DNA of 64,000 nt from Bradyrhizobium sp. CB2312 (GTDB lineage: Bacteria > Pseudomonadota > Alphaproteobacteria > Rhizobiales > Xanthobacteraceae): the NCBI RefSeq assembly GCF_029714425.1, contig NZ_CP121668.1:1-64000 (forward strand), written 5' to 3'. The position numbers and the translations under genes are program-made. Positions 1 through 64,000 of the stretch are shown here, piece by piece (position 1 is the first letter of the stretch; each line of letters opens with the position of its first letter). The notes below the pieces were generated by a model. It was not told the origin of the DNA and searched no databases. It was given only the letters and a program-made list of their open reading frames with translations.

Positions 1-1413
1 ATGAACACATCGGAACAGGATCGCTGGTCGCGCGTGAAGAACCGGCTGCGCACGAACGTTGGCGAAGACGTCTATACGAGCTGGTTTGCGCGCATGGATC
101 TGGAAGGCGTGCAGGAGGAGAGCGTGCGGCTGTCGGTTCCGACCCGCTTCCTGAAGAGCTGGATCCAGGCTCATTACGCCGAGCGCGTGCTGTCATGCTG
201 GCAGGCCGAGATGCCCGAAGTGCATCGCATTGATCTCACCGTCCGCTCCGCGGTGCGCCCGGTGGTGGCGCCGAAGGAAGCGCCTGCGCCGGTCGAAACG
301 CGCCGCGCGCCTGCGCCGGAGTTGCGCTCGACCGCGACCGCGCCGGTCTCGGCCAATCATGATGCGCTCGGCGGCTCGCCGCTCGATCCGCGCCTGACCT
401 TTGCAAGCTTCGTCGTCGGCCGCTCCAACACGCTGGCGCATGCCGCCGCGCGTCAGGTCGCCGAAGGTCGCCGCGGCGACCCCGTGATGTTCAACCCGCT
501 CTACATCCATGCCGGCGTTGGGCTGGGCAAGACGCATCTGTTGCAGGCCGTGACCTGGGCCGGCAATTCCGGCAACGAGCGCAAGGTGCTGTATCTCACC
601 GCGGAAAAATTCATGTACGGCTTCGTCGCTGCGCTGAAGACGCAGACGGCGCTGGCCTTCAAGGAAGCGCTGCGCGGCATCGACGTGCTCGTCATCGACG
701 ACCTCCAGTTCCTGCAGGGCAAGTCGACGCAGGCCGAGTTCTGTCACACGCTGAATGCGCTGATCGATGCCGGCCGCCAGGTCGTGATCGCGGCCGATCG
801 TCCGCCGTCCGATCTCGAAAGCCTCGACGACCGCGTCCGTTCGCGGCTCGCCGGTGGTCTCGTGGTCGAGATGGGCTCGCTCGGCGAGGACCTGCGCCAC
901 GGCATTCTCAAGTCGCGCGTCGCGGCGGCCCGCGCCCATCATGCGACCTTCGACGTGCCGGAGGAGGTGCTGCACTATCTGGCGCGCACCATCACTCATA
1001 ACGGCCGCGACCTCGAAGGCGCGATCAACCGCCTCCTGGCGCACTCCAAGCTCAACAACCAGCCGGTGACGCTGGAGATGGCCGAGCGAGAGGTGCGCGA
1101 CCTGGTCCGGCCGCAGGAGCCGAAGCGGATCAAGATCGAGGACATCCAGCGCGTGGTGGCGCGGCAGTATAATGTCAGCCGCTCCGACCTCCTGTCCTCG
1201 CGCCGCACCGCCAATGTGGTGCGCCCGCGCCAGGTGGCGATGTACCTCGCCAAGACGCTGACCCTGCGTTCGCTCCCCGAGATCGGCCGCCGCTTCGGCG
1301 GACGCGACCACACCACGGTGCTGCACGCCGTGCGCAAGATCGAGGCCCTGGTCTCCAAGGACACCGCGCTGTCGGAGGAAGTGGAGTCGCTGAAGCGCCA
1401 GCTTCAGGAATAA
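1..1413 (+). CDS. dnaA: Chromosomal replication initiator protein DnaA
   Basis: DnaA binds DnaA boxes at the origin, oligomerises with ATP and melts the origin to load DnaB. The 470-residue protein has the standard four-domain plan: an N-terminal domain I (about 1-80), a Pro/Ala-rich variable linker (about 85-130), an AAA+ domain with Walker A GVGLGKT at residues 172-178 and Walker B VLVIDD at 229-234, and a C-terminal DNA-binding domain IV with the signature [16 protein letters not shown] near residues 433-448. The ATG is the first base of the window, so promoter and upstream origin sequences are not visible. It is followed by a palindromic repeat and then dnaN, the usual dnaA-dnaN order. 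Domain II is short, as is common in alphaproteobacteria. Confidence 0.98.
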
Positions 1414-1443
1414 ACGCCTATTTCGTGCACCCTCTGCAGAGAT

Positions 1444-1529
1444 CGTCATGCCCGGGCTTGTCCCGGGCATCCACGTTCTTTGCGCTGCGTGGCAAGCCGT
1501 GGATGGCCGGGACAAGCCCGGCCATGACG
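1444..1529. repeat. GTCAT/ATCCA paired palindromic element (copy 1)
   Basis: Two inverted arms face each other across a spacer of about 22 bp. The left arm is GTCAT, then the palindrome GCCCGGGCTTGTCCCGGGC, then ATCCACG. The right arm is CGTGGAT, then GGCCGGGACAAGCCCGGCC, then ATGACG. Each arm is itself a hairpin and the two arms can also pair with each other. It starts 31 bp after the dnaA stop codon. Copies of the same layout occur at 2945, 8873 and 32175. It resembles a REPIN, meaning a pair of REP palindromes in inverted orientation. Confidence 0.9.
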
Positions 1530-1807
1530 TTGTGGAGACTGTCGGTCCCCTTCCAGCCCACGGCACGCGGGGCGAGGAGCGGACCTGCGCCTCGGCGGCC
1601 GCCTTTATTTCTGCCCGTAAATCGTGGGGGAACTGCCCCCGATCCCTTGAATCCGGGGGCCATCCGCGCCACCTTGCGCGACCCCGACGGCTTTGGTCAT
1701 ATCGGCTGGATGATCCGGCTTTCGGGGTCTTCGGTGCCGAGGCGCGCGTCCCGCTGCCCGGCTTTTTCCAACGCTGGTGTTTCCTTGGGGATCGGGCGAG
1801 TAGTGCA
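1530..1807. other. dnaA-dnaN intergenic remainder
   Basis: This GC-rich stretch between the palindromic element and dnaN has no convincing gene. I found no DnaA-box-like TTATCCACA sequence and no clear terminator. It probably carries the dnaN promoter and 5' leader. Open frames crossing it have no recognisable homology. Confidence 0.4.
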
Positions 1808-2926
1808 ATGAAGGTTACGGTCGAACGCGCGCAACTCCTGAAATCGCTGGGCCATGTCCACCGCGTGGTCGAACGCCGCAACACGATCCCGATCCTCGGC
1901 AACGTGCTGGTCCGGGCCGAGAACGCGAAATTGTCGCTGAAGGCGACCGACCTCGACCTCGAGGTGACGGAAACGCTGGCTGCGGAAACCGCGACCGCCG
2001 GTTCCACCACGGTGCCGGCGCACATGTTCTACGACATCGTGCGCAAGCTGCCGGACGGCTCGCAGATCGTGCTGGAGGCCGACGGCGACCGCGCCGTGCT
2101 GGCGATCCGCGCCGGCCGCTCGCGCTTCACGCTGCAGACCCTGCCGGAGAACGATTTCCCGGATCTCGCCGCAGGCGACATGTCGCATTCGTTCAACCTC
2201 GCCGCCAAGGACGTCAAGCGGCTGATCGACCGCACCCAGTTCGCGATCTCGACCGAGGAGACGCGCTACTACCTCAACGGCATCTACCTGCATGCCGCAG
2301 GCACGGCGAAGGCCGCGACCTTGCGCGGCGTTGCCACCGACGGCCACCGCCTCGCCCAGCTCGACCTGGTGCAGCCCAAGGGCGCCGAGGGCATGCCCGG
2401 CGTGATCGTACCGCGCAAGACGGTCGGCGAGGTGCAGCGCCTGATCGAAGACACTGAAGCCGAGATGACGATAGAGCTGTCGCAGGCCAAGATCCGGTTC
2501 ACGATCGGCAACGTCGTGCTGACCTCGAAGCTGATCGACGGCACCTTCCCCGACTACGGCCGCGTCATCCCGCAAGGCAACGACAAGGAGCTCGTCGTCG
2601 ACAAGAAGGATTTTGAGAACGCGGTCGATCGCGTCTCCACCATTTCCAGCGAGCGCGGCCGCGCGGTCAAGCTGTCGCTGTCTGCGGGCAAGCTGGTGCT
2701 GTCGGTGACCAATCCGGATTCCGGCAGCGCGACCGAAGAGCTCGAGGTCGAATACGCCTCCGATGCCCTCGATATCGGCTTCAACTCCCGCTATCTGCTC
2801 GACATCGCCGCCCAGATCGAAGGCGACGTCGCAACGCTGAGGCTCGCCGACCCCGGCTCGCCGACCCTGGTGCAAGACCGCGACGACAAGAGCGCGCTGT
2901 ACGTGCTGATGCCGATGCGGGTGTGA
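1808..2926 (+). CDS. dnaN: DNA polymerase III subunit beta (sliding clamp)
   Basis: The beta clamp is a ring-shaped homodimer that tethers DNA polymerase III to DNA. The protein has 372 residues, the normal family length, starting MKVTVERAQLLKSLGHVHRV and ending with the typical ALYVLMPMRV. The MPMR-type C-terminus lies near the hydrophobic pocket that receives clamp-binding motifs. An open frame extends about 360 bp further upstream, but it would include the palindromic repeat, and the ATG at 1808 matches the conserved N-terminus. It lies between dnaA and recF as in most bacteria, though here recF is separated from it by a nuclease-bearing repeat element. Confidence 0.97.
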   Translation: MKVTVERAQLLKSLGHVHRVVERRNTIPILGNVLVRAENAKLSLKATDLDLEVTETLAAETATAGSTTVPAHMFYDIVRKLPDGSQIVLEADGDRAVLAIRAGRSRFTLQTLPENDFPDLAAGDMSHSFNLAAKDVKRLIDRTQFAISTEETRYYLNGIYLHAAGTAKAATLRGVATDGHRLAQLDLVQPKGAEGMPGVIVPRKTVGEVQRLIEDTEAEMTIELSQAKIRFTIGNVVLTSKLIDGTFPDYGRVIPQGNDKELVVDKKDFENAVDRVSTISSERGRAVKLSLSAGKLVLSVTNPDSGSATEELEVEYASDALDIGFNSRYLLDIAAQIEGDVATLRLADPGSPTLVQDRDDKSALYVLMPMRV

Positions 2927-2944
2927 GACTTTCTCTCACCTCTC

Positions 2945-3280
2945 GTCATGGCCGGGCTTGACCCGGCCATCCATCCTCGCCAGCAAGCCCGGTGGAACGC
3001 TCTACATCGGCGTCACCAATAATCTGGTCAGACGCGTCTACGAACACCGCGAAGGCCTGGCAGACGGCTTCACCAAGCGTTACGGGGTGAAGACGCTGGT
3101 CTATTTTGAAGCACACGACACGATCGCCGCTGCCCTGCAGCGCGAAAAGAACATGAAGCACTGGTCGCGCGAGTGGAAGATTGATCTGATCGTCAAGAGC
3201 AATCCAGACTGGCAAGACCTATATGATGAAATTGTCCGCTAGCGCGGACGATGGATTGCCGGGTCAAGCCCGGCAATGAC
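2945..3280. mobile_element. GTCAT/ATCCA element carrying a GIY-YIG nuclease gene
   Basis: A left arm at 2945-2975 and a right arm at 3250-3280 form a 31-bp inverted repeat with only two mismatches. Each arm is itself palindromic (GGCCGGGCTTGACCCGGCC on the left, TGCCGGGTCAAGCCCGGCA on the right) and is framed by GTCAT outside and ATCCATC inside. In the other copies in this window the arms are separated by only about 20-30 bp. Here the interval holds a GIY-YIG nuclease reading frame that abuts the left arm and stops 7 bp before the right arm. The element sits in the dnaN-recF gap, 19 bp after the dnaN stop. Its mobility is inferred from structure only. Confidence 0.65.
2958..3242 (+). CDS. GIY-YIG nuclease family protein, 5' end overwritten by repeat arm
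   Basis: The product (about 90 residues) matches the small single-domain GIY-YIG (URI-type) endonuclease family: LYIGVTNNLVRRVYEHREG, then GFTKRYGVKTLVYFE, then QREKNMKHWSREWKIDLI and a C-terminal W-x-DLYDEI. Family members normally begin with a short YYVYILAS segment that supplies the first Tyr of the GIY motif. Here that segment is missing: the frame runs straight from the left palindromic arm into ILASKPGG. No ATG is available, only a TTG inside the arm at 2958. The YIG half, the Arg helix and the catalytic Glu region remain. It may be an inactivated copy, or one expressed from a non-canonical start. Confidence 0.6.
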   Translation: MTRPSILASKPGGTLYIGVTNNLVRRVYEHREGLADGFTKRYGVKTLVYFEAHDTIAAALQREKNMKHWSREWKIDLIVKSNPDWQDLYDEIVR

Positions 3281-3289
3281 AACGGAAAA

Positions 3290-4426
3290 ATGACCCCCTC
3301 CCGCATTCATCGCCTGACGCTGACGCATTTTCGCAATTATCGGGCGGCGGGGCTCGAGACGGCGGCTGACATGGTGGCGCTGGTCGGGCCGAACGGGGCG
3401 GGCAAGACCAATTGCATCGAGGCGATCTCGTTCCTGTCGCCGGGGCGGGGCCTGCGGCGCGCGACGCTGGAAGATGTCGCCGACAACCAGGGCGACGGCT
3501 CCTGGGCGGTCTCCGCGCAGGTCGAGGGCGCCCTGGGCCTGGCGACGCTCGGCACCGGCATCGAGCCGCCGCGCACTGATGCCGCGGTGAGCCGGCGCTG
3601 CCGCATCGACCGCGAGCCGGTGGGTTCAGCCGCCGCCTTCGGCGACCATATCCGCATGGTGTGGCTGACGCCGGCGATGGACGGGCTGTTCATGGGCGCG
3701 GCCTCCGAGCGGCGGCGCTTCTTCGACCGCCTGGTGCTCGCCATCGACAACGAGCATTCCAGCCGCATCAACGCGCTCGAACGCTCGCTGCGTTCGCGCA
3801 ACCGCCTGCTCGAGACGCGCAATTACGACGACCATTGGTGTGACGCGATCGAGCGCGAGACCGCCGAGCTTGCGGTGGCGGTTGCCGCCACGCGCGGCCA
3901 GACCGCGGCGCGGCTGACCGGCATGCTCAACGCACGCGCGCAGGCCTCCGCATTTCCGTCGGCGCAGATCGCGCTCGACGGCTGGATGGAAAACGCGCTG
4001 CTCGAGGAGACCGCGACGTCGGTCGAGGACCGCTACCGCCAGATCCTGCGCGACAACCGGCCGCGCGACGCCATCGCCGGCCGCACCACCGACGGCCCGC
4101 ATCTGACCGATCTCCAGGTGGTCTATGCGCCCAAGAGCATGCCGGCGCGCGATGCATCCACCGGCGAGCAGAAGGCGCTGCTGATCGGCCTCGTGCTGGC
4201 GCATGCGAGCCTGGTCGCCGAGATGACCGGCATCGTGCCGCTGCTGCTGCTCGACGAGGTCGTCGCCCATCTCGATCCGAACCGCCGTGCGGCGCTGTTC
4301 GACGAACTGCGCAAGCTCGGCGCGCAGGTCTGGCTGACCGGCGCCGACCCGGCCGCCTTTGCCGAGATCGGCGCGGGCGGCGAGGTCTTTGACGTCGAGA
4401 GCGGACGAGTCTCGGCCCGGCGCTAG
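3290..4426 (+). CDS. recF: DNA replication/repair protein RecF
   Basis: RecF is an SMC-like ATPase that, with RecO and RecR, loads RecA onto gapped DNA. The 378-residue protein has Walker A GPNGAGKT at residues 33-40, an ABC-type signature near STGEQKALLIGLVLAHA, and a Walker B with D-loop in LLLLDEVVAHLD. The ATG at 3290 is chosen because the protein then starts MTPSRIHRLTLTHFRNYR, the conserved RecF opening. The frame stays open further upstream, but only into the right arm of the repeat element. It follows dnaN after the inserted nuclease element, so any original dnaN-recF cotranscription would have to pass through two hairpins. Confidence 0.96.
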   Translation: MTPSRIHRLTLTHFRNYRAAGLETAADMVALVGPNGAGKTNCIEAISFLSPGRGLRRATLEDVADNQGDGSWAVSAQVEGALGLATLGTGIEPPRTDAAVSRRCRIDREPVGSAAAFGDHIRMVWLTPAMDGLFMGAASERRRFFDRLVLAIDNEHSSRINALERSLRSRNRLLETRNYDDHWCDAIERETAELAVAVAATRGQTAARLTGMLNARAQASAFPSAQIALDGWMENALLEETATSVEDRYRQILRDNRPRDAIAGRTTDGPHLTDLQVVYAPKSMPARDASTGEQKALLIGLVLAHASLVAEMTGIVPLLLLDEVVAHLDPNRRAALFDELRKLGAQVWLTGADPAAFAEIGAGGEVFDVESGRVSARR

Positions 4427-4545
4427 GCGCTGGCGTTGAACCCGGCCGTTTTCCGCAGCGACTAGCTCTGTGAGGCCGCGCCGACGGTGTCGCAGCCGCT
4501 GCAAATCGCGCGATCACAGCAAGCGCGATATCTCTGGAGAGCAAG

Positions 4546-5304
4546 ATGCGGACGGTAAGGCTCGGGACGAAAATCCCGGCACGATGGCGGGCGTTTGTGT
4601 GCGGCCTCGCTTTCCTCGCAAGCTGCGTGCTCGCGGCCAGCGCCAGCGCGTGGGTGCCGCATCTGCCGCAGCTGTTCTCCGCCGCGCTCACGCCGGACCC
4701 CGATGCCGCCCTGCCGGCGCCGACCCGCTACAGCTATCGCGAGATCCTCACCACCACGATGCTCGATGTCGACGCCCCGTTGCGCACCAAGCTGATCGCC
4801 CGCATCCCCGCCGATCTCGGCGACGTGCTCGCCTTCTACCGCACCGAGCTCGGCAAGCGCGGCTGGCAGGAGCAGCACGATGGCGCGGTGGTCACCGCCG
4901 ATCGCGTGCACCTCGCCTTCGTCTCCCCGCTGGGGCCGGCGATGCTGGAGCTTGATCGCACGGACAGCGGCACCTCGGTCCATCTGGTGCAGCGGAACCG
5001 GGATGCCGCGACGAAGGCGCGCGTCATGCCCGAGTCCGGCCGTGCGGCGCTGATGTTCACCAATCTCGGCAACAGGGACGTCGTGTTCGTTCTCGACAAC
5101 CGGGCCATCACCCTCCCCGCCCGCGCCGGCAAGGAACGCCCTCAGGCCCCGCTGTTCAATCTGCCGCCCGGCAAATACCCATACGCGCTGAAGATCGAGG
5201 GCCGCTCCGACCGCGACACGACGATCGATCTGGTGGCCGGTGATGCCTGGGACGTCACGGTCGGGCCCGATGGCGAGCTGTGGTCGCCGCTCCAGCTGTA
5301 TTGA
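4546..5304 (+). CDS. Secreted hypothetical protein, paralogue 1 of a tandem pair
   Basis: A 252-residue protein of unknown function. The N-terminus MRTVRLGTKIPARWR is followed by a hydrophobic segment (about residues 16-34) with LASC then ASASAW, which suggests a signal peptide, possibly a lipoprotein. A GGAG at 4536-4539 lies 6 bp before the ATG. The mature part includes DVLAFYRTELGKRGWQEQHDGA, VHLVQRNRDAATKA and a C-terminal beta-rich LPPGKYPYALKIEG. These segments match the next gene closely, so the two arose by tandem duplication. The DVLAFYR...GW block resembles stretches seen in uncharacterised cell-envelope proteins. No catalytic motif is evident. Confidence 0.75.
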   Translation: MRTVRLGTKIPARWRAFVCGLAFLASCVLAASASAWVPHLPQLFSAALTPDPDAALPAPTRYSYREILTTTMLDVDAPLRTKLIARIPADLGDVLAFYRTELGKRGWQEQHDGAVVTADRVHLAFVSPLGPAMLELDRTDSGTSVHLVQRNRDAATKARVMPESGRAALMFTNLGNRDVVFVLDNRAITLPARAGKERPQAPLFNLPPGKYPYALKIEGRSDRDTTIDLVAGDAWDVTVGPDGELWSPLQLY

Positions 5305-5438
5305 GCCCGCCGCCTGTGCCTGCAACGGCTGGGTTGAACCCGAGCGGTTCGCACGGCGACTTAGTGGTCCAGAGGCTGCGCTGACCGTGTCGCAGCCTCC
5401 GCATCGCGCGAAGCTCAAGACGTCCCTGGAGAATGGCT

Positions 5439-6125
5439 ATGACGAGGTTAAGGCGCGGGACGAAGATCCCGGCACGATGGCGGCTGCTGCTGTGCGGCCT
5501 TACTCTGCTTGCCAGCTGCTCGCAGGAGCCGCTGACCGCAGCAGATCCTCACGCCGACATGCCCGTGCCGACGCGAGCCAGTCACACAAGCTTCAGCACT
5601 ACCCACGCGTCCGGCATCGAAGTCCCGCTCCGGCTCGAGCTCAAGGCCCAGGTGCCCGCGGAGCTCAGCGACGTCCTCGCCTTCTACCGCGCAGAGCTCG
5701 GAAAGCGCGGCTGGCAGGAAAAGCCTGATGGCGCGATGGTCGCCGCCGATCGCGCCCTGCTCGTCTTCGCCTCCCCGAAAGGGCCGGGCGTGCTGACGCT
5801 CGACCGCGCCAAGGGTGAGACCATTGTCGACCTGGTGCAGCGGAATACGGAGACCGCGGCCAAGGCCAATTTCCTGCCGACCGCAGGACAAGCTCGGCTG
5901 ATATTCGGCTATCTAAGGCCAGACGTCGCTTCGCTCGTGATCAACAATCAAACCATTGAGATCGCTGGCGGCGAAAATCATCCACAAACGCTGGATCTGC
6001 CGCCCGGCACGTACCCCTACGAGCTGCGCGCGTGGGGCCTTCTGCTGCGCGCCGATACCGTCACCCTGGCCGCAGGCGAGGCCTGGGACCTCAGCGACGA
6101 CAAGAAGCCGTCCCAGATCTACTGA
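5439..6125 (+). CDS. Putative lipoprotein, paralogue 2 of a tandem pair
   Basis: A protein of about 228 residues, clearly paralogous to the preceding gene: shared RGTKIPARWR at the N-terminus, then DVLAFYRAELGKRGWQEKPDGA, VDLVQRNTETAAKA and LPPGTYPYELRA. The lipobox is clear here, with LLASC placing the lipidated Cys at about residue 27, so a periplasm-facing lipoprotein is likely. Two ATGs are possible. The one at 5439 lies 7 bp after GGAG (5428-5431), while 5433 leaves only 1 bp, so 5439 is preferred. It lacks about 20 residues present after the signal region of its neighbour. Function is unknown. Confidence 0.75.
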   Translation: MTRLRRGTKIPARWRLLLCGLTLLASCSQEPLTAADPHADMPVPTRASHTSFSTTHASGIEVPLRLELKAQVPAELSDVLAFYRAELGKRGWQEKPDGAMVAADRALLVFASPKGPGVLTLDRAKGETIVDLVQRNTETAAKANFLPTAGQARLIFGYLRPDVASLVINNQTIEIAGGENHPQTLDLPPGTYPYELRAWGLLLRADTVTLAAGEAWDLSDDKKPSQIY

Positions 6126-8848
<2,723 letters not shown>

Positions 8849-8872
8849 CGCGCCGCGACATTCACGAAAGGT

Positions 8873-8958
8873 CGTCATGCCCGGGCTTGTCCCGGGCATC
8901 CACGCTCTTCCTGCTCTGGGCAAAGGCGTGGATGGCCGGGTCAAGCCCGGCCATGACG
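8873..8958. repeat. GTCAT/ATCCA paired palindromic element (copy 3)
   Basis: Same architecture and orientation as the element after dnaA. The left arm has GCCCGGGCTTGTCCCGGGC, the right arm has GGCCGGGTCAAGCCCGGCC, and the spacer is about 25 bp. It begins 25 bp after the gyrB stop codon. The spacer sequence differs from the dnaA copy while the arms are almost identical. Confidence 0.9.
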
Positions 8959-9048
8959 CCGCGGACACCCCCCTGAACCTCACCACCTGCCATCGCGACG
9001 AAGGGGCATGAGCCCGTCAGGCCAATTCCGGCCGGGAAGCGTCGTGCC

Positions 9049-9516
9049 ATGACCGCCTCTGCACCCACCAGTTCCGCCGCACCGTCCCGCCGGCTCGGTA
9101 TCATCGGCAGCATTGTCGGCGTGCTGGCGCTGATGGCGGCGGTGTTGCCGCATTGGGTGGTGCCGATGGTGTTTCCGCCGCCGCCGGCCGACCAGGTCAT
9201 CGTCGACACCGGTCATCGCATCAAGGACCGGCTGATCGCGCGCGTGAAGGGCGTGCAGTATCAGGCGCCTAGAATCGAAAAATCCGCCGGACGAAGCTGG
9301 AGCGAAACCGCCTCCGTCACCGCAATCTCGCTCGGCCTGCTCGCCATCCTGCTCGCGGTGCTCGCGCTGATCTTCCGCGAGGAACGGCTCCTTGCCGGCG
9401 TCGCCGGCATCCTCGGCACCGGCGCCATCGCGATCGAGATCTCCTTCGTCATGATCGGCGCGCTGATCCTGATCGCCATCCTCTATGTGGTCGGGAATAT
9501 CATCGGGCTGTTTTGA
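9049..9516 (+). CDS. Small inner-membrane protein of unknown function
   Basis: A 155-residue protein with three likely transmembrane segments: one near residues 17-38 (IIGSIVGVLALMAAVLPHWVV) and two in the C-terminal half, about 90-112 and 117-152. Between them is a polar stretch of roughly 50 residues with KDRLIARVKGVQYQAP that would lie on one side of the membrane. I recognise no named family. It precedes murA by about 85 bp on the same strand, so cotranscription is possible, but nothing ties it to peptidoglycan synthesis. Confidence 0.7.
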   Translation: MTASAPTSSAAPSRRLGIIGSIVGVLALMAAVLPHWVVPMVFPPPPADQVIVDTGHRIKDRLIARVKGVQYQAPRIEKSAGRSWSETASVTAISLGLLAILLAVLALIFREERLLAGVAGILGTGAIAIEISFVMIGALILIAILYVVGNIIGLF

Positions 9517-9601
9517 GGCGCGCCCGCCACAATTGCTCCCGCGCTCAATTCTCTGTAGTTTCCGCCCGAAACAGCCCGCCCACCCAACAGGACAGAACCA
9601 A

Positions 9602-10897
9602 GTGGCGCCCATCCAATACATCGTCGAGGGCGGTCACCGGCTCTCGGGCTCGATCGAGCCGTCCGGCAACAAGAACTCGGCGCTGCCGATCATCGCGGCC
9701 GCCCTGCTCACCGAGCATCCGGTGACGCTTGAGAACGTGCCGCGGATCCGCGACACCGAGACGCTGGTCGAGCTGGTCCGCTCGGTCGGCGCGGCGGCGG
9801 AGTGGACCGAGCGCAACACGCTTCACATCCACGCCAAGAGCATCCGCGCCGCCGATCTCGATCCTGAACTCTGCGTCCGCATCCGCGCCTCGATCCTGCT
9901 CGCCGGTCCCCTGCTGGCGCGCTGCGGCGAATTGATGCTGCCGCCGCCCGGCGGCGACGTCATCGGCCGGCGCCGGCTGGACACCCATGTGCTGGCGCTG
10001 GAGCAGCTCGGGGCCAAAGTCACCGCGACCGACCGGCTGGAATTCCGCGCGCCGAAGCTGACCGGTGCGGACGTGTTCCTGGACGAGCCCAGCGTCACCG
10101 CGACTGAGAACGCGCTGATCGCGGCGGTCGCCGCCGACGGCATCACTTACTTGCGCAATGCGGCGTCCGAGCCGCACGTGCAGGACCTCGCCAACTTCCT
10201 GGTCGCGCTCGGCGCCGAGATCGAGGGCATCGGCACCAACACCATGACCATCCATGGTCCGGCGACGCTGGGCGGGGCGACCTACCGGATCCAGCCGGAT
10301 CATATCGAGGTCGGCTCGCTGATCGGGCTTGCCGCCGTGACGCGCTCGCCCTTGCGCATCACCCGCGCCGGCGTCGAGCATTTGCGCTCGATCCGCATGG
10401 GCTTCGAGCGGCTCGGCATCGTCTGCCGCGTCGAGGGCGACGATCTCATCGTGCCCTCCAACCAGACATTGAAGATCCAGGACGATTTCGGCGGCCACGT
10501 GCCAAAGCTGGAGGACCAGCCCTGGCCGGCCTTCCCGGCCGATCTGATGTCGATCGCGATCGTCACCGCCACGCAATGCGAGGGCGTGATCCTGATGTTC
10601 GAGAAGATGTTCGAATCCAGGATGTTCTTCGTCGACAAGCTGATCGGGATGGGCGCGCGTATCGTGCTCTGCGATCCGCATCGCGCGATCATCGCAGGCC
10701 CGAGCCGCCTCCACGGCGCGACGCTGAGTTCGCCCGACATCCGCGCCGGCATGGCGATGCTGCTTGCCGCGGTCTGCGCCGAGGGCACCTCCACCATCAA
10801 CAACGCCGACCAGATCGAGCGCGGTTACGAGCGCATCGAGGAGCGCCTCAACGCGCTCGGCGCCAAGATCAAGCGCGTGCCGGAGCGGAAGGGCTGA
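9602..10897 (+). CDS. murA: UDP-N-acetylglucosamine 1-carboxyvinyltransferase, Cys-to-Asp variant
   Basis: MurA transfers enolpyruvate from PEP to UDP-GlcNAc, the first committed step of peptidoglycan synthesis. The 431-residue protein uses a GTG start at 9602 (VAPIQYIVEGGHRLSG). Conserved residues are present: the catalytic Lys24 in SGNKNSAL, Asp in WPAFPADLMSI and Arg in DIRAGMAMLLAAV. The active-site loop reads PPGGDVIGRRRLDTH, so residue 119 (codon GAC at 9956-9958) is Asp where most MurA proteins have the fosfomycin-reactive Cys (Cys115 in E. coli). Asp is known at this position in Mycobacterium, Chlamydia and Borrelia and confers intrinsic fosfomycin resistance. It may be the sole MurA or a second paralogue; the neighbours give no clue. 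Confidence 0.9.
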   Translation: MAPIQYIVEGGHRLSGSIEPSGNKNSALPIIAAALLTEHPVTLENVPRIRDTETLVELVRSVGAAAEWTERNTLHIHAKSIRAADLDPELCVRIRASILLAGPLLARCGELMLPPPGGDVIGRRRLDTHVLALEQLGAKVTATDRLEFRAPKLTGADVFLDEPSVTATENALIAAVAADGITYLRNAASEPHVQDLANFLVALGAEIEGIGTNTMTIHGPATLGGATYRIQPDHIEVGSLIGLAAVTRSPLRITRAGVEHLRSIRMGFERLGIVCRVEGDDLIVPSNQTLKIQDDFGGHVPKLEDQPWPAFPADLMSIAIVTATQCEGVILMFEKMFESRMFFVDKLIGMGARIVLCDPHRAIIAGPSRLHGATLSSPDIRAGMAMLLAAVCAEGTSTINNADQIERGYERIEERLNALGAKIKRVPERKG

Positions 10898-10938
10898 GGC
10901 TTTTCTTCCTTTGTGGGAGAACTCTCCGCGACGACAGT

Positions 10939-11070
10939 ATCGTAGGGTGGGCAAAGCGACTTGTCCGCCGCAGCTCGAAGAGCGAAGGCGGAAGCGTGCC
11001 CACGGTTTCTCTCGAAATCATTGATAGGTCGTGGGCACGGCGCAAAATGCGCCTTTGCCCACCCTACGAT
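10939..11070. repeat. GTAGGGTGGGCAAAG inverted repeat (copy 1)
   Basis: The arms ATCGTAGGGTGGGCAAAG at the left and CTTTGCCCACCCTACGAT (with a GCG interruption) at the right enclose about 95 bp containing a second inverted GTGGGCAC/GTGCCCAC pair. A related copy is at 37662-37752. It is a known style of short interspersed repeat in Bradyrhizobium-like genomes. No coding function is seen. Confidence 0.85.
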
Positions 11071-11087
11071 ACCGAGGCGGCTTTCTT

Positions 11088-11232
11088 CCTTCTCCCCTCG
11101 TGGGAGAAGGTGGCGCGAAGCGCCGGATGAGGGGTTCTCTCCGCTCGCAGGATTGCTCGTGAGGATAGATACCCCTCACCCGTCTCGCCGCTCTGCGGCG
11201 AGCCACCCTCTCCCACAAGGGGAGAGGGAGGA
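11088..11232. repeat. CTCTCCCC/GGGGAGAG mosaic repeat (copy 1)
   Basis: Left hairpin CCTTCTCCCC/GGGAGAAGG, a GGATGAGGGG box, a variable centre, then CCCCTCACCC and a second hairpin CCCTCTCCC/GGGGAGAGGG. This composite layout recurs at 15240, 18168, 19950, 36811 and 39570. Its last bases (GGAGGA at 11227-11232) lie 9 bp before an ATG at 11242 and could act as a ribosome-binding site for the MATE gene. Confidence 0.85.
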
Positions 11233-11280
11233 AGGCGGGCCATGTTTTCGACGCCTGGTCGTGCTATTGACCCGCCCGCC

Positions 11281-12672
11281 ATGCTCGACACCGTCCAACA
11301 TCACTCGCAGCCGCAGGCCGGCGCGCAGAACCATCTCGCGCAGGAATTCGTCGAGACGCTGCGGCTGGCCGTGCCGATGATGCTGACGCAGCTCGGGCAG
11401 ATCGCGATGATCACGACCGATCTCGCGCTGATCGGGCGGCTCGGCGAGGAGGCCGTTGCAGCGGCCGCGCTGGCGCACACCGTCTATTTCGTCAGCTTCA
11501 CCTTCGGGCTCGGCTTGATGTCCGCGGTATCGCCGCTGGCGGCGCAAGCGTTTGGCGCCGGCGACGTCCGGCGCATCCGCCGCTCCTTGCGCGTCGGGTT
11601 GTGGGCCGCGCTGCTGATCTCGCTGCCGATGATGGCCTCGCCGCTCTATGGCGAGCAGATCCTGCTGGCGCTCGGCCAGGCGCCGCAATCGGCCGCGCTG
11701 GCGCAGCGCTATCTCAACGGTCTTGCCTGGGGCATCGCGCCGGCGCTCGGCTTCATCGCGCTGCGCAGCATGATGAGCGCGGTGAACCGGCCGCAGGCGC
11801 CGCTGTGGATCACCCTTGCGGCCATCCCCGTCAATGCCGCGCTGGTCTATTGCCTGATCCACGGCCTGTTCGGCCTGCCGGAGCTCGGCCTGTTCGGCGC
11901 CGGGCTTGCGACCACGCTGGTCAATCTCGGCACCTTCATCGCCGCGCTCGCCATCGCCGGCCTGCGCAAGCCGTTCGCGGATTATCGTCCGCTCGCCCAT
12001 CTCTGGCGGATCGACTGGCCGCTGATGCGCCAGTTGATCGCGATCGGCGCGCCGATCTCGTTCTCGCTGCTGCTGGAATATGGCCTGTTCTCGTCGGCGG
12101 CATTGCTGATGGGATTGATCTCGACCGCCGCGATCGCCGCGCACCAGATCGCGCTCCAGGTCACCGCCGTGCTGTTCATGGTGCCGCTCGGCATCGGCAT
12201 GGCCGCGACGGTGCGGGTCGGCCATGCCTTCGGCCGCAACGAGCCGCTTGCGGTCAAGCGCGCGGGTCTCGTCGCAGCCGTGCTCGGGATCGTCCTGGTC
12301 TCCGCCCTGACGGTCGCCATCATCATCGGCCGATATCAGGTGGGACGGCTGTTCTTCGGCAACAGCGAGGCCAGCGCGCCGACCATCGAGCTGACGGCGA
12401 CGCTGCTGGTGGTCGGCGCGACCTTCTTCATCGCCGACGGTCTTCAGACCATCATGGGTGGCGCGCTGCGCGGCATCAATGACACCAGGATGACATTGGT
12501 GTTCGCGGCGATCGGCTATTGGTGCGTGGCGTTTCCCGTCGGCTGGGTGCTGGCTTTCAACGCCGGCCTCGGCGCGATCGGTGTCTGGGTCGGGTTCTCG
12601 ATCGGAACGTTCGTCTATGCCGGACTCTTGATCTTGCGATTCCGGATGCTGACGCGCAGACTGGTGGGATGA
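11281..12672 (+). CDS. MATE family efflux transporter
   Basis: A multidrug and toxic-compound extrusion antiporter of the NorM/DinF type, about 463 residues with 12 predicted membrane segments in two related halves. Typical features are VPMMLTQLGQIAMITTDLALIGRLG at the first helix (split across the motif) and the second-half counterpart GAPISFSLLLEYGLFSSAALLMG. These transporters use a Na+ or H+ gradient to export cationic drugs. Two starts are possible: 11281 (MLDTVQHH) and 11242, which adds 13 residues and has a GGAGGA supplied by the repeat. I prefer 11281 because conserved sequence starts after it. Its stop overlaps the next start (ATGA), so it heads a three-gene operon. Confidence 0.9.
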   Translation: MLDTVQHHSQPQAGAQNHLAQEFVETLRLAVPMMLTQLGQIAMITTDLALIGRLGEEAVAAAALAHTVYFVSFTFGLGLMSAVSPLAAQAFGAGDVRRIRRSLRVGLWAALLISLPMMASPLYGEQILLALGQAPQSAALAQRYLNGLAWGIAPALGFIALRSMMSAVNRPQAPLWITLAAIPVNAALVYCLIHGLFGLPELGLFGAGLATTLVNLGTFIAALAIAGLRKPFADYRPLAHLWRIDWPLMRQLIAIGAPISFSLLLEYGLFSSAALLMGLISTAAIAAHQIALQVTAVLFMVPLGIGMAATVRVGHAFGRNEPLAVKRAGLVAAVLGIVLVSALTVAIIIGRYQVGRLFFGNSEASAPTIELTATLLVVGATFFIADGLQTIMGGALRGINDTRMTLVFAAIGYWCVAFPVGWVLAFNAGLGAIGVWVGFSIGTFVYAGLLILRFRMLTRRLVG

Positions 12673-13157
12673 CAGGTCCCGTTCGCGAAGTCGCCCCCAA
12701 TGTCGACGCCGGCGCGGTGCTATCAGGCGCGCAGTTCATCGATGCCTTTCGTGTCGAGGTCGGCGCAACGCAATTGAGCGCCCGCGAGGCCTGCACCCGA
12801 ATGGTGCTGCATGGGCCGCGCTGGATCGATGCGCTGACGCGCTTGCGCAACATCCTGGTGAAACCCCTCGGACTGAAGACGTCGGGTGAGGGCGCTCCGG
12901 CTCCGCACGGGATGATCGGCCTGTTTCCAGTGCTGAGCGAAACGCCGGAGCGGCTGATCGCCGGGTTTGACGACTACCATCTCGATTTCCGCGTCGTTGT
13001 TGACGTCGCCGGCGACGCGGCGGGCCGGCGGGTGACATTGACCACGTTGGTGCGGACCAACAATCTGCTCGGGCGAACCTACCTCACGCTGATCGTACCG
13101 TTCCACAAGCTCGTGGCCCGCAGCATGATGGGAGACATCGTGGAGCCGGCCCGATGA
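12669..13157 (+). CDS. DUF2867 domain-containing protein
   Basis: A 162-residue protein starting MTGPVREVAPNVDAGAVLSG. It has the layout of the DUF2867 family: a central LHGPRWIDALTRLRNILVKPLGLK, then a GLFPVLSETPERLIAGFDDYHLDFRV block and a C-terminal TLIVPFHKLVARSMM. The family is uncharacterised and often sits beside oxidoreductases or transporters. The start overlaps the MATE stop by 4 bp and its own stop overlaps the next gene, indicating translational coupling. No signal peptide is seen. Confidence 0.8.
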   Translation: MTGPVREVAPNVDAGAVLSGAQFIDAFRVEVGATQLSAREACTRMVLHGPRWIDALTRLRNILVKPLGLKTSGEGAPAPHGMIGLFPVLSETPERLIAGFDDYHLDFRVVVDVAGDAAGRRVTLTTLVRTNNLLGRTYLTLIVPFHKLVARSMMGDIVEPAR

Positions 13158-13810
13158 CGCTGTCCGTCGACCTCTTCTACTCCTACCGCAGTCCCTTCAG
13201 CTATCTGGCGCTGCCGAAGACGCTGAGGCTCGTCGAACAATACGATCTCGCGGTCAATTTGCGGCCGGTCTATCCGCTCGCGGTGCGCGTGCCCGGCTTC
13301 TTCAAGAAGGCCAGCCCGAACTTCATTCGCTATGTGGTGCTCGACAGCACGCGCGTGGCGCAGCACGAGGGCATTCCGTTCCGCTTTCCCCGGCCAGATC
13401 CGATCGTGCAAGACAAGGTGACGTTCGATGTTGCGACCGAGCAGCCCTACATCCACCGGCTGACCCGGCTGGGCGCGATGGCGCAGCTCGAGGGCCGCTC
13501 GCTCGCCTTCACCGACGCGATCGCGCGCGTGCTGTGGGACGGCTCGGTGGCGGGCTGGAACGAAGGCGACCACCTCGCGCGCGCCGCCGAAAAGGCCGGC
13601 TTCGACCTCGCCGCGATGGACGCAGCGATCACCGCTGATCCGGATCGCTACGAGCAGGTGATCGCGGAGAACGAAAAGGACCATGCGGCATCAGGCCATT
13701 GGGGCGTGCCGACCTTCGTCTTCGCGAACGAGCCGTTCTTCGGCCAGGACCGCATCGATCTGCTGCTCTGGCGTATGCAAAGCAAGGGCCTGGCGAAGCG
13801 CCAGCCGTGA
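13154..13810 (+). CDS. 2-hydroxychromene-2-carboxylate isomerase / DsbA-like family protein
   Basis: A 218-residue thioredoxin-fold protein of the HCCA isomerase/GST-kappa group. The N-terminus LSVDLFYSYRSPFSYLAL carries the diagnostic S-x-x-S turn, with Ser where DsbA proteins have Cys, and the C-terminal part has GHWGVPTFVFANEPFFGQDRIDLL, the cis-Pro segment (GVPTF) of this fold. Relatives isomerise 2-hydroxychromene-2-carboxylate in naphthalene degradation using glutathione. The natural substrate here is unknown. It is the last gene of the overlapping MATE/DUF2867 operon. Confidence 0.85.
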   Translation: MTLSVDLFYSYRSPFSYLALPKTLRLVEQYDLAVNLRPVYPLAVRVPGFFKKASPNFIRYVVLDSTRVAQHEGIPFRFPRPDPIVQDKVTFDVATEQPYIHRLTRLGAMAQLEGRSLAFTDAIARVLWDGSVAGWNEGDHLARAAEKAGFDLAAMDAAITADPDRYEQVIAENEKDHAASGHWGVPTFVFANEPFFGQDRIDLLLWRMQSKGLAKRQP

Positions 13811-13884
13811 CGACGTGAACCGGTTTCCCTGAGATCGCGACTGAGACATGGTGCCCCGATGCCGGCGGCGCGTTCGGAGGTCGC

Positions 13885-15198
13885 ATGTATCTGGCAAAAT
13901 TCTTCCACCGCCCGCCGGGCGATGATGATCGCGAATTGATGCTGGTCCCGGGCCGCGATCCCATGGTGGTCGGCGTTCACATGAACTGGAAGGGCGACCC
14001 TGACGCGGACCAGTTTCTGCGCAAGGAATTTTCCGGCATCGCCGACGCGGCCGCCGCGTTCCGCCGCCATGTCGCCGAGCTCGTCGCTTCCGGCTATGTC
14101 GAGACAGACCATACCAACTACACGCTGCGCGACCTCGGGCCCGGCCCGCAAGCCAAGCCGGACTGGCAGAAGGGCCTTGACGAGCTGATGATCCTCGCGC
14201 TCAGCGCACCGATGCCCGAGCAGGCGAGGCAGCTCGACGCGCTCAGGGGCACGCCGGCCGAGCATGAGCCGCTGTATCTCTGGCATGCCGCGCGACGCAG
14301 CTATTCTGCCGGAGACGACCCGGCGCAGGCGGTGCGTCTTGCCGAACAGGCGCGCGACACGCTTGTTGCGCGGCGCGCTGCCAAGCAGCCGCATTATGCG
14401 TGGTCGATGTACGAGGGCGATCTCGAAGGGCGTATCCTGGAATTGCTGAGCGATGCCTATCTGGAGGCCGACAATCCCGACGCCTCGCTGCAGACGATCG
14501 AGCATCTCTGCAAGGTCTCCCCGAGTCAGGACCGGATCGTCAAGCGCGCCGAGCTGCTCTGCGCGCATTTCCCCGAGCGGCGGGAAGAAGCCTTCGACGA
14601 TGCCTATCAATGGTCCCGGTTCGGCGGCTTCGACGACATCATGGCGCTGCCCGACTATGCCGAATATGTCGCACGGCGAAAGGCGAGCAAATCCGCCAAA
14701 GGCTGGCGCTGGAAGCGCGGCAAGCCGGCGAGCGAAGCCGACATCCACGCGGCGGAGCAGGCGCTCGGCGTCCGGCTGCCCGACGACTATCGCAAGTTCC
14801 TGCTGACCCGCGGCGAGACCGAGCTGCTGGTCCGCTTGCCCGAATCCTCCTCCGAGCTCCGTTTCTATGCACCTCGCGAGCTCACCACACAGCAACGCCA
14901 TGTATTCGACTTCATCGCCCATTCCGAAGACGAGCTCGAGGACGCCTGCACCTATTTCCGCAAGGAGTATGGCGTTTCATTGAGGCACCTCATTCCCATC
15001 GCCGAACCGTCGCAGCTCAGCCGCTGCCTGCTGCTTCATGTCGAGCCCGGCGAGCGCTATGGCTGGTGTTTTCAATGGGACCATGACGGCGCCTGGGAGC
15101 TGGAGCAGAAGCAGCCGGGGTTTGACGTCGCGCTGAAGAGATTGACCGACGGTATCAAGCGGCGCGAGGCAGAGCAGCTGGCGTTCTTCGATCTTTAG
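13885..15198 (+). CDS. SMI1/KNR4 family protein with an uncharacterised N-terminal region
   Basis: A 437-residue soluble protein. The C-terminal portion (about 270-430) fits the SMI1/KNR4 (SUKH) fold: ASEADIHAAEQALGVRLPDDYRKFLL, then LRHLIPIAEPSQLSRCLLLHV and YGWCFQWDHDGAW. SUKH domains often serve as immunity proteins for contact-dependent toxins but also occur in stand-alone proteins. The N-terminal 100 residues contain FRRHVAELVASGYVETDH, which loosely resembles the tail of a WGR domain, and the middle (110-250) is helical and TPR-like. No toxin gene adjoins it. It has its own 74-bp upstream gap after the HCCA isomerase gene. Confidence 0.75.
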   Translation: MYLAKFFHRPPGDDDRELMLVPGRDPMVVGVHMNWKGDPDADQFLRKEFSGIADAAAAFRRHVAELVASGYVETDHTNYTLRDLGPGPQAKPDWQKGLDELMILALSAPMPEQARQLDALRGTPAEHEPLYLWHAARRSYSAGDDPAQAVRLAEQARDTLVARRAAKQPHYAWSMYEGDLEGRILELLSDAYLEADNPDASLQTIEHLCKVSPSQDRIVKRAELLCAHFPERREEAFDDAYQWSRFGGFDDIMALPDYAEYVARRKASKSAKGWRWKRGKPASEADIHAAEQALGVRLPDDYRKFLLTRGETELLVRLPESSSELRFYAPRELTTQQRHVFDFIAHSEDELEDACTYFRKEYGVSLRHLIPIAEPSQLSRCLLLHVEPGERYGWCFQWDHDGAWELEQKQPGFDVALKRLTDGIKRREAEQLAFFDL

Positions 15199-15239
15199 AG
15201 AGATGAGACATGAGCAATCGCGTCAACGGAAGCGCGTTC

Positions 15240-15495
15240 CCTCCCCCTTGTGGGTAGGGCAATCGCATATGGATTTCACGAGGATTGTCTGCGGGCTTGC
15301 TCCGCCTCTCCCGCTTGCGGGAGAGGCGGACGCGCTCGCAGAGCGCGGCGGGTGAGGGCTCTCTCCTCTTGGGGATTATCCCGTTGCTGAGACACCCTCT
15401 CCCCACCCCTCTCCCGCAAGCGGGAGAGGGAGCCCAGTGCCCATGCCGCCGCATCGTGCAAGCCATATGCGATTGCCCTGCCCTAGTGGGGGAAG
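15240..15495. repeat. Nested composite repeat
   Basis: An outer inverted repeat (perfect 17 bp, AGGGCAATCGCATATGG at 15256-15272 against its complement at 15463-15479, each flanked by imperfect CTCCCCCTTGTGGG-type sequence) encloses a complete CTCTCCC-type mosaic repeat with hairpins GCCTCTCCCGC/GCGGGAGAGGC and CCTCTCCCGC/GCGGGAGAGG. One repeat family therefore appears to sit inside another. It fills the gap between the SMI1/KNR4 gene and the FUSC gene; I see no gene in it. Confidence 0.8.
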
Positions 15496-15548
15496 GGAAC
15501 GGAGAGAGCGCCGTTGCCGGCCGAGCTCGTTTCGGCCTCTAGCTCGAT

Positions 15549-16664
15549 TCACTCAGCCACACGCGCCGACTTGTCACTTGCTGCCTCCGACCATTCGCCG
15601 ACGACGCGGTCGAGGTCGCAGAGGTTCTGGTGCATCTGCTCCAAGGAGAAGCCGAGCGCGAAGAAGCGTTCGGCGGTGTCGCCGGGCTGGCCGCGGATCA
15701 GGCCGTCATGACGGACGGACGCGACCGCCTCGGCGTAATGCTGGAGCGCGACGTGGACGGGATGGATCGGCGGCGCGCCGGCACCCTCGCGCAAGGCCGC
15801 GGCGGCCGAGCGCAGGAAGCGCGCGATCACGGTCGAGACCTCCGTCAGGGGCGCAGCGAGCCGCATCTGCACCTCGACCGGCAGCGGCACCACCGTGGCG
15901 CGGCCGATCATCACGACGTCGTGGCGCAGCCGCAGCACGGTGCGCAGCAGCGGGCCGGTGTCAGGCCCGCTCGACAGCCGCGCGGCGCGCTCGCGCTCGG
16001 CCTCGGCGCCGATCGCATTCATGCCCACCATGGCCGTGCCGATGCCGTCCTGGATCCGGTGCAGCGCGTCGTTGTCGCGGCCGCGCGTCAGGCCGGCGAG
16101 CAATTCGGTGAAGGCATCGGCGATCAGCTCGAGCAATTGCGCCGCCGCGGCGCGAATCTGCCGCACCGCGCGCGAAGGCAGAACGAGGAACGACACCAGC
16201 AGTCCCGTGATGGCGCCGACGCCGACCTCGCTGACCCGGTCGATCGCCGAAGCAAGTGGATCGGCATGATGCATGGTCGGAACCAGCAGCACGATCACCG
16301 CGGTGACCGTGGCCGCATTCAGGCTCGGATTGATCGCGGCGATGAAGGCAAGCGGCGCAACTGCGAGCACCAGGAGCGCCAGCAGCCCTGTTTCGCTCGA
16401 ATAGTGCAGTAGAATCGCGATGGCGCCGCCATAAATGGCGCCGCCGATCGTGCCCATCACATAGTCGCGCGTCGCCTTCAGCGAACGCCCGACGCTCATC
16501 TGGGTCACGATCAGCGAGGTCAGCACCGCCCAGAGCGGCAGCAAGAGATGCAGAGCGGTGGCGATGACATAGGCCGCCACGGCCGCCACCGTGACCCGGA
16601 TCGCCAGCCCCAATTGCGTGCGCCGCGCCCTGATCCGGTCGAACGCCTTCCTCGCGAATGTCAT
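15549..16664 (-). CDS. FUSC family inner-membrane protein
   Basis: A 371-residue protein related to the fusaric acid resistance/aromatic acid exporter family (FUSC, ArAE, YccS). The N-terminal half holds about six membrane helices, including LGLAIRVTVAAVAAYVIATAL and LLPLWAVLTSLIVTQMSVGRSL, the latter being the typical FUSC motif with GxSLKATRDYVMGTIGGA following. The C-terminal half is cytoplasmic and helical. The ATG at 16664 is preferred over a TTG 36 bp upstream. It is divergent from the MmgE/PrpD gene with a 120-bp gap that would hold both promoters. The transported substrate is unknown. Confidence 0.85.
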   Translation of the reverse strand: MTFARKAFDRIRARRTQLGLAIRVTVAAVAAYVIATALHLLLPLWAVLTSLIVTQMSVGRSLKATRDYVMGTIGGAIYGGAIAILLHYSSETGLLALLVLAVAPLAFIAAINPSLNAATVTAVIVLLVPTMHHADPLASAIDRVSEVGVGAITGLLVSFLVLPSRAVRQIRAAAAQLLELIADAFTELLAGLTRGRDNDALHRIQDGIGTAMVGMNAIGAEAERERAARLSSGPDTGPLLRTVLRLRHDVVMIGRATVVPLPVEVQMRLAAPLTEVSTVIARFLRSAAAALREGAGAPPIHPVHVALQHYAEAVASVRHDGLIRGQPGDTAERFFALGFSLEQMHQNLCDLDRVVGEWSEAASDKSARVAE

Positions 16665-16784
16665 CGTCAGAAGCCCCGGTCCAATCCCTCGTAAAGCCAA
16701 AGCATAGCTGATGCCCGCGGCCGCAAGCCCGCTTGAAAGGCCAAATCAGCCCGCCTAACTTGCGCGCCAAAACGAGGAAACACG

Positions 16785-18152
16785 ATGGCCCACGAAACCG
16801 CAACGCTCGCCGCCTATGTCGTCAATCTGAAGTACCAGGATATTCCGGCGGAGGTGCTGGATCGCGCCAAGGTGCTGACGCTGGACTTCCTCGGCAGCGC
16901 CATCCGGGCCCGCAGCGAGGCGGAATCGACTCCCTCGATCCTGAAGATGCTGGAGGCGCTCGCGCTCGACACCAAGGGCGAGTCCACCGTGTTCGGCGAC
17001 ACCAAGACCTGGACGCCGGCAGTCGCGGCGCTCCTGAACGGCGCGCTCGGCCATTCCCTCGATTTCGACGACACCCATGCCGATTCCTCGCTGCATCCGA
17101 GCGCGCCGGTGGTTCCGGCCGCCTTCGCCGTCGGCGAGATGGTCGGCGCGTCCGGGCGCGACGTGCTCACCGCGATCGTGGCAGGCTATGAAGTCTGCTG
17201 CCGGCTCGGCAACGCGCTCGACCCGACCTCGCATTATGCGCGCGGCTTCCACCCGACCGCGACCGCCGGCACCTATGGCGCGGCCGCGGCGGCCGGAAAG
17301 CTGTTTGGCCTCTCCGAGAAGCAGATCGTCTCCGCCTTCGGCGTCTCCGGCAGCCAGGCCGCGGGCTCGCTGCAATTTCTGGTCAACGGCGCCTGGAACA
17401 AGCGCTATCAGGTCGGCGCCGCCGCGATGAACGGCGTGATCGCAGCAACGCTGGCGCGCAACGATTTCGTCGGATCGACCGAATCGGTCGAGGGCAAGCA
17501 CGGCCTGCTTGCCGGCTACACCGACGATGCGCATCCGGACAAGGCGGTCGCCGAGCTCGGCAAGACCTACGAGACCATGAAGATCGGCGTAAAACCTTAT
17601 CCGAGCTGCCGCTACACCCATGCTGCGATCGACGCGCTGATCGCGATGCGGCGCGAGCACAATCTGACGCCCGACCAGGTCAAGCGTGTCGAGATCGGCC
17701 TGCACCGCAACGGCATCACGCTCACCGGCGATGCCGCGACCAAGCGCCACCCGCGCTCGATCGTCGGTGGCCAGTTCTCGATGTTCTTCACCGGCGCGCT
17801 CGCGCTCGATCAGGGCTCGTTCGGCTGGGACGACTATAACCGCCTTGGCGATGCCGCCATCGACGCACTCGCCGACAAGTTCGACGTGGTGCAGGACGAC
17901 CGCCTCGAGGTCGGCCGCACCCATCCGTTCGGCGCCCGTGTCAGCATCACGACGGATGATGGCGTGCACGAGCGGCTCTATGCCGATCCGTCCGGTGAGC
18001 CGAATTCGTTCCCGGATGCGCAGGCGATGCAGCAGAAGTTTTTGACATTGGCGCGCCCGGTACTGAACGCGCGGGCGGAAAAGTTCGCCGATGCGATCAT
18101 GACGCTGGAGCGGTTCGACCGCGTGACCAAGGCGACGGAGCTCGGGAGGTAG
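16785..18152 (+). CDS. MmgE/PrpD family protein
   Basis: A 455-residue member of the MmgE/PrpD fold, which includes 2-methylcitrate dehydratase (propionate catabolism) and cis-aconitate decarboxylase. Visible signatures are SLDFDDTHADSSLHPSAPVVPA near residues 87-108, AGYEVCCRLGNALDP, RGFHPTATAGTYGAAAAAGKL and KPYPSCRYTHAAIDAL. The first Asp/His cluster and the KPYPSCRYTH segment line the active site in the family. No prpB or prpC is nearby, so the substrate is uncertain. Divergent from the FUSC gene, and followed 16 bp later by a mosaic repeat. Confidence 0.88.
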   Translation: MAHETATLAAYVVNLKYQDIPAEVLDRAKVLTLDFLGSAIRARSEAESTPSILKMLEALALDTKGESTVFGDTKTWTPAVAALLNGALGHSLDFDDTHADSSLHPSAPVVPAAFAVGEMVGASGRDVLTAIVAGYEVCCRLGNALDPTSHYARGFHPTATAGTYGAAAAAGKLFGLSEKQIVSAFGVSGSQAAGSLQFLVNGAWNKRYQVGAAAMNGVIAATLARNDFVGSTESVEGKHGLLAGYTDDAHPDKAVAELGKTYETMKIGVKPYPSCRYTHAAIDALIAMRREHNLTPDQVKRVEIGLHRNGITLTGDAATKRHPRSIVGGQFSMFFTGALALDQGSFGWDDYNRLGDAAIDALADKFDVVQDDRLEVGRTHPFGARVSITTDDGVHERLYADPSGEPNSFPDAQAMQQKFLTLARPVLNARAEKFADAIMTLERFDRVTKATELGR

Positions 18153-18167
18153 CAGCGGCGCTTCTTC

Positions 18168-18320
18168 CCCTCTCCCCTTGTGGGAGAGGGTGGCTCGCCG
18201 CGCTAGCGGCGAGCCGGGTGAGGGGTCTCTCTCCGCGCCCTCAAATGAAAGTTGGACTCGCGGAGAGATACCCCTCATCCGGCGCTTCGCGCCACCTTCT
18301 CCCACAAGGGGAGAAGGAAG
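18168..18320. repeat. CTCTCCCC/GGGGAGAG mosaic repeat (copy 3)
   Basis: Two hairpins, CCTCTCCCC..GGGAGAGG on the left and CCTTCTCCC..GGGGAGAAGG on the right, flank paired GGGTGAGGGG / CCCCTCATCC boxes. An internal GGCTCGCCGCGCTAGCGGCGAGCC palindrome is included on the left. The element lies between the convergent MmgE/PrpD and serine hydrolase genes and could end transcription in both directions. Confidence 0.85.
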
Positions 18321-18350
18321 AAAGAGGCGGCGCGTCGCGCTCCGCTCCTC

Positions 18351-19778
18351 TCAATTCACCCCCGCCATCTTCCCCTTCTCGCGCGTCGCCGCTACCACAT
18401 CGCGCACGAGGTCGAACACGCCATCCACATCCGGCGGCCAGTTCGGCGAGCGGCCCATCCGCACGATCACCAGCTGCTCCGACGGGATCACGATGGTGTA
18501 CTGCCCGATCGTGCCCTTGGCGAAGAACGCATCGCGCGGCCAGCCGTGTGTGATGCGGAAGTCGGCGCCAAAGCTGTCACCTCGGTTGGTCCAGAAGCCG
18601 GCGCCGATGCCGACCCATCCGCCCGGCGTCGCCGTGGCCGAATAGTTCACCCAACCCTCGGGCAGGATGCGCTTGCCGCCGGCGACGCCGTCATTGAGAT
18701 AGAGCTGGCCGAAGCGCGCCCAGTCGCGCGCCGACGCCATCATCTCGCCGGAGCCCTCGATCGTGCCCGAAGCGTCGAGCTGGAGCGTGACGTGGCGCAT
18801 GCCGAGCGGCGCGAACAACTCGCGGCGCGCGAAGGCAAGCGCATCGGCGGGCTTGCCGCCGGCGGCGTTGCGGATCAACTGCGCGAGGATGAGGTAATTG
18901 CCATCGTGATAGTTCCACGCCGTCCCCGGCGCGGTGGCGAGCGGCACGCGCTCGGCGAAACCAGCCATATCGTCCTCGGCGTATTTCATGGTGTTGACCG
19001 GCTCGAGCACGGAGCCAAGCTTGGCCTCCAGCGAGCTTCCGAGCGCAATGCCGGCGGTGTGGCGCAGCAAGTGGTCGACGGTGATGGCATGACGGGGATC
19101 ATCCGGATTCTGCCAGGCGGCAATTGGCGCGGGACCGTCGAGCTTCAGCTTGCCCTCGCGCACGAGGATGCCCGTCAGCGCCGAGGTCACCGACTTCGTC
19201 ATGGAGAAGCCGAGCAACTGGGTCGCCGGCCCGACACCGTCGGCGTAGCGCTCGGCGATGATGCGGCCGGCCTTCATGACGACGATCGCGCGGGTGCGGC
19301 GATAAGGCGGCTCCGCGGGTTCAGCGAAGGCGCGGTCGAGCGCGGCCGCCAGGCCCTCGCTTTGCGGAGCGACGATATCAGGACCGGCGACCTCGGACAG
19401 CAACGCGGGCTGCTTGTCGTCGGGCGGCAATGCGACATCGGCGATCCCCTGCCCATGCTCGAGCGTGCAGCCGAGCCCCTCGCGATAGACGGCGTGGCTG
19501 CGGCCGATGCCGAACAGCGTCACCGTGACGTCCTTGCGGGCGCGATCGATCTGCAAATTCATCGCCCAGGTCAGCAGATCCGCGCCCAGCATCGCGTCGG
19601 TGGTTTCAGTGAGGTCGCGCTGGGGATCGAGGCCGGAGACGAACGTCTCCGAGCAGAGCGTGTGGGCAATGAAGCCGGTGGCAACCTTGGGCACGTCACG
19701 GGCCCGCGCCGCGCCGAAGGCGAGGCCGGCACAGGCAATGGCGGTGGTGAGGAGGAGGATGTTGCGGCGGCGGGTCAC
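18351..19778 (-). CDS. Secreted serine hydrolase, beta-lactamase/esterase class C fold
   Basis: A 475-residue protein with an N-terminal signal peptide (MTRRRNILLLTTAIACAGLAFG, cleavage probably after residue 26, ARA). The hydrolase domain begins near residue 135. The nucleophile motif S-M-T-K is at residues 192-195 (FSMTKS), a Tyr motif follows in WNYHDGNY, and a C-terminal HGWPRDAFFAKG precedes the final strands. This is the class C beta-lactamase/EstB/DD-peptidase-like family, with probable esterase or D-amino-acid peptidase activity in the periplasm. The first 110 residues after the signal peptide are specific to this subgroup. Convergent with MmgE/PrpD. Confidence 0.85.
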   Translation of the reverse strand: MTRRRNILLLTTAIACAGLAFGAARARDVPKVATGFIAHTLCSETFVSGLDPQRDLTETTDAMLGADLLTWAMNLQIDRARKDVTVTLFGIGRSHAVYREGLGCTLEHGQGIADVALPPDDKQPALLSEVAGPDIVAPQSEGLAAALDRAFAEPAEPPYRRTRAIVVMKAGRIIAERYADGVGPATQLLGFSMTKSVTSALTGILVREGKLKLDGPAPIAAWQNPDDPRHAITVDHLLRHTAGIALGSSLEAKLGSVLEPVNTMKYAEDDMAGFAERVPLATAPGTAWNYHDGNYLILAQLIRNAAGGKPADALAFARRELFAPLGMRHVTLQLDASGTIEGSGEMMASARDWARFGQLYLNDGVAGGKRILPEGWVNYSATATPGGWVGIGAGFWTNRGDSFGADFRITHGWPRDAFFAKGTIGQYTIVIPSEQLVIVRMGRSPNWPPDVDGVFDLVRDVVAATREKGKMAGVN

Positions 19779-19949
19779 GGGCTTTCTCCGGTTCGAGGCG
19801 AGTGCCGGGAGGAAGCCGGAGGCGGGCGACGCGCGCTCGCCGGATTTGGAAAATGACCTAGTTGAAGACTGATCGAGGGCTGGTCGATTTCGAAATTCTA
19901 CAGGTATTTCAATTGACTAAAAAAGCTCGATCGCTGAGTGCGCTGTACT

Positions 19950-20083
19950 CCCTCGCCCCGTTCTTACGGGGAGAGGGTTAGGGTGAGGGGCCTCTCTCCG
20001 CGGATTCCATTGCCGTGAGACCTGTACCCCCTCACCCGGATCGCAAGGGCAATCCGACCTCTCCCCGCAAGCGGGGAGAGGTG
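19950..20083. repeat. CTCTCCCC/GGGGAGAG mosaic repeat (copy 4)
   Basis: Left CCTCGCCCCGTTCTTACGGGGAGAGG, GGGTGAGGGG box, variable centre, CCCCTCACCC box, and right hairpin ACCTCTCCCCGCAAGCGGGGAGAGGT. It ends 8 bp from the stop codon of the leftward AraC-type gene and lies upstream of the leftward serine hydrolase gene. The remaining 19779-19949 stretch is AT-richer and probably contains the hydrolase promoter. Confidence 0.85.
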
Positions 20084-20091
20084 AAAAAAGA

Positions 20092-21156
20092 TCACGCCGC
20101 ATCGGCCTTGAGGCGGCGGTATTCCGTCGGCGTCACACCCGTCACCGCCTTGAAGGCACGGTTGAACGGACCCAGCGACTGGAAACCGGCGTCCATCGCG
20201 ATGGTGATGACGGGAACCTCGGCCTGGGAGGGATCGGCAAGCGCAGCCTTGGCTTCCTCGATGCGGTGGTTATTCAGGAACACATTGAAGTTGCGGTAGC
20301 CGAGGCGCTGGTTGATCAGCCGGCGCAGCCGGTATTCGGGAATCGAAAGTTTCGTCGCCAGCGCGCCGATCGTGATGTTGTCGTGGCGATAGATCCGCTC
20401 ATCCGCCATCAGCCGCATCAGCGCGTCGATGAGCTTTTGATCGGCGCCGGAATCGGCGGCTGCGATGAGCGGCTCAGCTGCGCCAGTCGACGCCGTGCTC
20501 GGCGCGGGAAACAAGTCGGCGGCGTTGACCCGCATCATCGTATAGCAGATCGCGGCGACGATGCCGGTCAGCACGGCGGCGTTCACGACATTGGCGACGG
20601 CAGCCGTATCGCGGCCCCAGACCGATATGCCCAACAGTGCATTGACACCGCCATAAAGAACGGCCGCGCCGACCATGAAGACCCGAACGTGACGCCGGCG
20701 CTCGACCAGATCGGCCGACCAGGACGTGATGGTTTGGACGAGCGCCAGCGCGATGAAGCAGAGCGCGAGCAGATTGACGGCAATAATGGCCGGCCGGCCG
20801 TGGACCGCCGGCGCGATCCACAGGCAGCTGATAAAACTGTAGGCCGAGACCGCCGCCCAGATCAGGGCGTGCCACCAACGCGGCACGAACGCATCGTCGA
20901 GCAGAGCGCGCGTGAACAACCACACCACCACGGCATCGCCGGTCGACAGCGCGATTAGCGGCGCATGCCACAGCGAAACCGGCGCGGTCGAACCGATCTC
21001 GTTGGTGACGGCATGCGCGATCGTTCCCAGCGCCAGTGCGATGGTGAGGCGTCCGGCCGCGACATGGCGGAAGTCGCGCCAGAGCGAAGCCGCCAGCACC
21101 AGCAGCAGCGCCACCGTCGCGGCGCGTAAGGAAAGCTCAAGGGTGGAAAGCGACAT
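20092..21156 (-). CDS. Membrane-anchored AraC family transcriptional regulator
   Basis: A 354-residue protein in two parts. Residues 1-205 form about seven hydrophobic helices (for example ATVALLLVLAASLWRDF, VVVWLFTRALL and IIAVNLLALCFIALALVQTI). Residues 245-350 form an AraC/XylS DNA-binding domain: ITIGALATKLSIPEYRLRRLI for the first helix-turn-helix, then VITIAMDAGFQSLGPFNRAFKAVTGVTPTEYRR for the second. This 7TM-AraC layout implies signal sensing in the membrane with direct DNA binding at the inner face. The start is the ATG at 21156; a TTG lies one codon upstream. Target genes are not evident. Confidence 0.88.
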   Translation of the reverse strand: MSLSTLELSLRAATVALLLVLAASLWRDFRHVAAGRLTIALALGTIAHAVTNEIGSTAPVSLWHAPLIALSTGDAVVVWLFTRALLDDAFVPRWWHALIWAAVSAYSFISCLWIAPAVHGRPAIIAVNLLALCFIALALVQTITSWSADLVERRRHVRVFMVGAAVLYGGVNALLGISVWGRDTAAVANVVNAAVLTGIVAAICYTMMRVNAADLFPAPSTASTGAAEPLIAAADSGADQKLIDALMRLMADERIYRHDNITIGALATKLSIPEYRLRRLINQRLGYRNFNVFLNNHRIEEAKAALADPSQAEVPVITIAMDAGFQSLGPFNRAFKAVTGVTPTEYRRLKADAA

Positions 21157-21217
21157 CAAGCTGGTCCGGTCGGGCAGCGGAATCCCTGAAGCTTTCTAGT
21201 CGAGATCGCGCCTCGGT

Positions 21218-21793
21218 TCAATTTCGCGAAGCCGTCCATGACGCGCGCGTCGTGATCCAGGCGTCGGCGGGCTTGCCGAACAGATCGATCTCGCGGTCCT
21301 TCCGCGCACCCAGCCTGCGCGCCACGGCTTGCGACGGCGCATTCACGCTTTCGATACAGTGCATGATCTCGTCGATCTCAAAGCTGTCGAAAGACCAGTC
21401 GATCGACGCGCGCGCCGCCTCCACCGCATAGCCCTTGCCGCGAAACTCTTTTGCGATGCCCCAGCCGACCTCGAAGGCCGGCCAGCCCGGCGGGCACCAC
21501 GGCCCGACGCGACCGACATAATGGCCGGTCGACTTTTCCTCGACCACGAACATGCCGAAGCCGTAGAGCGCCCAGTGACCTGATATCACCGCCGCATTGC
21601 GCCAGCCGGCGATTGCGGTGGTCACGGGCTTGCCGTCGGCGGCGATGAAGCGAGCCGTTCCGGGATCGCTCAGCATCGTGGCGTTGGGCGCGATGTCGCT
21701 TGCGCGCCATGGCCGCAGGATAAGGCGTTCCGTCTCGATTTGAGGGCCCGAGACCTCAAGCAGCCTGGCGCCAGGCTTGAGCGGCGGAATCAT
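21218..21793 (-). CDS. GNAT family N-acetyltransferase (RimJ/RimL type)
   Basis: A 191-residue acetyltransferase. It opens with TERLILRPWRASDIAP, the standard RimJ/RimL-like beginning, has GRVGPWCPPGWPAFEVGWGIAKEFRGKGYAVEAARA carrying the acetyl-CoA-binding R-G-K-G-Y-A loop (split here), and ends with CIESVNAPSQAVARRLGARKD. The family acetylates ribosomal protein N-termini, antibiotics or metabolites; the substrate cannot be read from sequence. It is divergent from the pirin gene with about 64 bp between starts. Confidence 0.88.
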   Translation of the reverse strand: MIPPLKPGARLLEVSGPQIETERLILRPWRASDIAPNATMLSDPGTARFIAADGKPVTTAIAGWRNAAVISGHWALYGFGMFVVEEKSTGHYVGRVGPWCPPGWPAFEVGWGIAKEFRGKGYAVEAARASIDWSFDSFEIDEIMHCIESVNAPSQAVARRLGARKDREIDLFGKPADAWITTRASWTASRN

Positions 21794-21857
21794 CTGTCTC
21801 CTCCCGTTCCCATCATTGTTCTGCTACGATCATACCAGCAAAGAACAGGAGTCCACC

Positions 21858-22775
21858 ATGAGCTGGCAACCCTCGAACGATCCCGTGCTCGGCGATCCCA
21901 TGTCCTGCGACGCGCTCGATCTCGTCATCGTGCCGCGCACCCGCGATCTCGGCGATGGATTCGAGGTGCGGCGCGCGCTGCCGCACGGCAAGCGGCAGAT
22001 GGTCGGGCCCTTCATCTTCTTCGATCATTTCGGCCCGGTGCAGTTCGTCTCCGGCAAGGGCATGGACGTGCGGCCGCATCCGCATATCGGGCTCGCCACC
22101 GTCACCTATCTGTTCGACGGCGCCATCATGCATCGCGACAGCGAGGGCAACGTCCAGGAAATTTCGCCGGGCGCGATGAATTTGATGACGGCCGGGCGCG
22201 GCATCGCACATTCCGAGCGTACGCCGGATGCGCAGCGCGCCTCCGGCCAGAAGATGCTGGGCCTGCAAAGCTGGATCGCGCTGCCGGCCGGATCGGAGGA
22301 GATCGATCCCTCGTTCCAGCACTACGCAGCGGGCGATCTGCCGATGATCTCCGAGCGCGATTTCACCGCGCGCGTGATCGCGGGCTCCGCCTTCGGCATC
22401 ACCTCCCCTGTTACGATGGTGTCGCCCTGGTTCTATACCGAGGTCACGGCGGTGGCGGGCGCAACCGTGCCGCTCGACCCCGATCATGAGGAGCGCGCGA
22501 TCTATATCGTCGACGGCGAGGTCGAGATCGCCAACGAGCGCTATGAGGGGCCGCGGCTGCTGATCTTCCGCCCCGGCGACCGCATCACCGTGAAGGCGCT
22601 GAAGGCGACGCGGATGATGTTTCTCGGCGGCGATGCATTGGAGGGCCCGCGCCACATCTGGTGGAATTTCGTCTCCTCCAGCAAGGAGCGGATCGAGCAG
22701 GCCAAGCAGGACTGGAAAACCGGCCGCTTCGCCGCGGTTCCGCAGGAACATGAGTTCATTCCGCTGCCGGAATAG
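21858..22775 (+). CDS. Pirin family protein
   Basis: A 305-residue bicupin. The N-terminal cupin carries the metal-binding signature RPHPHIGLATVTYLFDG and the second ligand set in IMHRDSEGNVQEISPG followed by AGRGIAHSE, the classic pirin pattern. Bacterial pirins include quercetin 2,3-dioxygenases and regulators of pyruvate dehydrogenase; no substrate can be assigned here. A GGAG at 21848-21851 precedes the ATG by 6 bp. Transcribed in the same direction as purC, with a 63-bp gap. Confidence 0.9.
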   Translation: MSWQPSNDPVLGDPMSCDALDLVIVPRTRDLGDGFEVRRALPHGKRQMVGPFIFFDHFGPVQFVSGKGMDVRPHPHIGLATVTYLFDGAIMHRDSEGNVQEISPGAMNLMTAGRGIAHSERTPDAQRASGQKMLGLQSWIALPAGSEEIDPSFQHYAAGDLPMISERDFTARVIAGSAFGITSPVTMVSPWFYTEVTAVAGATVPLDPDHEERAIYIVDGEVEIANERYEGPRLLIFRPGDRITVKALKATRMMFLGGDALEGPRHIWWNFVSSSKERIEQAKQDWKTGRFAAVPQEHEFIPLPE

Positions 22776-22838
22776 GCTAATCCGGTTTCCGGCCGCGCCA
22801 TCAGACGCGGCCGGATGTCCTGTGCGAAAGCTTTGCCG

Positions 22839-23753
22839 ATGACCACCATGCTCTCCAGCAACCTGCCGCTCCCCAAGATCGGACGCGGCAAGGTGCGCGA
22901 TATCTACGCCGTCGACGACGACCGCCTGCTGCTCGTCACCACGGACCGCATCAGTGCCTTCGACGTCGTGATGGGCGAGACCATCCCGATGAAGGGCGCG
23001 GTGCTGACGCAAGTGAGCGCGTTCTGGTTTGGCAAGCTCGAAGGCGTGGTGCCGCACCACATGATCAGTGCCGACACCGACGAGATCATCGCGGCCGTGC
23101 CGGCCTTGAAGCCGCATCGCGCCGAGATCCTCGGCCGCGCCATGCTGTCGCGCCGCACCACCGTGTTTCCGATCGAATGCGTGATCCGCGGCTATCTCTC
23201 CGGCTCGGCCTGGAAGGAATATGCGGCCAGCGGCACCCTTGCGGGCGAGAAGCTGAAGGCCGGTCTCGTCGAGAGCGAGAAGCTGGAGCCGTCGATCTTC
23301 AGCCCGGCGACCAAGGCCGAGAGCGGCCATGACGAGAACATCACCATCGCGAAGATGCGCGAAGTGGTCGGCGACGAGGTCGCCTACACGCTCGAGAGCA
23401 TGACGCGCGCGATCTACACGCTCGGCGAGGAGCTGGCGCGCGAGCAGGGCATCATCATCGCGGATACCAAGTTCGAGTTCGGCCGCGACAAGGACGGCCG
23501 TATCATCCTGATCGACGAGGTGATGACGCCGGATTCCTCGCGGTTCTGGGCGGTTGATGCCTACAAGCCCGGCCAGCCGCAGGCGAGCTTCGACAAGCAG
23601 CCCTTGCGCGACTATCTCGACGTCGAGCGCCGCGCCGGCCGCTGGAACGGCGATGCTCCGCCACCGCCGCTGCCGGCCAGCGTCGTGGATGCGACCAGCA
23701 AGCGGTATCTGGAAGCGTACCGGCGGGTGACAGGGAAAGAGCTGAAGATTTAG
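22839..23753 (+). CDS. purC: Phosphoribosylaminoimidazolesuccinocarboxamide synthase
   Basis: SAICAR synthetase joins CAIR and aspartate with ATP in purine biosynthesis. The 304-residue protein is of the longer, yeast Ade1-like type. It has [28 protein letters not shown] near the N-terminus, the nucleotide-binding [24 protein letters not shown] segment (here [20 protein letters not shown]) and [16 protein letters not shown]. The ATG at 22839 is preferred, with an alternative Met three codons later. Many rhizobia carry a second, shorter purC beside purS/purQ; that copy would be elsewhere. A palindromic element follows 67 bp after the stop. Confidence 0.93.
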
Positions 23754-23819
23754 CGCGGCTGGTGCCGCGCGCTCTGCCGTCAGAGCGCGGAGGAAGCAGG
23801 CTCGCGCCACACTCTCGCT

Positions 23820-23920
23820 GTCATCGCCCGGCTTGACCGGGCGATCCAGTATTCCAGAGACGGCGATGAGATACGGAGAGGCCGCGGCGTACTGGATTCC
23901 CCGCTTCCGCGGGGAATGAC
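23820..23920. repeat. GTCAT/ATCCA paired palindromic element, CGCCCGG/TCCCCGC type
   Basis: The left arm is GTCAT-CGCCCGGCTTGACCGGGCG-ATCCAGTA. The right arm is TACTGGAT-TCCCCGCTTCCGCGGGGA-ATGAC. The outer GTCAT and inner ATCCA frames are the same as in the GGCCGGG-type elements, but the palindromes within the two arms are different from them and from each other. The spacer is about 37 bp. Downstream of purC. Confidence 0.85.
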
Positions 23921-24004
23921 GGCGGTGGGCGTGGAGCCGCTTCCTGTCATAGCGCGCGGCTGCCGCCCAAAGCTTCGGTTTTTCCGTCCACCATATGATT
24001 GACC

Positions 24005-24021
24005 GTTCACACGTCGTGAAC
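24005..24021. promoter_or_regulatory. Inverted repeat, candidate operator upstream of the SulP gene
   Basis: GTTCACACGTCGTGAAC has perfect 6-bp arms around ACGTC. It directly follows a TTGACC hexamer that could serve as a -35 element, about 120 bp before the SulP-STAS-cNMP gene. A dyad of this size suits a dimeric regulator. The rest of 23921-24144 shows no gene. Confidence 0.35.
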
Positions 24022-24144
24022 GCAATCCCTCACCAAACCGCTGCGAAACTGTCGGATACTTCATAGTTCCAAGAATCCTGTTGCGCTAAGCCCGTACTCG
24101 TCTACGTCTCAAAACGGAATTCCTTCAGGGGCGAGCGGCAGGGC

Positions 24145-26361
24145 GTGACCGATCCAGCAATTACCTTCACTCCGGCTCCGCGGCTCGAGCCGGCTCTCAA
24201 GCGTGCGCTGAATGATATATTGGGTGGAAGTGCCGCCAGCGTCCTGACGGTCACCTTCGGGCTGTCCTATTCGCTGCTGATCTTCGCCGGCCCGCTCTCG
24301 CCCTATCTGGCTTACGGAATCGCGGCGACCTTCATCAGCTCCGCCGTGCTCGCCGCCATCGTCGCGCTCGGCAGCTCCCTGCCCTTCGCGATTGCCGCCC
24401 CCGACAGCTCGACCGCCGCGGTGACCGGCATTCTGGCGGCCTCGCTGGTCGAACGGGTGGCGGCGGCCGATCCGGCAGCGCCGCTGCTGTCGCCGGTCCT
24501 GATCACGCTCGGCCTGTCGACGGTGCTGACCGGCGTCGTTCTGTGCGGACTGGGCCTGACGCGGATGGGCCGCGCCATCCGCTACGTGCCATATCCGGTG
24601 GTCGGCGGCTTCCTCGGCGCCACCGGACTGCTCATCGTGATGGGCGCGATCCGGGTCATCACCGATCATCCCGTGCAGCTCGCGACCTTGACGCGCCTCG
24701 CCAACGGCATCGCGCTGTCGGAGCTTGGCGCCGCCTGCGCCATGGCGCTGGTGCTGTACCTGACCTGGCATCGCTCGCGCAGCCCGTTCGGGCTGCCGAT
24801 CATCCTGGTCGGCGGCGTGCTCACCGCGCATCTGGCGTTCTGGCTCACGGGCGTCTCGCTCAATGAGGCCCGCGCGCTGGGCTGGACCTTCCAGCCGCCG
24901 CCGCAGGCGGCCTTCATGGTGCCCTGGCACGTCGACGGCCTGATCCACTATCCCTGGTTCGCCGTGCCGGACCTGCTCGGCAATCTCGTCGCCGTGATTT
25001 TCGTCACCGCGTCCAGCACGTTGTTCAACACGACGGGAATCGAGGTGGCCGTGCATCGCGAGGCCAATCTCGAGCGCGAGCTCAACGTCACCGGCACCGC
25101 CAACATGCTGACCGGCGTGCTCGGCGGCTATGCCGGCTGCATCTCGGTCAGCCGCTCGGTGCTCAACTTCTCGAGCGGCGGCCGCGGGCGCCTGTCCGGC
25201 CTCACCGTCGCGGCGATGTCGCTGCTGATGCTCGCGATCGCACCGGAGCTGCTCGGCTACATCCCTAAATTCGTGCTCGGCGGCCTGCTGCTCTATCTCG
25301 GCGCCGACCAGCTGCACAAATGGATCATCGAATCGCGCAAGCGGCTTTCGAAGCTGGAATATCTCTCGCTGATCGCCATCATCGCAATCATCGTGGTCTG
25401 GGGTTTCGTCCCGGGCATCCTGATCGGCATCATCATCGGCTGCGCGACTTTCGCGTTCAGCGCCGCAAGGGTCGAATCGATCAAGTACAGTTTCGACGGC
25501 TCGGAATATCGCTCCTCGCTCGATCGCTCGCGCGACGACCAGGAGGTGCTGCAGGCCCATGGCGGCAAGATCCAGGGCCTCAACCTGCAGAGCTATTTGT
25601 TCTTCGGCTCCGCCAACCGGCTGTACCAGCACGTCAAGCGGCTGCTCCAGGAGCGCCCGGAGTGCCGCTATCTGCTGTTCGACTTCAAGCTCGTCACCGG
25701 CGTCGACTCCTCGGCCGCCTACAGCTTTGCCCAGATCAAGCGCAGCGCGGCCGAGCTCGGCGTCGAGCTGATCCTGGTGCATCTGTCGGCCGCGGCCGAG
25801 AAGGTGCTGCGCTCCAGCGATTTCATCGGCGAGGGCGTCACCATCATTCCCGAGCTCGATCACGCGCTGGAATGGTGCGAGAACGAGATCATCTCGCAGC
25901 ATCAGGGGCTGGCGCAAGAAGAAGCCAGCCTGCGCGACTGGTTCGCCGGAATTTTGGAGAGCGAGGACGATGCCGACGCGCTGATCCACCGCTGCCAGCG
26001 CATCGAGGTCAGCGCGGGCGAAGTCATCGTGCAGGCCGGCGATCCCGCCGATTCCATGCATTTCATCCTCGACGGCCGCGTCGGCATCATGGTGCCTGCC
26101 GAGGACGACCGCACCACGCGCGTGCGCAGCTTGGGGCGCTACACCACCATCGGCGAGATGGGCCTCGTATCGCACGCCCCGCGCAGCGCGACAATCCAGG
26201 CCGAGGTCGACAGCGTGCTCTACGTGCTGAACACGCACCAGTTCGACGCCATCAAGGAAGAAGACCCCGCACTCAGCCACAAGCTGCTGACCTATTTCGT
26301 GTCGGTGATGGCGGAGCGGCTGACGTTCGCGAACAGGACGATTGCGGTGCTGCGGAGGTGA
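24145..26361 (+). CDS. SulP anion transporter fused to STAS and cyclic-nucleotide-binding domains
   Basis: A 738-residue protein. Residues 20-440 form the SulP/SLC26 transporter core with 12-14 helices; typical pieces are ILGGSAASVLTVTFGLSYSLLIF and YVPYPVVGGFLGATGLLI. Residues 470-590 form a STAS domain (YLLFDFKLVTGVDSSAAYSF). Residues 615-735 form a cNMP-binding domain (VIVQAGDPADSMHFILDGRVGIMV, then GEMGLVSHAPRSATIQAEVDSVLYVL). SulP proteins move sulfate, bicarbonate or C4-dicarboxylates; the added cNMP domain suggests gating by cyclic nucleotides. The start codon is a GTG. Flanked by a dyad upstream and a repeat downstream. Confidence 0.88.
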   Translation: MTDPAITFTPAPRLEPALKRALNDILGGSAASVLTVTFGLSYSLLIFAGPLSPYLAYGIAATFISSAVLAAIVALGSSLPFAIAAPDSSTAAVTGILAASLVERVAAADPAAPLLSPVLITLGLSTVLTGVVLCGLGLTRMGRAIRYVPYPVVGGFLGATGLLIVMGAIRVITDHPVQLATLTRLANGIALSELGAACAMALVLYLTWHRSRSPFGLPIILVGGVLTAHLAFWLTGVSLNEARALGWTFQPPPQAAFMVPWHVDGLIHYPWFAVPDLLGNLVAVIFVTASSTLFNTTGIEVAVHREANLERELNVTGTANMLTGVLGGYAGCISVSRSVLNFSSGGRGRLSGLTVAAMSLLMLAIAPELLGYIPKFVLGGLLLYLGADQLHKWIIESRKRLSKLEYLSLIAIIAIIVVWGFVPGILIGIIIGCATFAFSAARVESIKYSFDGSEYRSSLDRSRDDQEVLQAHGGKIQGLNLQSYLFFGSANRLYQHVKRLLQERPECRYLLFDFKLVTGVDSSAAYSFAQIKRSAAELGVELILVHLSAAAEKVLRSSDFIGEGVTIIPELDHALEWCENEIISQHQGLAQEEASLRDWFAGILESEDDADALIHRCQRIEVSAGEVIVQAGDPADSMHFILDGRVGIMVPAEDDRTTRVRSLGRYTTIGEMGLVSHAPRSATIQAEVDSVLYVLNTHQFDAIKEEDPALSHKLLTYFVSVMAERLTFANRTIAVLRR

Positions 26362-26368
26362 CAGGCCC

Positions 26369-26452
26369 GTAGCGCTGATGGAGCGAAGCGCAATCCGGAA
26401 TCGCGCCGCACGCGACGGAGCCTGAATTTCGCTCCGCTCCATCCAGGCTACG
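26369..26452. repeat. TAGC-GATGGAGCGAAGCG inverted repeat
   Basis: The left arm GTAGCGCTGATGGAGCGAAG and the right arm CGCTCCGCTCCATCCAGGCTAC are imperfect complements flanking a centre with CAATCCGG/GAATTTCG. It resembles the widespread alphaproteobacterial repeat built on GCCCGGATGGAGCGAAGCG. It lies between the convergent SulP and NTF2-like genes. Confidence 0.75.
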
Positions 26453-26454
26453 AG

Positions 26455-26820
26455 CTATTGGTCCCGCGGATTTACGAAACCGTGGAGCTGCCGGATGCGG
26501 TCACCATCCAGCACCGCCATGTCGACGCCGGTGGCCGCGGGCGCTGCGGCTCCCGGCGCGGCCAGCGTCCAACCGAACAAGACCTGGTCGTGATGCGCGT
26601 TGACATGGCCCGCGAGGGTAAAGCGCAGATCCGGGACTCTCGCCTGCAAGGCTTCCACCAGGCGTTCGATCGCATCCTTTCCAGTGACCGAGTCATTCGG
26701 ATCGACATAGACGCACGCGTCGCTGAAGACCTTGTCGATCAGCAGCCGGCGTTTCCCGGCGTCCCGCTCGTTCCAAACGGCAATGTAGTCCTGGACCAGA
26801 TTTGTCATCTGCTGGCTCAT
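26455..26820 (-). CDS. Nuclear transport factor 2 / SnoaL-like family protein
   Basis: A 121-residue single-domain protein with the NTF2-like cone fold: NLVQDYIAVWNERDAGKRRLLIDKVFSDACVYVDP, then VTGKDAIERLVEALQARVPDLRFTLAGHV and a C-terminal LDGDRIRQLHGFVNP. The fold binds small hydrophobic ligands and occurs in isomerases and lyases. It starts 31 bp downstream of the NAD(P)-binding gene on the same strand, so the two are likely cotranscribed and probably act on a common substrate. Confidence 0.82.
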   Translation of the reverse strand: MSQQMTNLVQDYIAVWNERDAGKRRLLIDKVFSDACVYVDPNDSVTGKDAIERLVEALQARVPDLRFTLAGHVNAHHDQVLFGWTLAAPGAAAPAATGVDMAVLDGDRIRQLHGFVNPRDQ

Positions 26821-26851
26821 GTTGTCTCCTTCCTTGTACCGTGCCTGCGGC

Positions 26852-27733
26852 CTACGAGAGGGTGTCGCGAACCATCGTGTCCAGGCTGCTCGCGGTGACC
26901 CCCAGCAGCTTCTCCGTATCGCCAGCGTCGAGCAGGAGCGGCTTTTCGAACAGATAGGACATCTCGATTCCTTCGCTGAAACCGATGCTTTCCAGATCGG
27001 TTGCGGTGAGCCGATGCACATTTGGAGCTTCGATGTTCAACGCGACGGCAAATTTTTGCACCAACTCGCGCACGGACGCGGACTGCGACGGCACATGAAA
27101 GGCGCGGCCCCATTCGCCCGTGAAACGCGACGCTGCGACCAGTGTCCTCGCCGTGTCCTTGGTAAAAGACCAGGCGTGCGCCGCGTCGGGATCGCCGAGG
27201 AAAGAGACCGGCTCGTTCTTGAGCAGCGACGGCAGCGCCAGCAGCGAGAAATACGCGACCGCCCCTTTGCCCAGATAGTCGCTTGCGCGGATCTCGATGG
27301 CAGGAACGTTCGATCGCAGTGCACGCTGCCACATGATGTGCCGGGTCGTGCCCTTTCGGCTGGTCGGGTCCGGCTCCAGGTCCGGCGTGAGAGGGCTGGC
27401 GGCTCCCGCACCATAGCCATAGACATTTCCGACCACGAGCAGCCTGGCACCGACCTGCTCGGCCGCCTTGACCGTTCCATCCATGATCGGAAAGAAGTCC
27501 GTCGGCCATCGATGGTAGGCTGCCATGGCGCACATGAAGATCGCATCGGCGCCCTTGCTGAGGGCGGCGAGCTGCGCGGCATCGGTGGCATCCGACGAAA
27601 CCGTACGCACATCTCCGGCACTGAGCGATCCGGCATTCCTGCTGGTCAGGATGACGCTGTGTCCTTCTTCCGCCAGAAGACGAGCGGTTTCGCGTCCGAC
27701 CGGACCTGCTCCGACAATCACGTAGTGACTCAT
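26852..27733 (-). CDS. NAD(P)-binding protein, atypical SDR/epimerase family
   Basis: A 293-residue Rossmann-fold protein. The N-terminal MSHYVIVGAGPVGRETARLLAEEGHSVIL holds the glycine-rich nucleotide-binding motif GAGPVGRETA; later segments include VVGNVYGYG with a Tyr near the usual catalytic position and an EIRASDYLGKGA block. The likely reaction is reduction or epimerisation of a small carbonyl or sugar compound. The gene is first in a leftward pair with the NTF2-like gene and divergent from an AraC regulator 134 bp away, which is the probable local regulator. Confidence 0.82.
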   Translation of the reverse strand: MSHYVIVGAGPVGRETARLLAEEGHSVILTSRNAGSLSAGDVRTVSSDATDAAQLAALSKGADAIFMCAMAAYHRWPTDFFPIMDGTVKAAEQVGARLLVVGNVYGYGAGAASPLTPDLEPDPTSRKGTTRHIMWQRALRSNVPAIEIRASDYLGKGAVAYFSLLALPSLLKNEPVSFLGDPDAAHAWSFTKDTARTLVAASRFTGEWGRAFHVPSQSASVRELVQKFAVALNIEAPNVHRLTATDLESIGFSEGIEMSYLFEKPLLLDAGDTEKLLGVTASSLDTMVRDTLS

Positions 27734-27867
27734 CTGGTATCCTCATTTGTCACGAAACGACAGATGAGCCGTTTGACGCCGGCGCCGTTGAAAATCGCGC
27801 ACGATGCGCCAAATATCGGTCACGTTCCGCCAAGACTTTTGTCGCCCGAAGACTTTGGAGCCGGCCC

Positions 27868-28680
27868 GTGCGATCAAGATCGAATTCGGCCCCCACATCG
27901 ACCGGCAGCACCGCCGCAGCCACGCGAACCGAGCCTGATTCCGTCGCGCTCGAACCGATCGGCGATCACCGGATCATCATCCACTTGAGCCCTGCGACGC
28001 GCTCAATCTGTCTTGAGACCGGAGACCCGTTTCTGCGCCAGGCCGGCGATATCGACGTGATTCCGTCCGGCGCCTTCGGCAGCTTCGTGGCAGAAACGCC
28101 CTACAAATCGCTTCAGATCCGGCTCGCGCCGCGCATGCCGGACCATGCGGCGTCCAGAAGCCGGCAATTGGAATCCGCCCGGCTCACGCATCATCATATG
28201 CTGCGGAATGATCGCATCATTCTGCTCGGACAGGCGCTCGAAAGCGACGTGAAAGCGGGCTCGCCAAGCGGTCCCCTGTTTGCCGAAAACGTCGGCATGG
28301 CCCTGGCGGTCGAATTGCTCAGCCTTGCCAATGATCCGCCGGGCGAGATCATTCGCCTCTCGAACGCGCAACTCCGGAGAGTCCTCGCCTATATCGACGC
28401 AAATCTCGATCGGCCGCTCACGATCGACATCCTCAGCCGCGAGGCCGGCGTCAGCAGCTCGCATCTGCGCACCTGGTTCAAGGCAGCCATGGCCGTCACC
28501 ATCCATCGCTACATCCTGAGACGGAGGGTGGAGCACGCGCGCCAGCTCCTCCTTCGAGGCGATCGCAAGCTAAGCGACGTCGCCGCCGAAGCGGGCTTTG
28601 CCCATCAGTCGCATCTGGCCAAATGGATGCGACACGAGCTTGGATACAGTCCGAGTCAACTGCGTCGAAGCAGGAATTGA
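27868..28680 (+). CDS. AraC family transcriptional regulator
   Basis: A 270-residue regulator. Residues 1-165 form a cupin-like effector domain (IIIHLSPATRSICLETGDPFLRQAGDIDVIPSG). Residues 170-268 hold the AraC/XylS DNA-binding domain: LTIDILSREAGVSSSHLRTWFKAAM for the first HTH and LSDVAAEAGFAHQSHLAKWMRHELGYSPSQLRR for the second. The start is a GTG at 27868, within a region reading VRSRSNSAP. It is divergent from the NAD(P)-binding/NTF2 pair, which it most likely controls, and convergent with the aldehyde dehydrogenase gene (14-bp gap). Confidence 0.88.
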   Translation: MRSRSNSAPTSTGSTAAATRTEPDSVALEPIGDHRIIIHLSPATRSICLETGDPFLRQAGDIDVIPSGAFGSFVAETPYKSLQIRLAPRMPDHAASRSRQLESARLTHHHMLRNDRIILLGQALESDVKAGSPSGPLFAENVGMALAVELLSLANDPPGEIIRLSNAQLRRVLAYIDANLDRPLTIDILSREAGVSSSHLRTWFKAAMAVTIHRYILRRRVEHARQLLLRGDRKLSDVAAEAGFAHQSHLAKWMRHELGYSPSQLRRSRN

Positions 28681-28694
28681 CCGAGCGGGGGCCC

Positions 28695-30188
28695 TTAGAC
28701 CCCCGCCATCATCACGTATTTGATCTCGACATATTCTTCCATGCCGTGACGCGAGCCTTCGCGGCCAAGACCGCTTTCCTTGACGCCGCCAAAGGGCGCG
28801 ACTTCCGTGGTGATCAGACCGGTGTTGACGCCGACCATGCCCGATTCCAGCGCCTCGGCGACGCGCCAGACGCGGCCGAGATCGCGGGAGTAGAAGTAGG
28901 AGGCGAGACCGAACGGCGAGGCGTTGCACATCGCGATGACGTCCGCCTCGTCCTTGAAGCGGATCACCGGCGCGAGCGGGCCGAAGGTTTCCTCCTGCGA
29001 CACCAGCGAATCCGGCTTGACGTCGGCGAGCACGGTCGGCTCGAAGAACGAGCGGCCGAGCTCGCTGCGCTTGCCGCCGGTGACGATTTTGGCACCGCGC
29101 TTCACCGCATCGGCGATGTGGCGTTCGACCTTGTCGATCGCCTTCATGTTGATCAGGGGCCCTTGCGTGACGCCGCTCTCGGTGCCGTCGCCGATCTTCA
29201 TCGCCGCGACCTTCTTCGAGAGCTTTTGCACGAACTCGTCGTAGATCCTGTCCTGGGCGTAGATCCGATTGGCGCAGACGCAGGTCTGGCCCATATTGCG
29301 GTATTTCGAGACGATGGCGCCTTCGACCGCCGCATCGATGTCGGCGTCGTCGAACACGATGAACGGCGCATTGCCGCCGAGCTCGAGGCCAAGCCGCTTC
29401 ACGCCGACGGAGGCCTGCTGGTAGAGGATCTTGCCGACCGCGGTCGAGCCGGTGAAGCCGACGAAACGCACCGCCGGATGCTCGCACAGCACCTTGCCGA
29501 TCGGCGGCGCGTCACCGGTGATGATGTTGAGCACGCCCTTGGGGATGCCGGCCTTCTCGGCGAGCACGGCCAGCGCCAGCGCCGACAGCGGCGTCTCATT
29601 GGCGGGCTTGAGCACCACGGTGCAGCCCGCGGCCAGCGCCGGCGACACTTTTCGCGTGATCATGGAGTTCGGGAAATTCCACGGCGTGATGGCGCCGCAG
29701 ACGCCGATCGGCTGCTTGATTGCGAGCAGCCGCGCATCGGAGCGCTGCGTCGGGATGGTCTCGCCATAGACGCGGCGGGCCTCCTCGGCGAAGAACTCGA
29801 TATAGGCGGCGCCGATATCGACCTCGCCGAGCGCTTCCGACAGCGGCTTGCCCTGCTCGGATGTGAGGATCAGCGCGAGGTCCTCGCGGTTGGCGATGAT
29901 CAGCTCGAACCATTTGCGCAGGATATTGGAGCGCTGTTTTGCGGTGTGCTTGGCCCAGGCCGGAAACGCGCGCTCAGCGGCCTCGACCGCCTTGGTCGTC
30001 TCGTCCGCACCGAGCTGCGGGACCTTGGCGATCTCGACGCCAGTCGCAGGATTGTTGACGGCGAAGACCCGCGTGCCGACCCAGGCGCCGTCGATGTAGC
30101 AGGCCTCCTTGAGCAGCGAGGGGTCCTTCAACCGGTCGCGCAGGGTGGCGGCAGATTGCTGGGCGCGTGCGGCGGCGGTCGGGGTCAT
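28695..30188 (-). CDS. gabD: NAD(P)-dependent succinate-semialdehyde dehydrogenase
   Basis: A 497-residue aldehyde dehydrogenase of the GabD subfamily, which oxidises succinate semialdehyde to succinate in GABA breakdown. Seen are the catalytic Asn region (GAITPWNFPNSMITRKV), the cofactor loop GFTGSTAVGKIL, the general-base Glu in LELGGNAPFIVF and the catalytic Cys in GQTCVCANR. The C-terminus has GVKESGLGREGSRHGMEEY. An AGGAG lies just upstream of the ATG at 30188. No GABA transaminase is adjacent, so assignment to succinate semialdehyde rests on the closeness of these motifs to GabD; another semialdehyde is possible. Confidence 0.9.
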   Translation of the reverse strand: MTPTAAARAQQSAATLRDRLKDPSLLKEACYIDGAWVGTRVFAVNNPATGVEIAKVPQLGADETTKAVEAAERAFPAWAKHTAKQRSNILRKWFELIIANREDLALILTSEQGKPLSEALGEVDIGAAYIEFFAEEARRVYGETIPTQRSDARLLAIKQPIGVCGAITPWNFPNSMITRKVSPALAAGCTVVLKPANETPLSALALAVLAEKAGIPKGVLNIITGDAPPIGKVLCEHPAVRFVGFTGSTAVGKILYQQASVGVKRLGLELGGNAPFIVFDDADIDAAVEGAIVSKYRNMGQTCVCANRIYAQDRIYDEFVQKLSKKVAAMKIGDGTESGVTQGPLINMKAIDKVERHIADAVKRGAKIVTGGKRSELGRSFFEPTVLADVKPDSLVSQEETFGPLAPVIRFKDEADVIAMCNASPFGLASYFYSRDLGRVWRVAEALESGMVGVNTGLITTEVAPFGGVKESGLGREGSRHGMEEYVEIKYVMMAGV

Positions 30189-30292
30189 GGCGTTGCTCCT
30201 CGGGACATCGATTGGCGGGAATATAGGGGCGGGCGCTGCGCAATGCACCGCCCGGCAACGCACATCTGATGGGAGCTAAGCTAGGGGCGGCC

Positions 30293-30613
30293 TTACGCCG
30301 CGCCGCTCATATAGGTCTCGCGCCGGCCGATCATGCGCTCGGCGGCGGCCTTGGCATCGGCCTTCGAGGAAGTCGCGCACGTCCGGTATTCGAGATCGGG
30401 AACGTCGGAGGTGTCGCGGCGGCCGAACCACGATTTCGAGCCGACCGGCAGCAGCGCCAGCGACTGCGCGAGATTGTCAACCGCGCCGAACGAATAGAGC
30501 GCGCCGGTGCCGGCGATCCGGACCTCGTAAATGCCGGGCGAGATCGGCGCCTCCAGATTGTCTCCCCGTCCGTGACGGGGATAGCGCTTCCATTCGCTCC
30601 AGGTCGAAATCAT
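30293..30613 (-). CDS. Small hypothetical protein with a GIY-YIG-like segment
   Basis: A 106-residue protein I do not recognise as a named family. It contains PGIYEVRIAGTGALYSFGAV, in which GIY and YSFG are spaced like the two halves of a GIY-YIG nuclease motif, followed by a helical stretch and a C-terminal YRTCATSSKADAKAAAERMI that resembles the end of GIY-YIG domains. The usual catalytic Arg and Glu are not obvious, so any nuclease activity is doubtful. It lies upstream of gabD on the same strand with a 104-bp gap. Confidence 0.6.
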   Translation of the reverse strand: MISTWSEWKRYPRHGRGDNLEAPISPGIYEVRIAGTGALYSFGAVDNLAQSLALLPVGSKSWFGRRDTSDVPDLEYRTCATSSKADAKAAAERMIGRRETYMSGAA

Positions 30614-30960
30614 CTGAGGTCCCCCTCGCGGCCGGATGGCGGCCGCAAATTTGCATCAAGTTCTAACGTCAGGCGCCGATCGGGCCATGTGCTGAACGCC
30701 GCAACGCAAAAAATGTTTCAAGTGCTTCAAACACCGAAAACATTATCGCTTGAGCCCATCCAAGGTCACGGTGAGTTGCGGCTATCCACCGCGGATTGTG
30801 ACGGAGTGTTGCAGCTCAGCCCGTCTTGTCGTCCTGCGGCGACAGCACACCGTCAAGTCACGACATCGCGACCGGCGCACAAGTTGAGATACTTGCCGCA
30901 CGCGACCTCAGGGAGGACAATCGATCGCTTCCAACAATAATCAAACCGGAGGAAACGCGT
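30614..30960. other. Divergent intergenic region with a dyad
   Basis: This 347-bp gap separates the leftward small protein gene from the rightward serine hydrolase gene and must hold both promoters. It is AT-richer than its surroundings. An inverted pair AATGTTT (30712-30718) and AAACATT (30738-30744) encloses a direct repeat TTCAAGTGCTTCAA, a possible operator. No gene is supported. Confidence 0.4.
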
Positions 30961-32154
30961 ATGCATAACCAAGCTGAGATCGACGAGGTCCTGCGTAAGA
31001 CAAGCGACGCCAAGGAAATCCCGGGCGTCGTCGCCATCGCCGCCAGCGGCAGCGACGTGCTGTATCACGGCGCGTTCGGCAAACGCGATTTGTCGAAGCC
31101 CGATGCGATGACCGAGGACAGCGTGTTCTGGATCGCCTCGATGACGAAGGCGGTGACATCGGCGGGCGCGATGCAACTGGTCGAGCAAGGCAAGCTCGCG
31201 CTCGACGCGCCGATCGGCGAGGTGTTGCCAGACCTCGCCAAGCCGCAGGTGCTCGAAGGCTTCGACGACGCGGGCAAGCCGAAGCTGCGGCCGGCGAAGG
31301 GGCCGATCACGCTGCGCCAGCTCATGACCCACACCGCCGGCTTCTGCTACGACATGTGGAACGCCGAGTTTGCCACCTACATGGAGAAAACCGGCACGCC
31401 CGGGATCATCACCTGCCAAAACGCCGCGCTGAAGACGCCTGTCATGACCGACCCTGGCACGCGCTGGGAATACGGCACCAATATCGACTTCGTCGGCAAG
31501 GCGGTGGAGGCGGTCAGCGGCAAGAAGTTGGATGCGTATCTACGCGACAATATGTTCGCCCCGCTCGGCATGAGCGACACCGGCTTCAAGATCACCGACG
31601 ACATGCGCAAGCGTCTCGTCGGCATGCATGCGCGCGGGGAGGACGGCCAGCTCGCCTCGATGCCGTTCGAGCTCGAGCAGAGCCCGGAATTCCACATGGG
31701 CGGCGGCGGCCTCTATTCGACCGCGGCCGACTACATCAAGTTCACCCAAATGATCCTCAACAAGGGCCGCGGCAACGGCAACCAGGTGCTGAAGGCCGAG
31801 ACGATCGCCATGATGGGGCAGAACCAAATGGGCGATCTCAACATGACCAAGATGACGACCGCAGCGCCGCCTTACACCAACGACGTCGATCTCTATCCGG
31901 AGCAGGTGAAGAAATGGGGCCTCAGCTTCATGATCAACACCGCCAGGACAGCTGAAGGCCGCAGCGCCGGCAGCCTCGCCTGGGCGGGCCTCGCCAACAC
32001 CTATTACTGGATCGACCCTGCACGCGACATCACCGGCGTGATCCTGATGCAGCTCTTGCCGTTCGCGGATGGAAAATGCCTGGAGGCGTTCGCGGGCTTC
32101 GAGCGCGGCGTGTATGCCGGGCTCGATGCGGGCAGCGGAAAGAAGGCGGCGTGA
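30961..32154 (+). CDS. Serine hydrolase, class C beta-lactamase/esterase family
   Basis: A 397-residue protein starting MHNQAEIDEVLRKTSDAKEIPG with a strong GGAGG about 6 bp upstream. The nucleophile motif S-M-T-K is at residues 60-63 (FWIASMTKAVTSAG). A Tyr motif appears in WEYGTNIDFVGKAVEAVSG, and SGKKLDAYLRDNMFAPLGM and GGGGLYSTAADYIKF are typical of EstB-like esterases. No signal peptide is present, so it is probably cytoplasmic, unlike the secreted hydrolase at 18351. Likely an esterase on short acyl esters. A pair of repeats follows. Confidence 0.87.
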   Translation: MHNQAEIDEVLRKTSDAKEIPGVVAIAASGSDVLYHGAFGKRDLSKPDAMTEDSVFWIASMTKAVTSAGAMQLVEQGKLALDAPIGEVLPDLAKPQVLEGFDDAGKPKLRPAKGPITLRQLMTHTAGFCYDMWNAEFATYMEKTGTPGIITCQNAALKTPVMTDPGTRWEYGTNIDFVGKAVEAVSGKKLDAYLRDNMFAPLGMSDTGFKITDDMRKRLVGMHARGEDGQLASMPFELEQSPEFHMGGGGLYSTAADYIKFTQMILNKGRGNGNQVLKAETIAMMGQNQMGDLNMTKMTTAAPPYTNDVDLYPEQVKKWGLSFMINTARTAEGRSAGSLAWAGLANTYYWIDPARDITGVILMQLLPFADGKCLEAFAGFERGVYAGLDAGSGKKAA

Positions 32155-32174
32155 GGGGCGCAGCTCTCACCACG

Positions 32175-32260
32175 CGTCATGGCCGGGCTCGTCCCGGCCA
32201 TCCACGTCTCTCCTCGCGGTACGAAGAACGTGGATGCCCGGGACAACCCCGGGCATGACG
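32175..32260. repeat. GTCAT/ATCCA paired palindromic element (copy 4, reversed)
   Basis: Left arm GTCAT-GGCCGGGCTCGTCCCGGCC-ATCCACG, right arm CGTGGAT-GCCCGGGACAACCCCGGGC-ATGACG. The order of the two arm types is the reverse of the copies at 1444 and 8873, so this copy is in the opposite orientation. It starts 21 bp after a stop codon. Confidence 0.9.
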
Positions 32261-32292
32261 ACTGAGTGTGAGGCGCGCGACTGCACCCACAG

Positions 32293-32378
32293 CGTCATTG
32301 CGAACGCAGCGAAGCAATCCAGAATCCCTCCGCGGGGACAGCCTGGATTGCTTCGTCGCTACGCTCCTCGCAATGACG
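32293..32378. repeat. GTCAT/ATCCA paired palindromic element, GCGAAGCA type
   Basis: Left arm GTCAT-TGCGAACGCAGCGAAGCA-ATCCAGAA; right arm CTGGAT-TGCTTCGTCGCTACGCTCCTCGCA-ATGACG. This arm type (TTGCGAGCGCAGCGAAGCAATCC-like, shortened) is common across alphaproteobacterial genomes. It lies only 33 bp from the previous element, making a tandem of two different subfamilies between a hydrolase gene and the convergent adenosine kinase gene. Confidence 0.88.
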
Positions 32379-32394
32379 GGGAGGGAGCGGAGGC

Positions 32395-33396
32395 CTAGAC
32401 CGTCAGCCCGCGCTGCTGGGCGAGCTGCTTCAGCGACACCTGCGGGCGGGCACCGATGTGCTGGATCACTTCGGCGGCCGCGAGCGCGCCGAGCTCGCCG
32501 CACTGCTTGTGGGACAGATCGCGCGCGAGGCCGTAGAGGAAGCCCGCGGCGAAGAGATCGCCGGCGCCGGTGGTGTCCACCAGCTGCTTGATCGGCGAGG
32601 CGGGAGCTGCGACCGCGTCCGTCGGCGTCACCACCACGCAGCCCTTCTCGCTGCGGGTGACGACGCCAAGCTTGACGTCGTTGCGCAGCTGCTTCAGCGC
32701 GGTGTCGAAATCCGAGGTCATGTAGAGCGAGTGCAGCTCGGACTCGTTGGCGAACACGATGTCGACCGTGCCGCCCCGCATCAATCCCAGGAACTCGTCG
32801 CGATAGCGGTCGACGCAGAAGGAATCCGAGAGTGTCAGCGCCACCTTGCGCTTGGCCTCATGGGCGATGCCGGCCGCCTTGACGAAAGCGTCCTTGGCGT
32901 TCTTGGGGTCCCAGAGATAACCCTCGAGATAGACGATGCCGGCCGCGGCGATCTCGGCCGGGTCGATGTCGGCGGGCGAGAGGTCCTGCGCCGCGCCGAG
33001 ATAGGTGTTCATGGTGCGCTCGCCGTCACCGGTCACCAAAATGTAGGAGCAGCCGGTGGCGGGACCATCCTTCGCGGCGGGCGTGTTGAAGGCGACGCCG
33101 GCGGCGCGGATGTCGTGGACATAGAGCTTGCCGATCTGGTCGTCCTTGACCTTGCCGACATAGGCGGCGCGGGCGCCGAGGCTGCCGATGCCGACGATGG
33201 TGTTGGCGGCAGATCCTCCCGAGACTTCGGTGGCCGGGCCCATGTCTGCGTAGATCGCGGCAGCACGCGCCTCGTCGATCAGGGACATGCTGCCCTTGGT
33301 CATCGCATGCTTGGCCAGAAAGGCCTCATCGGTCCGGACCAGCACGTCGAACAGCGCGTTGCCGATGCCGAGAACGTCATATTTCACGTCAGCCAT
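32395..33396 (-). CDS. Adenosine kinase (PfkB family)
   Basis: A 333-residue ribokinase-fold enzyme that phosphorylates adenosine to AMP. The N-terminal YDVLGIGNALFDVLV and GGSAANTIVGIGSLGARAAYVGKV hold the substrate-binding region of PfkB kinases, and the C-terminal DTTGAGDLFAAGFLYGL contains the catalytic Asp and anion hole of the family. VTGDGERTMNTYLGAAQDLSP is typical of the bacterial adenosine kinase subgroup. It is divergent from murJ with a 124-bp gap between starts. Confidence 0.9.
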   Translation of the reverse strand: MADVKYDVLGIGNALFDVLVRTDEAFLAKHAMTKGSMSLIDEARAAAIYADMGPATEVSGGSAANTIVGIGSLGARAAYVGKVKDDQIGKLYVHDIRAAGVAFNTPAAKDGPATGCSYILVTGDGERTMNTYLGAAQDLSPADIDPAEIAAAGIVYLEGYLWDPKNAKDAFVKAAGIAHEAKRKVALTLSDSFCVDRYRDEFLGLMRGGTVDIVFANESELHSLYMTSDFDTALKQLRNDVKLGVVTRSEKGCVVVTPTDAVAAPASPIKQLVDTTGAGDLFAAGFLYGLARDLSHKQCGELGALAAAEVIQHIGARPQVSLKQLAQQRGLTV

Positions 33397-33520
33397 TCAC
33401 CTTGATCCTGTTTGGCGGATTGCGATTACCGGCAAAATCCGCTTCCTGTCGGCCTGAAATCCGGCTCGCGGCCTATCACGACCGGGCCTGCACGGGCAAG
33501 CAACGGTATTATAACAGCCG

Positions 33521-35071
33521 ATGATCCGCTCCTTCCTGACCGTTTCGACGGGAACACTGGCCTCGCGGCTTCTGGGCTTTGCCCGCGATTCCCTGATCGC
33601 GGCGCTGCTCGGCACCGGCGCGGTGGCGGATGCGTTCCTGGCCGCGTTCCAGCTCGTCAACGTGGTGCGGCGGCTCCTCAGCGAAGGCGCGCTGAATGCG
33701 GCCCTGATCCCGGCCTGGCTGCGCGTTCGTGAGCGCGACGGCGAGGCGGCCGCCTCCGCCTTCGCAGGCCACGTGCTCGGCACGGTCAGCGTGGCCCTGA
33801 TCGCGCTCTCGGTCGTCATTGCGCTGGTGATGCCGCTGATCATCACGATCATCGCGCCGGGATTCCTCGGCAGCGGGACGCTCGATCTCGCGGTCCAGAA
33901 CGCGCGGCTGATGCTGCCTTATCTCGCCTTCGCCGGCCCCGTCACGGTGCTGATGGGACTCTTGAACGCGCAGGGACGCTTTGCGCTGACGGCGTTCTCG
34001 CCGCTGCTGTTCAACATCGCGCTGATCGCCGCGATCGTAGCACTGCTGGTCTGGCATGCCGACGCAGCTTTCGCCGCGTGGATGCTGGCGGCCACGGTCG
34101 GCGTCGCAGGCCTGCTGCAATTGCTGATGCTGCTGTCGCAGCGAAGTGCAAAACTCGCGACACCGCTGCGCGTCAGCTTCGGCCAGGAGATGCGCGGCTT
34201 TTTCGCCAAGGCCATTCCCGGCATGATCGCAAGCTCGGGGCCGCAATGGCTGATGGTCGCGGGTGCCATCATCGCCTCCGCGACACCTTCTGCGGTCTCC
34301 TGGCTCTATTTCGCCAACCGCCTGATCGAGCTGCCGCTCGGCATCGTCGGCGTCGCCATGGGCACCGTGCTGGTGCCGGAGCTGACGCGCGCGGTGGGCA
34401 GCGGCGACCGCGACGCCGTGGCGCACGCGGAATCGCGCGCGCTGGAGCTTGCCACGGGACTCGCACTGCCCGCCACGCTCGGCCTGATCGTGCTGGCCGC
34501 GCCGATCGTGCGGCTGCTGTTCGAGCATGGCGCCTTCAGCGCCGAGGACAGCGTCGCCACCGCGCATGCGCTGATGTGGCTGGCGCTGGGCCTGCCGGCC
34601 CATGTGCTGATCAAGGCGCTGTCGCCGGCCTTTTATGCCCGCAGCGACACGATGACGCCGCTGCTCGCAACGGCCAAAGGCTTCGTCGTGGCGGTCGCCC
34701 TCGCCGTTCTGCTCGGCCATTTCTTCGGCGCGAGCGGGATCGCCGCGAGCATCGCTGCCGGCGCCTGGAGCAGCGCGCTTTCGCTGCTCCGGAAAGGCAC
34801 CGGCGAATTCGGCTTCTCGGTCGATGCGGCCGCGCGAAAACGGCTGCCGCGGATCGTGCTCGCCGCGGCCACCATGGGCGCCCTGCTCTGGCTGACCGCG
34901 GATCTCATCCCGGCCGAGGCGCACGGCCTGATCCGATTCATCGTGCTGGGCGTGCAGATCGGCGCCGGGATCGCTGTCTACGGCCTGCTGCTGCAAATCC
35001 TCGGCGCCGCGTCCTGGCGCGAGGCGGCCAGTGCCTTGAAGCGACCCGCCCCGCAGGACCAGCGCGCCTGA
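33521..35071 (+). CDS. murJ: Murein biosynthesis integral membrane protein MurJ
   Basis: MurJ is the lipid II flippase of peptidoglycan synthesis, a MOP-superfamily protein with 14 helices. The 516-residue product begins MIRSFLTVSTGTLASRLLGFARDSLIAALLG, the conserved opening with the functional Arg residues of TM1, followed by ADAFLAAFQLVNVVRRLLSEGALNAALIP, another family hallmark. PQWLMVAGAIIASATPSAVSWLYFANRLIELPLGIVGVAMGT is likewise typical. It is followed 74 bp later by trpS, a pairing common in rhizobia. Confidence 0.95.
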   Translation: MIRSFLTVSTGTLASRLLGFARDSLIAALLGTGAVADAFLAAFQLVNVVRRLLSEGALNAALIPAWLRVRERDGEAAASAFAGHVLGTVSVALIALSVVIALVMPLIITIIAPGFLGSGTLDLAVQNARLMLPYLAFAGPVTVLMGLLNAQGRFALTAFSPLLFNIALIAAIVALLVWHADAAFAAWMLAATVGVAGLLQLLMLLSQRSAKLATPLRVSFGQEMRGFFAKAIPGMIASSGPQWLMVAGAIIASATPSAVSWLYFANRLIELPLGIVGVAMGTVLVPELTRAVGSGDRDAVAHAESRALELATGLALPATLGLIVLAAPIVRLLFEHGAFSAEDSVATAHALMWLALGLPAHVLIKALSPAFYARSDTMTPLLATAKGFVVAVALAVLLGHFFGASGIAASIAAGAWSSALSLLRKGTGEFGFSVDAAARKRLPRIVLAAATMGALLWLTADLIPAEAHGLIRFIVLGVQIGAGIAVYGLLLQILGAASWREAASALKRPAPQDQRA

Positions 35072-35145
35072 GGCAAGCGAATTACCCTTGACGGGGCAGC
35101 GCCGCTGTTGGAAACGACGGCCGAATACCTATGGGAAGGCTTACC

Positions 35146-36201
35146 ATGCCATTCGTTGAACGGGTCTTTTCGGGCGTCCAGCCGACCGGCAATCTGCATC
35201 TCGGCAATTATCTCGGCGCGATCGTCAACTTCGTGAAGATGCAGGAAACTCACAACTGCATCTATTGCGTCGTCGACATGCACGCGATCACGCAAGGCGT
35301 GGACGTCTGGGGCGGCCCGGCCGAGCTCGCGCGCAACACCCGCGAGGTGACCGCGGCGTTCATCGCCAGCGGCATCGATCCGAAGAAACACATCGTATTC
35401 AACCAGAGCCAGGTCTCGGGCCATGCCGAGCTCGCCTGGATCTTCAACTGCGTCGCCCGCATGGGCTGGCTCGGCCGCATGACCCAGTTCAAGGAGAAGG
35501 CGGGCAAGGACCGCGAGAATGCCTCGGTGGGTCTGTTCGATTATCCCGTGCTGATGGCCGCCGACATCCTGCTCTACCGCGCCACCCACGTTCCGGTCGG
35601 CGAGGACCAGAAGCAGCACCTCGAGCTCTCGCGCGACATCGCGCAGAAGTTCAACAACGATTTCGGCGATTCCATTCGTGCCCAGGGCGCCAATGACGGC
35701 CTGTTCTTCCCGCTGCCGGAACCCTTGATCACGGGACCGGCGACGCGCGTGATGAGCTTGCGCGACGGCACCAAGAAGATGTCGAAGTCGGATGCCTCCG
35801 ACAATTCGCGCATCAACCTGACCGACGACGCCGACACCATCGCGCAGAAGATTCGCAAGGCCAAGACCGATCCGGAGCCGCTGCCGACCGAGGAGAAGGG
35901 CCTGGAAGCGCGTCCCGAGGCCGACAATCTCGTCGGCATCTTCGCCGCGCTCTCCGGCCGCCCCAAGGCCGACGTGCTCAGGGATTTCGGCGGCGGCCAG
36001 TTCTCCAGCTTCAAGAACGCGCTGGCGGAGCTGTGCGTGACCAAGCTCGCGCCGATCGCCGGCGAGATGAAGCGCCTCGTCGCCGACCCCGGCCATATCG
36101 ACACCATCCTCAACGACGGTTCCGATCGCGCCCGCGCCATCGCCGAAGAGACCATGAACCAGTCGAAGGACATCGTCGGCTTCATCCGCCGGCGCGGATG
36201 A
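35146..36201 (+). CDS. trpS: Tryptophan--tRNA ligase
   Basis: A class I aminoacyl-tRNA synthetase of 351 residues. The HIGH-like motif appears as [10 protein letters not shown] near residues 16-25 ([14 protein letters not shown]) and the KMSKS loop as [11 protein letters not shown]. The central [23 protein letters not shown] is diagnostic for TrpRS. The ATG at 35146 is chosen because GGAAGG (35134-35139) lies 6 bp upstream; an earlier in-frame ATG at 35131 would overlap that site. It follows murJ and precedes a universal stress protein gene. Confidence 0.96.
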
Positions 36202-36305
36202 TGGCTTAGCGAAACCCGGCCTGCGCCACCGCGCCGGCCGCTTCTCCCCTCCCCAATTTTGCGGGAGTGTGGCAGCATGCCGGTCGTGCACATTCCGGGA
36301 CATGC

Positions 36306-36800
36306 ATGACCACCAAGCGACTTTGCTTCGGGCCGGGTCACAAGCCCAAATGCCTCGTCATCGTCGATGACACCGCCGAATGGGATCGCGCGGTCTACTA
36401 TGCCAGCCGCTGGGCGATCCGCGCCGGTGGCGGCGTGGTGATGCTGCGCATCATCGAGCCTGAGCAGCAAACGCAGGAATGGCTGGGAGTCGCCGAGATC
36501 ATGCGCGCGGAGGCGCATGAGGCGGCGGAAGCCGCGCTCGACCGCGCCGCCGGCCGAGCCAACGGCATTGCCGCGATCACGCCGGAGCGGGTGATCCGCG
36601 AAGGCGCGGCGCTGGAACAGCTGCTCGCTGTCATCGACGAGGACCCTGACATCGCCATGCTGGTGCTCGCCGCCAGTCCCGGCGCCGAAGGCCCCGGACC
36701 GCTGGTCGCGCTGCTCGCGCATGAGCTCGGCACGTTCCCGGTGCCGGTGACGATCATTTCGGGCGCGCTGAGCGACCAAAGCGTGGATTCGCTGTCGTAG
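36306..36800 (+). CDS. Universal stress protein family protein
   Basis: A 164-residue single-domain UspA-like protein. It shows CLVIVDDTAEWDRAVYYASRWAIRAGGGVVMLRII at the N-terminus and a C-terminal IAMLVLAASPGAEGPGPLVALLAHELGTFPVPVTII, matching the nucleotide-binding alpha/beta fold, though the canonical G-x2-G-x9-G(S/T) loop is only partly conserved (GAEGPGP). Binding of ATP is therefore uncertain. Its role is probably in stress tolerance. A mosaic repeat begins 11 bp after the stop. Confidence 0.85.
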   Translation: MTTKRLCFGPGHKPKCLVIVDDTAEWDRAVYYASRWAIRAGGGVVMLRIIEPEQQTQEWLGVAEIMRAEAHEAAEAALDRAAGRANGIAAITPERVIREGAALEQLLAVIDEDPDIAMLVLAASPGAEGPGPLVALLAHELGTFPVPVTIISGALSDQSVDSLS

Positions 36801-36810
36801 CTTGTTCTTC

Positions 36811-36955
36811 ACCTCGCCCCGCTTGCGGGGAGAGGTCGCATCCCATCGAAGATGGGATGCGGGTGAGGGGGAGCCTCCGCGAGTCCAACTTTCACCGTCC
36901 CCGCGGAGACTCCCCCTCACCCCAACCCTCTCCCCGCAGGCGGGGAGAGGGAAAC
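36811..36955. repeat. CTCTCCCC/GGGGAGAG mosaic repeat (copy 5)
   Basis: Left hairpin ACCTCGCCCCGC/GCGGGGAGAGGT, a small CGCATCCCATC/GATGGGATGCG hairpin, a GGGTGAGGGGG box, a centre in which GAGTCCAACTTTCACC also occurs in the 18168 copy in reverse, then CCCCCTCACCCC and the right hairpin CCTCTCCCCGC/GCGGGGAGAGG. It separates the usp gene from the nfu gene. Confidence 0.85.
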
Positions 36956-37083
36956 GGAGACACCTAACCTGCTGATATAACAGCAAAACATCCGTCCCGC
37001 CCCTTGATCGTGCGTTCGCCGTCGCCATCTGCTACTGGATGGAGTACGCGCCGGCCTTGAACCGGCGACGTCTGGAGAAAACC

Positions 37084-37653
37084 ATGTTCATTCAAACCGA
37101 AGCCACCCCCAATCCCGCGACGCTGAAATTCATTCCCGGCCGCGTCGTCGTCGACGGCAGCCCGATGGAATTTTCGAGCCGCGAATCGGCCGCGCGCTCG
37201 CCGCTCGCCGAAAAGCTGTTCGAGGTGCCCGGCGTCACCGGCGTGTTCTACGGATCGGACTTCATCACCGTCACCAAGGCGAGCGGTGAATGGCAGCAGC
37301 TCAAGCCCGCGATCCTCGGTGCCATCATGGAGCACTACATGTCCGGCGCGCCGCTGCTCGCCGACGGCACCGTAACCAGCGATGTCGACCTCGACGACGA
37401 GGACGAGTTCTTCGACGAGGCCGATGCCGAGACCGTCGACATGATCAAGGACCTGATCGAGACCCGCGTGCGGCCGGCGGTCGCCAATGACGGCGGCGAC
37501 ATCACCTTCCGCGGCTTCAAGGACGGTATCGTCTATCTCAACATGAAGGGCGCCTGCTCCGGCTGCCCGTCATCGACCGCGACGCTCCAGCACGGCATTC
37601 AGAACCTGCTCAAGCACTTCGTGCCCGACGTGGTCGAAGTCCGGCCGATGTAA
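37084..37653 (+). CDS. NifU family Fe-S cluster scaffold/carrier protein
   Basis: A 189-residue Nfu-type protein. The N-terminal Nfu_N domain (about 1-90) starts MFIQTEATPNPATLKFIPGR, and the C-terminal NifU domain (about 110-185) has the cluster-binding CSGCPSS motif in MKGACSGCPSSTATLQHGI. Between them is an acidic linker (SDVDLDDEDEFFDEAD). Nfu proteins accept Fe-S clusters from scaffold complexes and deliver them to targets such as MiaB, which is encoded 3 kb downstream. The start at 37084 gives the conserved N-terminus. Confidence 0.93.
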   Translation: MFIQTEATPNPATLKFIPGRVVVDGSPMEFSSRESAARSPLAEKLFEVPGVTGVFYGSDFITVTKASGEWQQLKPAILGAIMEHYMSGAPLLADGTVTSDVDLDDEDEFFDEADAETVDMIKDLIETRVRPAVANDGGDITFRGFKDGIVYLNMKGACSGCPSSTATLQHGIQNLLKHFVPDVVEVRPM

Positions 37654-37661
37654 ACAGGTGC

Positions 37662-37752
37662 CGTAGGGTGGGCAAAGCGAAGCGTGCCCGCCTTCTCTGC
37701 CATAAGATAAAGGTGGTGGGCACGGCGCAAGAGCGCCTTTGCCCACCCTACG
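37662..37752. repeat. GTAGGGTGGGCAAAG inverted repeat (copy 2)
   Basis: Left arm CGTAGGGTGGGCAAAGCGAAG and right arm CTTTGCCCACCCTACG, with an internal GTGCCC/GGGCAC pair and GCGCAAGAGCGCC hairpin, as in the copy at 10939. It starts 9 bp after the nfu stop codon. Confidence 0.87.
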
Positions 37753-37787
37753 AAATGCTACGAAATGCGGCGCTGTCAGGGGGGCTA

Positions 37788-37861
37788 CGAATAGTGATTG
37801 ACGAATGGCGGATGAGCGCCGGGTTCGCTAGACTGTTCGCTATTCGCCACTCGCCATTCAC
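37788..37861. repeat. TATTCGCC/GGCGAATA-type inverted repeat
   Basis: CGAATAGTGATTGACGAATGG at the left faces GCTATTCGCCACTCGCCATTC at the right, so that GAATGGCG and CGCCATTC pair around a variable middle. It sits directly before tsaB, ending 6 bp from the ATG, and so would form the 5' leader of that gene or separate its promoter. Confidence 0.65.
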
Positions 37862-37867
37862 TTTTCC

Positions 37868-38560
37868 ATGTTGATCCTCGCCATCGATACTGCGCTCGAC
37901 GCTTGCTCCGCGGCCGTGCTCGACACCGAAACGGCCGAGCTGCGCGCGCAGGAATCGCTGCCGATGAAGCGCGGTCACGCGGAAGCGCTGATGCCGCTGA
38001 TCGCGCGGGTGATGCAATCGGCTGACCTTGCCTTCACCGCACTCGACCGCATCGCGGTCACCACCGGACCCGGCAGCTTCACCGGCCTGCGCGTCGGCAT
38101 CTCGGCCGCACGCGGGCTTGCGCTCGCCGCCGGCAAGCCGGCGGTCGGAGTGACGACGCTGTCGGCCTATGCCGCGGCCATCGTCAGCCGGAACGAGACG
38201 GTGCCCGTGATCTCGGCGATCGATGCGCGGCATGACCACGTCTATTTCCAGATCGTCGCCGGCGACGGCAGCCAACTGGTGCGGCCGGTCGTCGCTCCCA
38301 TCGACGAGGCCATCGCGGCCTCACAGTTTGGCGCTCCGCGTCTGGTCGGCAATGCCGCAAGCATCCTCGCCGAGCGCTGGACTATAGACGCAGCGCAGCC
38401 CGTTGCGGTGGACGCGCAGCCCGCGCCCGACATCGGCTGGGTCGCCTGGCTTGGCGCTGCGGCCGATCCCGAGACGAATCCGGCGCGGCCGTTCTACCTG
38501 AAAGCGCCCGATGCAAAGCCGGCCGCATTGCCGCCGCTCGCACGAGCCGCAACCTCATGA
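37868..38560 (+). CDS. tsaB: tRNA threonylcarbamoyladenosine biosynthesis protein TsaB
   Basis: TsaB is the non-catalytic partner of TsaD in the t6A37 modification complex. The 230-residue protein shows the ASKHA-fold start LILAIDTALDACSAAVLD and the key block ITVTTGPGSFTGLRVGISAARGLALA (here beginning RIAVTTGPGSFTG), characteristic of TsaB. It overlaps rimI by 4 bp (ATGA), a common tsaB-rimI arrangement. Confidence 0.94.
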   Translation: MLILAIDTALDACSAAVLDTETAELRAQESLPMKRGHAEALMPLIARVMQSADLAFTALDRIAVTTGPGSFTGLRVGISAARGLALAAGKPAVGVTTLSAYAAAIVSRNETVPVISAIDARHDHVYFQIVAGDGSQLVRPVVAPIDEAIAASQFGAPRLVGNAASILAERWTIDAAQPVAVDAQPAPDIGWVAWLGAAADPETNPARPFYLKAPDAKPAALPPLARAATS

Positions 38561-39042
38561 TGAGTTGGTTGTCGGAATGGTGGCGCGGCGGCACGGCCGC
38601 CGTCGAGCCCGCCTCCGCGCGCGACGCCGCACGGCTCGCACAGCTGCACGGCGCGTCGTTTGCGCGCGGCTGGGGCGAAGGCGAATTCGAAAGCATGATG
38701 ATCGAGCGCAACACGCTGGTGCATCGCTTGCGCCTCGGCCGCAAGACGATCGGCTTTGCGGTGTCGCGGATCGGCGCCGACGAGGCGGAAATCCTCTCGA
38801 TTGCAGTCGACCGGGCCCATCGCGGCCGCGGCCTCTCCCGGACGCTGCTGATGACCCATCTCGGCCACCTCGCCGGGCGCGGGGTGCGCACAATATTTCT
38901 TGAAGTCGAGGAAAATAACCAGCCGGCGCGGCGGCTCTACGATGGGGCCGGATTCATGGTGGTGGGCCGCCGCGAACGCTACTATAAGCAGCCCAACGGG
39001 GAACAATTGAACGCCCTTCTGATGCGACGTGACTTGTCGTAA
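38557..39042 (+). CDS. rimI: Ribosomal-protein-alanine N-acetyltransferase RimI
   Basis: RimI acetylates the N-terminal Ala of ribosomal protein S18. The 161-residue GNAT protein has LHGASFARGWGEGEFE near the N-terminus, the acetyl-CoA loop in VDRAHRGRGLSRTLL and the RimI-type LEVEENNQPARRLYDGAGFMVVGRRERYY. Position directly after tsaB with a 4-bp overlap supports the assignment over a generic acetyltransferase. Confidence 0.92.
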   Translation: MMSWLSEWWRGGTAAVEPASARDAARLAQLHGASFARGWGEGEFESMMIERNTLVHRLRLGRKTIGFAVSRIGADEAEILSIAVDRAHRGRGLSRTLLMTHLGHLAGRGVRTIFLEVEENNQPARRLYDGAGFMVVGRRERYYKQPNGEQLNALLMRRDLS

Positions 39043-39047
39043 CATCG

Positions 39048-39536
39048 ATGGCAGAAAGCGCCCCCCCAGGCAGACACATCATGACCGCACTGAAACCTTC
39101 TTCCGCATCCAAGGCGTCCGGCATCGAGGCGCGCTGTGCCGCCACCGGCATGCGCATGACCGAGCAGCGCCGTGTCATCGCCCGCGTGCTCGCGGAGGCG
39201 GCCGATCATCCCGATGTCGAGGAATTGTACCGGCGCTGTGTCGCCGTCGACGACAAGATCTCGATCTCGACCGTGTATCGCACCGTGAAACTGTTCGAGG
39301 ATGCCGGCATCATCGAACGCCACGATTTCCGCGAGGGCCGCGCTCGCTACGAGACGATGCGCGACAGCCATCACGACCACCTCATCAATCTGCGCGACGG
39401 CAAGGTGATCGAGTTCACCTCCGAAGAGATCGAGAAGCTGCAGGCGGAGATCGCCCGCAAGCTCGGCTATCGCCTGGTCGACCACCGGCTCGAGCTCTAT
39501 TGCGTCCCGCTCGACGACGACAAGCCGACGTCTTAA
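39048..39536 (+). CDS. fur: Ferric uptake regulator family protein
   Basis: A 162-residue Fur-family metalloregulator. The winged helix includes RMTEQRRVIARVLAEAADHPDVEELYRR and ISISTVYRTVKLFEDAGIIERH; the dimerisation domain has SHHDHLINLRDGKVIEFTSEEIEKLQ with the His ligands of Fur. The usual C-terminal CxxC zinc motif is absent, as in rhizobial and other alphaproteobacterial Fur/Mur proteins. In Bradyrhizobium, Fur responds to iron and also manganese alongside Irr. An alternative ATG at 39081 (MTALKPSSASKASG) would shorten it by 11 residues. Follows rimI by 5 bp. Confidence 0.93.
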   Translation: MAESAPPGRHIMTALKPSSASKASGIEARCAATGMRMTEQRRVIARVLAEAADHPDVEELYRRCVAVDDKISISTVYRTVKLFEDAGIIERHDFREGRARYETMRDSHHDHLINLRDGKVIEFTSEEIEKLQAEIARKLGYRLVDHRLELYCVPLDDDKPTS

Positions 39537-39569
39537 GTGCTTTTTCGAATTCCACGCATCGGCGCTCCT

Positions 39570-39692
39570 TCACCTCTCCCCGTTGGGGAGAGGTCGTTTT
39601 GCGCAGCAAATCGGGTGAGGGGACTCAAGTCTCACGAGAGACCGCAACCCCTCACCCGTCGCTTCGCGCCGACCTCTCCCTATGGGAGAGGT
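39570..39692. repeat. CTCTCCCC/GGGGAGAG mosaic repeat (copy 6)
   Basis: Left hairpin ACCTCTCCCCGTTGGGGAGAGGT, a GGGTGAGGGG box, a short centre with paired AGTCTCACGAGAGACC, a CCCCTCACCC box and right hairpin ACCTCTCCCTATGGGAGAGGT. It starts 34 bp after the fur stop. Confidence 0.85.
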
Positions 39693-39740
39693 GGCACCGC
39701 CCGCCTTGCGGCAGAGTGCAATAGCCAAGTCACACACTGA

Positions 39741-40421
39741 ATGCCCATCGATCTCATCATCTTCGATTGCGACGGCGTGCTCGTGGACAGCGAGGCGATC
39801 TCCTGTCGCGCGCATGCCGATGTGCTCACCCGCCACGGCTATCCGATCACGTCGGAACAGGTGTCCGAACGCTTCCTCGGCCGCTCGACAAAACAGGCCA
39901 ATCTCGAGATCGAAGCCGAGCTCGGCCGTAAATTGCCCGAAGCCTATCACGGCGATCTGCAGGACGAGCTGTTTCGCGCCTTCGAAGCCGACCTCGAAGC
40001 GATCCGCGGCATCCACGACGTGCTCGACGTCCTGACGCAACGTGTCTGCGTTGCCTCGAGCGGTTCGCATCCGCGCATGCAAGTGAGCTTGGGGAGGACG
40101 GGGCTCTATCAGCGCCTCGCGCCGAACATCTTCTCGTCCTCGCAAGTGACGAACGGCAAGCCCGCACCGGACCTGTTCCTGTTCGCGGCCAAGGAAATGG
40201 GCGTGCCGCCGGAACGCTGCGTCGTCATCGAGGACAGTCTGGCTGGCATTACCGGCGCACGGGCGGCCGGAATGAAAGTATTCGGCTTTTACGGGGGCAG
40301 TCATTGCGGCGCCGGCCATGCCGAGACCCTGCGCCGGGCCGGCGCCGACCTGACCTTTGCCGACATGCACCAATTGCCGGAGCTGGTCCGGCGGGTCGAG
40401 GCGGACGCCCTGACGGGCTGA
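39741..40421 (+). CDS. HAD family hydrolase (beta-phosphoglucomutase-like subfamily)
   Basis: A 226-residue haloacid dehalogenase-type phosphatase. Motif I is LIIFDCDGVLVDSE with the nucleophilic Asp and general acid Asp, motif II is in VCVASSGSHPRM, and motifs III/IV are NGKPAPDLFLFAAKEMG and CVVIEDSLAGITGARAAGM. The small helical cap (residues 20-85) places it with GPH/BPGM-like enzymes; the substrate is probably a sugar phosphate or similar small metabolite. It lies between fur and miaB, with repeats on both sides. Confidence 0.9.
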   Translation: MPIDLIIFDCDGVLVDSEAISCRAHADVLTRHGYPITSEQVSERFLGRSTKQANLEIEAELGRKLPEAYHGDLQDELFRAFEADLEAIRGIHDVLDVLTQRVCVASSGSHPRMQVSLGRTGLYQRLAPNIFSSSQVTNGKPAPDLFLFAAKEMGVPPERCVVIEDSLAGITGARAAGMKVFGFYGGSHCGAGHAETLRRAGADLTFADMHQLPELVRRVEADALTG

Positions 40422-40435
40422 TTTCGCCACTGGGT

Positions 40436-40530
40436 GTCATTCCGGGGCACGCGCCCAGCGCGTGAACCCGGAATCCAGAGGTTTTGGCCCGAGATTCCGG
40501 GTTCGATGCCACGCATCGCCCCGGAATGAC
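40436..40530. repeat. GTCAT/ATCCA paired palindromic element, TCCGGGGC type
   Basis: The left arm starts GTCAT-TCCGGGGCACGCGCCC and ends GGGTTCACGCGCT-like sequence before CCCGGA-ATCCAGAG. The right arm runs GAGAT-TCCGGGTTCGATGCC to CATCGCCCCGGA-ATGAC, with a degenerate inner frame. The palindromes here are longer (about 30 bp) and imperfect. It starts 15 bp after the HAD stop codon. Confidence 0.82.
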
Positions 40531-40612
40531 GGCCGAAAATGGCTCCATTCGCTGGATTTTCGGCCCTCTAGCCTATATCTGAGGGCCGTCCTCCACATCC
40601 ATTCCGGGTTCC

Positions 40613-42007
40613 ATGACGCCGCCGCGCAAGCTGCACATCAAATCATATGGCTGCCAGATGAACGTCTACGATGCCCAGCGCATGGTGGACACGCTGGCGC
40701 CGGAAGGATTCGTCGAGACTGATAGCGCCGAGGAGGCCGACCTCGTCATCCTCAACACCTGCCACATCCGCGAGAAGGCCTCCGAAAAGGTCTATTCCGA
40801 GCTCGGGCGCTTACGCGTCGCCAAGGACGAGGCCGCGCGCTCCGGTCGCGCAATGCAGATCGCGGTTGCGGGTTGCGTGGCGCAGGCCGAGGGCGAGGAG
40901 ATCGTGCGCCGTGCGCCTGTCGTCGACGTCGTGGTCGGGCCACAGAGCTATCATCAACTGCCGAATCTCTTGAAGCGCGCCGGCAGCGAAGGCCGCGCCA
41001 TCGAGACCGAGTTTCCGGCCGCGGACAAGTTCGGCTTCCTGGCACAGCCGAAGCCCGATGCGATCCGCGCACGCGGCATTTCCGCCTTCGTCACGGTGCA
41101 GGAAGGCTGCGACAAGTTTTGTACGTTCTGCGTCGTGCCGTACACGCGAGGCTCGGAAGTTTCGCGACCGGTGACAAAAATCATCGACGACGTGAAGCGG
41201 CTCGCCGACAACGGGGTGCGCGAGCTCACGCTGATCGGCCAGAACGTCAACGCCTATCATGGCGAGGGCCCGGACGGAAAAACCTGGCCGCTCGGCCGGC
41301 TGCTCGAGCATTTGGCGACGATTCCCGGCATCGCGCGGCTGCGCTATTCGACCAGCCATCCCCGCGACGTCGATGACAGTTTGATTGCGGCCCACCGCGA
41401 TCTCGATGCCTTGATGCCGTTCGTGCACCTGCCGGTACAATCGGGCTCGGACCGGATTCTCGCCGCCATGAACCGGAAACATACCGCCGATGATTATCTC
41501 GATGTCATCGACCGTTTCCGTACCGCACGCCAAGACATTGCTTTTTCATCAGATTTTATCGTCGGCTTCCCCGGCGAAAGCGAGCAAGATTTTCTCGCCA
41601 CTCTCGCGCTTGTCACGCAAATCGGCTACGCTGCAGCATATTCGTTCAAATACTCCGCCCGGCCGGGAACGCCGGCCGCGGATATGCAGGAGACGGTGTC
41701 CCCCGCCGAGATGGACCAGCGATTGGAGCGGCTCCAGGAACTGATCGACAGCCAGCAAGCGGCCTTCAACAAGGCTGCGATTGGCTCAACGGTCGACGTG
41801 CTGTTCGAACGTCCGGCGCGCAAGGACGGCCAAATCGTCGGCCGCACCGCATTCCTCCAGCCCGCCCATGTGATGGCCTCGCCCGACATCATCGGACAGA
41901 TCCTGCCTGTCAGGATCGACAGGCTCGAGCGCTACAGTTTCCTCGGCGAGCTCGCCATACCGCGCAGCGCGCGCGAGCCCGCTTTATCGCAAGCCACTGG
42001 AGCCTGA
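40613..42007 (+). CDS. miaB: tRNA (N6-isopentenyladenosine(37)-C2)-methylthiotransferase MiaB
   Basis: MiaB is a radical SAM enzyme adding the 2-methylthio group to i6A37 in tRNA. The 464-residue protein has three N-terminal Cys ligands for the auxiliary [4Fe-4S] cluster, the first in [11 protein letters not shown] (Cys14), the second in [11 protein letters not shown] and the third in [10 protein letters not shown]. The radical SAM motif is CDKFCTFC, followed by the TRAM domain near the C-terminus ([13 protein letters not shown]...). It starts a tight rightward run with phoH, ybeY, corC and lnt. Confidence 0.96.
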
Positions 42008-42011
42008 ACCC

Positions 42012-43064
42012 TTGCCCAAAAGTGCATCGGATTCGTCTTCTATCGCTCCCAGCCGCAAATTTGACCGCGACATGCAAGTTCCGCCCGAGACCCAGGTCGT
42101 CATCGACTTCGACGACAACCGCGCCGCATCCGCGCTGGTCGGCCCCTATGGCCAGCACCTCGCGCAGATCGAGCGACGGCTCGGCGTCGTCGTCGATTCC
42201 AAGGGCAACCACATCACCATCGGCGGCACGCGCGACGGCTGCGATGCCGCGCGCCGGGTGCTGGAGACGCTCTACGCACAAGCCGTGAAGGGACAGGACC
42301 TCGACCAGGGCGAGGTCGAGGGCGCGATCCGCGCCGTGATCGCGCAGGGGTCGCTGTTCGAGTTCGACGCCAAATCGTCCAAGGCGACCTTCGACAGCAT
42401 CAACCTGCGCAAGCGCCCGGTGCGCGCGCGCACCCCTGCGCAGGATTCCTACATCCGCGCGCTGAAGCGCCACGAGTTGGTGTTCGGCATCGGCCCCGCC
42501 GGCACCGGCAAAACTTGGCTCGCGGTGGCGCACGCCGCACAGCTGTTCGAGCGCAAGGAAGTCGACAAGATCATCCTGTCGCGGCCGGCGGTGGAAGCCG
42601 GCGAGCGGCTCGGCTTTCTGCCCGGCGATCTCCGCGAGAAGGTCGATCCGTATCTGCGCCCGATCTACGACGCGCTCTACGACCTCATGGACGCGCGCAT
42701 CGTCGAGCGCGCGCTGCAGACCGGCGAGATCGAGATCGCGCCGCTCGCCTTCATGCGCGGCCGCACGCTGACCAATGCCGCCATCATCCTGGACGAGGCG
42801 CAGAACACCACATCGATGCAGATGAAGATGTTCCTGACCCGTCTCGGCGAGAACAGCCGCATGATCGTGACCGGCGATCCCTCGCAGATCGACCTGCCGA
42901 ACGGCCAGACTTCCGGCCTGGCAGAAGCAACGCGCCTGTTGAGCGGCGTCGAAGGCATCGCCCAAGTTCATTTCAAGGCCGAGGACGTGATCCGCCACGA
43001 GCTCGTGGCGCGCATCGTCGCCGCCTACGAAGGTTTGCCGCAGCGGCCGGCCGGGCAATCCTGA
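42012..43064 (+). CDS. PhoH family protein (PhoH-like ATPase)
   Basis: A 350-residue PhoH-like P-loop ATPase. An N-terminal KH-like region (VIDFDDNRAASALVGPYGQHLAQIERRLGV) precedes the ATPase domain, with Walker A GPAGTGKT near residue 160, ILSRPAVEAGERLGFLPGDL and Walker B IILDEAQNTT. The likely start is a TTG at 42012 (MPKSASDSSS), 4 bp after miaB; the first ATG is 60 bp further in. The conserved phoH-ybeY pairing points to a role in rRNA maturation. Confidence 0.92.
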   Translation: MPKSASDSSSIAPSRKFDRDMQVPPETQVVIDFDDNRAASALVGPYGQHLAQIERRLGVVVDSKGNHITIGGTRDGCDAARRVLETLYAQAVKGQDLDQGEVEGAIRAVIAQGSLFEFDAKSSKATFDSINLRKRPVRARTPAQDSYIRALKRHELVFGIGPAGTGKTWLAVAHAAQLFERKEVDKIILSRPAVEAGERLGFLPGDLREKVDPYLRPIYDALYDLMDARIVERALQTGEIEIAPLAFMRGRTLTNAAIILDEAQNTTSMQMKMFLTRLGENSRMIVTGDPSQIDLPNGQTSGLAEATRLLSGVEGIAQVHFKAEDVIRHELVARIVAAYEGLPQRPAGQS

Positions 43065-43123
43065 CGAGATAGCAACCGGACCAAGCGGGCGCGGACACAG
43101 CGCCTTTCGTCCCAGACAACACA

Positions 43124-43633
43124 ATGGCCCATCCCAACCTTCCCATGACCGAGGTTCTCGTCGTTGCCGATTGCTGGCAGCGCGAACCCGATTCCGAAGC
43201 CGTGATCCAGCGCGCGGTAGCCGCCGCCGCCGAGAGCGTCGATGAAGACGTCGCCGACGCGGAAGTGGCTGTGATGCTGACCGATGACGCCGGCATCCGC
43301 ACCCTCAACAGCAACTGGCGCGGCATCGACAAGCCGACCAACGTGCTGTCGTTCCCCGCGCTCCAGCCGGAGGGCGAGTGGAAGGAAGGCGATGCGCCGC
43401 GCATGCTCGGCGACATCGCGATCGCCTACGAGACCATGCGGCGCGAGGCGGACGAGGAACACAAGCCGTTCGACCATCATTTAAGCCATCTCGCTGTGCA
43501 CGGTTTCCTGCATTTGATCGGCTACGACCACGAGAACGACGACGACGCCGAGGAAATGGAAGCGCTGGAGACGCAGATCCTGGCGCACCTCGGCATCCCC
43601 GATCCCTATGCCGAGCGCCCGGGGACGCATTGA
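43124..43633 (+). CDS. ybeY: rRNA maturation RNase YbeY
   Basis: YbeY is a zinc-dependent endoribonuclease needed for 16S rRNA 3' maturation and ribosome quality control. The 169-residue protein ends in the UPF0054 signature HLAVHGFLHLIGYDHENDDDA, in which three His coordinate Zn. WRGIDKPTNVLSFP is also typical. A second ATG at 43145 (MTEVLVVADCW) is possible and would remove 7 residues. It lies between phoH and corC, 1 bp from the latter's start. Confidence 0.95.
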   Translation: MAHPNLPMTEVLVVADCWQREPDSEAVIQRAVAAAAESVDEDVADAEVAVMLTDDAGIRTLNSNWRGIDKPTNVLSFPALQPEGEWKEGDAPRMLGDIAIAYETMRREADEEHKPFDHHLSHLAVHGFLHLIGYDHENDDDAEEMEALETQILAHLGIPDPYAERPGTH

Positions 43634-43634
43634 G

Positions 43635-44753
43635 ATGCCGGATTCAGAGCCTATTCACGACAATCCGCGCAACACGGCCAATCTGCCGGCCGTGGTGACG
43701 CCCGGCGAGGTGATGCGCCCGACCGCGGAAGGCTGGCTGCTGCGCGCCATCCGCACGCTGTTCGGCTGGAAGGCCGGATCGGTGCGCGACGACCTCCAGG
43801 TCGTGCTCGATGCGACCACGCCCGACGACACCGGCTTCTCGGCGGTCGAGCGCACCATGCTGCGCAACATCCTCGGCCTGCACGAGCGCCGCATCGCCGA
43901 CGTCATGGTGCATCGCGCCGACATCGTCGCGGTGAAGCGCGACATCCCGCTCGGCGAGCTGATGGACCGCTTCGAGAGCGCCGGCCATTCGCGCCTCGTG
44001 GTCTACAACGAGACGCTCGACGATCCCGTCGGCATCGTCCACATCCGCGACCTGCTCGCGTTCATGACCGCGCGTGCGCGCGTGTCGGAAGCCGCCAAGA
44101 CCAAGCGCAAGAAGCCGCTGCCGGCCGGGCTCGACCTGCGCGCGGTCGACCTCGCATTGCCGCTGGAGGATGCGCGTATCATCCGCAAGCTGCTCTACGT
44201 GCCGCCGTCGATGCGGGCGATCGACCTGCTCGCGCAGATGCAGGCGACGCGCATCCATCTGGCGCTGGTCGTCGATGAATATGGCGGCAGCGACGGGCTG
44301 GTTTCGCTGGAAGACATCGTCGAGCAGATCGTCGGCGAGATCGACGACGAGCACGACAGCGACGAGCCACCCTCGATCGTGCGCCTGCCCGACAACGCCT
44401 TCATCGCCGATGCCCGCGCCAGCCTCGACGACGTCCGCACCGTGATCGGTGAAGACTTCGTCACCGGCGAGGCCGGCGAGGAGGTGGAGACGCTGGGCGG
44501 CTATCTCGTCAGCTTCGTCGGACGCCTGCCGGTGCGCGGCGAGGTGATCTCGGGCCCCGGCCATTACGAGGTCGAGGTGCTCGATGCCGATCCGCGCCGC
44601 GTCAAGCGGCTGCGCATCTCGACACGCAAGGAACGGCCCGCCCCGCGCACCCAGCGCGAGAGCCGCCGCCGCGAGGCCACGCCGGACGGCAGTCAGCCGC
44701 CGGCCAGTGACACACCCACCCCGCCGCCGAGCGAGGGGACCGGCCAGCAGTGA
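43635..44753 (+). CDS. Hemolysin family / CorC-type CBS-domain protein
   Basis: A 372-residue protein with two CBS domains (about residues 75-200, RIADVMVHRADIVAVKRDIPLGELMDRF, and 205-265) and a C-terminal CorC_HlyC transporter-associated domain (about 275-350, containing VIGEDFVTGEAGEEVETLGGYLVSFVGRLPVRGE, split here). Family members include CorC, implicated in Mg2+/Co2+ efflux. The C-terminus is a disordered Arg/Pro/Thr tail. No transmembrane helix is seen. It overlaps lnt by 4 bp. Confidence 0.9.
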   Translation: MPDSEPIHDNPRNTANLPAVVTPGEVMRPTAEGWLLRAIRTLFGWKAGSVRDDLQVVLDATTPDDTGFSAVERTMLRNILGLHERRIADVMVHRADIVAVKRDIPLGELMDRFESAGHSRLVVYNETLDDPVGIVHIRDLLAFMTARARVSEAAKTKRKKPLPAGLDLRAVDLALPLEDARIIRKLLYVPPSMRAIDLLAQMQATRIHLALVVDEYGGSDGLVSLEDIVEQIVGEIDDEHDSDEPPSIVRLPDNAFIADARASLDDVRTVIGEDFVTGEAGEEVETLGGYLVSFVGRLPVRGEVISGPGHYEVEVLDADPRRVKRLRISTRKERPAPRTQRESRRREATPDGSQPPASDTPTPPPSEGTGQQ

Positions 44754-46372
44754 GCGCGCTCCAGCGACTTCGGCAGATCGCGCTTGCCATCATCCTCACC
44801 TGGGGCTGGAAGCGCGCGCTCATCGCCATGGCGGCCGGCGCATTGTCGGTGCTGGCGCTGGCGCCGTTCAATATCTTCCCGGTACTGTTCATTACTTTTC
44901 CAGTGCTGGTCTGGCTGATCGACGGCGCCGGCGCGGGACGCTATGGCGGCGTGCCCGCCGCGGCGCTGACCGGCTACTGGTTCGGGCTCGGCTATTTCGT
45001 TCCCGGCCTCTACTGGATCGGCTACGCCTTCTTCGTCGACGCCGATGTGTTCGCCTGGCTGACGCCGTTCGCGGTGCTGGGCCTGCCGGCCTATCTCTCC
45101 ATCTTCACGGCGATGGGCTTTGCGCTCGCGCGCCTGCTCTGGACCAAGAACGCCACGCGCGTGCTCGCGCTCGCGGCAAGCCTCACCATCAGCGAATGGC
45201 TGCGCGGTCACGCGCTGACCGGCTTCCCATGGAACACGTTCGGCTATGCGCTGTCCGAGCCGCTGCCGCTGGCGCAGACGGCGTCGCTGATCGGGCTGTG
45301 GGGCATGACGTTCCTGACGGTTGCGATCTTCGCGAGCCCCGCGACGCTGATCGACCGCACGCCCGATCGCCGCCTGCAATGGCGCGTGCCGGCGGCGGCG
45401 ATTGCGCTCCTGATCGTCATGGCCATCTTCGGCGCGGTCCGGCTGTCGCTGCATCCGACCACGATGGTCGCGGGCACCAAGCTGCGGCTGATGCAGCCGG
45501 ACCTGCAGCAGGACGCGAAATTCAACTATGCCGCCAAGGCGGAGGTGATGAAGAAATACCTCGCGCTGTCGGACCGCGCCTCGGGGCCGCAATCGACCGG
45601 CGTACGCGATGCCACCATCCTGATCTGGCCGGAATCCGCCTTTCCGTTCTTCCTGACCCGCGAAGCCGACGCGATGGCGCAGATCACCGAGCTGCTGCCG
45701 AAGGGCACGGTGCTGATCACGGGTTCGGTGCGCGCGCCCGATTTGCCGCGCGGGGTGCCGGTCACGCGCGCCTACAATTCGATCTATGTGATCGATCACG
45801 ACGGCAGCGTGCTCTCGGTCTACGACAAGCTGCATCTCGTGCCGTTCGGCGAATTCCTGCCCTATCAGGACCTGATGGAGAAGCTCGGCTTCGAGCAACT
45901 CACGCGCGTGCGCGGCGGCTTCATTCCCGGAACTATGCGACATGCACTTTCGGTACCGGGCGCGCCGAGCGCACTGCCGCTGATCTGCTACGAAGCCATC
46001 TTTCCCGGCGAGGTTGCCGGACGCAACGAGCGTCCGGGCTGGATCGTGAACCTCACCAATGACGGCTGGTTCGGCATCTCGACCGGTCCCTATCAACATC
46101 TGGAGCAGGCGCGGATGCGCGCGATCGAGCTCGGACTGCCGCTGGTGCGCTCCGCCAATACCGGCGTCTCGGCGGTGATCGATCCGGTCGGGCGAACGAT
46201 TGCCAGCCTCGGTCTCGGAATCGAAGGCATTTTGGATGCAAGCCTGCCCGCCGCGATCCCGCCGACCGTCTATGCGCGCGTCGGCGATGTGCCCGCAGCG
46301 ATGCTCGTCGCGTTGGCGGTATTTCTGGCGCTCCGCCGCCGTGTTGCCCGTGTTGCCAAGCGGCACCCCTGA
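44750..46372 (+). CDS. lnt: Apolipoprotein N-acyltransferase
   Basis: Lnt adds the third acyl chain to the N-terminal Cys of lipoproteins at the periplasmic face of the inner membrane. The 540-residue protein has six N-terminal helices (for example WGWKRALIAMAAGALSVLALAPFN) and a nitrilase-type domain from about residue 235. The catalytic Glu lies in IWPESAFPFF, the Lys in YDKLHLVPFGEFLP and the Cys in LPLICYEAIFPGE. A GTG start at 44750 overlaps the corC stop (GTGA), and the position after ybeY-corC is conserved. Confidence 0.95.
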   Translation: MSALQRLRQIALAIILTWGWKRALIAMAAGALSVLALAPFNIFPVLFITFPVLVWLIDGAGAGRYGGVPAAALTGYWFGLGYFVPGLYWIGYAFFVDADVFAWLTPFAVLGLPAYLSIFTAMGFALARLLWTKNATRVLALAASLTISEWLRGHALTGFPWNTFGYALSEPLPLAQTASLIGLWGMTFLTVAIFASPATLIDRTPDRRLQWRVPAAAIALLIVMAIFGAVRLSLHPTTMVAGTKLRLMQPDLQQDAKFNYAAKAEVMKKYLALSDRASGPQSTGVRDATILIWPESAFPFFLTREADAMAQITELLPKGTVLITGSVRAPDLPRGVPVTRAYNSIYVIDHDGSVLSVYDKLHLVPFGEFLPYQDLMEKLGFEQLTRVRGGFIPGTMRHALSVPGAPSALPLICYEAIFPGEVAGRNERPGWIVNLTNDGWFGISTGPYQHLEQARMRAIELGLPLVRSANTGVSAVIDPVGRTIASLGLGIEGILDASLPAAIPPTVYARVGDVPAAMLVALAVFLALRRRVARVAKRHP

Positions 46373-46409
46373 TCGCACCGTCGCCGCCTGCCCCGGCGGA
46401 ATCCTTTGA

Positions 46410-46429
46410 CAACCGTAGTCCCACGGTTG
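46410..46429. promoter_or_regulatory. Inverted repeat, candidate operator upstream of praR-like gene
   Basis: CAACCGT-AGTCCC-ACGGTTG has perfect 7-bp arms and overlaps a TTGACA hexamer at each side (46406-46411 and 46427-46432), so a protein bound here would cover a promoter. The site is 165 bp before the start of the HTH regulator, whose homologues are known to be self-regulated. Possible autoregulatory operator. Confidence 0.4.
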
Positions 46430-46593
46430 ACAGACTGCACGCGGGTTCCCCATTCTGCACTGGCTGCGAAAGACAGCTGTGCATTGCTAAATTTCTCCGC
46501 AATGTGACCCAATAACAGGGTTTGATTTTGACGATGCTGGCACCTGAGGCAACTTCTCGATTGCGCTGAAGGTGGTGTTTGGAGGCTGAGGAA

Positions 46594-47007
46594 ATGTCGA
46601 AAGCGCCCAACCCTGTTGACAAATATGTCGGCAGTCGCGTGCGTATGCGCCGCATCATGTTGGGCATGAGCCAGGAAAAGCTCGGTGAAGCTTTGGGCCT
46701 GACTTTCCAGCAGATTCAGAAGTACGAGAAGGGCACCAACCGCGTCGGCGCGAGCCGCATCCAGCAGATCGCGGAGATCCTCCAGGTGCCGGTGTCGTTC
46801 CTGTTCGAGGGCGGCCCGAGCGGCGTGCCGGGGCCGGACGGCTTCAGCGAAGGCGCTTCGCCCTCTTACGTCTCCGACTTCCTCGCGACCTCCGAAGGTC
46901 TCGCGCTGACCAAGGCGTTCACCCGAATCACCGATTCGAAGATGCGCCGCTCGATCGTCGATCTCGTCGAGCAGATCGCCGCGCGCGAAGGCCCCGACAA
47001 GCGCTGA
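46594..47007 (+). CDS. Helix-turn-helix transcriptional regulator, PraR/PhrR-like
   Basis: A 137-residue XRE-family regulator: VGSRVRMRRIMLGMSQEKLGEALGLTFQQIQKYEKGTNRVGASRIQQIAEIL (broken at M-L-G) is the HTH, followed by PVSFLFEGG and a C-terminal helix region. The sequence closely resembles rhizobial PraR/PhrR proteins that control quorum sensing, biofilm formation and symbiotic stress genes. GGAGG occurs 15 bp and GAGGAA 5 bp before the ATG. It lies after lnt, the position these regulators hold in many rhizobia. A dyad upstream may be its operator. Confidence 0.87.
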   Translation: MSKAPNPVDKYVGSRVRMRRIMLGMSQEKLGEALGLTFQQIQKYEKGTNRVGASRIQQIAEILQVPVSFLFEGGPSGVPGPDGFSEGASPSYVSDFLATSEGLALTKAFTRITDSKMRRSIVDLVEQIAAREGPDKR

Positions 47008-47122
47008 GGCGCCGACTCGATCCGATTTGAGACTGCGCGAAATCTGGCCTATGTCGTCATTTGCGGCCGCGTTTTGCTGCGCGCCCTTTCCGATGATGCA
47101 GTTCGAAGGCACAGATGCGTTC

Positions 47123-48250
47123 ATGACCAGCGCCAATTGGTTCGATACCAAAACTATTCTCGATGGCATCCGCCGCTGGGTGGAGATCGAGACGCCGACG
47201 GATTCGCCTGAACAGGTCAACCGGCTGATGTCGTTGGTCGCGGATCAGCATCGCGATCTGTCCGTCACGCTCGAACGCGTCGCCGGCATCGACGGCTGCG
47301 GCGATCATCTCATCGCGCGTTCGGCGTGGGGGCAGGATCAGCCGGGCATCCTGGTCCTCAGTCATCTCGATACCGTTCACCCCATGGGCTTCATCGAGCG
47401 TCTGCCGTTCAAGGTCGAAGGCGACAGCGCATTCGGCCCCGGCATCTACGACATGAAGGGCGGCGCCTACATCGCCCATCACGCGTTTCGCGCGCTTTGC
47501 GCCGATGGCAATCGCTCACCGCTCGGCATCACGCATGTCTTCACCTCCGACGAGGAGATCGGCAGCCCGACCTCGCGTGCGCTGATTGAGAAGGAGGGAC
47601 GCAAGGCCAAATACGTGCTGGTGACCGAGCCGGCGCGCGAAGGCGGCAAGATCGTCACCGGGCGCAAGGGCGTCGGACGCTTCCGCGTGCTCATCAAGGG
47701 CGTGCCTGCGCATGCCGGTACGCGGCCCCAGGACGGCCGCAGTGCCGTCCGCGAGCTCGCCAACGTGATTCTCGCGCTCGAAGGCATGAACGATCTGACG
47801 CGCGGCGTCACCGTGAATGTCGGCGTGGCGCGCGGCGGAACGCGCCCCAACGTGACGCCGGAAGAAGCTTATGCCGAGGTCGATCTGCGCGTGCCGAGCT
47901 TTGCCGACGCGGACGAATTCGTCGGCAAGATCCTCGGACTGACCTCGAAGACCGAAGGCGTCACCGTCACGGTCACGGGCGAGCTCAATCGTCCGCCCTA
48001 CGAGAAGAGCAATGCCGGTGCCTCGCTGTACGAGCATGCCAAGACGCTCGCCGCCGAAATCGGCTTCGAGCTGATCGACACGCACACCGGCGGCGGCTCG
48101 GACGGCAATTTCACCGCCGCGCACACCGCAACGCTCGACGGCCTCGGCGTCGACGGCAAGGGCGCGCACACTCATTATGAGCAGCTCTATGTCTCCTCGC
48201 TCGCGCCGCGCGCGCGGCTGCTCCATCGGCTGTACCAGACGCTGCGATGA
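47123..48250 (+). CDS. M20 family metallopeptidase, carboxypeptidase G2-like
   Basis: A 375-residue M20 zinc hydrolase resembling glutamate carboxypeptidase (CPG2). Metal ligands and catalytic residues are seen in LSHLDTVHP (His, Asp), GPGIYDMKGG (bridging Asp), SDEEIGS (catalytic Glu and Glu ligand), VTEPAREGG and the C-terminal GKGAHTHYEQLYVS (His). The dimerisation domain lies between about residues 185 and 295. Likely activity is removal of C-terminal Glu or other amino-acid amides. The start at 47123 (MTSANWFD) is chosen over upstream Met codons as conserved sequence begins after it. It overlaps trmB by 4 bp. Confidence 0.88.
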   Translation: MTSANWFDTKTILDGIRRWVEIETPTDSPEQVNRLMSLVADQHRDLSVTLERVAGIDGCGDHLIARSAWGQDQPGILVLSHLDTVHPMGFIERLPFKVEGDSAFGPGIYDMKGGAYIAHHAFRALCADGNRSPLGITHVFTSDEEIGSPTSRALIEKEGRKAKYVLVTEPAREGGKIVTGRKGVGRFRVLIKGVPAHAGTRPQDGRSAVRELANVILALEGMNDLTRGVTVNVGVARGGTRPNVTPEEAYAEVDLRVPSFADADEFVGKILGLTSKTEGVTVTVTGELNRPPYEKSNAGASLYEHAKTLAAEIGFELIDTHTGGGSDGNFTAAHTATLDGLGVDGKGAHTHYEQLYVSSLAPRARLLHRLYQTLR

Positions 48251-48957
48251 GTGAACGCAAGTCAGATCCCGATCGCGACGACAGCGAGCGCGCCTTCTTC
48301 GGGCGCCGCAAGGGCCACAAGCTGCGGCAGCACCAAGCCGAGCTGATCGATCAGCTGCTGCCGCACCTCGCGCTCGACATTGATGGTGAAGCGCCGGCGG
48401 ATGCCGCGGAGATCTTCGATCCCGCGGCAGACGATGTGCGGCTCGAGATCGGCTTCGGCGGCGGCGAGCATCTCGCGGCCGAAGCGCAGCACTTCGCGAC
48501 GACCGGCTTCATCGGCTGCGAGCCCTATGTCAACGGCATGGCCAAGATCCTCGCGCAGATCGAGGCTGCCAATATTTCCAACATCCGCCTGTTCGCCGGA
48601 GATGCCGCCGAGCTCCTGGCCTGGCTGCCGCGGGCTTCGCTGTCGCGGATCGACCTGATCCATCCCGATCCCTGGCCGAAGCGGCGGCACTGGAAGCGGC
48701 GCTTCGTCCAGGACAGAACGATCGCCGCGATGGCGCGCGTGCTGAAGCCTGGCGGCGAATTCCGCTTCGTCTGCGACATCGATGATTACTGCGCCTGGAC
48801 GCTGTCGCATCTGGCGCGCTCTTCCGATTTCGTCTGGCTTGCCGAACGCGCCGACGATTTCCGCGAGCCATGGGCCGGCTACACCATGACGCGCTACGGC
48901 CGGAAGGCCGCGCGCGAGGGGCGCAAGGCGGCGTACTTGCGGTTCAGGCGAGTTTAG
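48247..48957 (+). CDS. trmB: tRNA (guanine-N7-)-methyltransferase
   Basis: TrmB forms m7G46 in tRNA. The 236-residue protein has the class I SAM-binding motif LEIGFGGGEHLAAEA, the motif GCEPYVNGMAKIL and the active-site block IDLIHPDPWPKRRHWKRRFVQ typical of the family. It starts in the ATGA overlap with the M20 gene and its stop overlaps the end of the convergent DUF2336 gene by 4 bp. Confidence 0.95.
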   Translation: MSERKSDPDRDDSERAFFGRRKGHKLRQHQAELIDQLLPHLALDIDGEAPADAAEIFDPAADDVRLEIGFGGGEHLAAEAQHFATTGFIGCEPYVNGMAKILAQIEAANISNIRLFAGDAAELLAWLPRASLSRIDLIHPDPWPKRRHWKRRFVQDRTIAAMARVLKPGGEFRFVCDIDDYCAWTLSHLARSSDFVWLAERADDFREPWAGYTMTRYGRKAAREGRKAAYLRFRRV

Positions 48958-50036
48958 ATCGTCTGCCGGTTGCGCCAGAAATTGACGACGCGCTCGGCCG
49001 TCGCCGGCATCAGGCGGGTGAAGTTGGTGCGCGCCGCCTCGATGTCGGCATCGGCCGGCGTGCGGTGCGGGCCGTACCAGAGCAGGACCAGGGCGCGCAC
49101 CGTGGGCCAGCCGAGGTTCAGCATGCGACCCAGCACCAGGATCGGATCGTAGCGGTCGCCCCTGATCAGGCGGTCGAGGATCGAGAGCCGGACACCGGAC
49201 ATCGCCGAGAGCGATGCGATCGATTCCTCGTATTTGTTCGCCTTGGCGAAGCCGAGCAGTGCGCTCTCGCCGAGATGACCCTCGCGGTGCAGCGCGAGCA
49301 CGGTGCGCTGCGCGCCGGAAAAATCGCGGCGCGGCCCCGGCGGCAGCGCCGCCTCCTCGATCGCGGCCATGGCGCGCTTGATCTCGACTTGACGCGCGGG
49401 ATTGACCACGGTGGACAGACGGCGGCGGATGACGTCGAGCGTGCCGTCGAGGAGCTCCTTCAGCTGCTCGCCCGAGAGGTCGCTGCGCTGGCCGATCTTG
49501 AGCGTGAGCACGCCGTCCTGGGCCGCGCGCCTGACCAGCTCGGAATAGCTGCCGGGCGAGAACACCGCGCCGGCATTGCCCGCGGCGCGACGCACCACGT
49601 CGCGATCGCCGCGCTCGATCAGCACGTCGGTGATGACGGAAGACAAAGCCGGGCGCTCCGTCATCGCCAGCAGATGGCCTTGGCCCTTCAGCCGCGCGAT
49701 CTCGACCAGAGCGGCGTCGTCGAGCACGGGCGAGCGGCGCAGCACAGGGCCCGCCACCATGATCTCGTTTTCGCGCGCGAGCTGGTTGACCAGATGCGGC
49801 GGCGCATTGTTCAGGCGCGAGAAGCGCTCGGCGAGATCGACCCGCGAGGCGAGCTCGGCATGGGGGACGAGATCGATCAGGAGATTGTCGAAGAGATCGA
49901 TCAGCTCGGGACGGAGCCTTTCGGGATCCTGGAAGAACAGGTCGGAGATGGCGCGCGCGATCTCGCCACGACGCCTGGGGTCGCCGCGTTTGACGATATC
50001 GTCCAGTCCAGGAATGAGCGACGTGGCAACGGTCAT
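48954..50036 (-). CDS. DUF2336 domain-containing protein
   Basis: A 360-residue alpha-helical protein: LIPGLDDIVKRGDPRRRGEIARAISDLFF, HLLAMTERPALSSVITDVLIERGDRDVVRRAAGN and LSGEQLKELLDGTLDVIRRRLS all fit the alphaproteobacterial DUF2336 family, which has HEAT-like repeats and unknown function. It is convergent with trmB, sharing 4 bp of coding sequence at the 3' ends, and divergent from the rimP operon. Confidence 0.85.
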   Translation of the reverse strand: MTVATSLIPGLDDIVKRGDPRRRGEIARAISDLFFQDPERLRPELIDLFDNLLIDLVPHAELASRVDLAERFSRLNNAPPHLVNQLARENEIMVAGPVLRRSPVLDDAALVEIARLKGQGHLLAMTERPALSSVITDVLIERGDRDVVRRAAGNAGAVFSPGSYSELVRRAAQDGVLTLKIGQRSDLSGEQLKELLDGTLDVIRRRLSTVVNPARQVEIKRAMAAIEEAALPPGPRRDFSGAQRTVLALHREGHLGESALLGFAKANKYEESIASLSAMSGVRLSILDRLIRGDRYDPILVLGRMLNLGWPTVRALVLLWYGPHRTPADADIEAARTNFTRLMPATAERVVNFWRNRQTI

Positions 50037-50189
50037 GAAAACGCAAACTCGTACAGGGCACGCCGCGGGTGCGCCCTTGGTCCAAGCCGCCCCACAATCA
50101 GGGAATCTAGGCCTGCTTCATGAAAGAAGCGTTGCCTTAAGGGGGCCGCGAACCGGGCGCAAAAAGCCTCCTCGCCGCTGCGATGGGCC

Positions 50190-50218
50190 TTGTCCGGGGC
50201 AGCGGAAAGGGCTATATC
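50190..50218 (+). promoter_or_regulatory. Predicted promoter of the rimP-nusA-infB operon
   Basis: TTGTCC (50190-50195) and TATATC (50213-50218) are separated by 17 bp. Transcription would begin near 50225, giving a leader of about 180 nt before rimP. No other hexamer pair in the gap was as good. Consensus match is moderate. Confidence 0.45.
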
Positions 50219-50233
50219 AGCGCTAATTCATCT

Positions 50234-50287
50234 TCTCATACGATCCGCGTAGTGAGAGTGGGCCCGAAAGGACCCGCTCTTTTTTAT
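50234..50287 (+). terminator. Candidate attenuator in the rimP leader
   Basis: A strong terminator hairpin, AGAGTGGGCCC (50255-50265), loop GAAA, GGACCCGCTCT (50270-50280), is followed by TTTTTTATT. Ten of eleven positions pair (one G-T and one mismatch included). Just before it, TCTCATAC (50234-50241) can pair with GTAGTGAGA (50249-50257), using bases 50255-50257 that also belong to the terminator stem, so the two hairpins compete. Since DUF2336 reads away, the only reason for a rightward terminator here is control of the rimP transcript or a short RNA. Confidence 0.6.
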
Positions 50288-50294
50288 TACCTGA

Positions 50295-51161
<867 letters not shown>

Positions 51162-51163
51162 CC

Positions 51164-52774
51164 ATGGCAGTCAGCGCCAATCGACTTGAACTGCTCCAGA
51201 TCGCCGACGCGGTTGCGCGCGAGAAATCGATCGACCGCGGCATCGTCATCGCAGCGATGGAGGACGCCATCGCCAAGGCGGCGCGCGCCCGTTACGGCAG
51301 CGAGACCGACGTTCATGCCGAGATCGACCCGAAGAAGGGCGAGCTGCGGCTGTCGCGCCACATGCTGGTGGTCGACAAGGTCGAAAACCATTCCAACCAG
51401 ATCTCGCTGGTCGACGCGCAGCGCGCCAATCCCGGCGCCCAGGTCGGCGACACCATCGCCGACACCCTGCCGCCGCTGGAATATGGCCGCATCGCCGCGC
51501 AGTCGGCCAAGCAGGTGATCGTGCAGAAGGTGCGCGAGGCCGAGCGCGATCGGCAGTATCAGGAATTCAAGGACCGCATCGGCGACATCGTCAACGGCGT
51601 CGTCAAGCGCGTCGAATATGGCAGCGTGATCGTCGACCTCGGCCGCGGTGAAGCCATCATCCGCCGCGACGAGATGCTGCCGCGCGAAGTGTTCCGCAAC
51701 GGCGACCGCGTCCGCGCCTACATCTTCGACGTCCGCCGCGAGACGCGCGGCCCGCAGATCTTCCTGTCGCGCACCCATCCGCAGTTCATGGCAAAGCTGT
51801 TCGCGCAGGAAGTGCCTGAGATCTATGACGGCATCGTCGAGATCAAGGCCGTGGCCCGCGATCCGGGCTCGCGCGCGAAAATCGGCGTGATTTCCCGCGA
51901 TTCCTCGGTCGATCCGGTCGGCGCCTGCGTCGGTATGCGCGGCTCGCGCGTGCAGGCCGTGGTGAACGAACTGCAGGGCGAGAAGATCGACATCATCCCG
52001 TGGTCGCCCGACATCGCGACCTTCGTGGTCAACGCGCTGGCGCCCGCCGAAGTCTCCAAGGTCGTCATCGACGAGGACCGCGAGCGCATCGAGGTCGTGG
52101 TGCCCGACACCAACAACCAGCTCTCGCTGGCGATCGGCCGTCGCGGCCAGAACGTGCGTTTGGCCTCGCAGCTCACCGGCTGGGACATCGATATCCTGAC
52201 CGAGCAGGAGGAATCGGAGCGCCGCCAGGCCGACTTCGAGAACTCCACCCGCGTCTTCATGGAATCGCTCAACGTCGACGAAGTGGTCGGCCAGCTGCTG
52301 GCGTCCGAAGGCTTCACCTCGGTCGAGGAACTCGCGATGGTGGACCTCAAGGAACTCGCCAGCATCGAAGGCTTCGACGAGGAGACCGCGCAGGAGCTCC
52401 AGAGCCGTGCCCGCGAATATCTCGAGCAGCAGGAAGCCGAGATCGAGGCGAGGCGCAAGGAGCTGGGCGTCGAGGACGCCGTCAAGGACGTGCCCGGTGT
52501 GACCTCGAAGATGCTGGTGAAGTTCGGCGAGAACGACATCAAGACGGTCGACGACCTCGCCGGCTGCGCCACCGACGATCTGGTCGGCTGGACCGAGCGC
52601 AAGGAAGGCGGCGAGCAGACCAAGCATCCGGGTGCGCTCGACGGGATCGACATCTCCCGTGACGATGCCGAAGCGATGATCATGCAGGCCCGCGTCAAGG
52701 CCGGCTGGATCACCGAGGCCGATCTCGCCAAGCCTGCTGAAGAGGCCGAGGCGACCGAAGATCAGCCGGCTTAA
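51164..52774 (+). CDS. nusA: Transcription termination/antitermination protein NusA
   Basis: NusA binds RNA polymerase and modulates pausing, termination and antitermination. The 536-residue protein has an N-terminal RNAP-binding domain (1-130), an S1 domain (about 135-200, [32 protein letters not shown]), KH1 and KH2 domains (about 205-345, [19 protein letters not shown] and [16 protein letters not shown]) and two C-terminal acidic helix-hairpin-helix repeats (about 370-500). Follows rimP by 2 bp. Confidence 0.96.
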
Positions 52775-52797
52775 GGACGAAGGAGAATGTCGCCCGG

Positions 52798-53481
52798 ATG
52801 CTCGCAGACACTGCTCACGAACTTGACCATGGACCGCGGACCGAAAGGTCCGCGACCATGCGCATGTGCGCGGTCAATCGCGAGGTCCGGCCGATCGACG
52901 AGCTGATCCGCTTCGTCGTATCCCCTGACGGGCAGATAGTTCCCGATCTCAAGCGCAAGCTGCCCGGGCGGGGCATGTGGATCACCGCCTCGCGCGAGGC
53001 GGTTGCGGAAGCCGTCCGGCGTCACCAATTTAGCAAAGCCTTCAAGCGCGAGCTGCGCACCCCTCAGACGCTTCCAGCCGATATCGAGGCGCTCCTGGTT
53101 CGGAGCGTGACGGAAGCCCTTGGGATCGCCGCCAAGGCGGGCCAGGTCGTGGCCGGCTTCGGCAAGGTCGAAAGCGCGCTTCGGGAAGGCACGGTCGAGG
53201 CCCTGATCCACGCCAGCGACGGGGCCGCGGACGGAATCCGCAAATTGGACACGCTGGCGCGTCAAAATGCCGGAAATCGCGGCGCCAAGCCGCCGATTCC
53301 CGTCGTCACCGCACTGAAATCGGTAGAATTGGATTTGGCACTAACCCGGTCAAATGTGATACATGCTGCCCTGCTCGCGGGCCCGGCGAGCAAGTCATTC
53401 CTGTCGCGTAGCCAGATGCTGGTCCGATACCGGATGGCGGACGCTGACAAGACTGCCGAAAAGCCCGGCCAGGATTTCTGA
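52798..53481 (+). CDS. YlxR-L7Ae fusion, RNA-binding protein
   Basis: A 227-residue protein that joins two families. Residues 12-95 match YlxR/DUF448 (RMCAVNREVRPIDELIRFVVSPDG, then PGRGMWITASREAV). Residues 100-200 match the L7Ae/L30e-like ribosomal protein fold (LGIAAKAGQVVAGFGKVESALREGTVEALIHASDGAADGIRKL). In many bacteria these are separate small genes between nusA and infB; alphaproteobacteria often fuse them. Probably binds rRNA or tRNA. No dedicated ribosome-binding site was checked beyond GGAG near 52784. Confidence 0.9.
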   Translation: MLADTAHELDHGPRTERSATMRMCAVNREVRPIDELIRFVVSPDGQIVPDLKRKLPGRGMWITASREAVAEAVRRHQFSKAFKRELRTPQTLPADIEALLVRSVTEALGIAAKAGQVVAGFGKVESALREGTVEALIHASDGAADGIRKLDTLARQNAGNRGAKPPIPVVTALKSVELDLALTRSNVIHAALLAGPASKSFLSRSQMLVRYRMADADKTAEKPGQDF

Positions 53482-53552
53482 AAGACAACGACGACCCGAT
53501 AGGACGGTGCGGGAACGCACACCATTAACAAGATCAGGATTAGGACTGCTGA

Positions 53553-56261
53553 ATGGTTGATACCAAGACCCCTGGCGACAAGAAGCTGAGCGTTCCGAGC
53601 AAGACGCTATCGCTCAAGCCGCGCGTCGAAACGGGCACTGTGCGCCAGAGCTTCAGCCATGGCCGCAGCAAGCAGGTCGTGGTCGAGAAGCGCGGCAAGC
53701 GCCGCATCGACGGCACCCCTGAGCCGCAGACTGCCGAGGCGCCGAAGCCCGCGCCGGCTGCGCCCGCACCCGCACCAGTACGCCCGGCGCCGCCGCGCAA
53801 CGCCGGCTCCGGCGTAGTGCTGCGCACGCTGACCGAGGACGAACGTTCGGCCCGCGCCAGCGCGCTGGCCGACGCCAAGCTGCGCGAAGTCGAGGAACGC
53901 CGCCAGGCCGAAGAAGAGGCCCAGCGCCGTGCCGTCCGCGAAGCTGCCGAACGCGCCGAGCGCGAGGCTGCCGAATCCCGCCGCAAGGCCGAGGAAGAGC
54001 GTCACCGTCACGAGGACGAGGCCAAGCGCAAGGCCGAGACCGAAGCCAAGAAGCGTTTTGGCGAAGGCGAGCAGCCGGCCGCTGCCCGCCCCGCAGCTGC
54101 TGCGGCCCCGGCCGCTCCGGCGCCGCGTTCCGGCGTGCCCGCAGCGCGGCCCGGCGCTCCCGCCACCACGGCACGCCCGGGAACCACGACTGCACGTCCC
54201 GGAACAACCACGCCGCGTCCGGCCGGCGGCGGCCCGCTCGGCCGCGCCCCCGCGGTCGCAGCCGGTCCCGACGAGGATGACGGTCCGCGCCAGATCCGTC
54301 GCGGTCCCGGTGGTGCTGCACGTCCTGCGGCAGCGCCCAAGACCACGCACAAGCCCGGCCCGCAGAAGGAGCGCGGCCGCCTGACCGTCGTCACGGCGCT
54401 CAATGCCGACGAGGTGCGCGAGCGTTCGATCGCATCGTTCCGCCGCCGCACCCAGCGCCTGAAGGGTCACGCCTCGAACGAGCCGAAGGAAAAGCTCATC
54501 CGCGAGGTGACGATCCCGGAAGCGATCACGATCCAGGAACTCGCCAACCGCATGTCGGAGCGCGCGGTCGACGTCATCCGCATGCTGATGAAGCAGGGCG
54601 CGATGCACAAGATCACCGACGTGATCGACGCCGACACCGCGCAGCTGATCGCCGAGGAGCTCGGCCACACCGTCAAGCGCGTTGCCGCCTCCGACGTCGA
54701 GGAAGGCCTGTTCGACCAGGTCGACGATTCCACCGACACCGAGACGCGTTCGCCCGTCGTGACGGTGATGGGCCACGTCGACCACGGCAAGACCTCGCTG
54801 CTCGACGCGCTCCGTCATGCCAACGTGGTCTCCGGCGAAGCCGGCGGCATCACCCAGCATATCGGCGCCTATCAGGTGTCCTCGCCCGAAACCGGCAAGA
54901 AGATCACCTTCATCGACACGCCCGGCCACGCCGCGTTCACCGCGATGCGCGCCCGCGGCGCCAAGGTCACCGACATCGTCGTGCTGGTGGTTGCGGCCGA
55001 CGACGGCGTGATGCCGCAGACGGTGGAAGCCATCAACCACGCCAAGGCGGCAGGCGTGCCGATCATCGTTGCCATCAACAAGATCGACAAGCCCGACGCC
55101 AAGCCCGAGCGCGTGCGCACCGAGCTGCTCCAGCACGAGGTGCAGGTGGAATCCTTCGGCGGCGACGTCGTCGACGTCGAGGTGTCCGCCAAGAACAAGA
55201 CCAATCTCGACAAGCTGCTCGAGATGATCGCGCTCCAGGCCGAAATTCTCGACCTCAAGACCAATTCGGAGCGTCCGGCCGAAGGCACGGTAATCGAAGC
55301 CAAGCTCGATCGCGGCCGCGGTCCGGTCGCAACCGTGCTGGTCCAGCGCGGCACGCTCCGTGTCGGCGACATCATCGTCGCCGGCGCCGAGATGGGCCGC
55401 GTCCGCGCGCTGATCTCGGATCAGGGCGAGACCGTGCAGGAAGCCGGCCCCTCGGTGCCGGTCGAAGTGCTCGGCTTCAACGGTCCGCCGGAAGCCGGCG
55501 ACCGTCTCGCCGTGGTCGAGAACGAAGCCCGCGCCCGCCAGGTCACCAGCTACCGCGCGCACCAGAAGCGCGAGAACGCGGCAGCCTCGATCTCCGGCAT
55601 GCGCGGCTCGCTCGAGCAGATGATGTCGCAATTGAAGACGGCGGGCCGCAAGGAGTTCCCGCTGATCGTCAAGGCCGACGTGCAGGGCTCGCTGGAAGCG
55701 ATCCTCGGCTCGCTGGAGAAGCTCGGCACCGACGAAGTCGCAGCCCGCATCCTGCATGCCGGCGTCGGCGGTATCTCGGAATCCGACGTGACGCTCGCCG
55801 AAGGCTTCAACGCCGCGATCATCGGTTTCTCGGTTCGTGCCAACAAGGAGGCCGCTGCGGCCGCCAAGCGCAACGGCATCGAGATCCGCTACTACAACAT
55901 CATCTACGACCTCGTGGACGACGTGAAGAAGGCGATGAGCGGTCTGCTCGCGCCGACGTTGCGCGAAACCATGCTGGGCAATGCCGAGATCCTGGAGATC
56001 TTCAACATCTCCAAGGTCGGCAAGGTTGCCGGCTGCCGCGTCACCGACGGCACCGTGGAACGCGGCGCCAATGTGCGCCTGATCCGCGACAACGTCGTCG
56101 TGCACGAAGGCAAGCTGTCGACGCTGAAGCGCTTCAAGGACGAAGTGAAGGAGGTCCAGTCCGGTCAGGAATGCGGCATGGCCTTCGAGAACTATCACGA
56201 CATGCGTGCCGGTGACGTCATCGAGTGTTATCGCGTGGAGACGATCCAGCGCTCCCTGTAA
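53553..56261 (+). CDS. infB: Translation initiation factor IF-2
   Basis: IF-2 is the GTPase that brings initiator tRNA to the 30S subunit. The 902-residue protein has a long low-complexity N-terminal region (about 55-290), rich in Ala, Pro, Arg and charged coiled-coil, before the conserved core. The G domain carries G1 [16 protein letters not shown] near residue 405, G3 DTPGHAAF and G4 NKID, followed by domains II-IV ending [14 protein letters not shown]. The Ala/Pro-rich segment is typical of alphaproteobacterial IF-2. Part of the rimP-truB operon. Confidence 0.97.
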
Positions 56262-56315
56262 GTCCAAATCTTACCGAAGCGCCCGGATCTTTTTGAGCTG
56301 AAATTGCGGGAGTGC

Positions 56316-56340
56316 GATGGCCGGATTTTTTCCGGCCATC
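56316..56340 (+). other. Perfect hairpin between infB and rbfA
   Basis: GATGGCCGGA (56316-56325) pairs with TCCGGCCATC (56331-56340) around a TTTTT loop, ten base pairs without mismatch. No U tract follows, so it is more likely an RNA processing or stability hairpin, or a lone remnant arm of the GGCCGG repeat family, than a terminator. It lies 54 bp after the infB stop and 77 bp before rbfA. Confidence 0.55.
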
Positions 56341-56417
56341 CGCGCCTCATTCGTTTCAACAGGACAAATGACAATGCTCGTGTCCCAAACACGGGCACGA
56401 CGAGGTGATTTTCGACG

Positions 56418-56849
56418 ATGCCGCGCCACCACCAGAAGAAGAGTTCCGCGCCCGGCGGCTCGCAGCGTCAGCTGCGCGTCGGCGAGCAGGTTCGCCATGC
56501 GATGGCCGAGATTCTGGCGCAAGGCAATGTGCATGATGCGGACCTCGAAGGTCACATCATCACCGTGCCGGAGGTACGGATGTCGCCAGACCTGAAGCTC
56601 GCGACAGTCTATGTGATGCCGCTCGGTGGCCGCGACACCGAGATCGTGATCGCTGCGCTCGAGCGCAACAAGAAATTCCTGCGCGGCGAAGTCGCGCGGC
56701 GCGTTAACCTGAAATTTGCACCTGACATTCGTTTCCGCGTCGACGAGCGCTTCGACGAAGCGGAACGGATCGAGAAGCTTTTGCGAACACCTGCGGTGCA
56801 GAAGGACCTTGAACAGGATCTGGATTCGGATCGGGAAGAAGAGCAATGA
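56418..56849 (+). CDS. rbfA: 30S ribosome-binding factor RbfA
   Basis: RbfA binds the 30S subunit during 16S maturation and cold adaptation. The 143-residue protein shows [57 protein letters not shown], the KH-fold core with conserved SPDLK (line broken for length), and [35 protein letters not shown]. It overlaps truB by 4 bp. Confidence 0.94.
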
Positions 56850-57964
56850 CGATGGACCCCGTACACGGCACGATCGGCGGCAACGATGCCGATCAGCGCG
56901 ACGTGACGAAAAATAATTTTGCGGATCTCGGCGGCAATTCCCAGCCGCATCAGGAGCCGCGCCGCGTCAACAACGACCCGCGCGCCAGGCAGCAGAAGGG
57001 CAACCAGCCGCGCCGCGACCGCCGCGACGTCCACGGCTGGGTGGTGCTCGACAAGCCGATCGGCATGACCTCGACGCAGGCCGTCGCGGTGCTCAAGCGC
57101 CTGTTCAACGCCAAGCGCGCCGGACACGCCGGCACGCTCGACCCGCTCGCTTCGGGCGGCCTGCCCATTGCTCTTGGAGAGGCCACCAAGACCGTTCCCT
57201 TCGTCATGGACGGCCGCAAGCGCTATCAGTTCACGGTGTGCTGGGGCGAGGAGCGCGATACCGACGACATCGAGGGCCGCGTCACCGCGACCTCCGACCA
57301 GCGCCCGACACGGGAGGCCATCCTGGCGCTGCTGCCCCGCTTCACCGGGGTGATCGAGCAGATCCCGCCGCGCTATTCCGCGATCAAGGTCCAGGGCGAG
57401 CGGGCCTATGACCTCGCCCGCGACGGCGAGGTCGTGGAACTGGCGCCCCGCCCGGTCGAAATTCACCATTTAGCTCTTGTAGATCAACCAGATAACGACC
57501 GGGCCGTGTTCGAGGCCGAATGCGGCAAGGGCACCTATGTCCGGGCGTTGGCCCGCGATATGGGCCGGATTCTCGGCACTTTCGGCCATATCTGCGCGCT
57601 GCGGCGGACCCTGGTCGGCCCATTTGACGAAAACGACATGATTCCGCTGGATCAGTTGGAGGCTTTGTGCGATAGAGCCGCGTCCGGCGAGGGCAGCCTC
57701 GCCGACGCGCTTATGCCCGTTGAGACCGCGCTGGACGACATCCCGGCACTGGCCGTCACTCGGGCTGATGCGGCAAGGCTCCATCGGGGCCAAGCCGTTT
57801 TGTTGCGCGGACGGGATGCGCCCACTTGTAGCGGCACAGTCTATGTCACGGTGGCAGGCCGTCTTTTGGCGCTTGCTGAAGTCGGCAATGGCGAAATCAT
57901 CCCCAAGCGTGTGTTCAACCTGACCGGCCTGACTGCCAGCCCCGGTCGCAACGAGAGAAATTGA
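56846..57964 (+). CDS. truB: tRNA pseudouridine(55) synthase TruB
   Basis: TruB makes pseudouridine 55 in tRNA. The 372-residue protein has about 60 extra N-terminal residues, polar and basic ([17 protein letters not shown]), before the core [24 protein letters not shown]. The catalytic Asp sits in [24 protein letters not shown]. The C-terminal PUA-like part begins near residue 300. The start in an ATGA overlap with rbfA supports the long form. The PUA region ends [11 protein letters not shown]. Confidence 0.94.
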
Positions 57965-57966
57965 CG

Positions 57967-58236
57967 ATGTCGATTGCCGCAGAACGCAAAGCGGAAGTCA
58001 TCAAGACGAATGCCACCAAGGCCGGCGACACCGGCTCGCCCGAGGTTCAGGTCGCGATCCTGTCGGAACGCATCAACAACCTGACCAACCATTTCAAGAC
58101 CCACGTGAAGGACAACCATTCGCGTCGCGGTCTCTTGAAGCTGGTCTCGACCCGCCGCTCGCTCCTCGACTACCTCAAGAAGAAGGACGAGGCGCGGTAC
58201 AAGGCGCTGCTCGAGAAGCACAACATTCGTCGTTAA
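57967..58236 (+). CDS. rpsO: 30S ribosomal protein S15
   Basis: S15 binds the three-way junction of the 16S central domain. The 89-residue protein has the normal length and signatures: [22 protein letters not shown], then [21 protein letters not shown]. The ATG at 57967 is 2 bp after the truB stop; an in-frame TTG 6 bp upstream is less likely. A terminator follows directly, and pnp lies beyond, the usual rpsO-pnp arrangement. Confidence 0.97.
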
Positions 58237-58245
58237 GTGTTCCTG

Positions 58246-58268
58246 CGCGCGCCATTGGCGCGCGTTTT
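58246..58268 (+). terminator. Rho-independent terminator after rpsO
   Basis: CGCGCGCC (58246-58253), loop ATT, GGCGCGCG (58257-58264), then TTTTC. Eight base pairs, all G-C, ten bases after the rpsO stop. It would end the nusA/infB operon transcript, with some readthrough into pnp likely because the T run is short. Confidence 0.7.
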
Positions 58269-58376
58269 CGCGTGGTTTCGAACGAAAGCACTTATTTAAA
58301 GGTTTTTGATCGAGGCTGCGTGCGCGTCGGATGCAGGCCCAAAGCGCGATAAGAATCGCACTTTGGATTGTTGTTT

Positions 58377-58426
58377 GAGCATGATCTTTCCGGAAAGCCC
58401 GCTTCGCACTTTTCCGGATCATGCTC
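58377..58426. repeat. GAGCATGATC palindromic repeat
   Basis: GAGCATGATCTTTCCGGAAAG faces its near-complement TTTTCCGGATCATGCTC, with CCCGCTTCGCAC in the centre. This sequence type is widespread in intergenic regions of Rhizobiales genomes. Only one copy is in this window. It lies in the 463-bp rpsO-pnp gap. Confidence 0.8.
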
Positions 58427-58577
58427 GAGTGACGGCAAGCATCCGAGGCACGATCGGCGAGGACCGCGGTTCGGTGTTCGCGTTCGTGCCGACTGACAGT
58501 CCAGCAGCAATCCGGCGGCTGGGCACAACGGGCAAGGCGCCCGTATGACCCGAAAGGATGGACGCCATCCGACATCC

Positions 58578-58651
58578 AAAAACCATGGCAGGATCGCAGG
58601 ACGCTGATCGCCCGCTTCGATCAGCGTCCCGCAATCTTGCGCATGGTTTTT
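58578..58651 (+). promoter_or_regulatory. Long hairpin in the pnp leader
   Basis: AAAAACCATG (58578-58587) pairs with CATGGTTTTT (58642-58651); a middle segment GCAGGAT pairs with ATCTTGC, and an inner perfect 12-bp stem GGACGCTGATCG (58599-58610) pairs with 58618-58629, loop CCCGCTT. In total about 31 pairs with few mismatches. It is followed by GTTTTT at 58652-58657. The structure lies 43 bp upstream of the pnp ATG. In E. coli the pnp leader contains a long stem cut by RNase III in PNPase autoregulation; this is a positional analogue. A terminator/attenuator is the alternative. Confidence 0.6.
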
Positions 58652-58699
58652 GTTTTTCGAGCCGTCCCTTCTTTCGAGAACCCATGAAAGAAGACCTCT

Positions 58700-60862
58700 A
58701 TGTTCAATAAGCATTCAGTCGAGATCGACTGGGGCGGACGCCCTCTCAAGCTCGAAACCGGCAAGATCGCGCGCCAGGCCGACGGCGCCGTCATCGCCAC
58801 CTATGGCGAGACCGTGGTGCTCGCCACCGTCGTCGCGGCGAAGGCGCCGCGCGAGGGCGTCGACTTCCTGCCGCTGACCGTCGACTACCAGGAGAAGACC
58901 TACGCCGCGGGCCGCATTCCCGGCGGCTATTTCAAGCGCGAGGGTCGTCCGACCGAGAAGGAGACGCTGGTCTCCCGCCTGATCGACCGTCCGATCCGCC
59001 CGCTGTTCGTCGACGGCTGGCGCAACGAGACCCAGGTGATCGTCACCGTGCTCTCGCACGACATGGAAAACGATCCCGATATCGTCGCGATGGTCGCGGC
59101 CTCCGCTGCGCTGACGCTGTCCGGCGCGCCCTTCAAGGGCCCGATCGGCGCCGCCCGCGTCGGTTTTGCCAATGACGAATTCGTCCTCAACCCGACGCTC
59201 GACGAGATGGTCGACACCCAGCTCGACCTCGTCGTCGCCGGCACCGCCGACGCCGTGCTGATGGTGGAATCGGAAGCCAAGGAGCTCAACGAAGACGTGA
59301 TGCTCGGCGCCGTGATGTTCGGCCACCGCCACTTCCAGCCGGTCATCAACGCGATCATCGATCTCGCCGAGAAGGCCGCCAAGGAGCCGCGCGAAGTCAC
59401 CGTGATCGACAATTCGGCGATCGAAAAGGAAATGCTCGGCCTGATCGAGCAGGAGCTGCGCGCCGCCTACGCCATCCCGGTGAAGCAGGACCGCTATGCC
59501 GCGGTCGGCGTCGCCAAGGAAAAGGTGATGGCCCACTACTTCCCGGAGGGGCAGGAGCCGAAATACGACAAGCTGCGCGTCGCCGGCGTGTTCAAGGAGC
59601 TCGAAGCCAAGATCGTCCGCTGGAACATCCTCGACACCGGCAAGCGCATCGACGGCCGCGACGCCAAGACCGTGCGCAACATCGTCGCCGAAGTCGGCGT
59701 GCTGCCGCGCGCCCACGGCTCGGCGCTGTTCACCCGCGGTGAGACCCAGGCGATGGTCGTGACCACGCTCGGCACCGGCGAGGACGAGCAGTACATCGAC
59801 GCGCTGTCCGGGACGTACAAGGAAACGTTCCTGCTGCATTACAACTTCCCGCCCTACTCGGTCGGCGAGACCGGCCGCCTCGGCGGCGCCAAGCGCCGCG
59901 AGATCGGCCACGGCAAGCTGGCCTGGCGCGCGATCCACCCGGTGCTGCCGCCGCACCACGAGTTCCCCTACACCACGCGCGTGGTGTCGGAGATCACCGA
60001 GTCCAACGGCTCCTCGTCGATGGCTTCGGTCTGCGGCGCCTCGCTCGCGCTGATGGACGCCGGCGTGCCCTTGAAGCGGCCGACCGCGGGCATCGCGATG
60101 GGCCTGATCCTCGAGGACAAGCGCTTTGCAGTGCTCTCGGACATCCTCGGTGACGAGGACCATCTCGGCGACATGGACTTCAAGGTCGCCGGCACCGAGC
60201 AAGGCATCACCTCGCTCCAGATGGACATCAAGATCGAGGGCATCACCGAGGAGATCATGCGCGTCGCCCTTGGCCAGGCCAAGGAAGGCCGCATCCACAT
60301 CCTCGGCGAGATGGCCAAGGCGCTGACCGCTGCGCGCGCCGAGCTCGGCGAATACGCGCCGCGCATCGAGACCTTCAAGATCCCGACCGACAAGATCCGC
60401 GAAGTGATCGGCACCGGCGGCAAGGTGATCCGCGAGATCGTCGAGAAGACCGGCGCCAAGGTCAACATCGAGGACGACGGCACCGTGAAGGTCGCCTCCT
60501 CTGACGGCGAGGCGATGAAGGCCGCGATCAAGTGGATCAAGTCGATCGCGTCCGAGCCGGAAGTCGGCCAGATCTATGACGGCACCGTCGTCAAGGTGAT
60601 GGAGTTCGGCGCCTTCGTGAACTTCTTCGGCTCCAAGGACGGCCTCGTCCACATCAGCCAGCTCGCGGCCAATCGCGTGCAGAAGACCTCCGACGTCGTC
60701 AAGGAAGGCGACAAGGTCAAGGTCAAGCTGCTCGGCTTCGACGATCGCGGCAAGACCCGCCTGTCGATGAAGGTGGTCGACCAGACCACCGGCGAGGACC
60801 TCGAGGCCAAGGACAAGGCCGCCGAGGGCGAGAAGGCCCCGCGCGAAGCGGCCGGCGAGTAA
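58700..60862 (+). CDS. pnp: Polyribonucleotide nucleotidyltransferase (PNPase)
   Basis: PNPase is a phosphorolytic 3'-to-5' exoribonuclease of the degradosome. At 720 residues it has the family length. It comprises two RNase PH domains (about 1-230 and 310-540; [22 protein letters not shown] in the first and [18 protein letters not shown] in the second) with a helical linker, then a KH domain ([20 protein letters not shown]) and an S1 domain ([20 protein letters not shown]). The FGSK and [16 protein letters not shown] segments complete S1. It follows rpsO and a structured leader. Confidence 0.97.
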
Positions 60863-60887
60863 GCCTCGCCGCTGCATCAGAAACACG

Positions 60888-60915
60888 AAGGGCGGCCGAC
60901 AGGCCGCCCTTTTTG
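60888..60915 (+). terminator. Rho-independent terminator after pnp
   Basis: AAGGGCGGCC, loop GACA, GGCCGCCCTT, then TTTG. The stem has ten pairs and begins 26 bp after the pnp stop codon. It probably terminates pnp transcription ahead of the convergent katG gene. Confidence 0.85.
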
Positions 60916-60941
60916 TTTGTGTTTGATCCGGGAAAGCTGTG

Positions 60942-60969
60942 CCACCTCTCCCGCATGCGGGAGAGGTGG
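60942..60969. repeat. Single-arm CCACCTCTCCCGC palindrome
   Basis: A perfect 28-bp palindrome built from CCACCTCTCCCGCA and its complement, matching the hairpin of the CTCTCCC mosaic family but without a second arm. It lies 12 bp from the katG stop codon and may serve as the katG terminator or RNA 3' stabiliser. Confidence 0.8.
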
Positions 60970-60981
60970 AGCGGCACCGCC

Positions 60982-64000
<3,019 letters not shown>

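Follow-up and report, generated by a model that had tools for sequence, protein, structure and literature searches.

CGTC REPs, described by Di Nocera, De Gregorio and Rocco in 2013, consist of the C/T-GTC tag, an AT-led 9-bp stem, a 5-nt loop and a CCA tail, with stems of 8-9 bp and loops of 4-5 nt across the superfamily; they mostly form head-to-head dimers, occur mostly in alphaproteobacteria and include the Rickettsia RPE (PMC3733652). According to the same article, these repeats apparently lack a dedicated transposase, only few fortuitous associations were found for other transposase genes located among them, and GTAG-type REPs flank an enzyme gene, TnpA-REP (PMC3733652). Three COG2827 genes of Caulobacter crescentus, one of them with an SOS box, have been proposed to act in DNA repair, and no REP association of these genes is given in the accessible text (PMC1839093). 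None of the literature matches listed, drawn from open-access literature with subscription papers and bioRxiv mostly outside it, linked a GIY-YIG nuclease to REPs; in the accessible text of PMC12306157, GIY is absent and CGTC occurs in the reference list only.

Here we describe a GIY-YIG nuclease gene that lies between CGTC REPs and propose, with moderate confidence, that this nuclease is the best candidate for their missing mobilising partner. CGTC REPs are widespread in alphaproteobacteria, and a subtype-matched nuclease makes the question of their mobiliser testable.

The dnaN-recF element and its relatives in the source genome

The window is the whole stretch of 64,000 nucleotides of Bradyrhizobium sp. 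CB2312 that was analysed. From its start, the gene order is dnaA, dnaN, the element, recF and gyrB, these gene names being assigned by reading the translations. The features of the element and the gene-less REPINs of the window are as follows.

2945-2973, plus strand: left CGTC-type REP arm (GTC, 9-bp stem, 5-nt loop, CCA), tail towards the gene; predicted hairpin of -11.7 kcal/mol, z -4.8
2973-3242, plus strand: 5'-truncated GIY-YIG nuclease gene, its frame running from the ATC of ILASKPGG to TAG, with the start codon and first catalytic Tyr deleted
3252-3280, minus strand: right CGTC-type REP arm, inverted, tail towards the gene
1445-1528, no strand assigned: gene-less REPIN of two inward arms with a 26-bp spacer, E subtype
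8874-8957, no strand assigned: gene-less REPIN, E/D subtype
23820-23920, no strand assigned: gene-less REPIN with a C-type left arm
32176-32259, no strand assigned: gene-less REPIN, E subtype
32294-32377, no strand assigned: gene-less REPIN, F subtype (GTCATTGCGA..GAAGCAATCCA)

The arms of the element (2945-3280) are inverted 34-nt sequences (2945-2978 and 3247-3280) with 91% complementarity. An earlier note on this DNA had given them as 31-bp arms with two differences; the inverted arrangement stands, and two mismatched positions are found when the 29-nt cores (2945-2973 and 3252-3280) are compared. Both arms have a predicted hairpin (9-bp stem, 5-nt loop) between GTC and CCA, and they carry C/T-GTC heads rather than the GTAG tag. 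With up to three mismatches allowed, the window contains the arm motif eight times, where shuffled sequence gives an expectation of 0, and the six occurrences outside the element form three short-spacer pairs, in agreement with the other paired elements with short spacers that had been noticed before. The label REPIN-like fits, and the repeats can be named as CGTC REPs.

The open reading frame between the arms matches the Pfam GIY-YIG family (PF01541, E 5e-13), but the domain is not complete as the earlier note had it, since it lacks 28 bp that include the start ATG and, from the GIY motif, xVY. Nine other dnaN-recF copies (L078, L080, L082, L086, L087, L094, L098, L100 and L027) all retain the ATG and xVY; in these copies the ATG lies a few bases past the left arm and the protein starts with MTYWVYILASKPGG or nearly so. 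The arm-to-arm distance is 275 bp in the window copy and 303 bp in seven of the nine. Thus, the window copy is broken by a 28-bp deletion that took the start and the first catalytic Tyr. L098 is frameshifted. L027 was counted here as its locus also holds the dnaN and recF ends; its source is a draft genome, in which the other recF contig bears a different element (L093). At L077 (genome G002, also dnaN-recF), both arms and both gene ends are kept and the middle is lost, making it an internal-deletion derivative. The same gene without arms at this locus, in strains that lack the repeat family, had been named in advance as a refuting case; arms were present in every copy read there.

The source genome, a single contig of 9.78 Mb, holds five matches of the gene family, so that the element is not the single copy it had been taken for, and all five are flanked by CGTC-type REPs. 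Their arms are of type D (the window copy), A (two matches, with 51- and 50-nt arms), F and B, the F- and B-type genes each having a complete REPIN on either side. Of the A-type copies, the second (L004) is spread over two reading frames, and the B-type match stops at residue 69. In a 464-kb sample of the genome, composed of the window and 20 evenly spaced 20-kb stretches, 62 arms were found, of which 17 inward pairs and one outward pair had gaps of 15-70 bp; the only inward pair with a gap of 200-500 bp was the window element. D/E-type arms were the commonest named class in this sample (22 of 62). A profile search of the whole source genome for the Y1 transposase (PF01797) gave no match.

Three of the five gene-less REPINs in the window are E-type or E/D-type, and none of the five nuclease matches in the genome belongs to the E clade, which counts against the nuclease as a mobilising enzyme. 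As a separate observation, the E-type REPINs at 1445-1528, 8874-8957 and 32176-32259 are possibly relics of a lost partner.

Association of the nuclease gene with CGTC REPs

In the genus sample, 70 loci were read in 31 Bradyrhizobium genomes, with weak or fragmentary matches and the two matches of G016:C710 among those left out; many of the 70 are orthologous sites and hence non-independent. Arm type, orientation and arm-gene distance were nearly constant in clades A and D: clade A arms are mostly inward and 15-20 bp from the gene, and clade D arms are inward, with the downstream arm 13 bp past the end of the match. At the B/F loci other than L003 and L005 the nearest arms mostly face outward. 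Among 313 arms chosen by GTCAT..ATCCA, a set in which head and tail were themselves the selection criteria, the base preceding GTC was C in 75% and T in 23%.

Beyond the genus, 61 genomes of an order sample and 76 of a class sample were searched, of which 37 and 28, respectively, had a match; weak matches and G063:C151:75303 were left out. With the strict detector, the resulting 106 loci, which include three repeats of Bradyrhizobium loci (L106, L163 and L121), had arms on both sides in 40 cases, on one side in 30 and on neither in 36. For 80 loci in named alpha-, beta-, gamma- and deltaproteobacterial genomes, the corresponding numbers were 50, 14 and 16, compared with 2, 15 and 132 for 149 control intervals of the same size shifted by 750 bp.

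Because the strict detector recognises one head and tail only, we added a motif-free test in which the 192 bp upstream were compared with the 192 bp downstream for any inverted repeat at a cut-off score of 14. The pool consisted of 242 mostly alphaproteobacterial loci, after 11 of 253 were dropped as too near a contig end. Strong inverted repeats directly flanked 169 of the 242 genes. When the downstream flank was exchanged for that of a different locus, 17 of 242 gave such repeats, and when the flanks compared were some 0.7-0.9 kb distant, 0 of 225 did. Two unrelated gene families served as further controls. For glyoxalase (PF00903) in 11 Bradyrhizobium genomes, both-sided arms and inverted repeats were each found at 0 of 30 loci, two loci being one-armed; for CspA (PF00313) in the order sample both were found at 0 of 29, with one one-armed locus (1 of 30 was excluded at a contig edge). 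The strict detector on its own was rejected as a measure: it called 77 of the 242 loci armless, yet 54 of these 77 have inverted repeats. Of 36 such loci that were inspected, most resemble CGTC REPs with variant ends, for example GTCGTC..CCCA, and a few (for example, L129, L132 and L184) do not. The 23 loci with neither arm nor inverted repeat, together with 30 more that are one-armed, count against the mobilising-enzyme reading.

The enrichment beside arms that the earlier note had asked to see in relatives is therefore strong, whether judged against shifted intervals, far and swapped flanks or two control families, and we regard the association of the nuclease gene with CGTC REPs as close to certain.

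Six plasmid copies in named genomes were also read. On plasmid p3 of Azospirillum lipoferum 4B (L383), the only one of the six for which the detector reported arms on both sides, the gene lies between two complete REPINs. The Sinorhizobium meliloti copy has a CTCAT-headed REPIN 71 bp upstream, the Rhizobium tumorigenes and Photobacterium copies have arms downstream only, from about 180 bp, and the Novosphingobium and Planktothrix copies have variant palindromes on both sides that were missed by the detector.

The surroundings of two of these plasmid copies are recorded here in their own right. The REPIN-nuclease-REPIN unit of L383 is located between sufB and sufC, which belong to iron-sulfur cluster assembly. 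The cyanobacterial relative on plasmid p1 of Planktothrix agardhii (L388), flanked on both sides by GTCATTCTGAG..-type repeats, has an MmeI-type restriction gene as its neighbour on one side and the DISARM gene drmA on the other.

Arm subtype, nuclease relatedness and mobility

In RAYTs, enzyme clade and repeat subtype vary together. For the nuclease, we predicted the arm type of each gene from its nearest relative in another genome, using correct-frame proteins and pooling D and E arms as one type. The input was 41 Bradyrhizobium genes with one arm type on both sides, of which 29 were in genomes with at least two types. Across these 12 genomes, 28 of 29 genes fitted the prediction (shuffled mean 12.1, maximum 25 in 20000), and 27 of 29 did so when the relative had to be at a different site (shuffled mean 11.9). 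The misfits were confusions of B and C; L042 has one B and one C arm. A version with hand-set clades (31 of 31) was replaced by computed nearest relatives, L020 not grouping cleanly with the B genes.

Two other measures pointed in the same direction. At 110 of 126 loci the left and right arms belonged to one class, compared with 38 on average and 58 at most in 2000 shuffles (8 loci duplicating others were left out). On a FastTree nuclease tree, which had few columns and weak support, arm class required 14 changes over 110 rows, where shuffling gave 51.8 on average; for the 70 rows from other genera it required 12, compared with an average of 30 and a minimum of 24 after shuffling. Both counts are weaker than the within-genome test because related hosts share REP families, and it is this host REP make-up that the within-genome test removes.

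REP copy number went with nuclease presence only modestly. The A-type REP motif was more numerous in genomes with a clade A nuclease than in those without (median 130.5 and 68; p 0.017), a modest difference uncorrected for kinship. A loose CGTC-like pattern, which takes in many non-palindromic sequences among the matches listed, was modestly denser in those genomes of the order sample that have the nuclease (16.4 versus 10.2 per Mb; p 0.008). Several results in this part of the analysis count against a mobilising enzyme: nuclease relatedness does not separate arm types B and C cleanly; arm orientation did not cluster as a clade trait outside the genus (12 changes versus 13.7); and the A-type motif was present in all 31 Bradyrhizobium genomes, including 17 without a clade A nuclease match.

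Genome G050, rich in REPs but with no nuclease match at E 1e-12, also counts against it, and such genomes fit an explanation in which an unrelated enzyme moves the REPINs and the nuclease gene is cargo, perhaps useful to the host. We judge this very improbable, as subtype-specific pairing is unexpected for cargo, the Y1 transposase is missing from the source genome by the profile search above, and only few fortuitous transposase associations of CGTC REPs were reported in the accessible part of the original description (Di Nocera et al.; PMC3733652).

Evidence on mobility came from the site of an A-type element, L002. Its flanks are collinear without any element in three genomes (G022, G007 and G005), and in G004 the site is occupied by a gene-less REPIN. 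No target-site duplication was visible at the L002 empty site, whose junction cannot be placed with single-base accuracy, and this counts against a mobilising enzyme. Around the origin, 23 REPIN units from seven genomes were put through a strict empty-site script, which yielded no empty site, and a looser listing of the origin-region REPINs showed one subtype giving way to another at given intergenic positions. Separately, unit 6 (G000:66253-66352) is B-type in G000 and D/E-type at the same intergenic place in G002, the two genomes being close relatives.

Gene-bearing and gene-less REPINs have inner bases in common: TAACCAC for A (in two of three gene-less pairs), GTATTCC for C and CGTCTT for E. 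Type D has too few gene-less REPINs for this comparison, and the B/F genes lie outside the spacer. Judged from sequence, such sharing is what would be expected of an autonomous element and of derivatives that arose from it by deletion.

The main rival to a mobilising enzyme is homing, in which gene-less REPINs of matching subtype would be cut by the nuclease and would then acquire the gene by recombination through the arms, the REPINs being a target spread by something else. GIY-YIG is a classic homing-nuclease fold, sites that have the gene in some genomes hold gene-less REPINs in others, and arm subtype tracks nuclease relatedness as target specificity would. At L003 (F type), L005 (B type) and on Azospirillum lipoferum p3, however, the gene has a complete REPIN on each side instead of occupying a REPIN spacer, and at the other B/F loci the nearest arms are mostly outward. 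Moreover, the arms offer only about 30-50 bp of homology, and the three genomes with an empty L002 site lack both the gene and a detected REPIN there. Homing is thus rather unlikely in our estimation.

The same data bear on the repair role proposed for the Caulobacter genes mentioned at the outset. If the proteins were small UvrC/Cho-like backup nucleases, REPs would have gathered beside them simply by preferring the intergenic DNA next to any accessory gene. The CspA and glyoxalase genes are unflanked, the gene-arm distances in clades A and D are nearly fixed, and an element is present or absent at an otherwise collinear site; arm type also tracks nuclease relatedness, and a repair role would leave this pairing of nuclease and arm type unexplained. 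Little probability is therefore left for this explanation.

The enzyme and the proposed system

Seven equal-length intact clade D copies had a mean dN of 0.053 and a mean dS of 0.73 (21 pairs), and the mean dN/dS of clade A was 0.075 over 23 of 36 pairs, the other pairs having saturated dS. These low values indicate strong purifying selection on the intact nucleases of both clades. The six residues expected to be catalytic from known GIY-YIG enzymes, Y6, Y17, R27, H31, E64 and N83, were invariant in 32 diverse members. The AlphaFold model of an intact clade D protein had a mean pLDDT of 94. With this predicted model, the best solved Foldseek match was the UPF0213 protein 1zg2 (E 4e-5), followed by the weaker matches Slx1 (E 7e-3) and the N-domain of UvrC (E 0.1), with probabilities of 0.90-1.00; Slx1 is an enzyme that cuts branched DNA. 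The sequence profile likewise matched 1zg2 (2e-10) and 1ywl (8e-8). The family is probably COG2827, which has Escherichia coli YhbQ as a member. An NCBIfam search matched no family, and an Rfam search returned two chance-level matches only. Among scored candidates, 7969 of 8000 passed 1e-8, and the names among the 120 matches listed were 'GIY-YIG nuclease family protein' and 'putative endonuclease'.

On balance, we read the window element as probably a decayed small mobile element, made of a GIY-YIG gene of about 95 codons between two CGTC REPs of its own subtype, with the gene-less REPINs as its non-autonomous relatives. In the mechanism that we envisage, the REP arms would extrude as a hairpin or cruciform, probably in DNA exposed by replication; the cognate nuclease would recognise this structure and cut its base near the unpaired GTC/CCA ends; and host repair might then copy or rejoin the element elsewhere, with or without the gene. 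That the nuclease cuts or moves REPs is what we infer from these patterns. GIY-YIG enzymes are not known to join DNA, which counts against the mobilising reading. Should that reading hold, enzymes of a class familiar from homing and repair would drive a mobile system like that of REPINs, and a likely role would follow for the thousands of genes that at present bear only such names as GIY-YIG nuclease or 'putative endonuclease'.

A similar layout was observed around another nuclease gene. In 11 Bradyrhizobium genomes (L389-L418), a small DUF559 (PF04480) gene lay between inverted CCCTCTCCC..GGGAGAGGG-like palindromes at 18 of 20 testable loci, two of the 22 small loci being excluded at a contig edge; the controls gave 0 of 8 for long DUF559 genes and 0 of 28 for far flanks. 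The dnaN-recF interval also holds small DUF559 genes, at L079, L088, L090, L091, L093, L097, L101, L102, L104 and L105; these were recognised by reading, with Pfam confirming L079, L102 and L105, and L090 was translated. The small DUF559 gene and its palindromes are possibly a second nuclease-palindrome system.

More tentatively, and with somewhat more doubt than belief on our part, the two systems may be put together: GIY-YIG nucleases as the missing mobilisers of CGTC REPs and small DUF559 proteins as a parallel system with CCCTCTCCC-type palindromes, so that the pairing of a nuclease with a hairpin would be a general and overlooked class of minimal bacterial mobile element that needs no recognised transposase.

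Compared with known systems, the arms of the window share tag, stem, loop, tail and dimeric arrangement with the CGTC REPs of Di Nocera et al.; no transposase gene was reported to be associated with those repeats, whereas here a nuclease gene is associated. The small GIY-YIG endonucleases of COG2827/UPF0213 (BH0048, 1zg2; EF2693, 1ywl; the UvrC-like genes of Caulobacter) have the same fold and size, but their records call them hypothetical proteins or a repair function has been considered for them, whereas the genes described here are REP-flanked. Homing endonucleases of the I-TevI type share the catalytic fold, which makes selfish-gene behaviour plausible; in contrast to them, the window copy lies between dnaN and recF rather than in an intron or coding target, has a single domain and is accompanied by subtype-matched palindromes. 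The closest likeness in organisation is with REPIN/RAYT, the GTAG REPs and TnpA-REP: in both, short palindromes occur mostly as head-to-head pairs, the enzyme gene has its own repeat subtype on either side and gene-less copies are many, and gene-less CGTC REPINs would stand to nuclease elements as RAYT-less REPINs stand to RAYTs. The enzyme there is a Y1 HUH protein and the tag is GTAG, whereas here the enzyme is GIY-YIG, the tag is C/T-GTC and the source genome has no Y1 match. The system would thus be a variant of the REPIN/RAYT kind with a new enzyme class and the CGTC tag.
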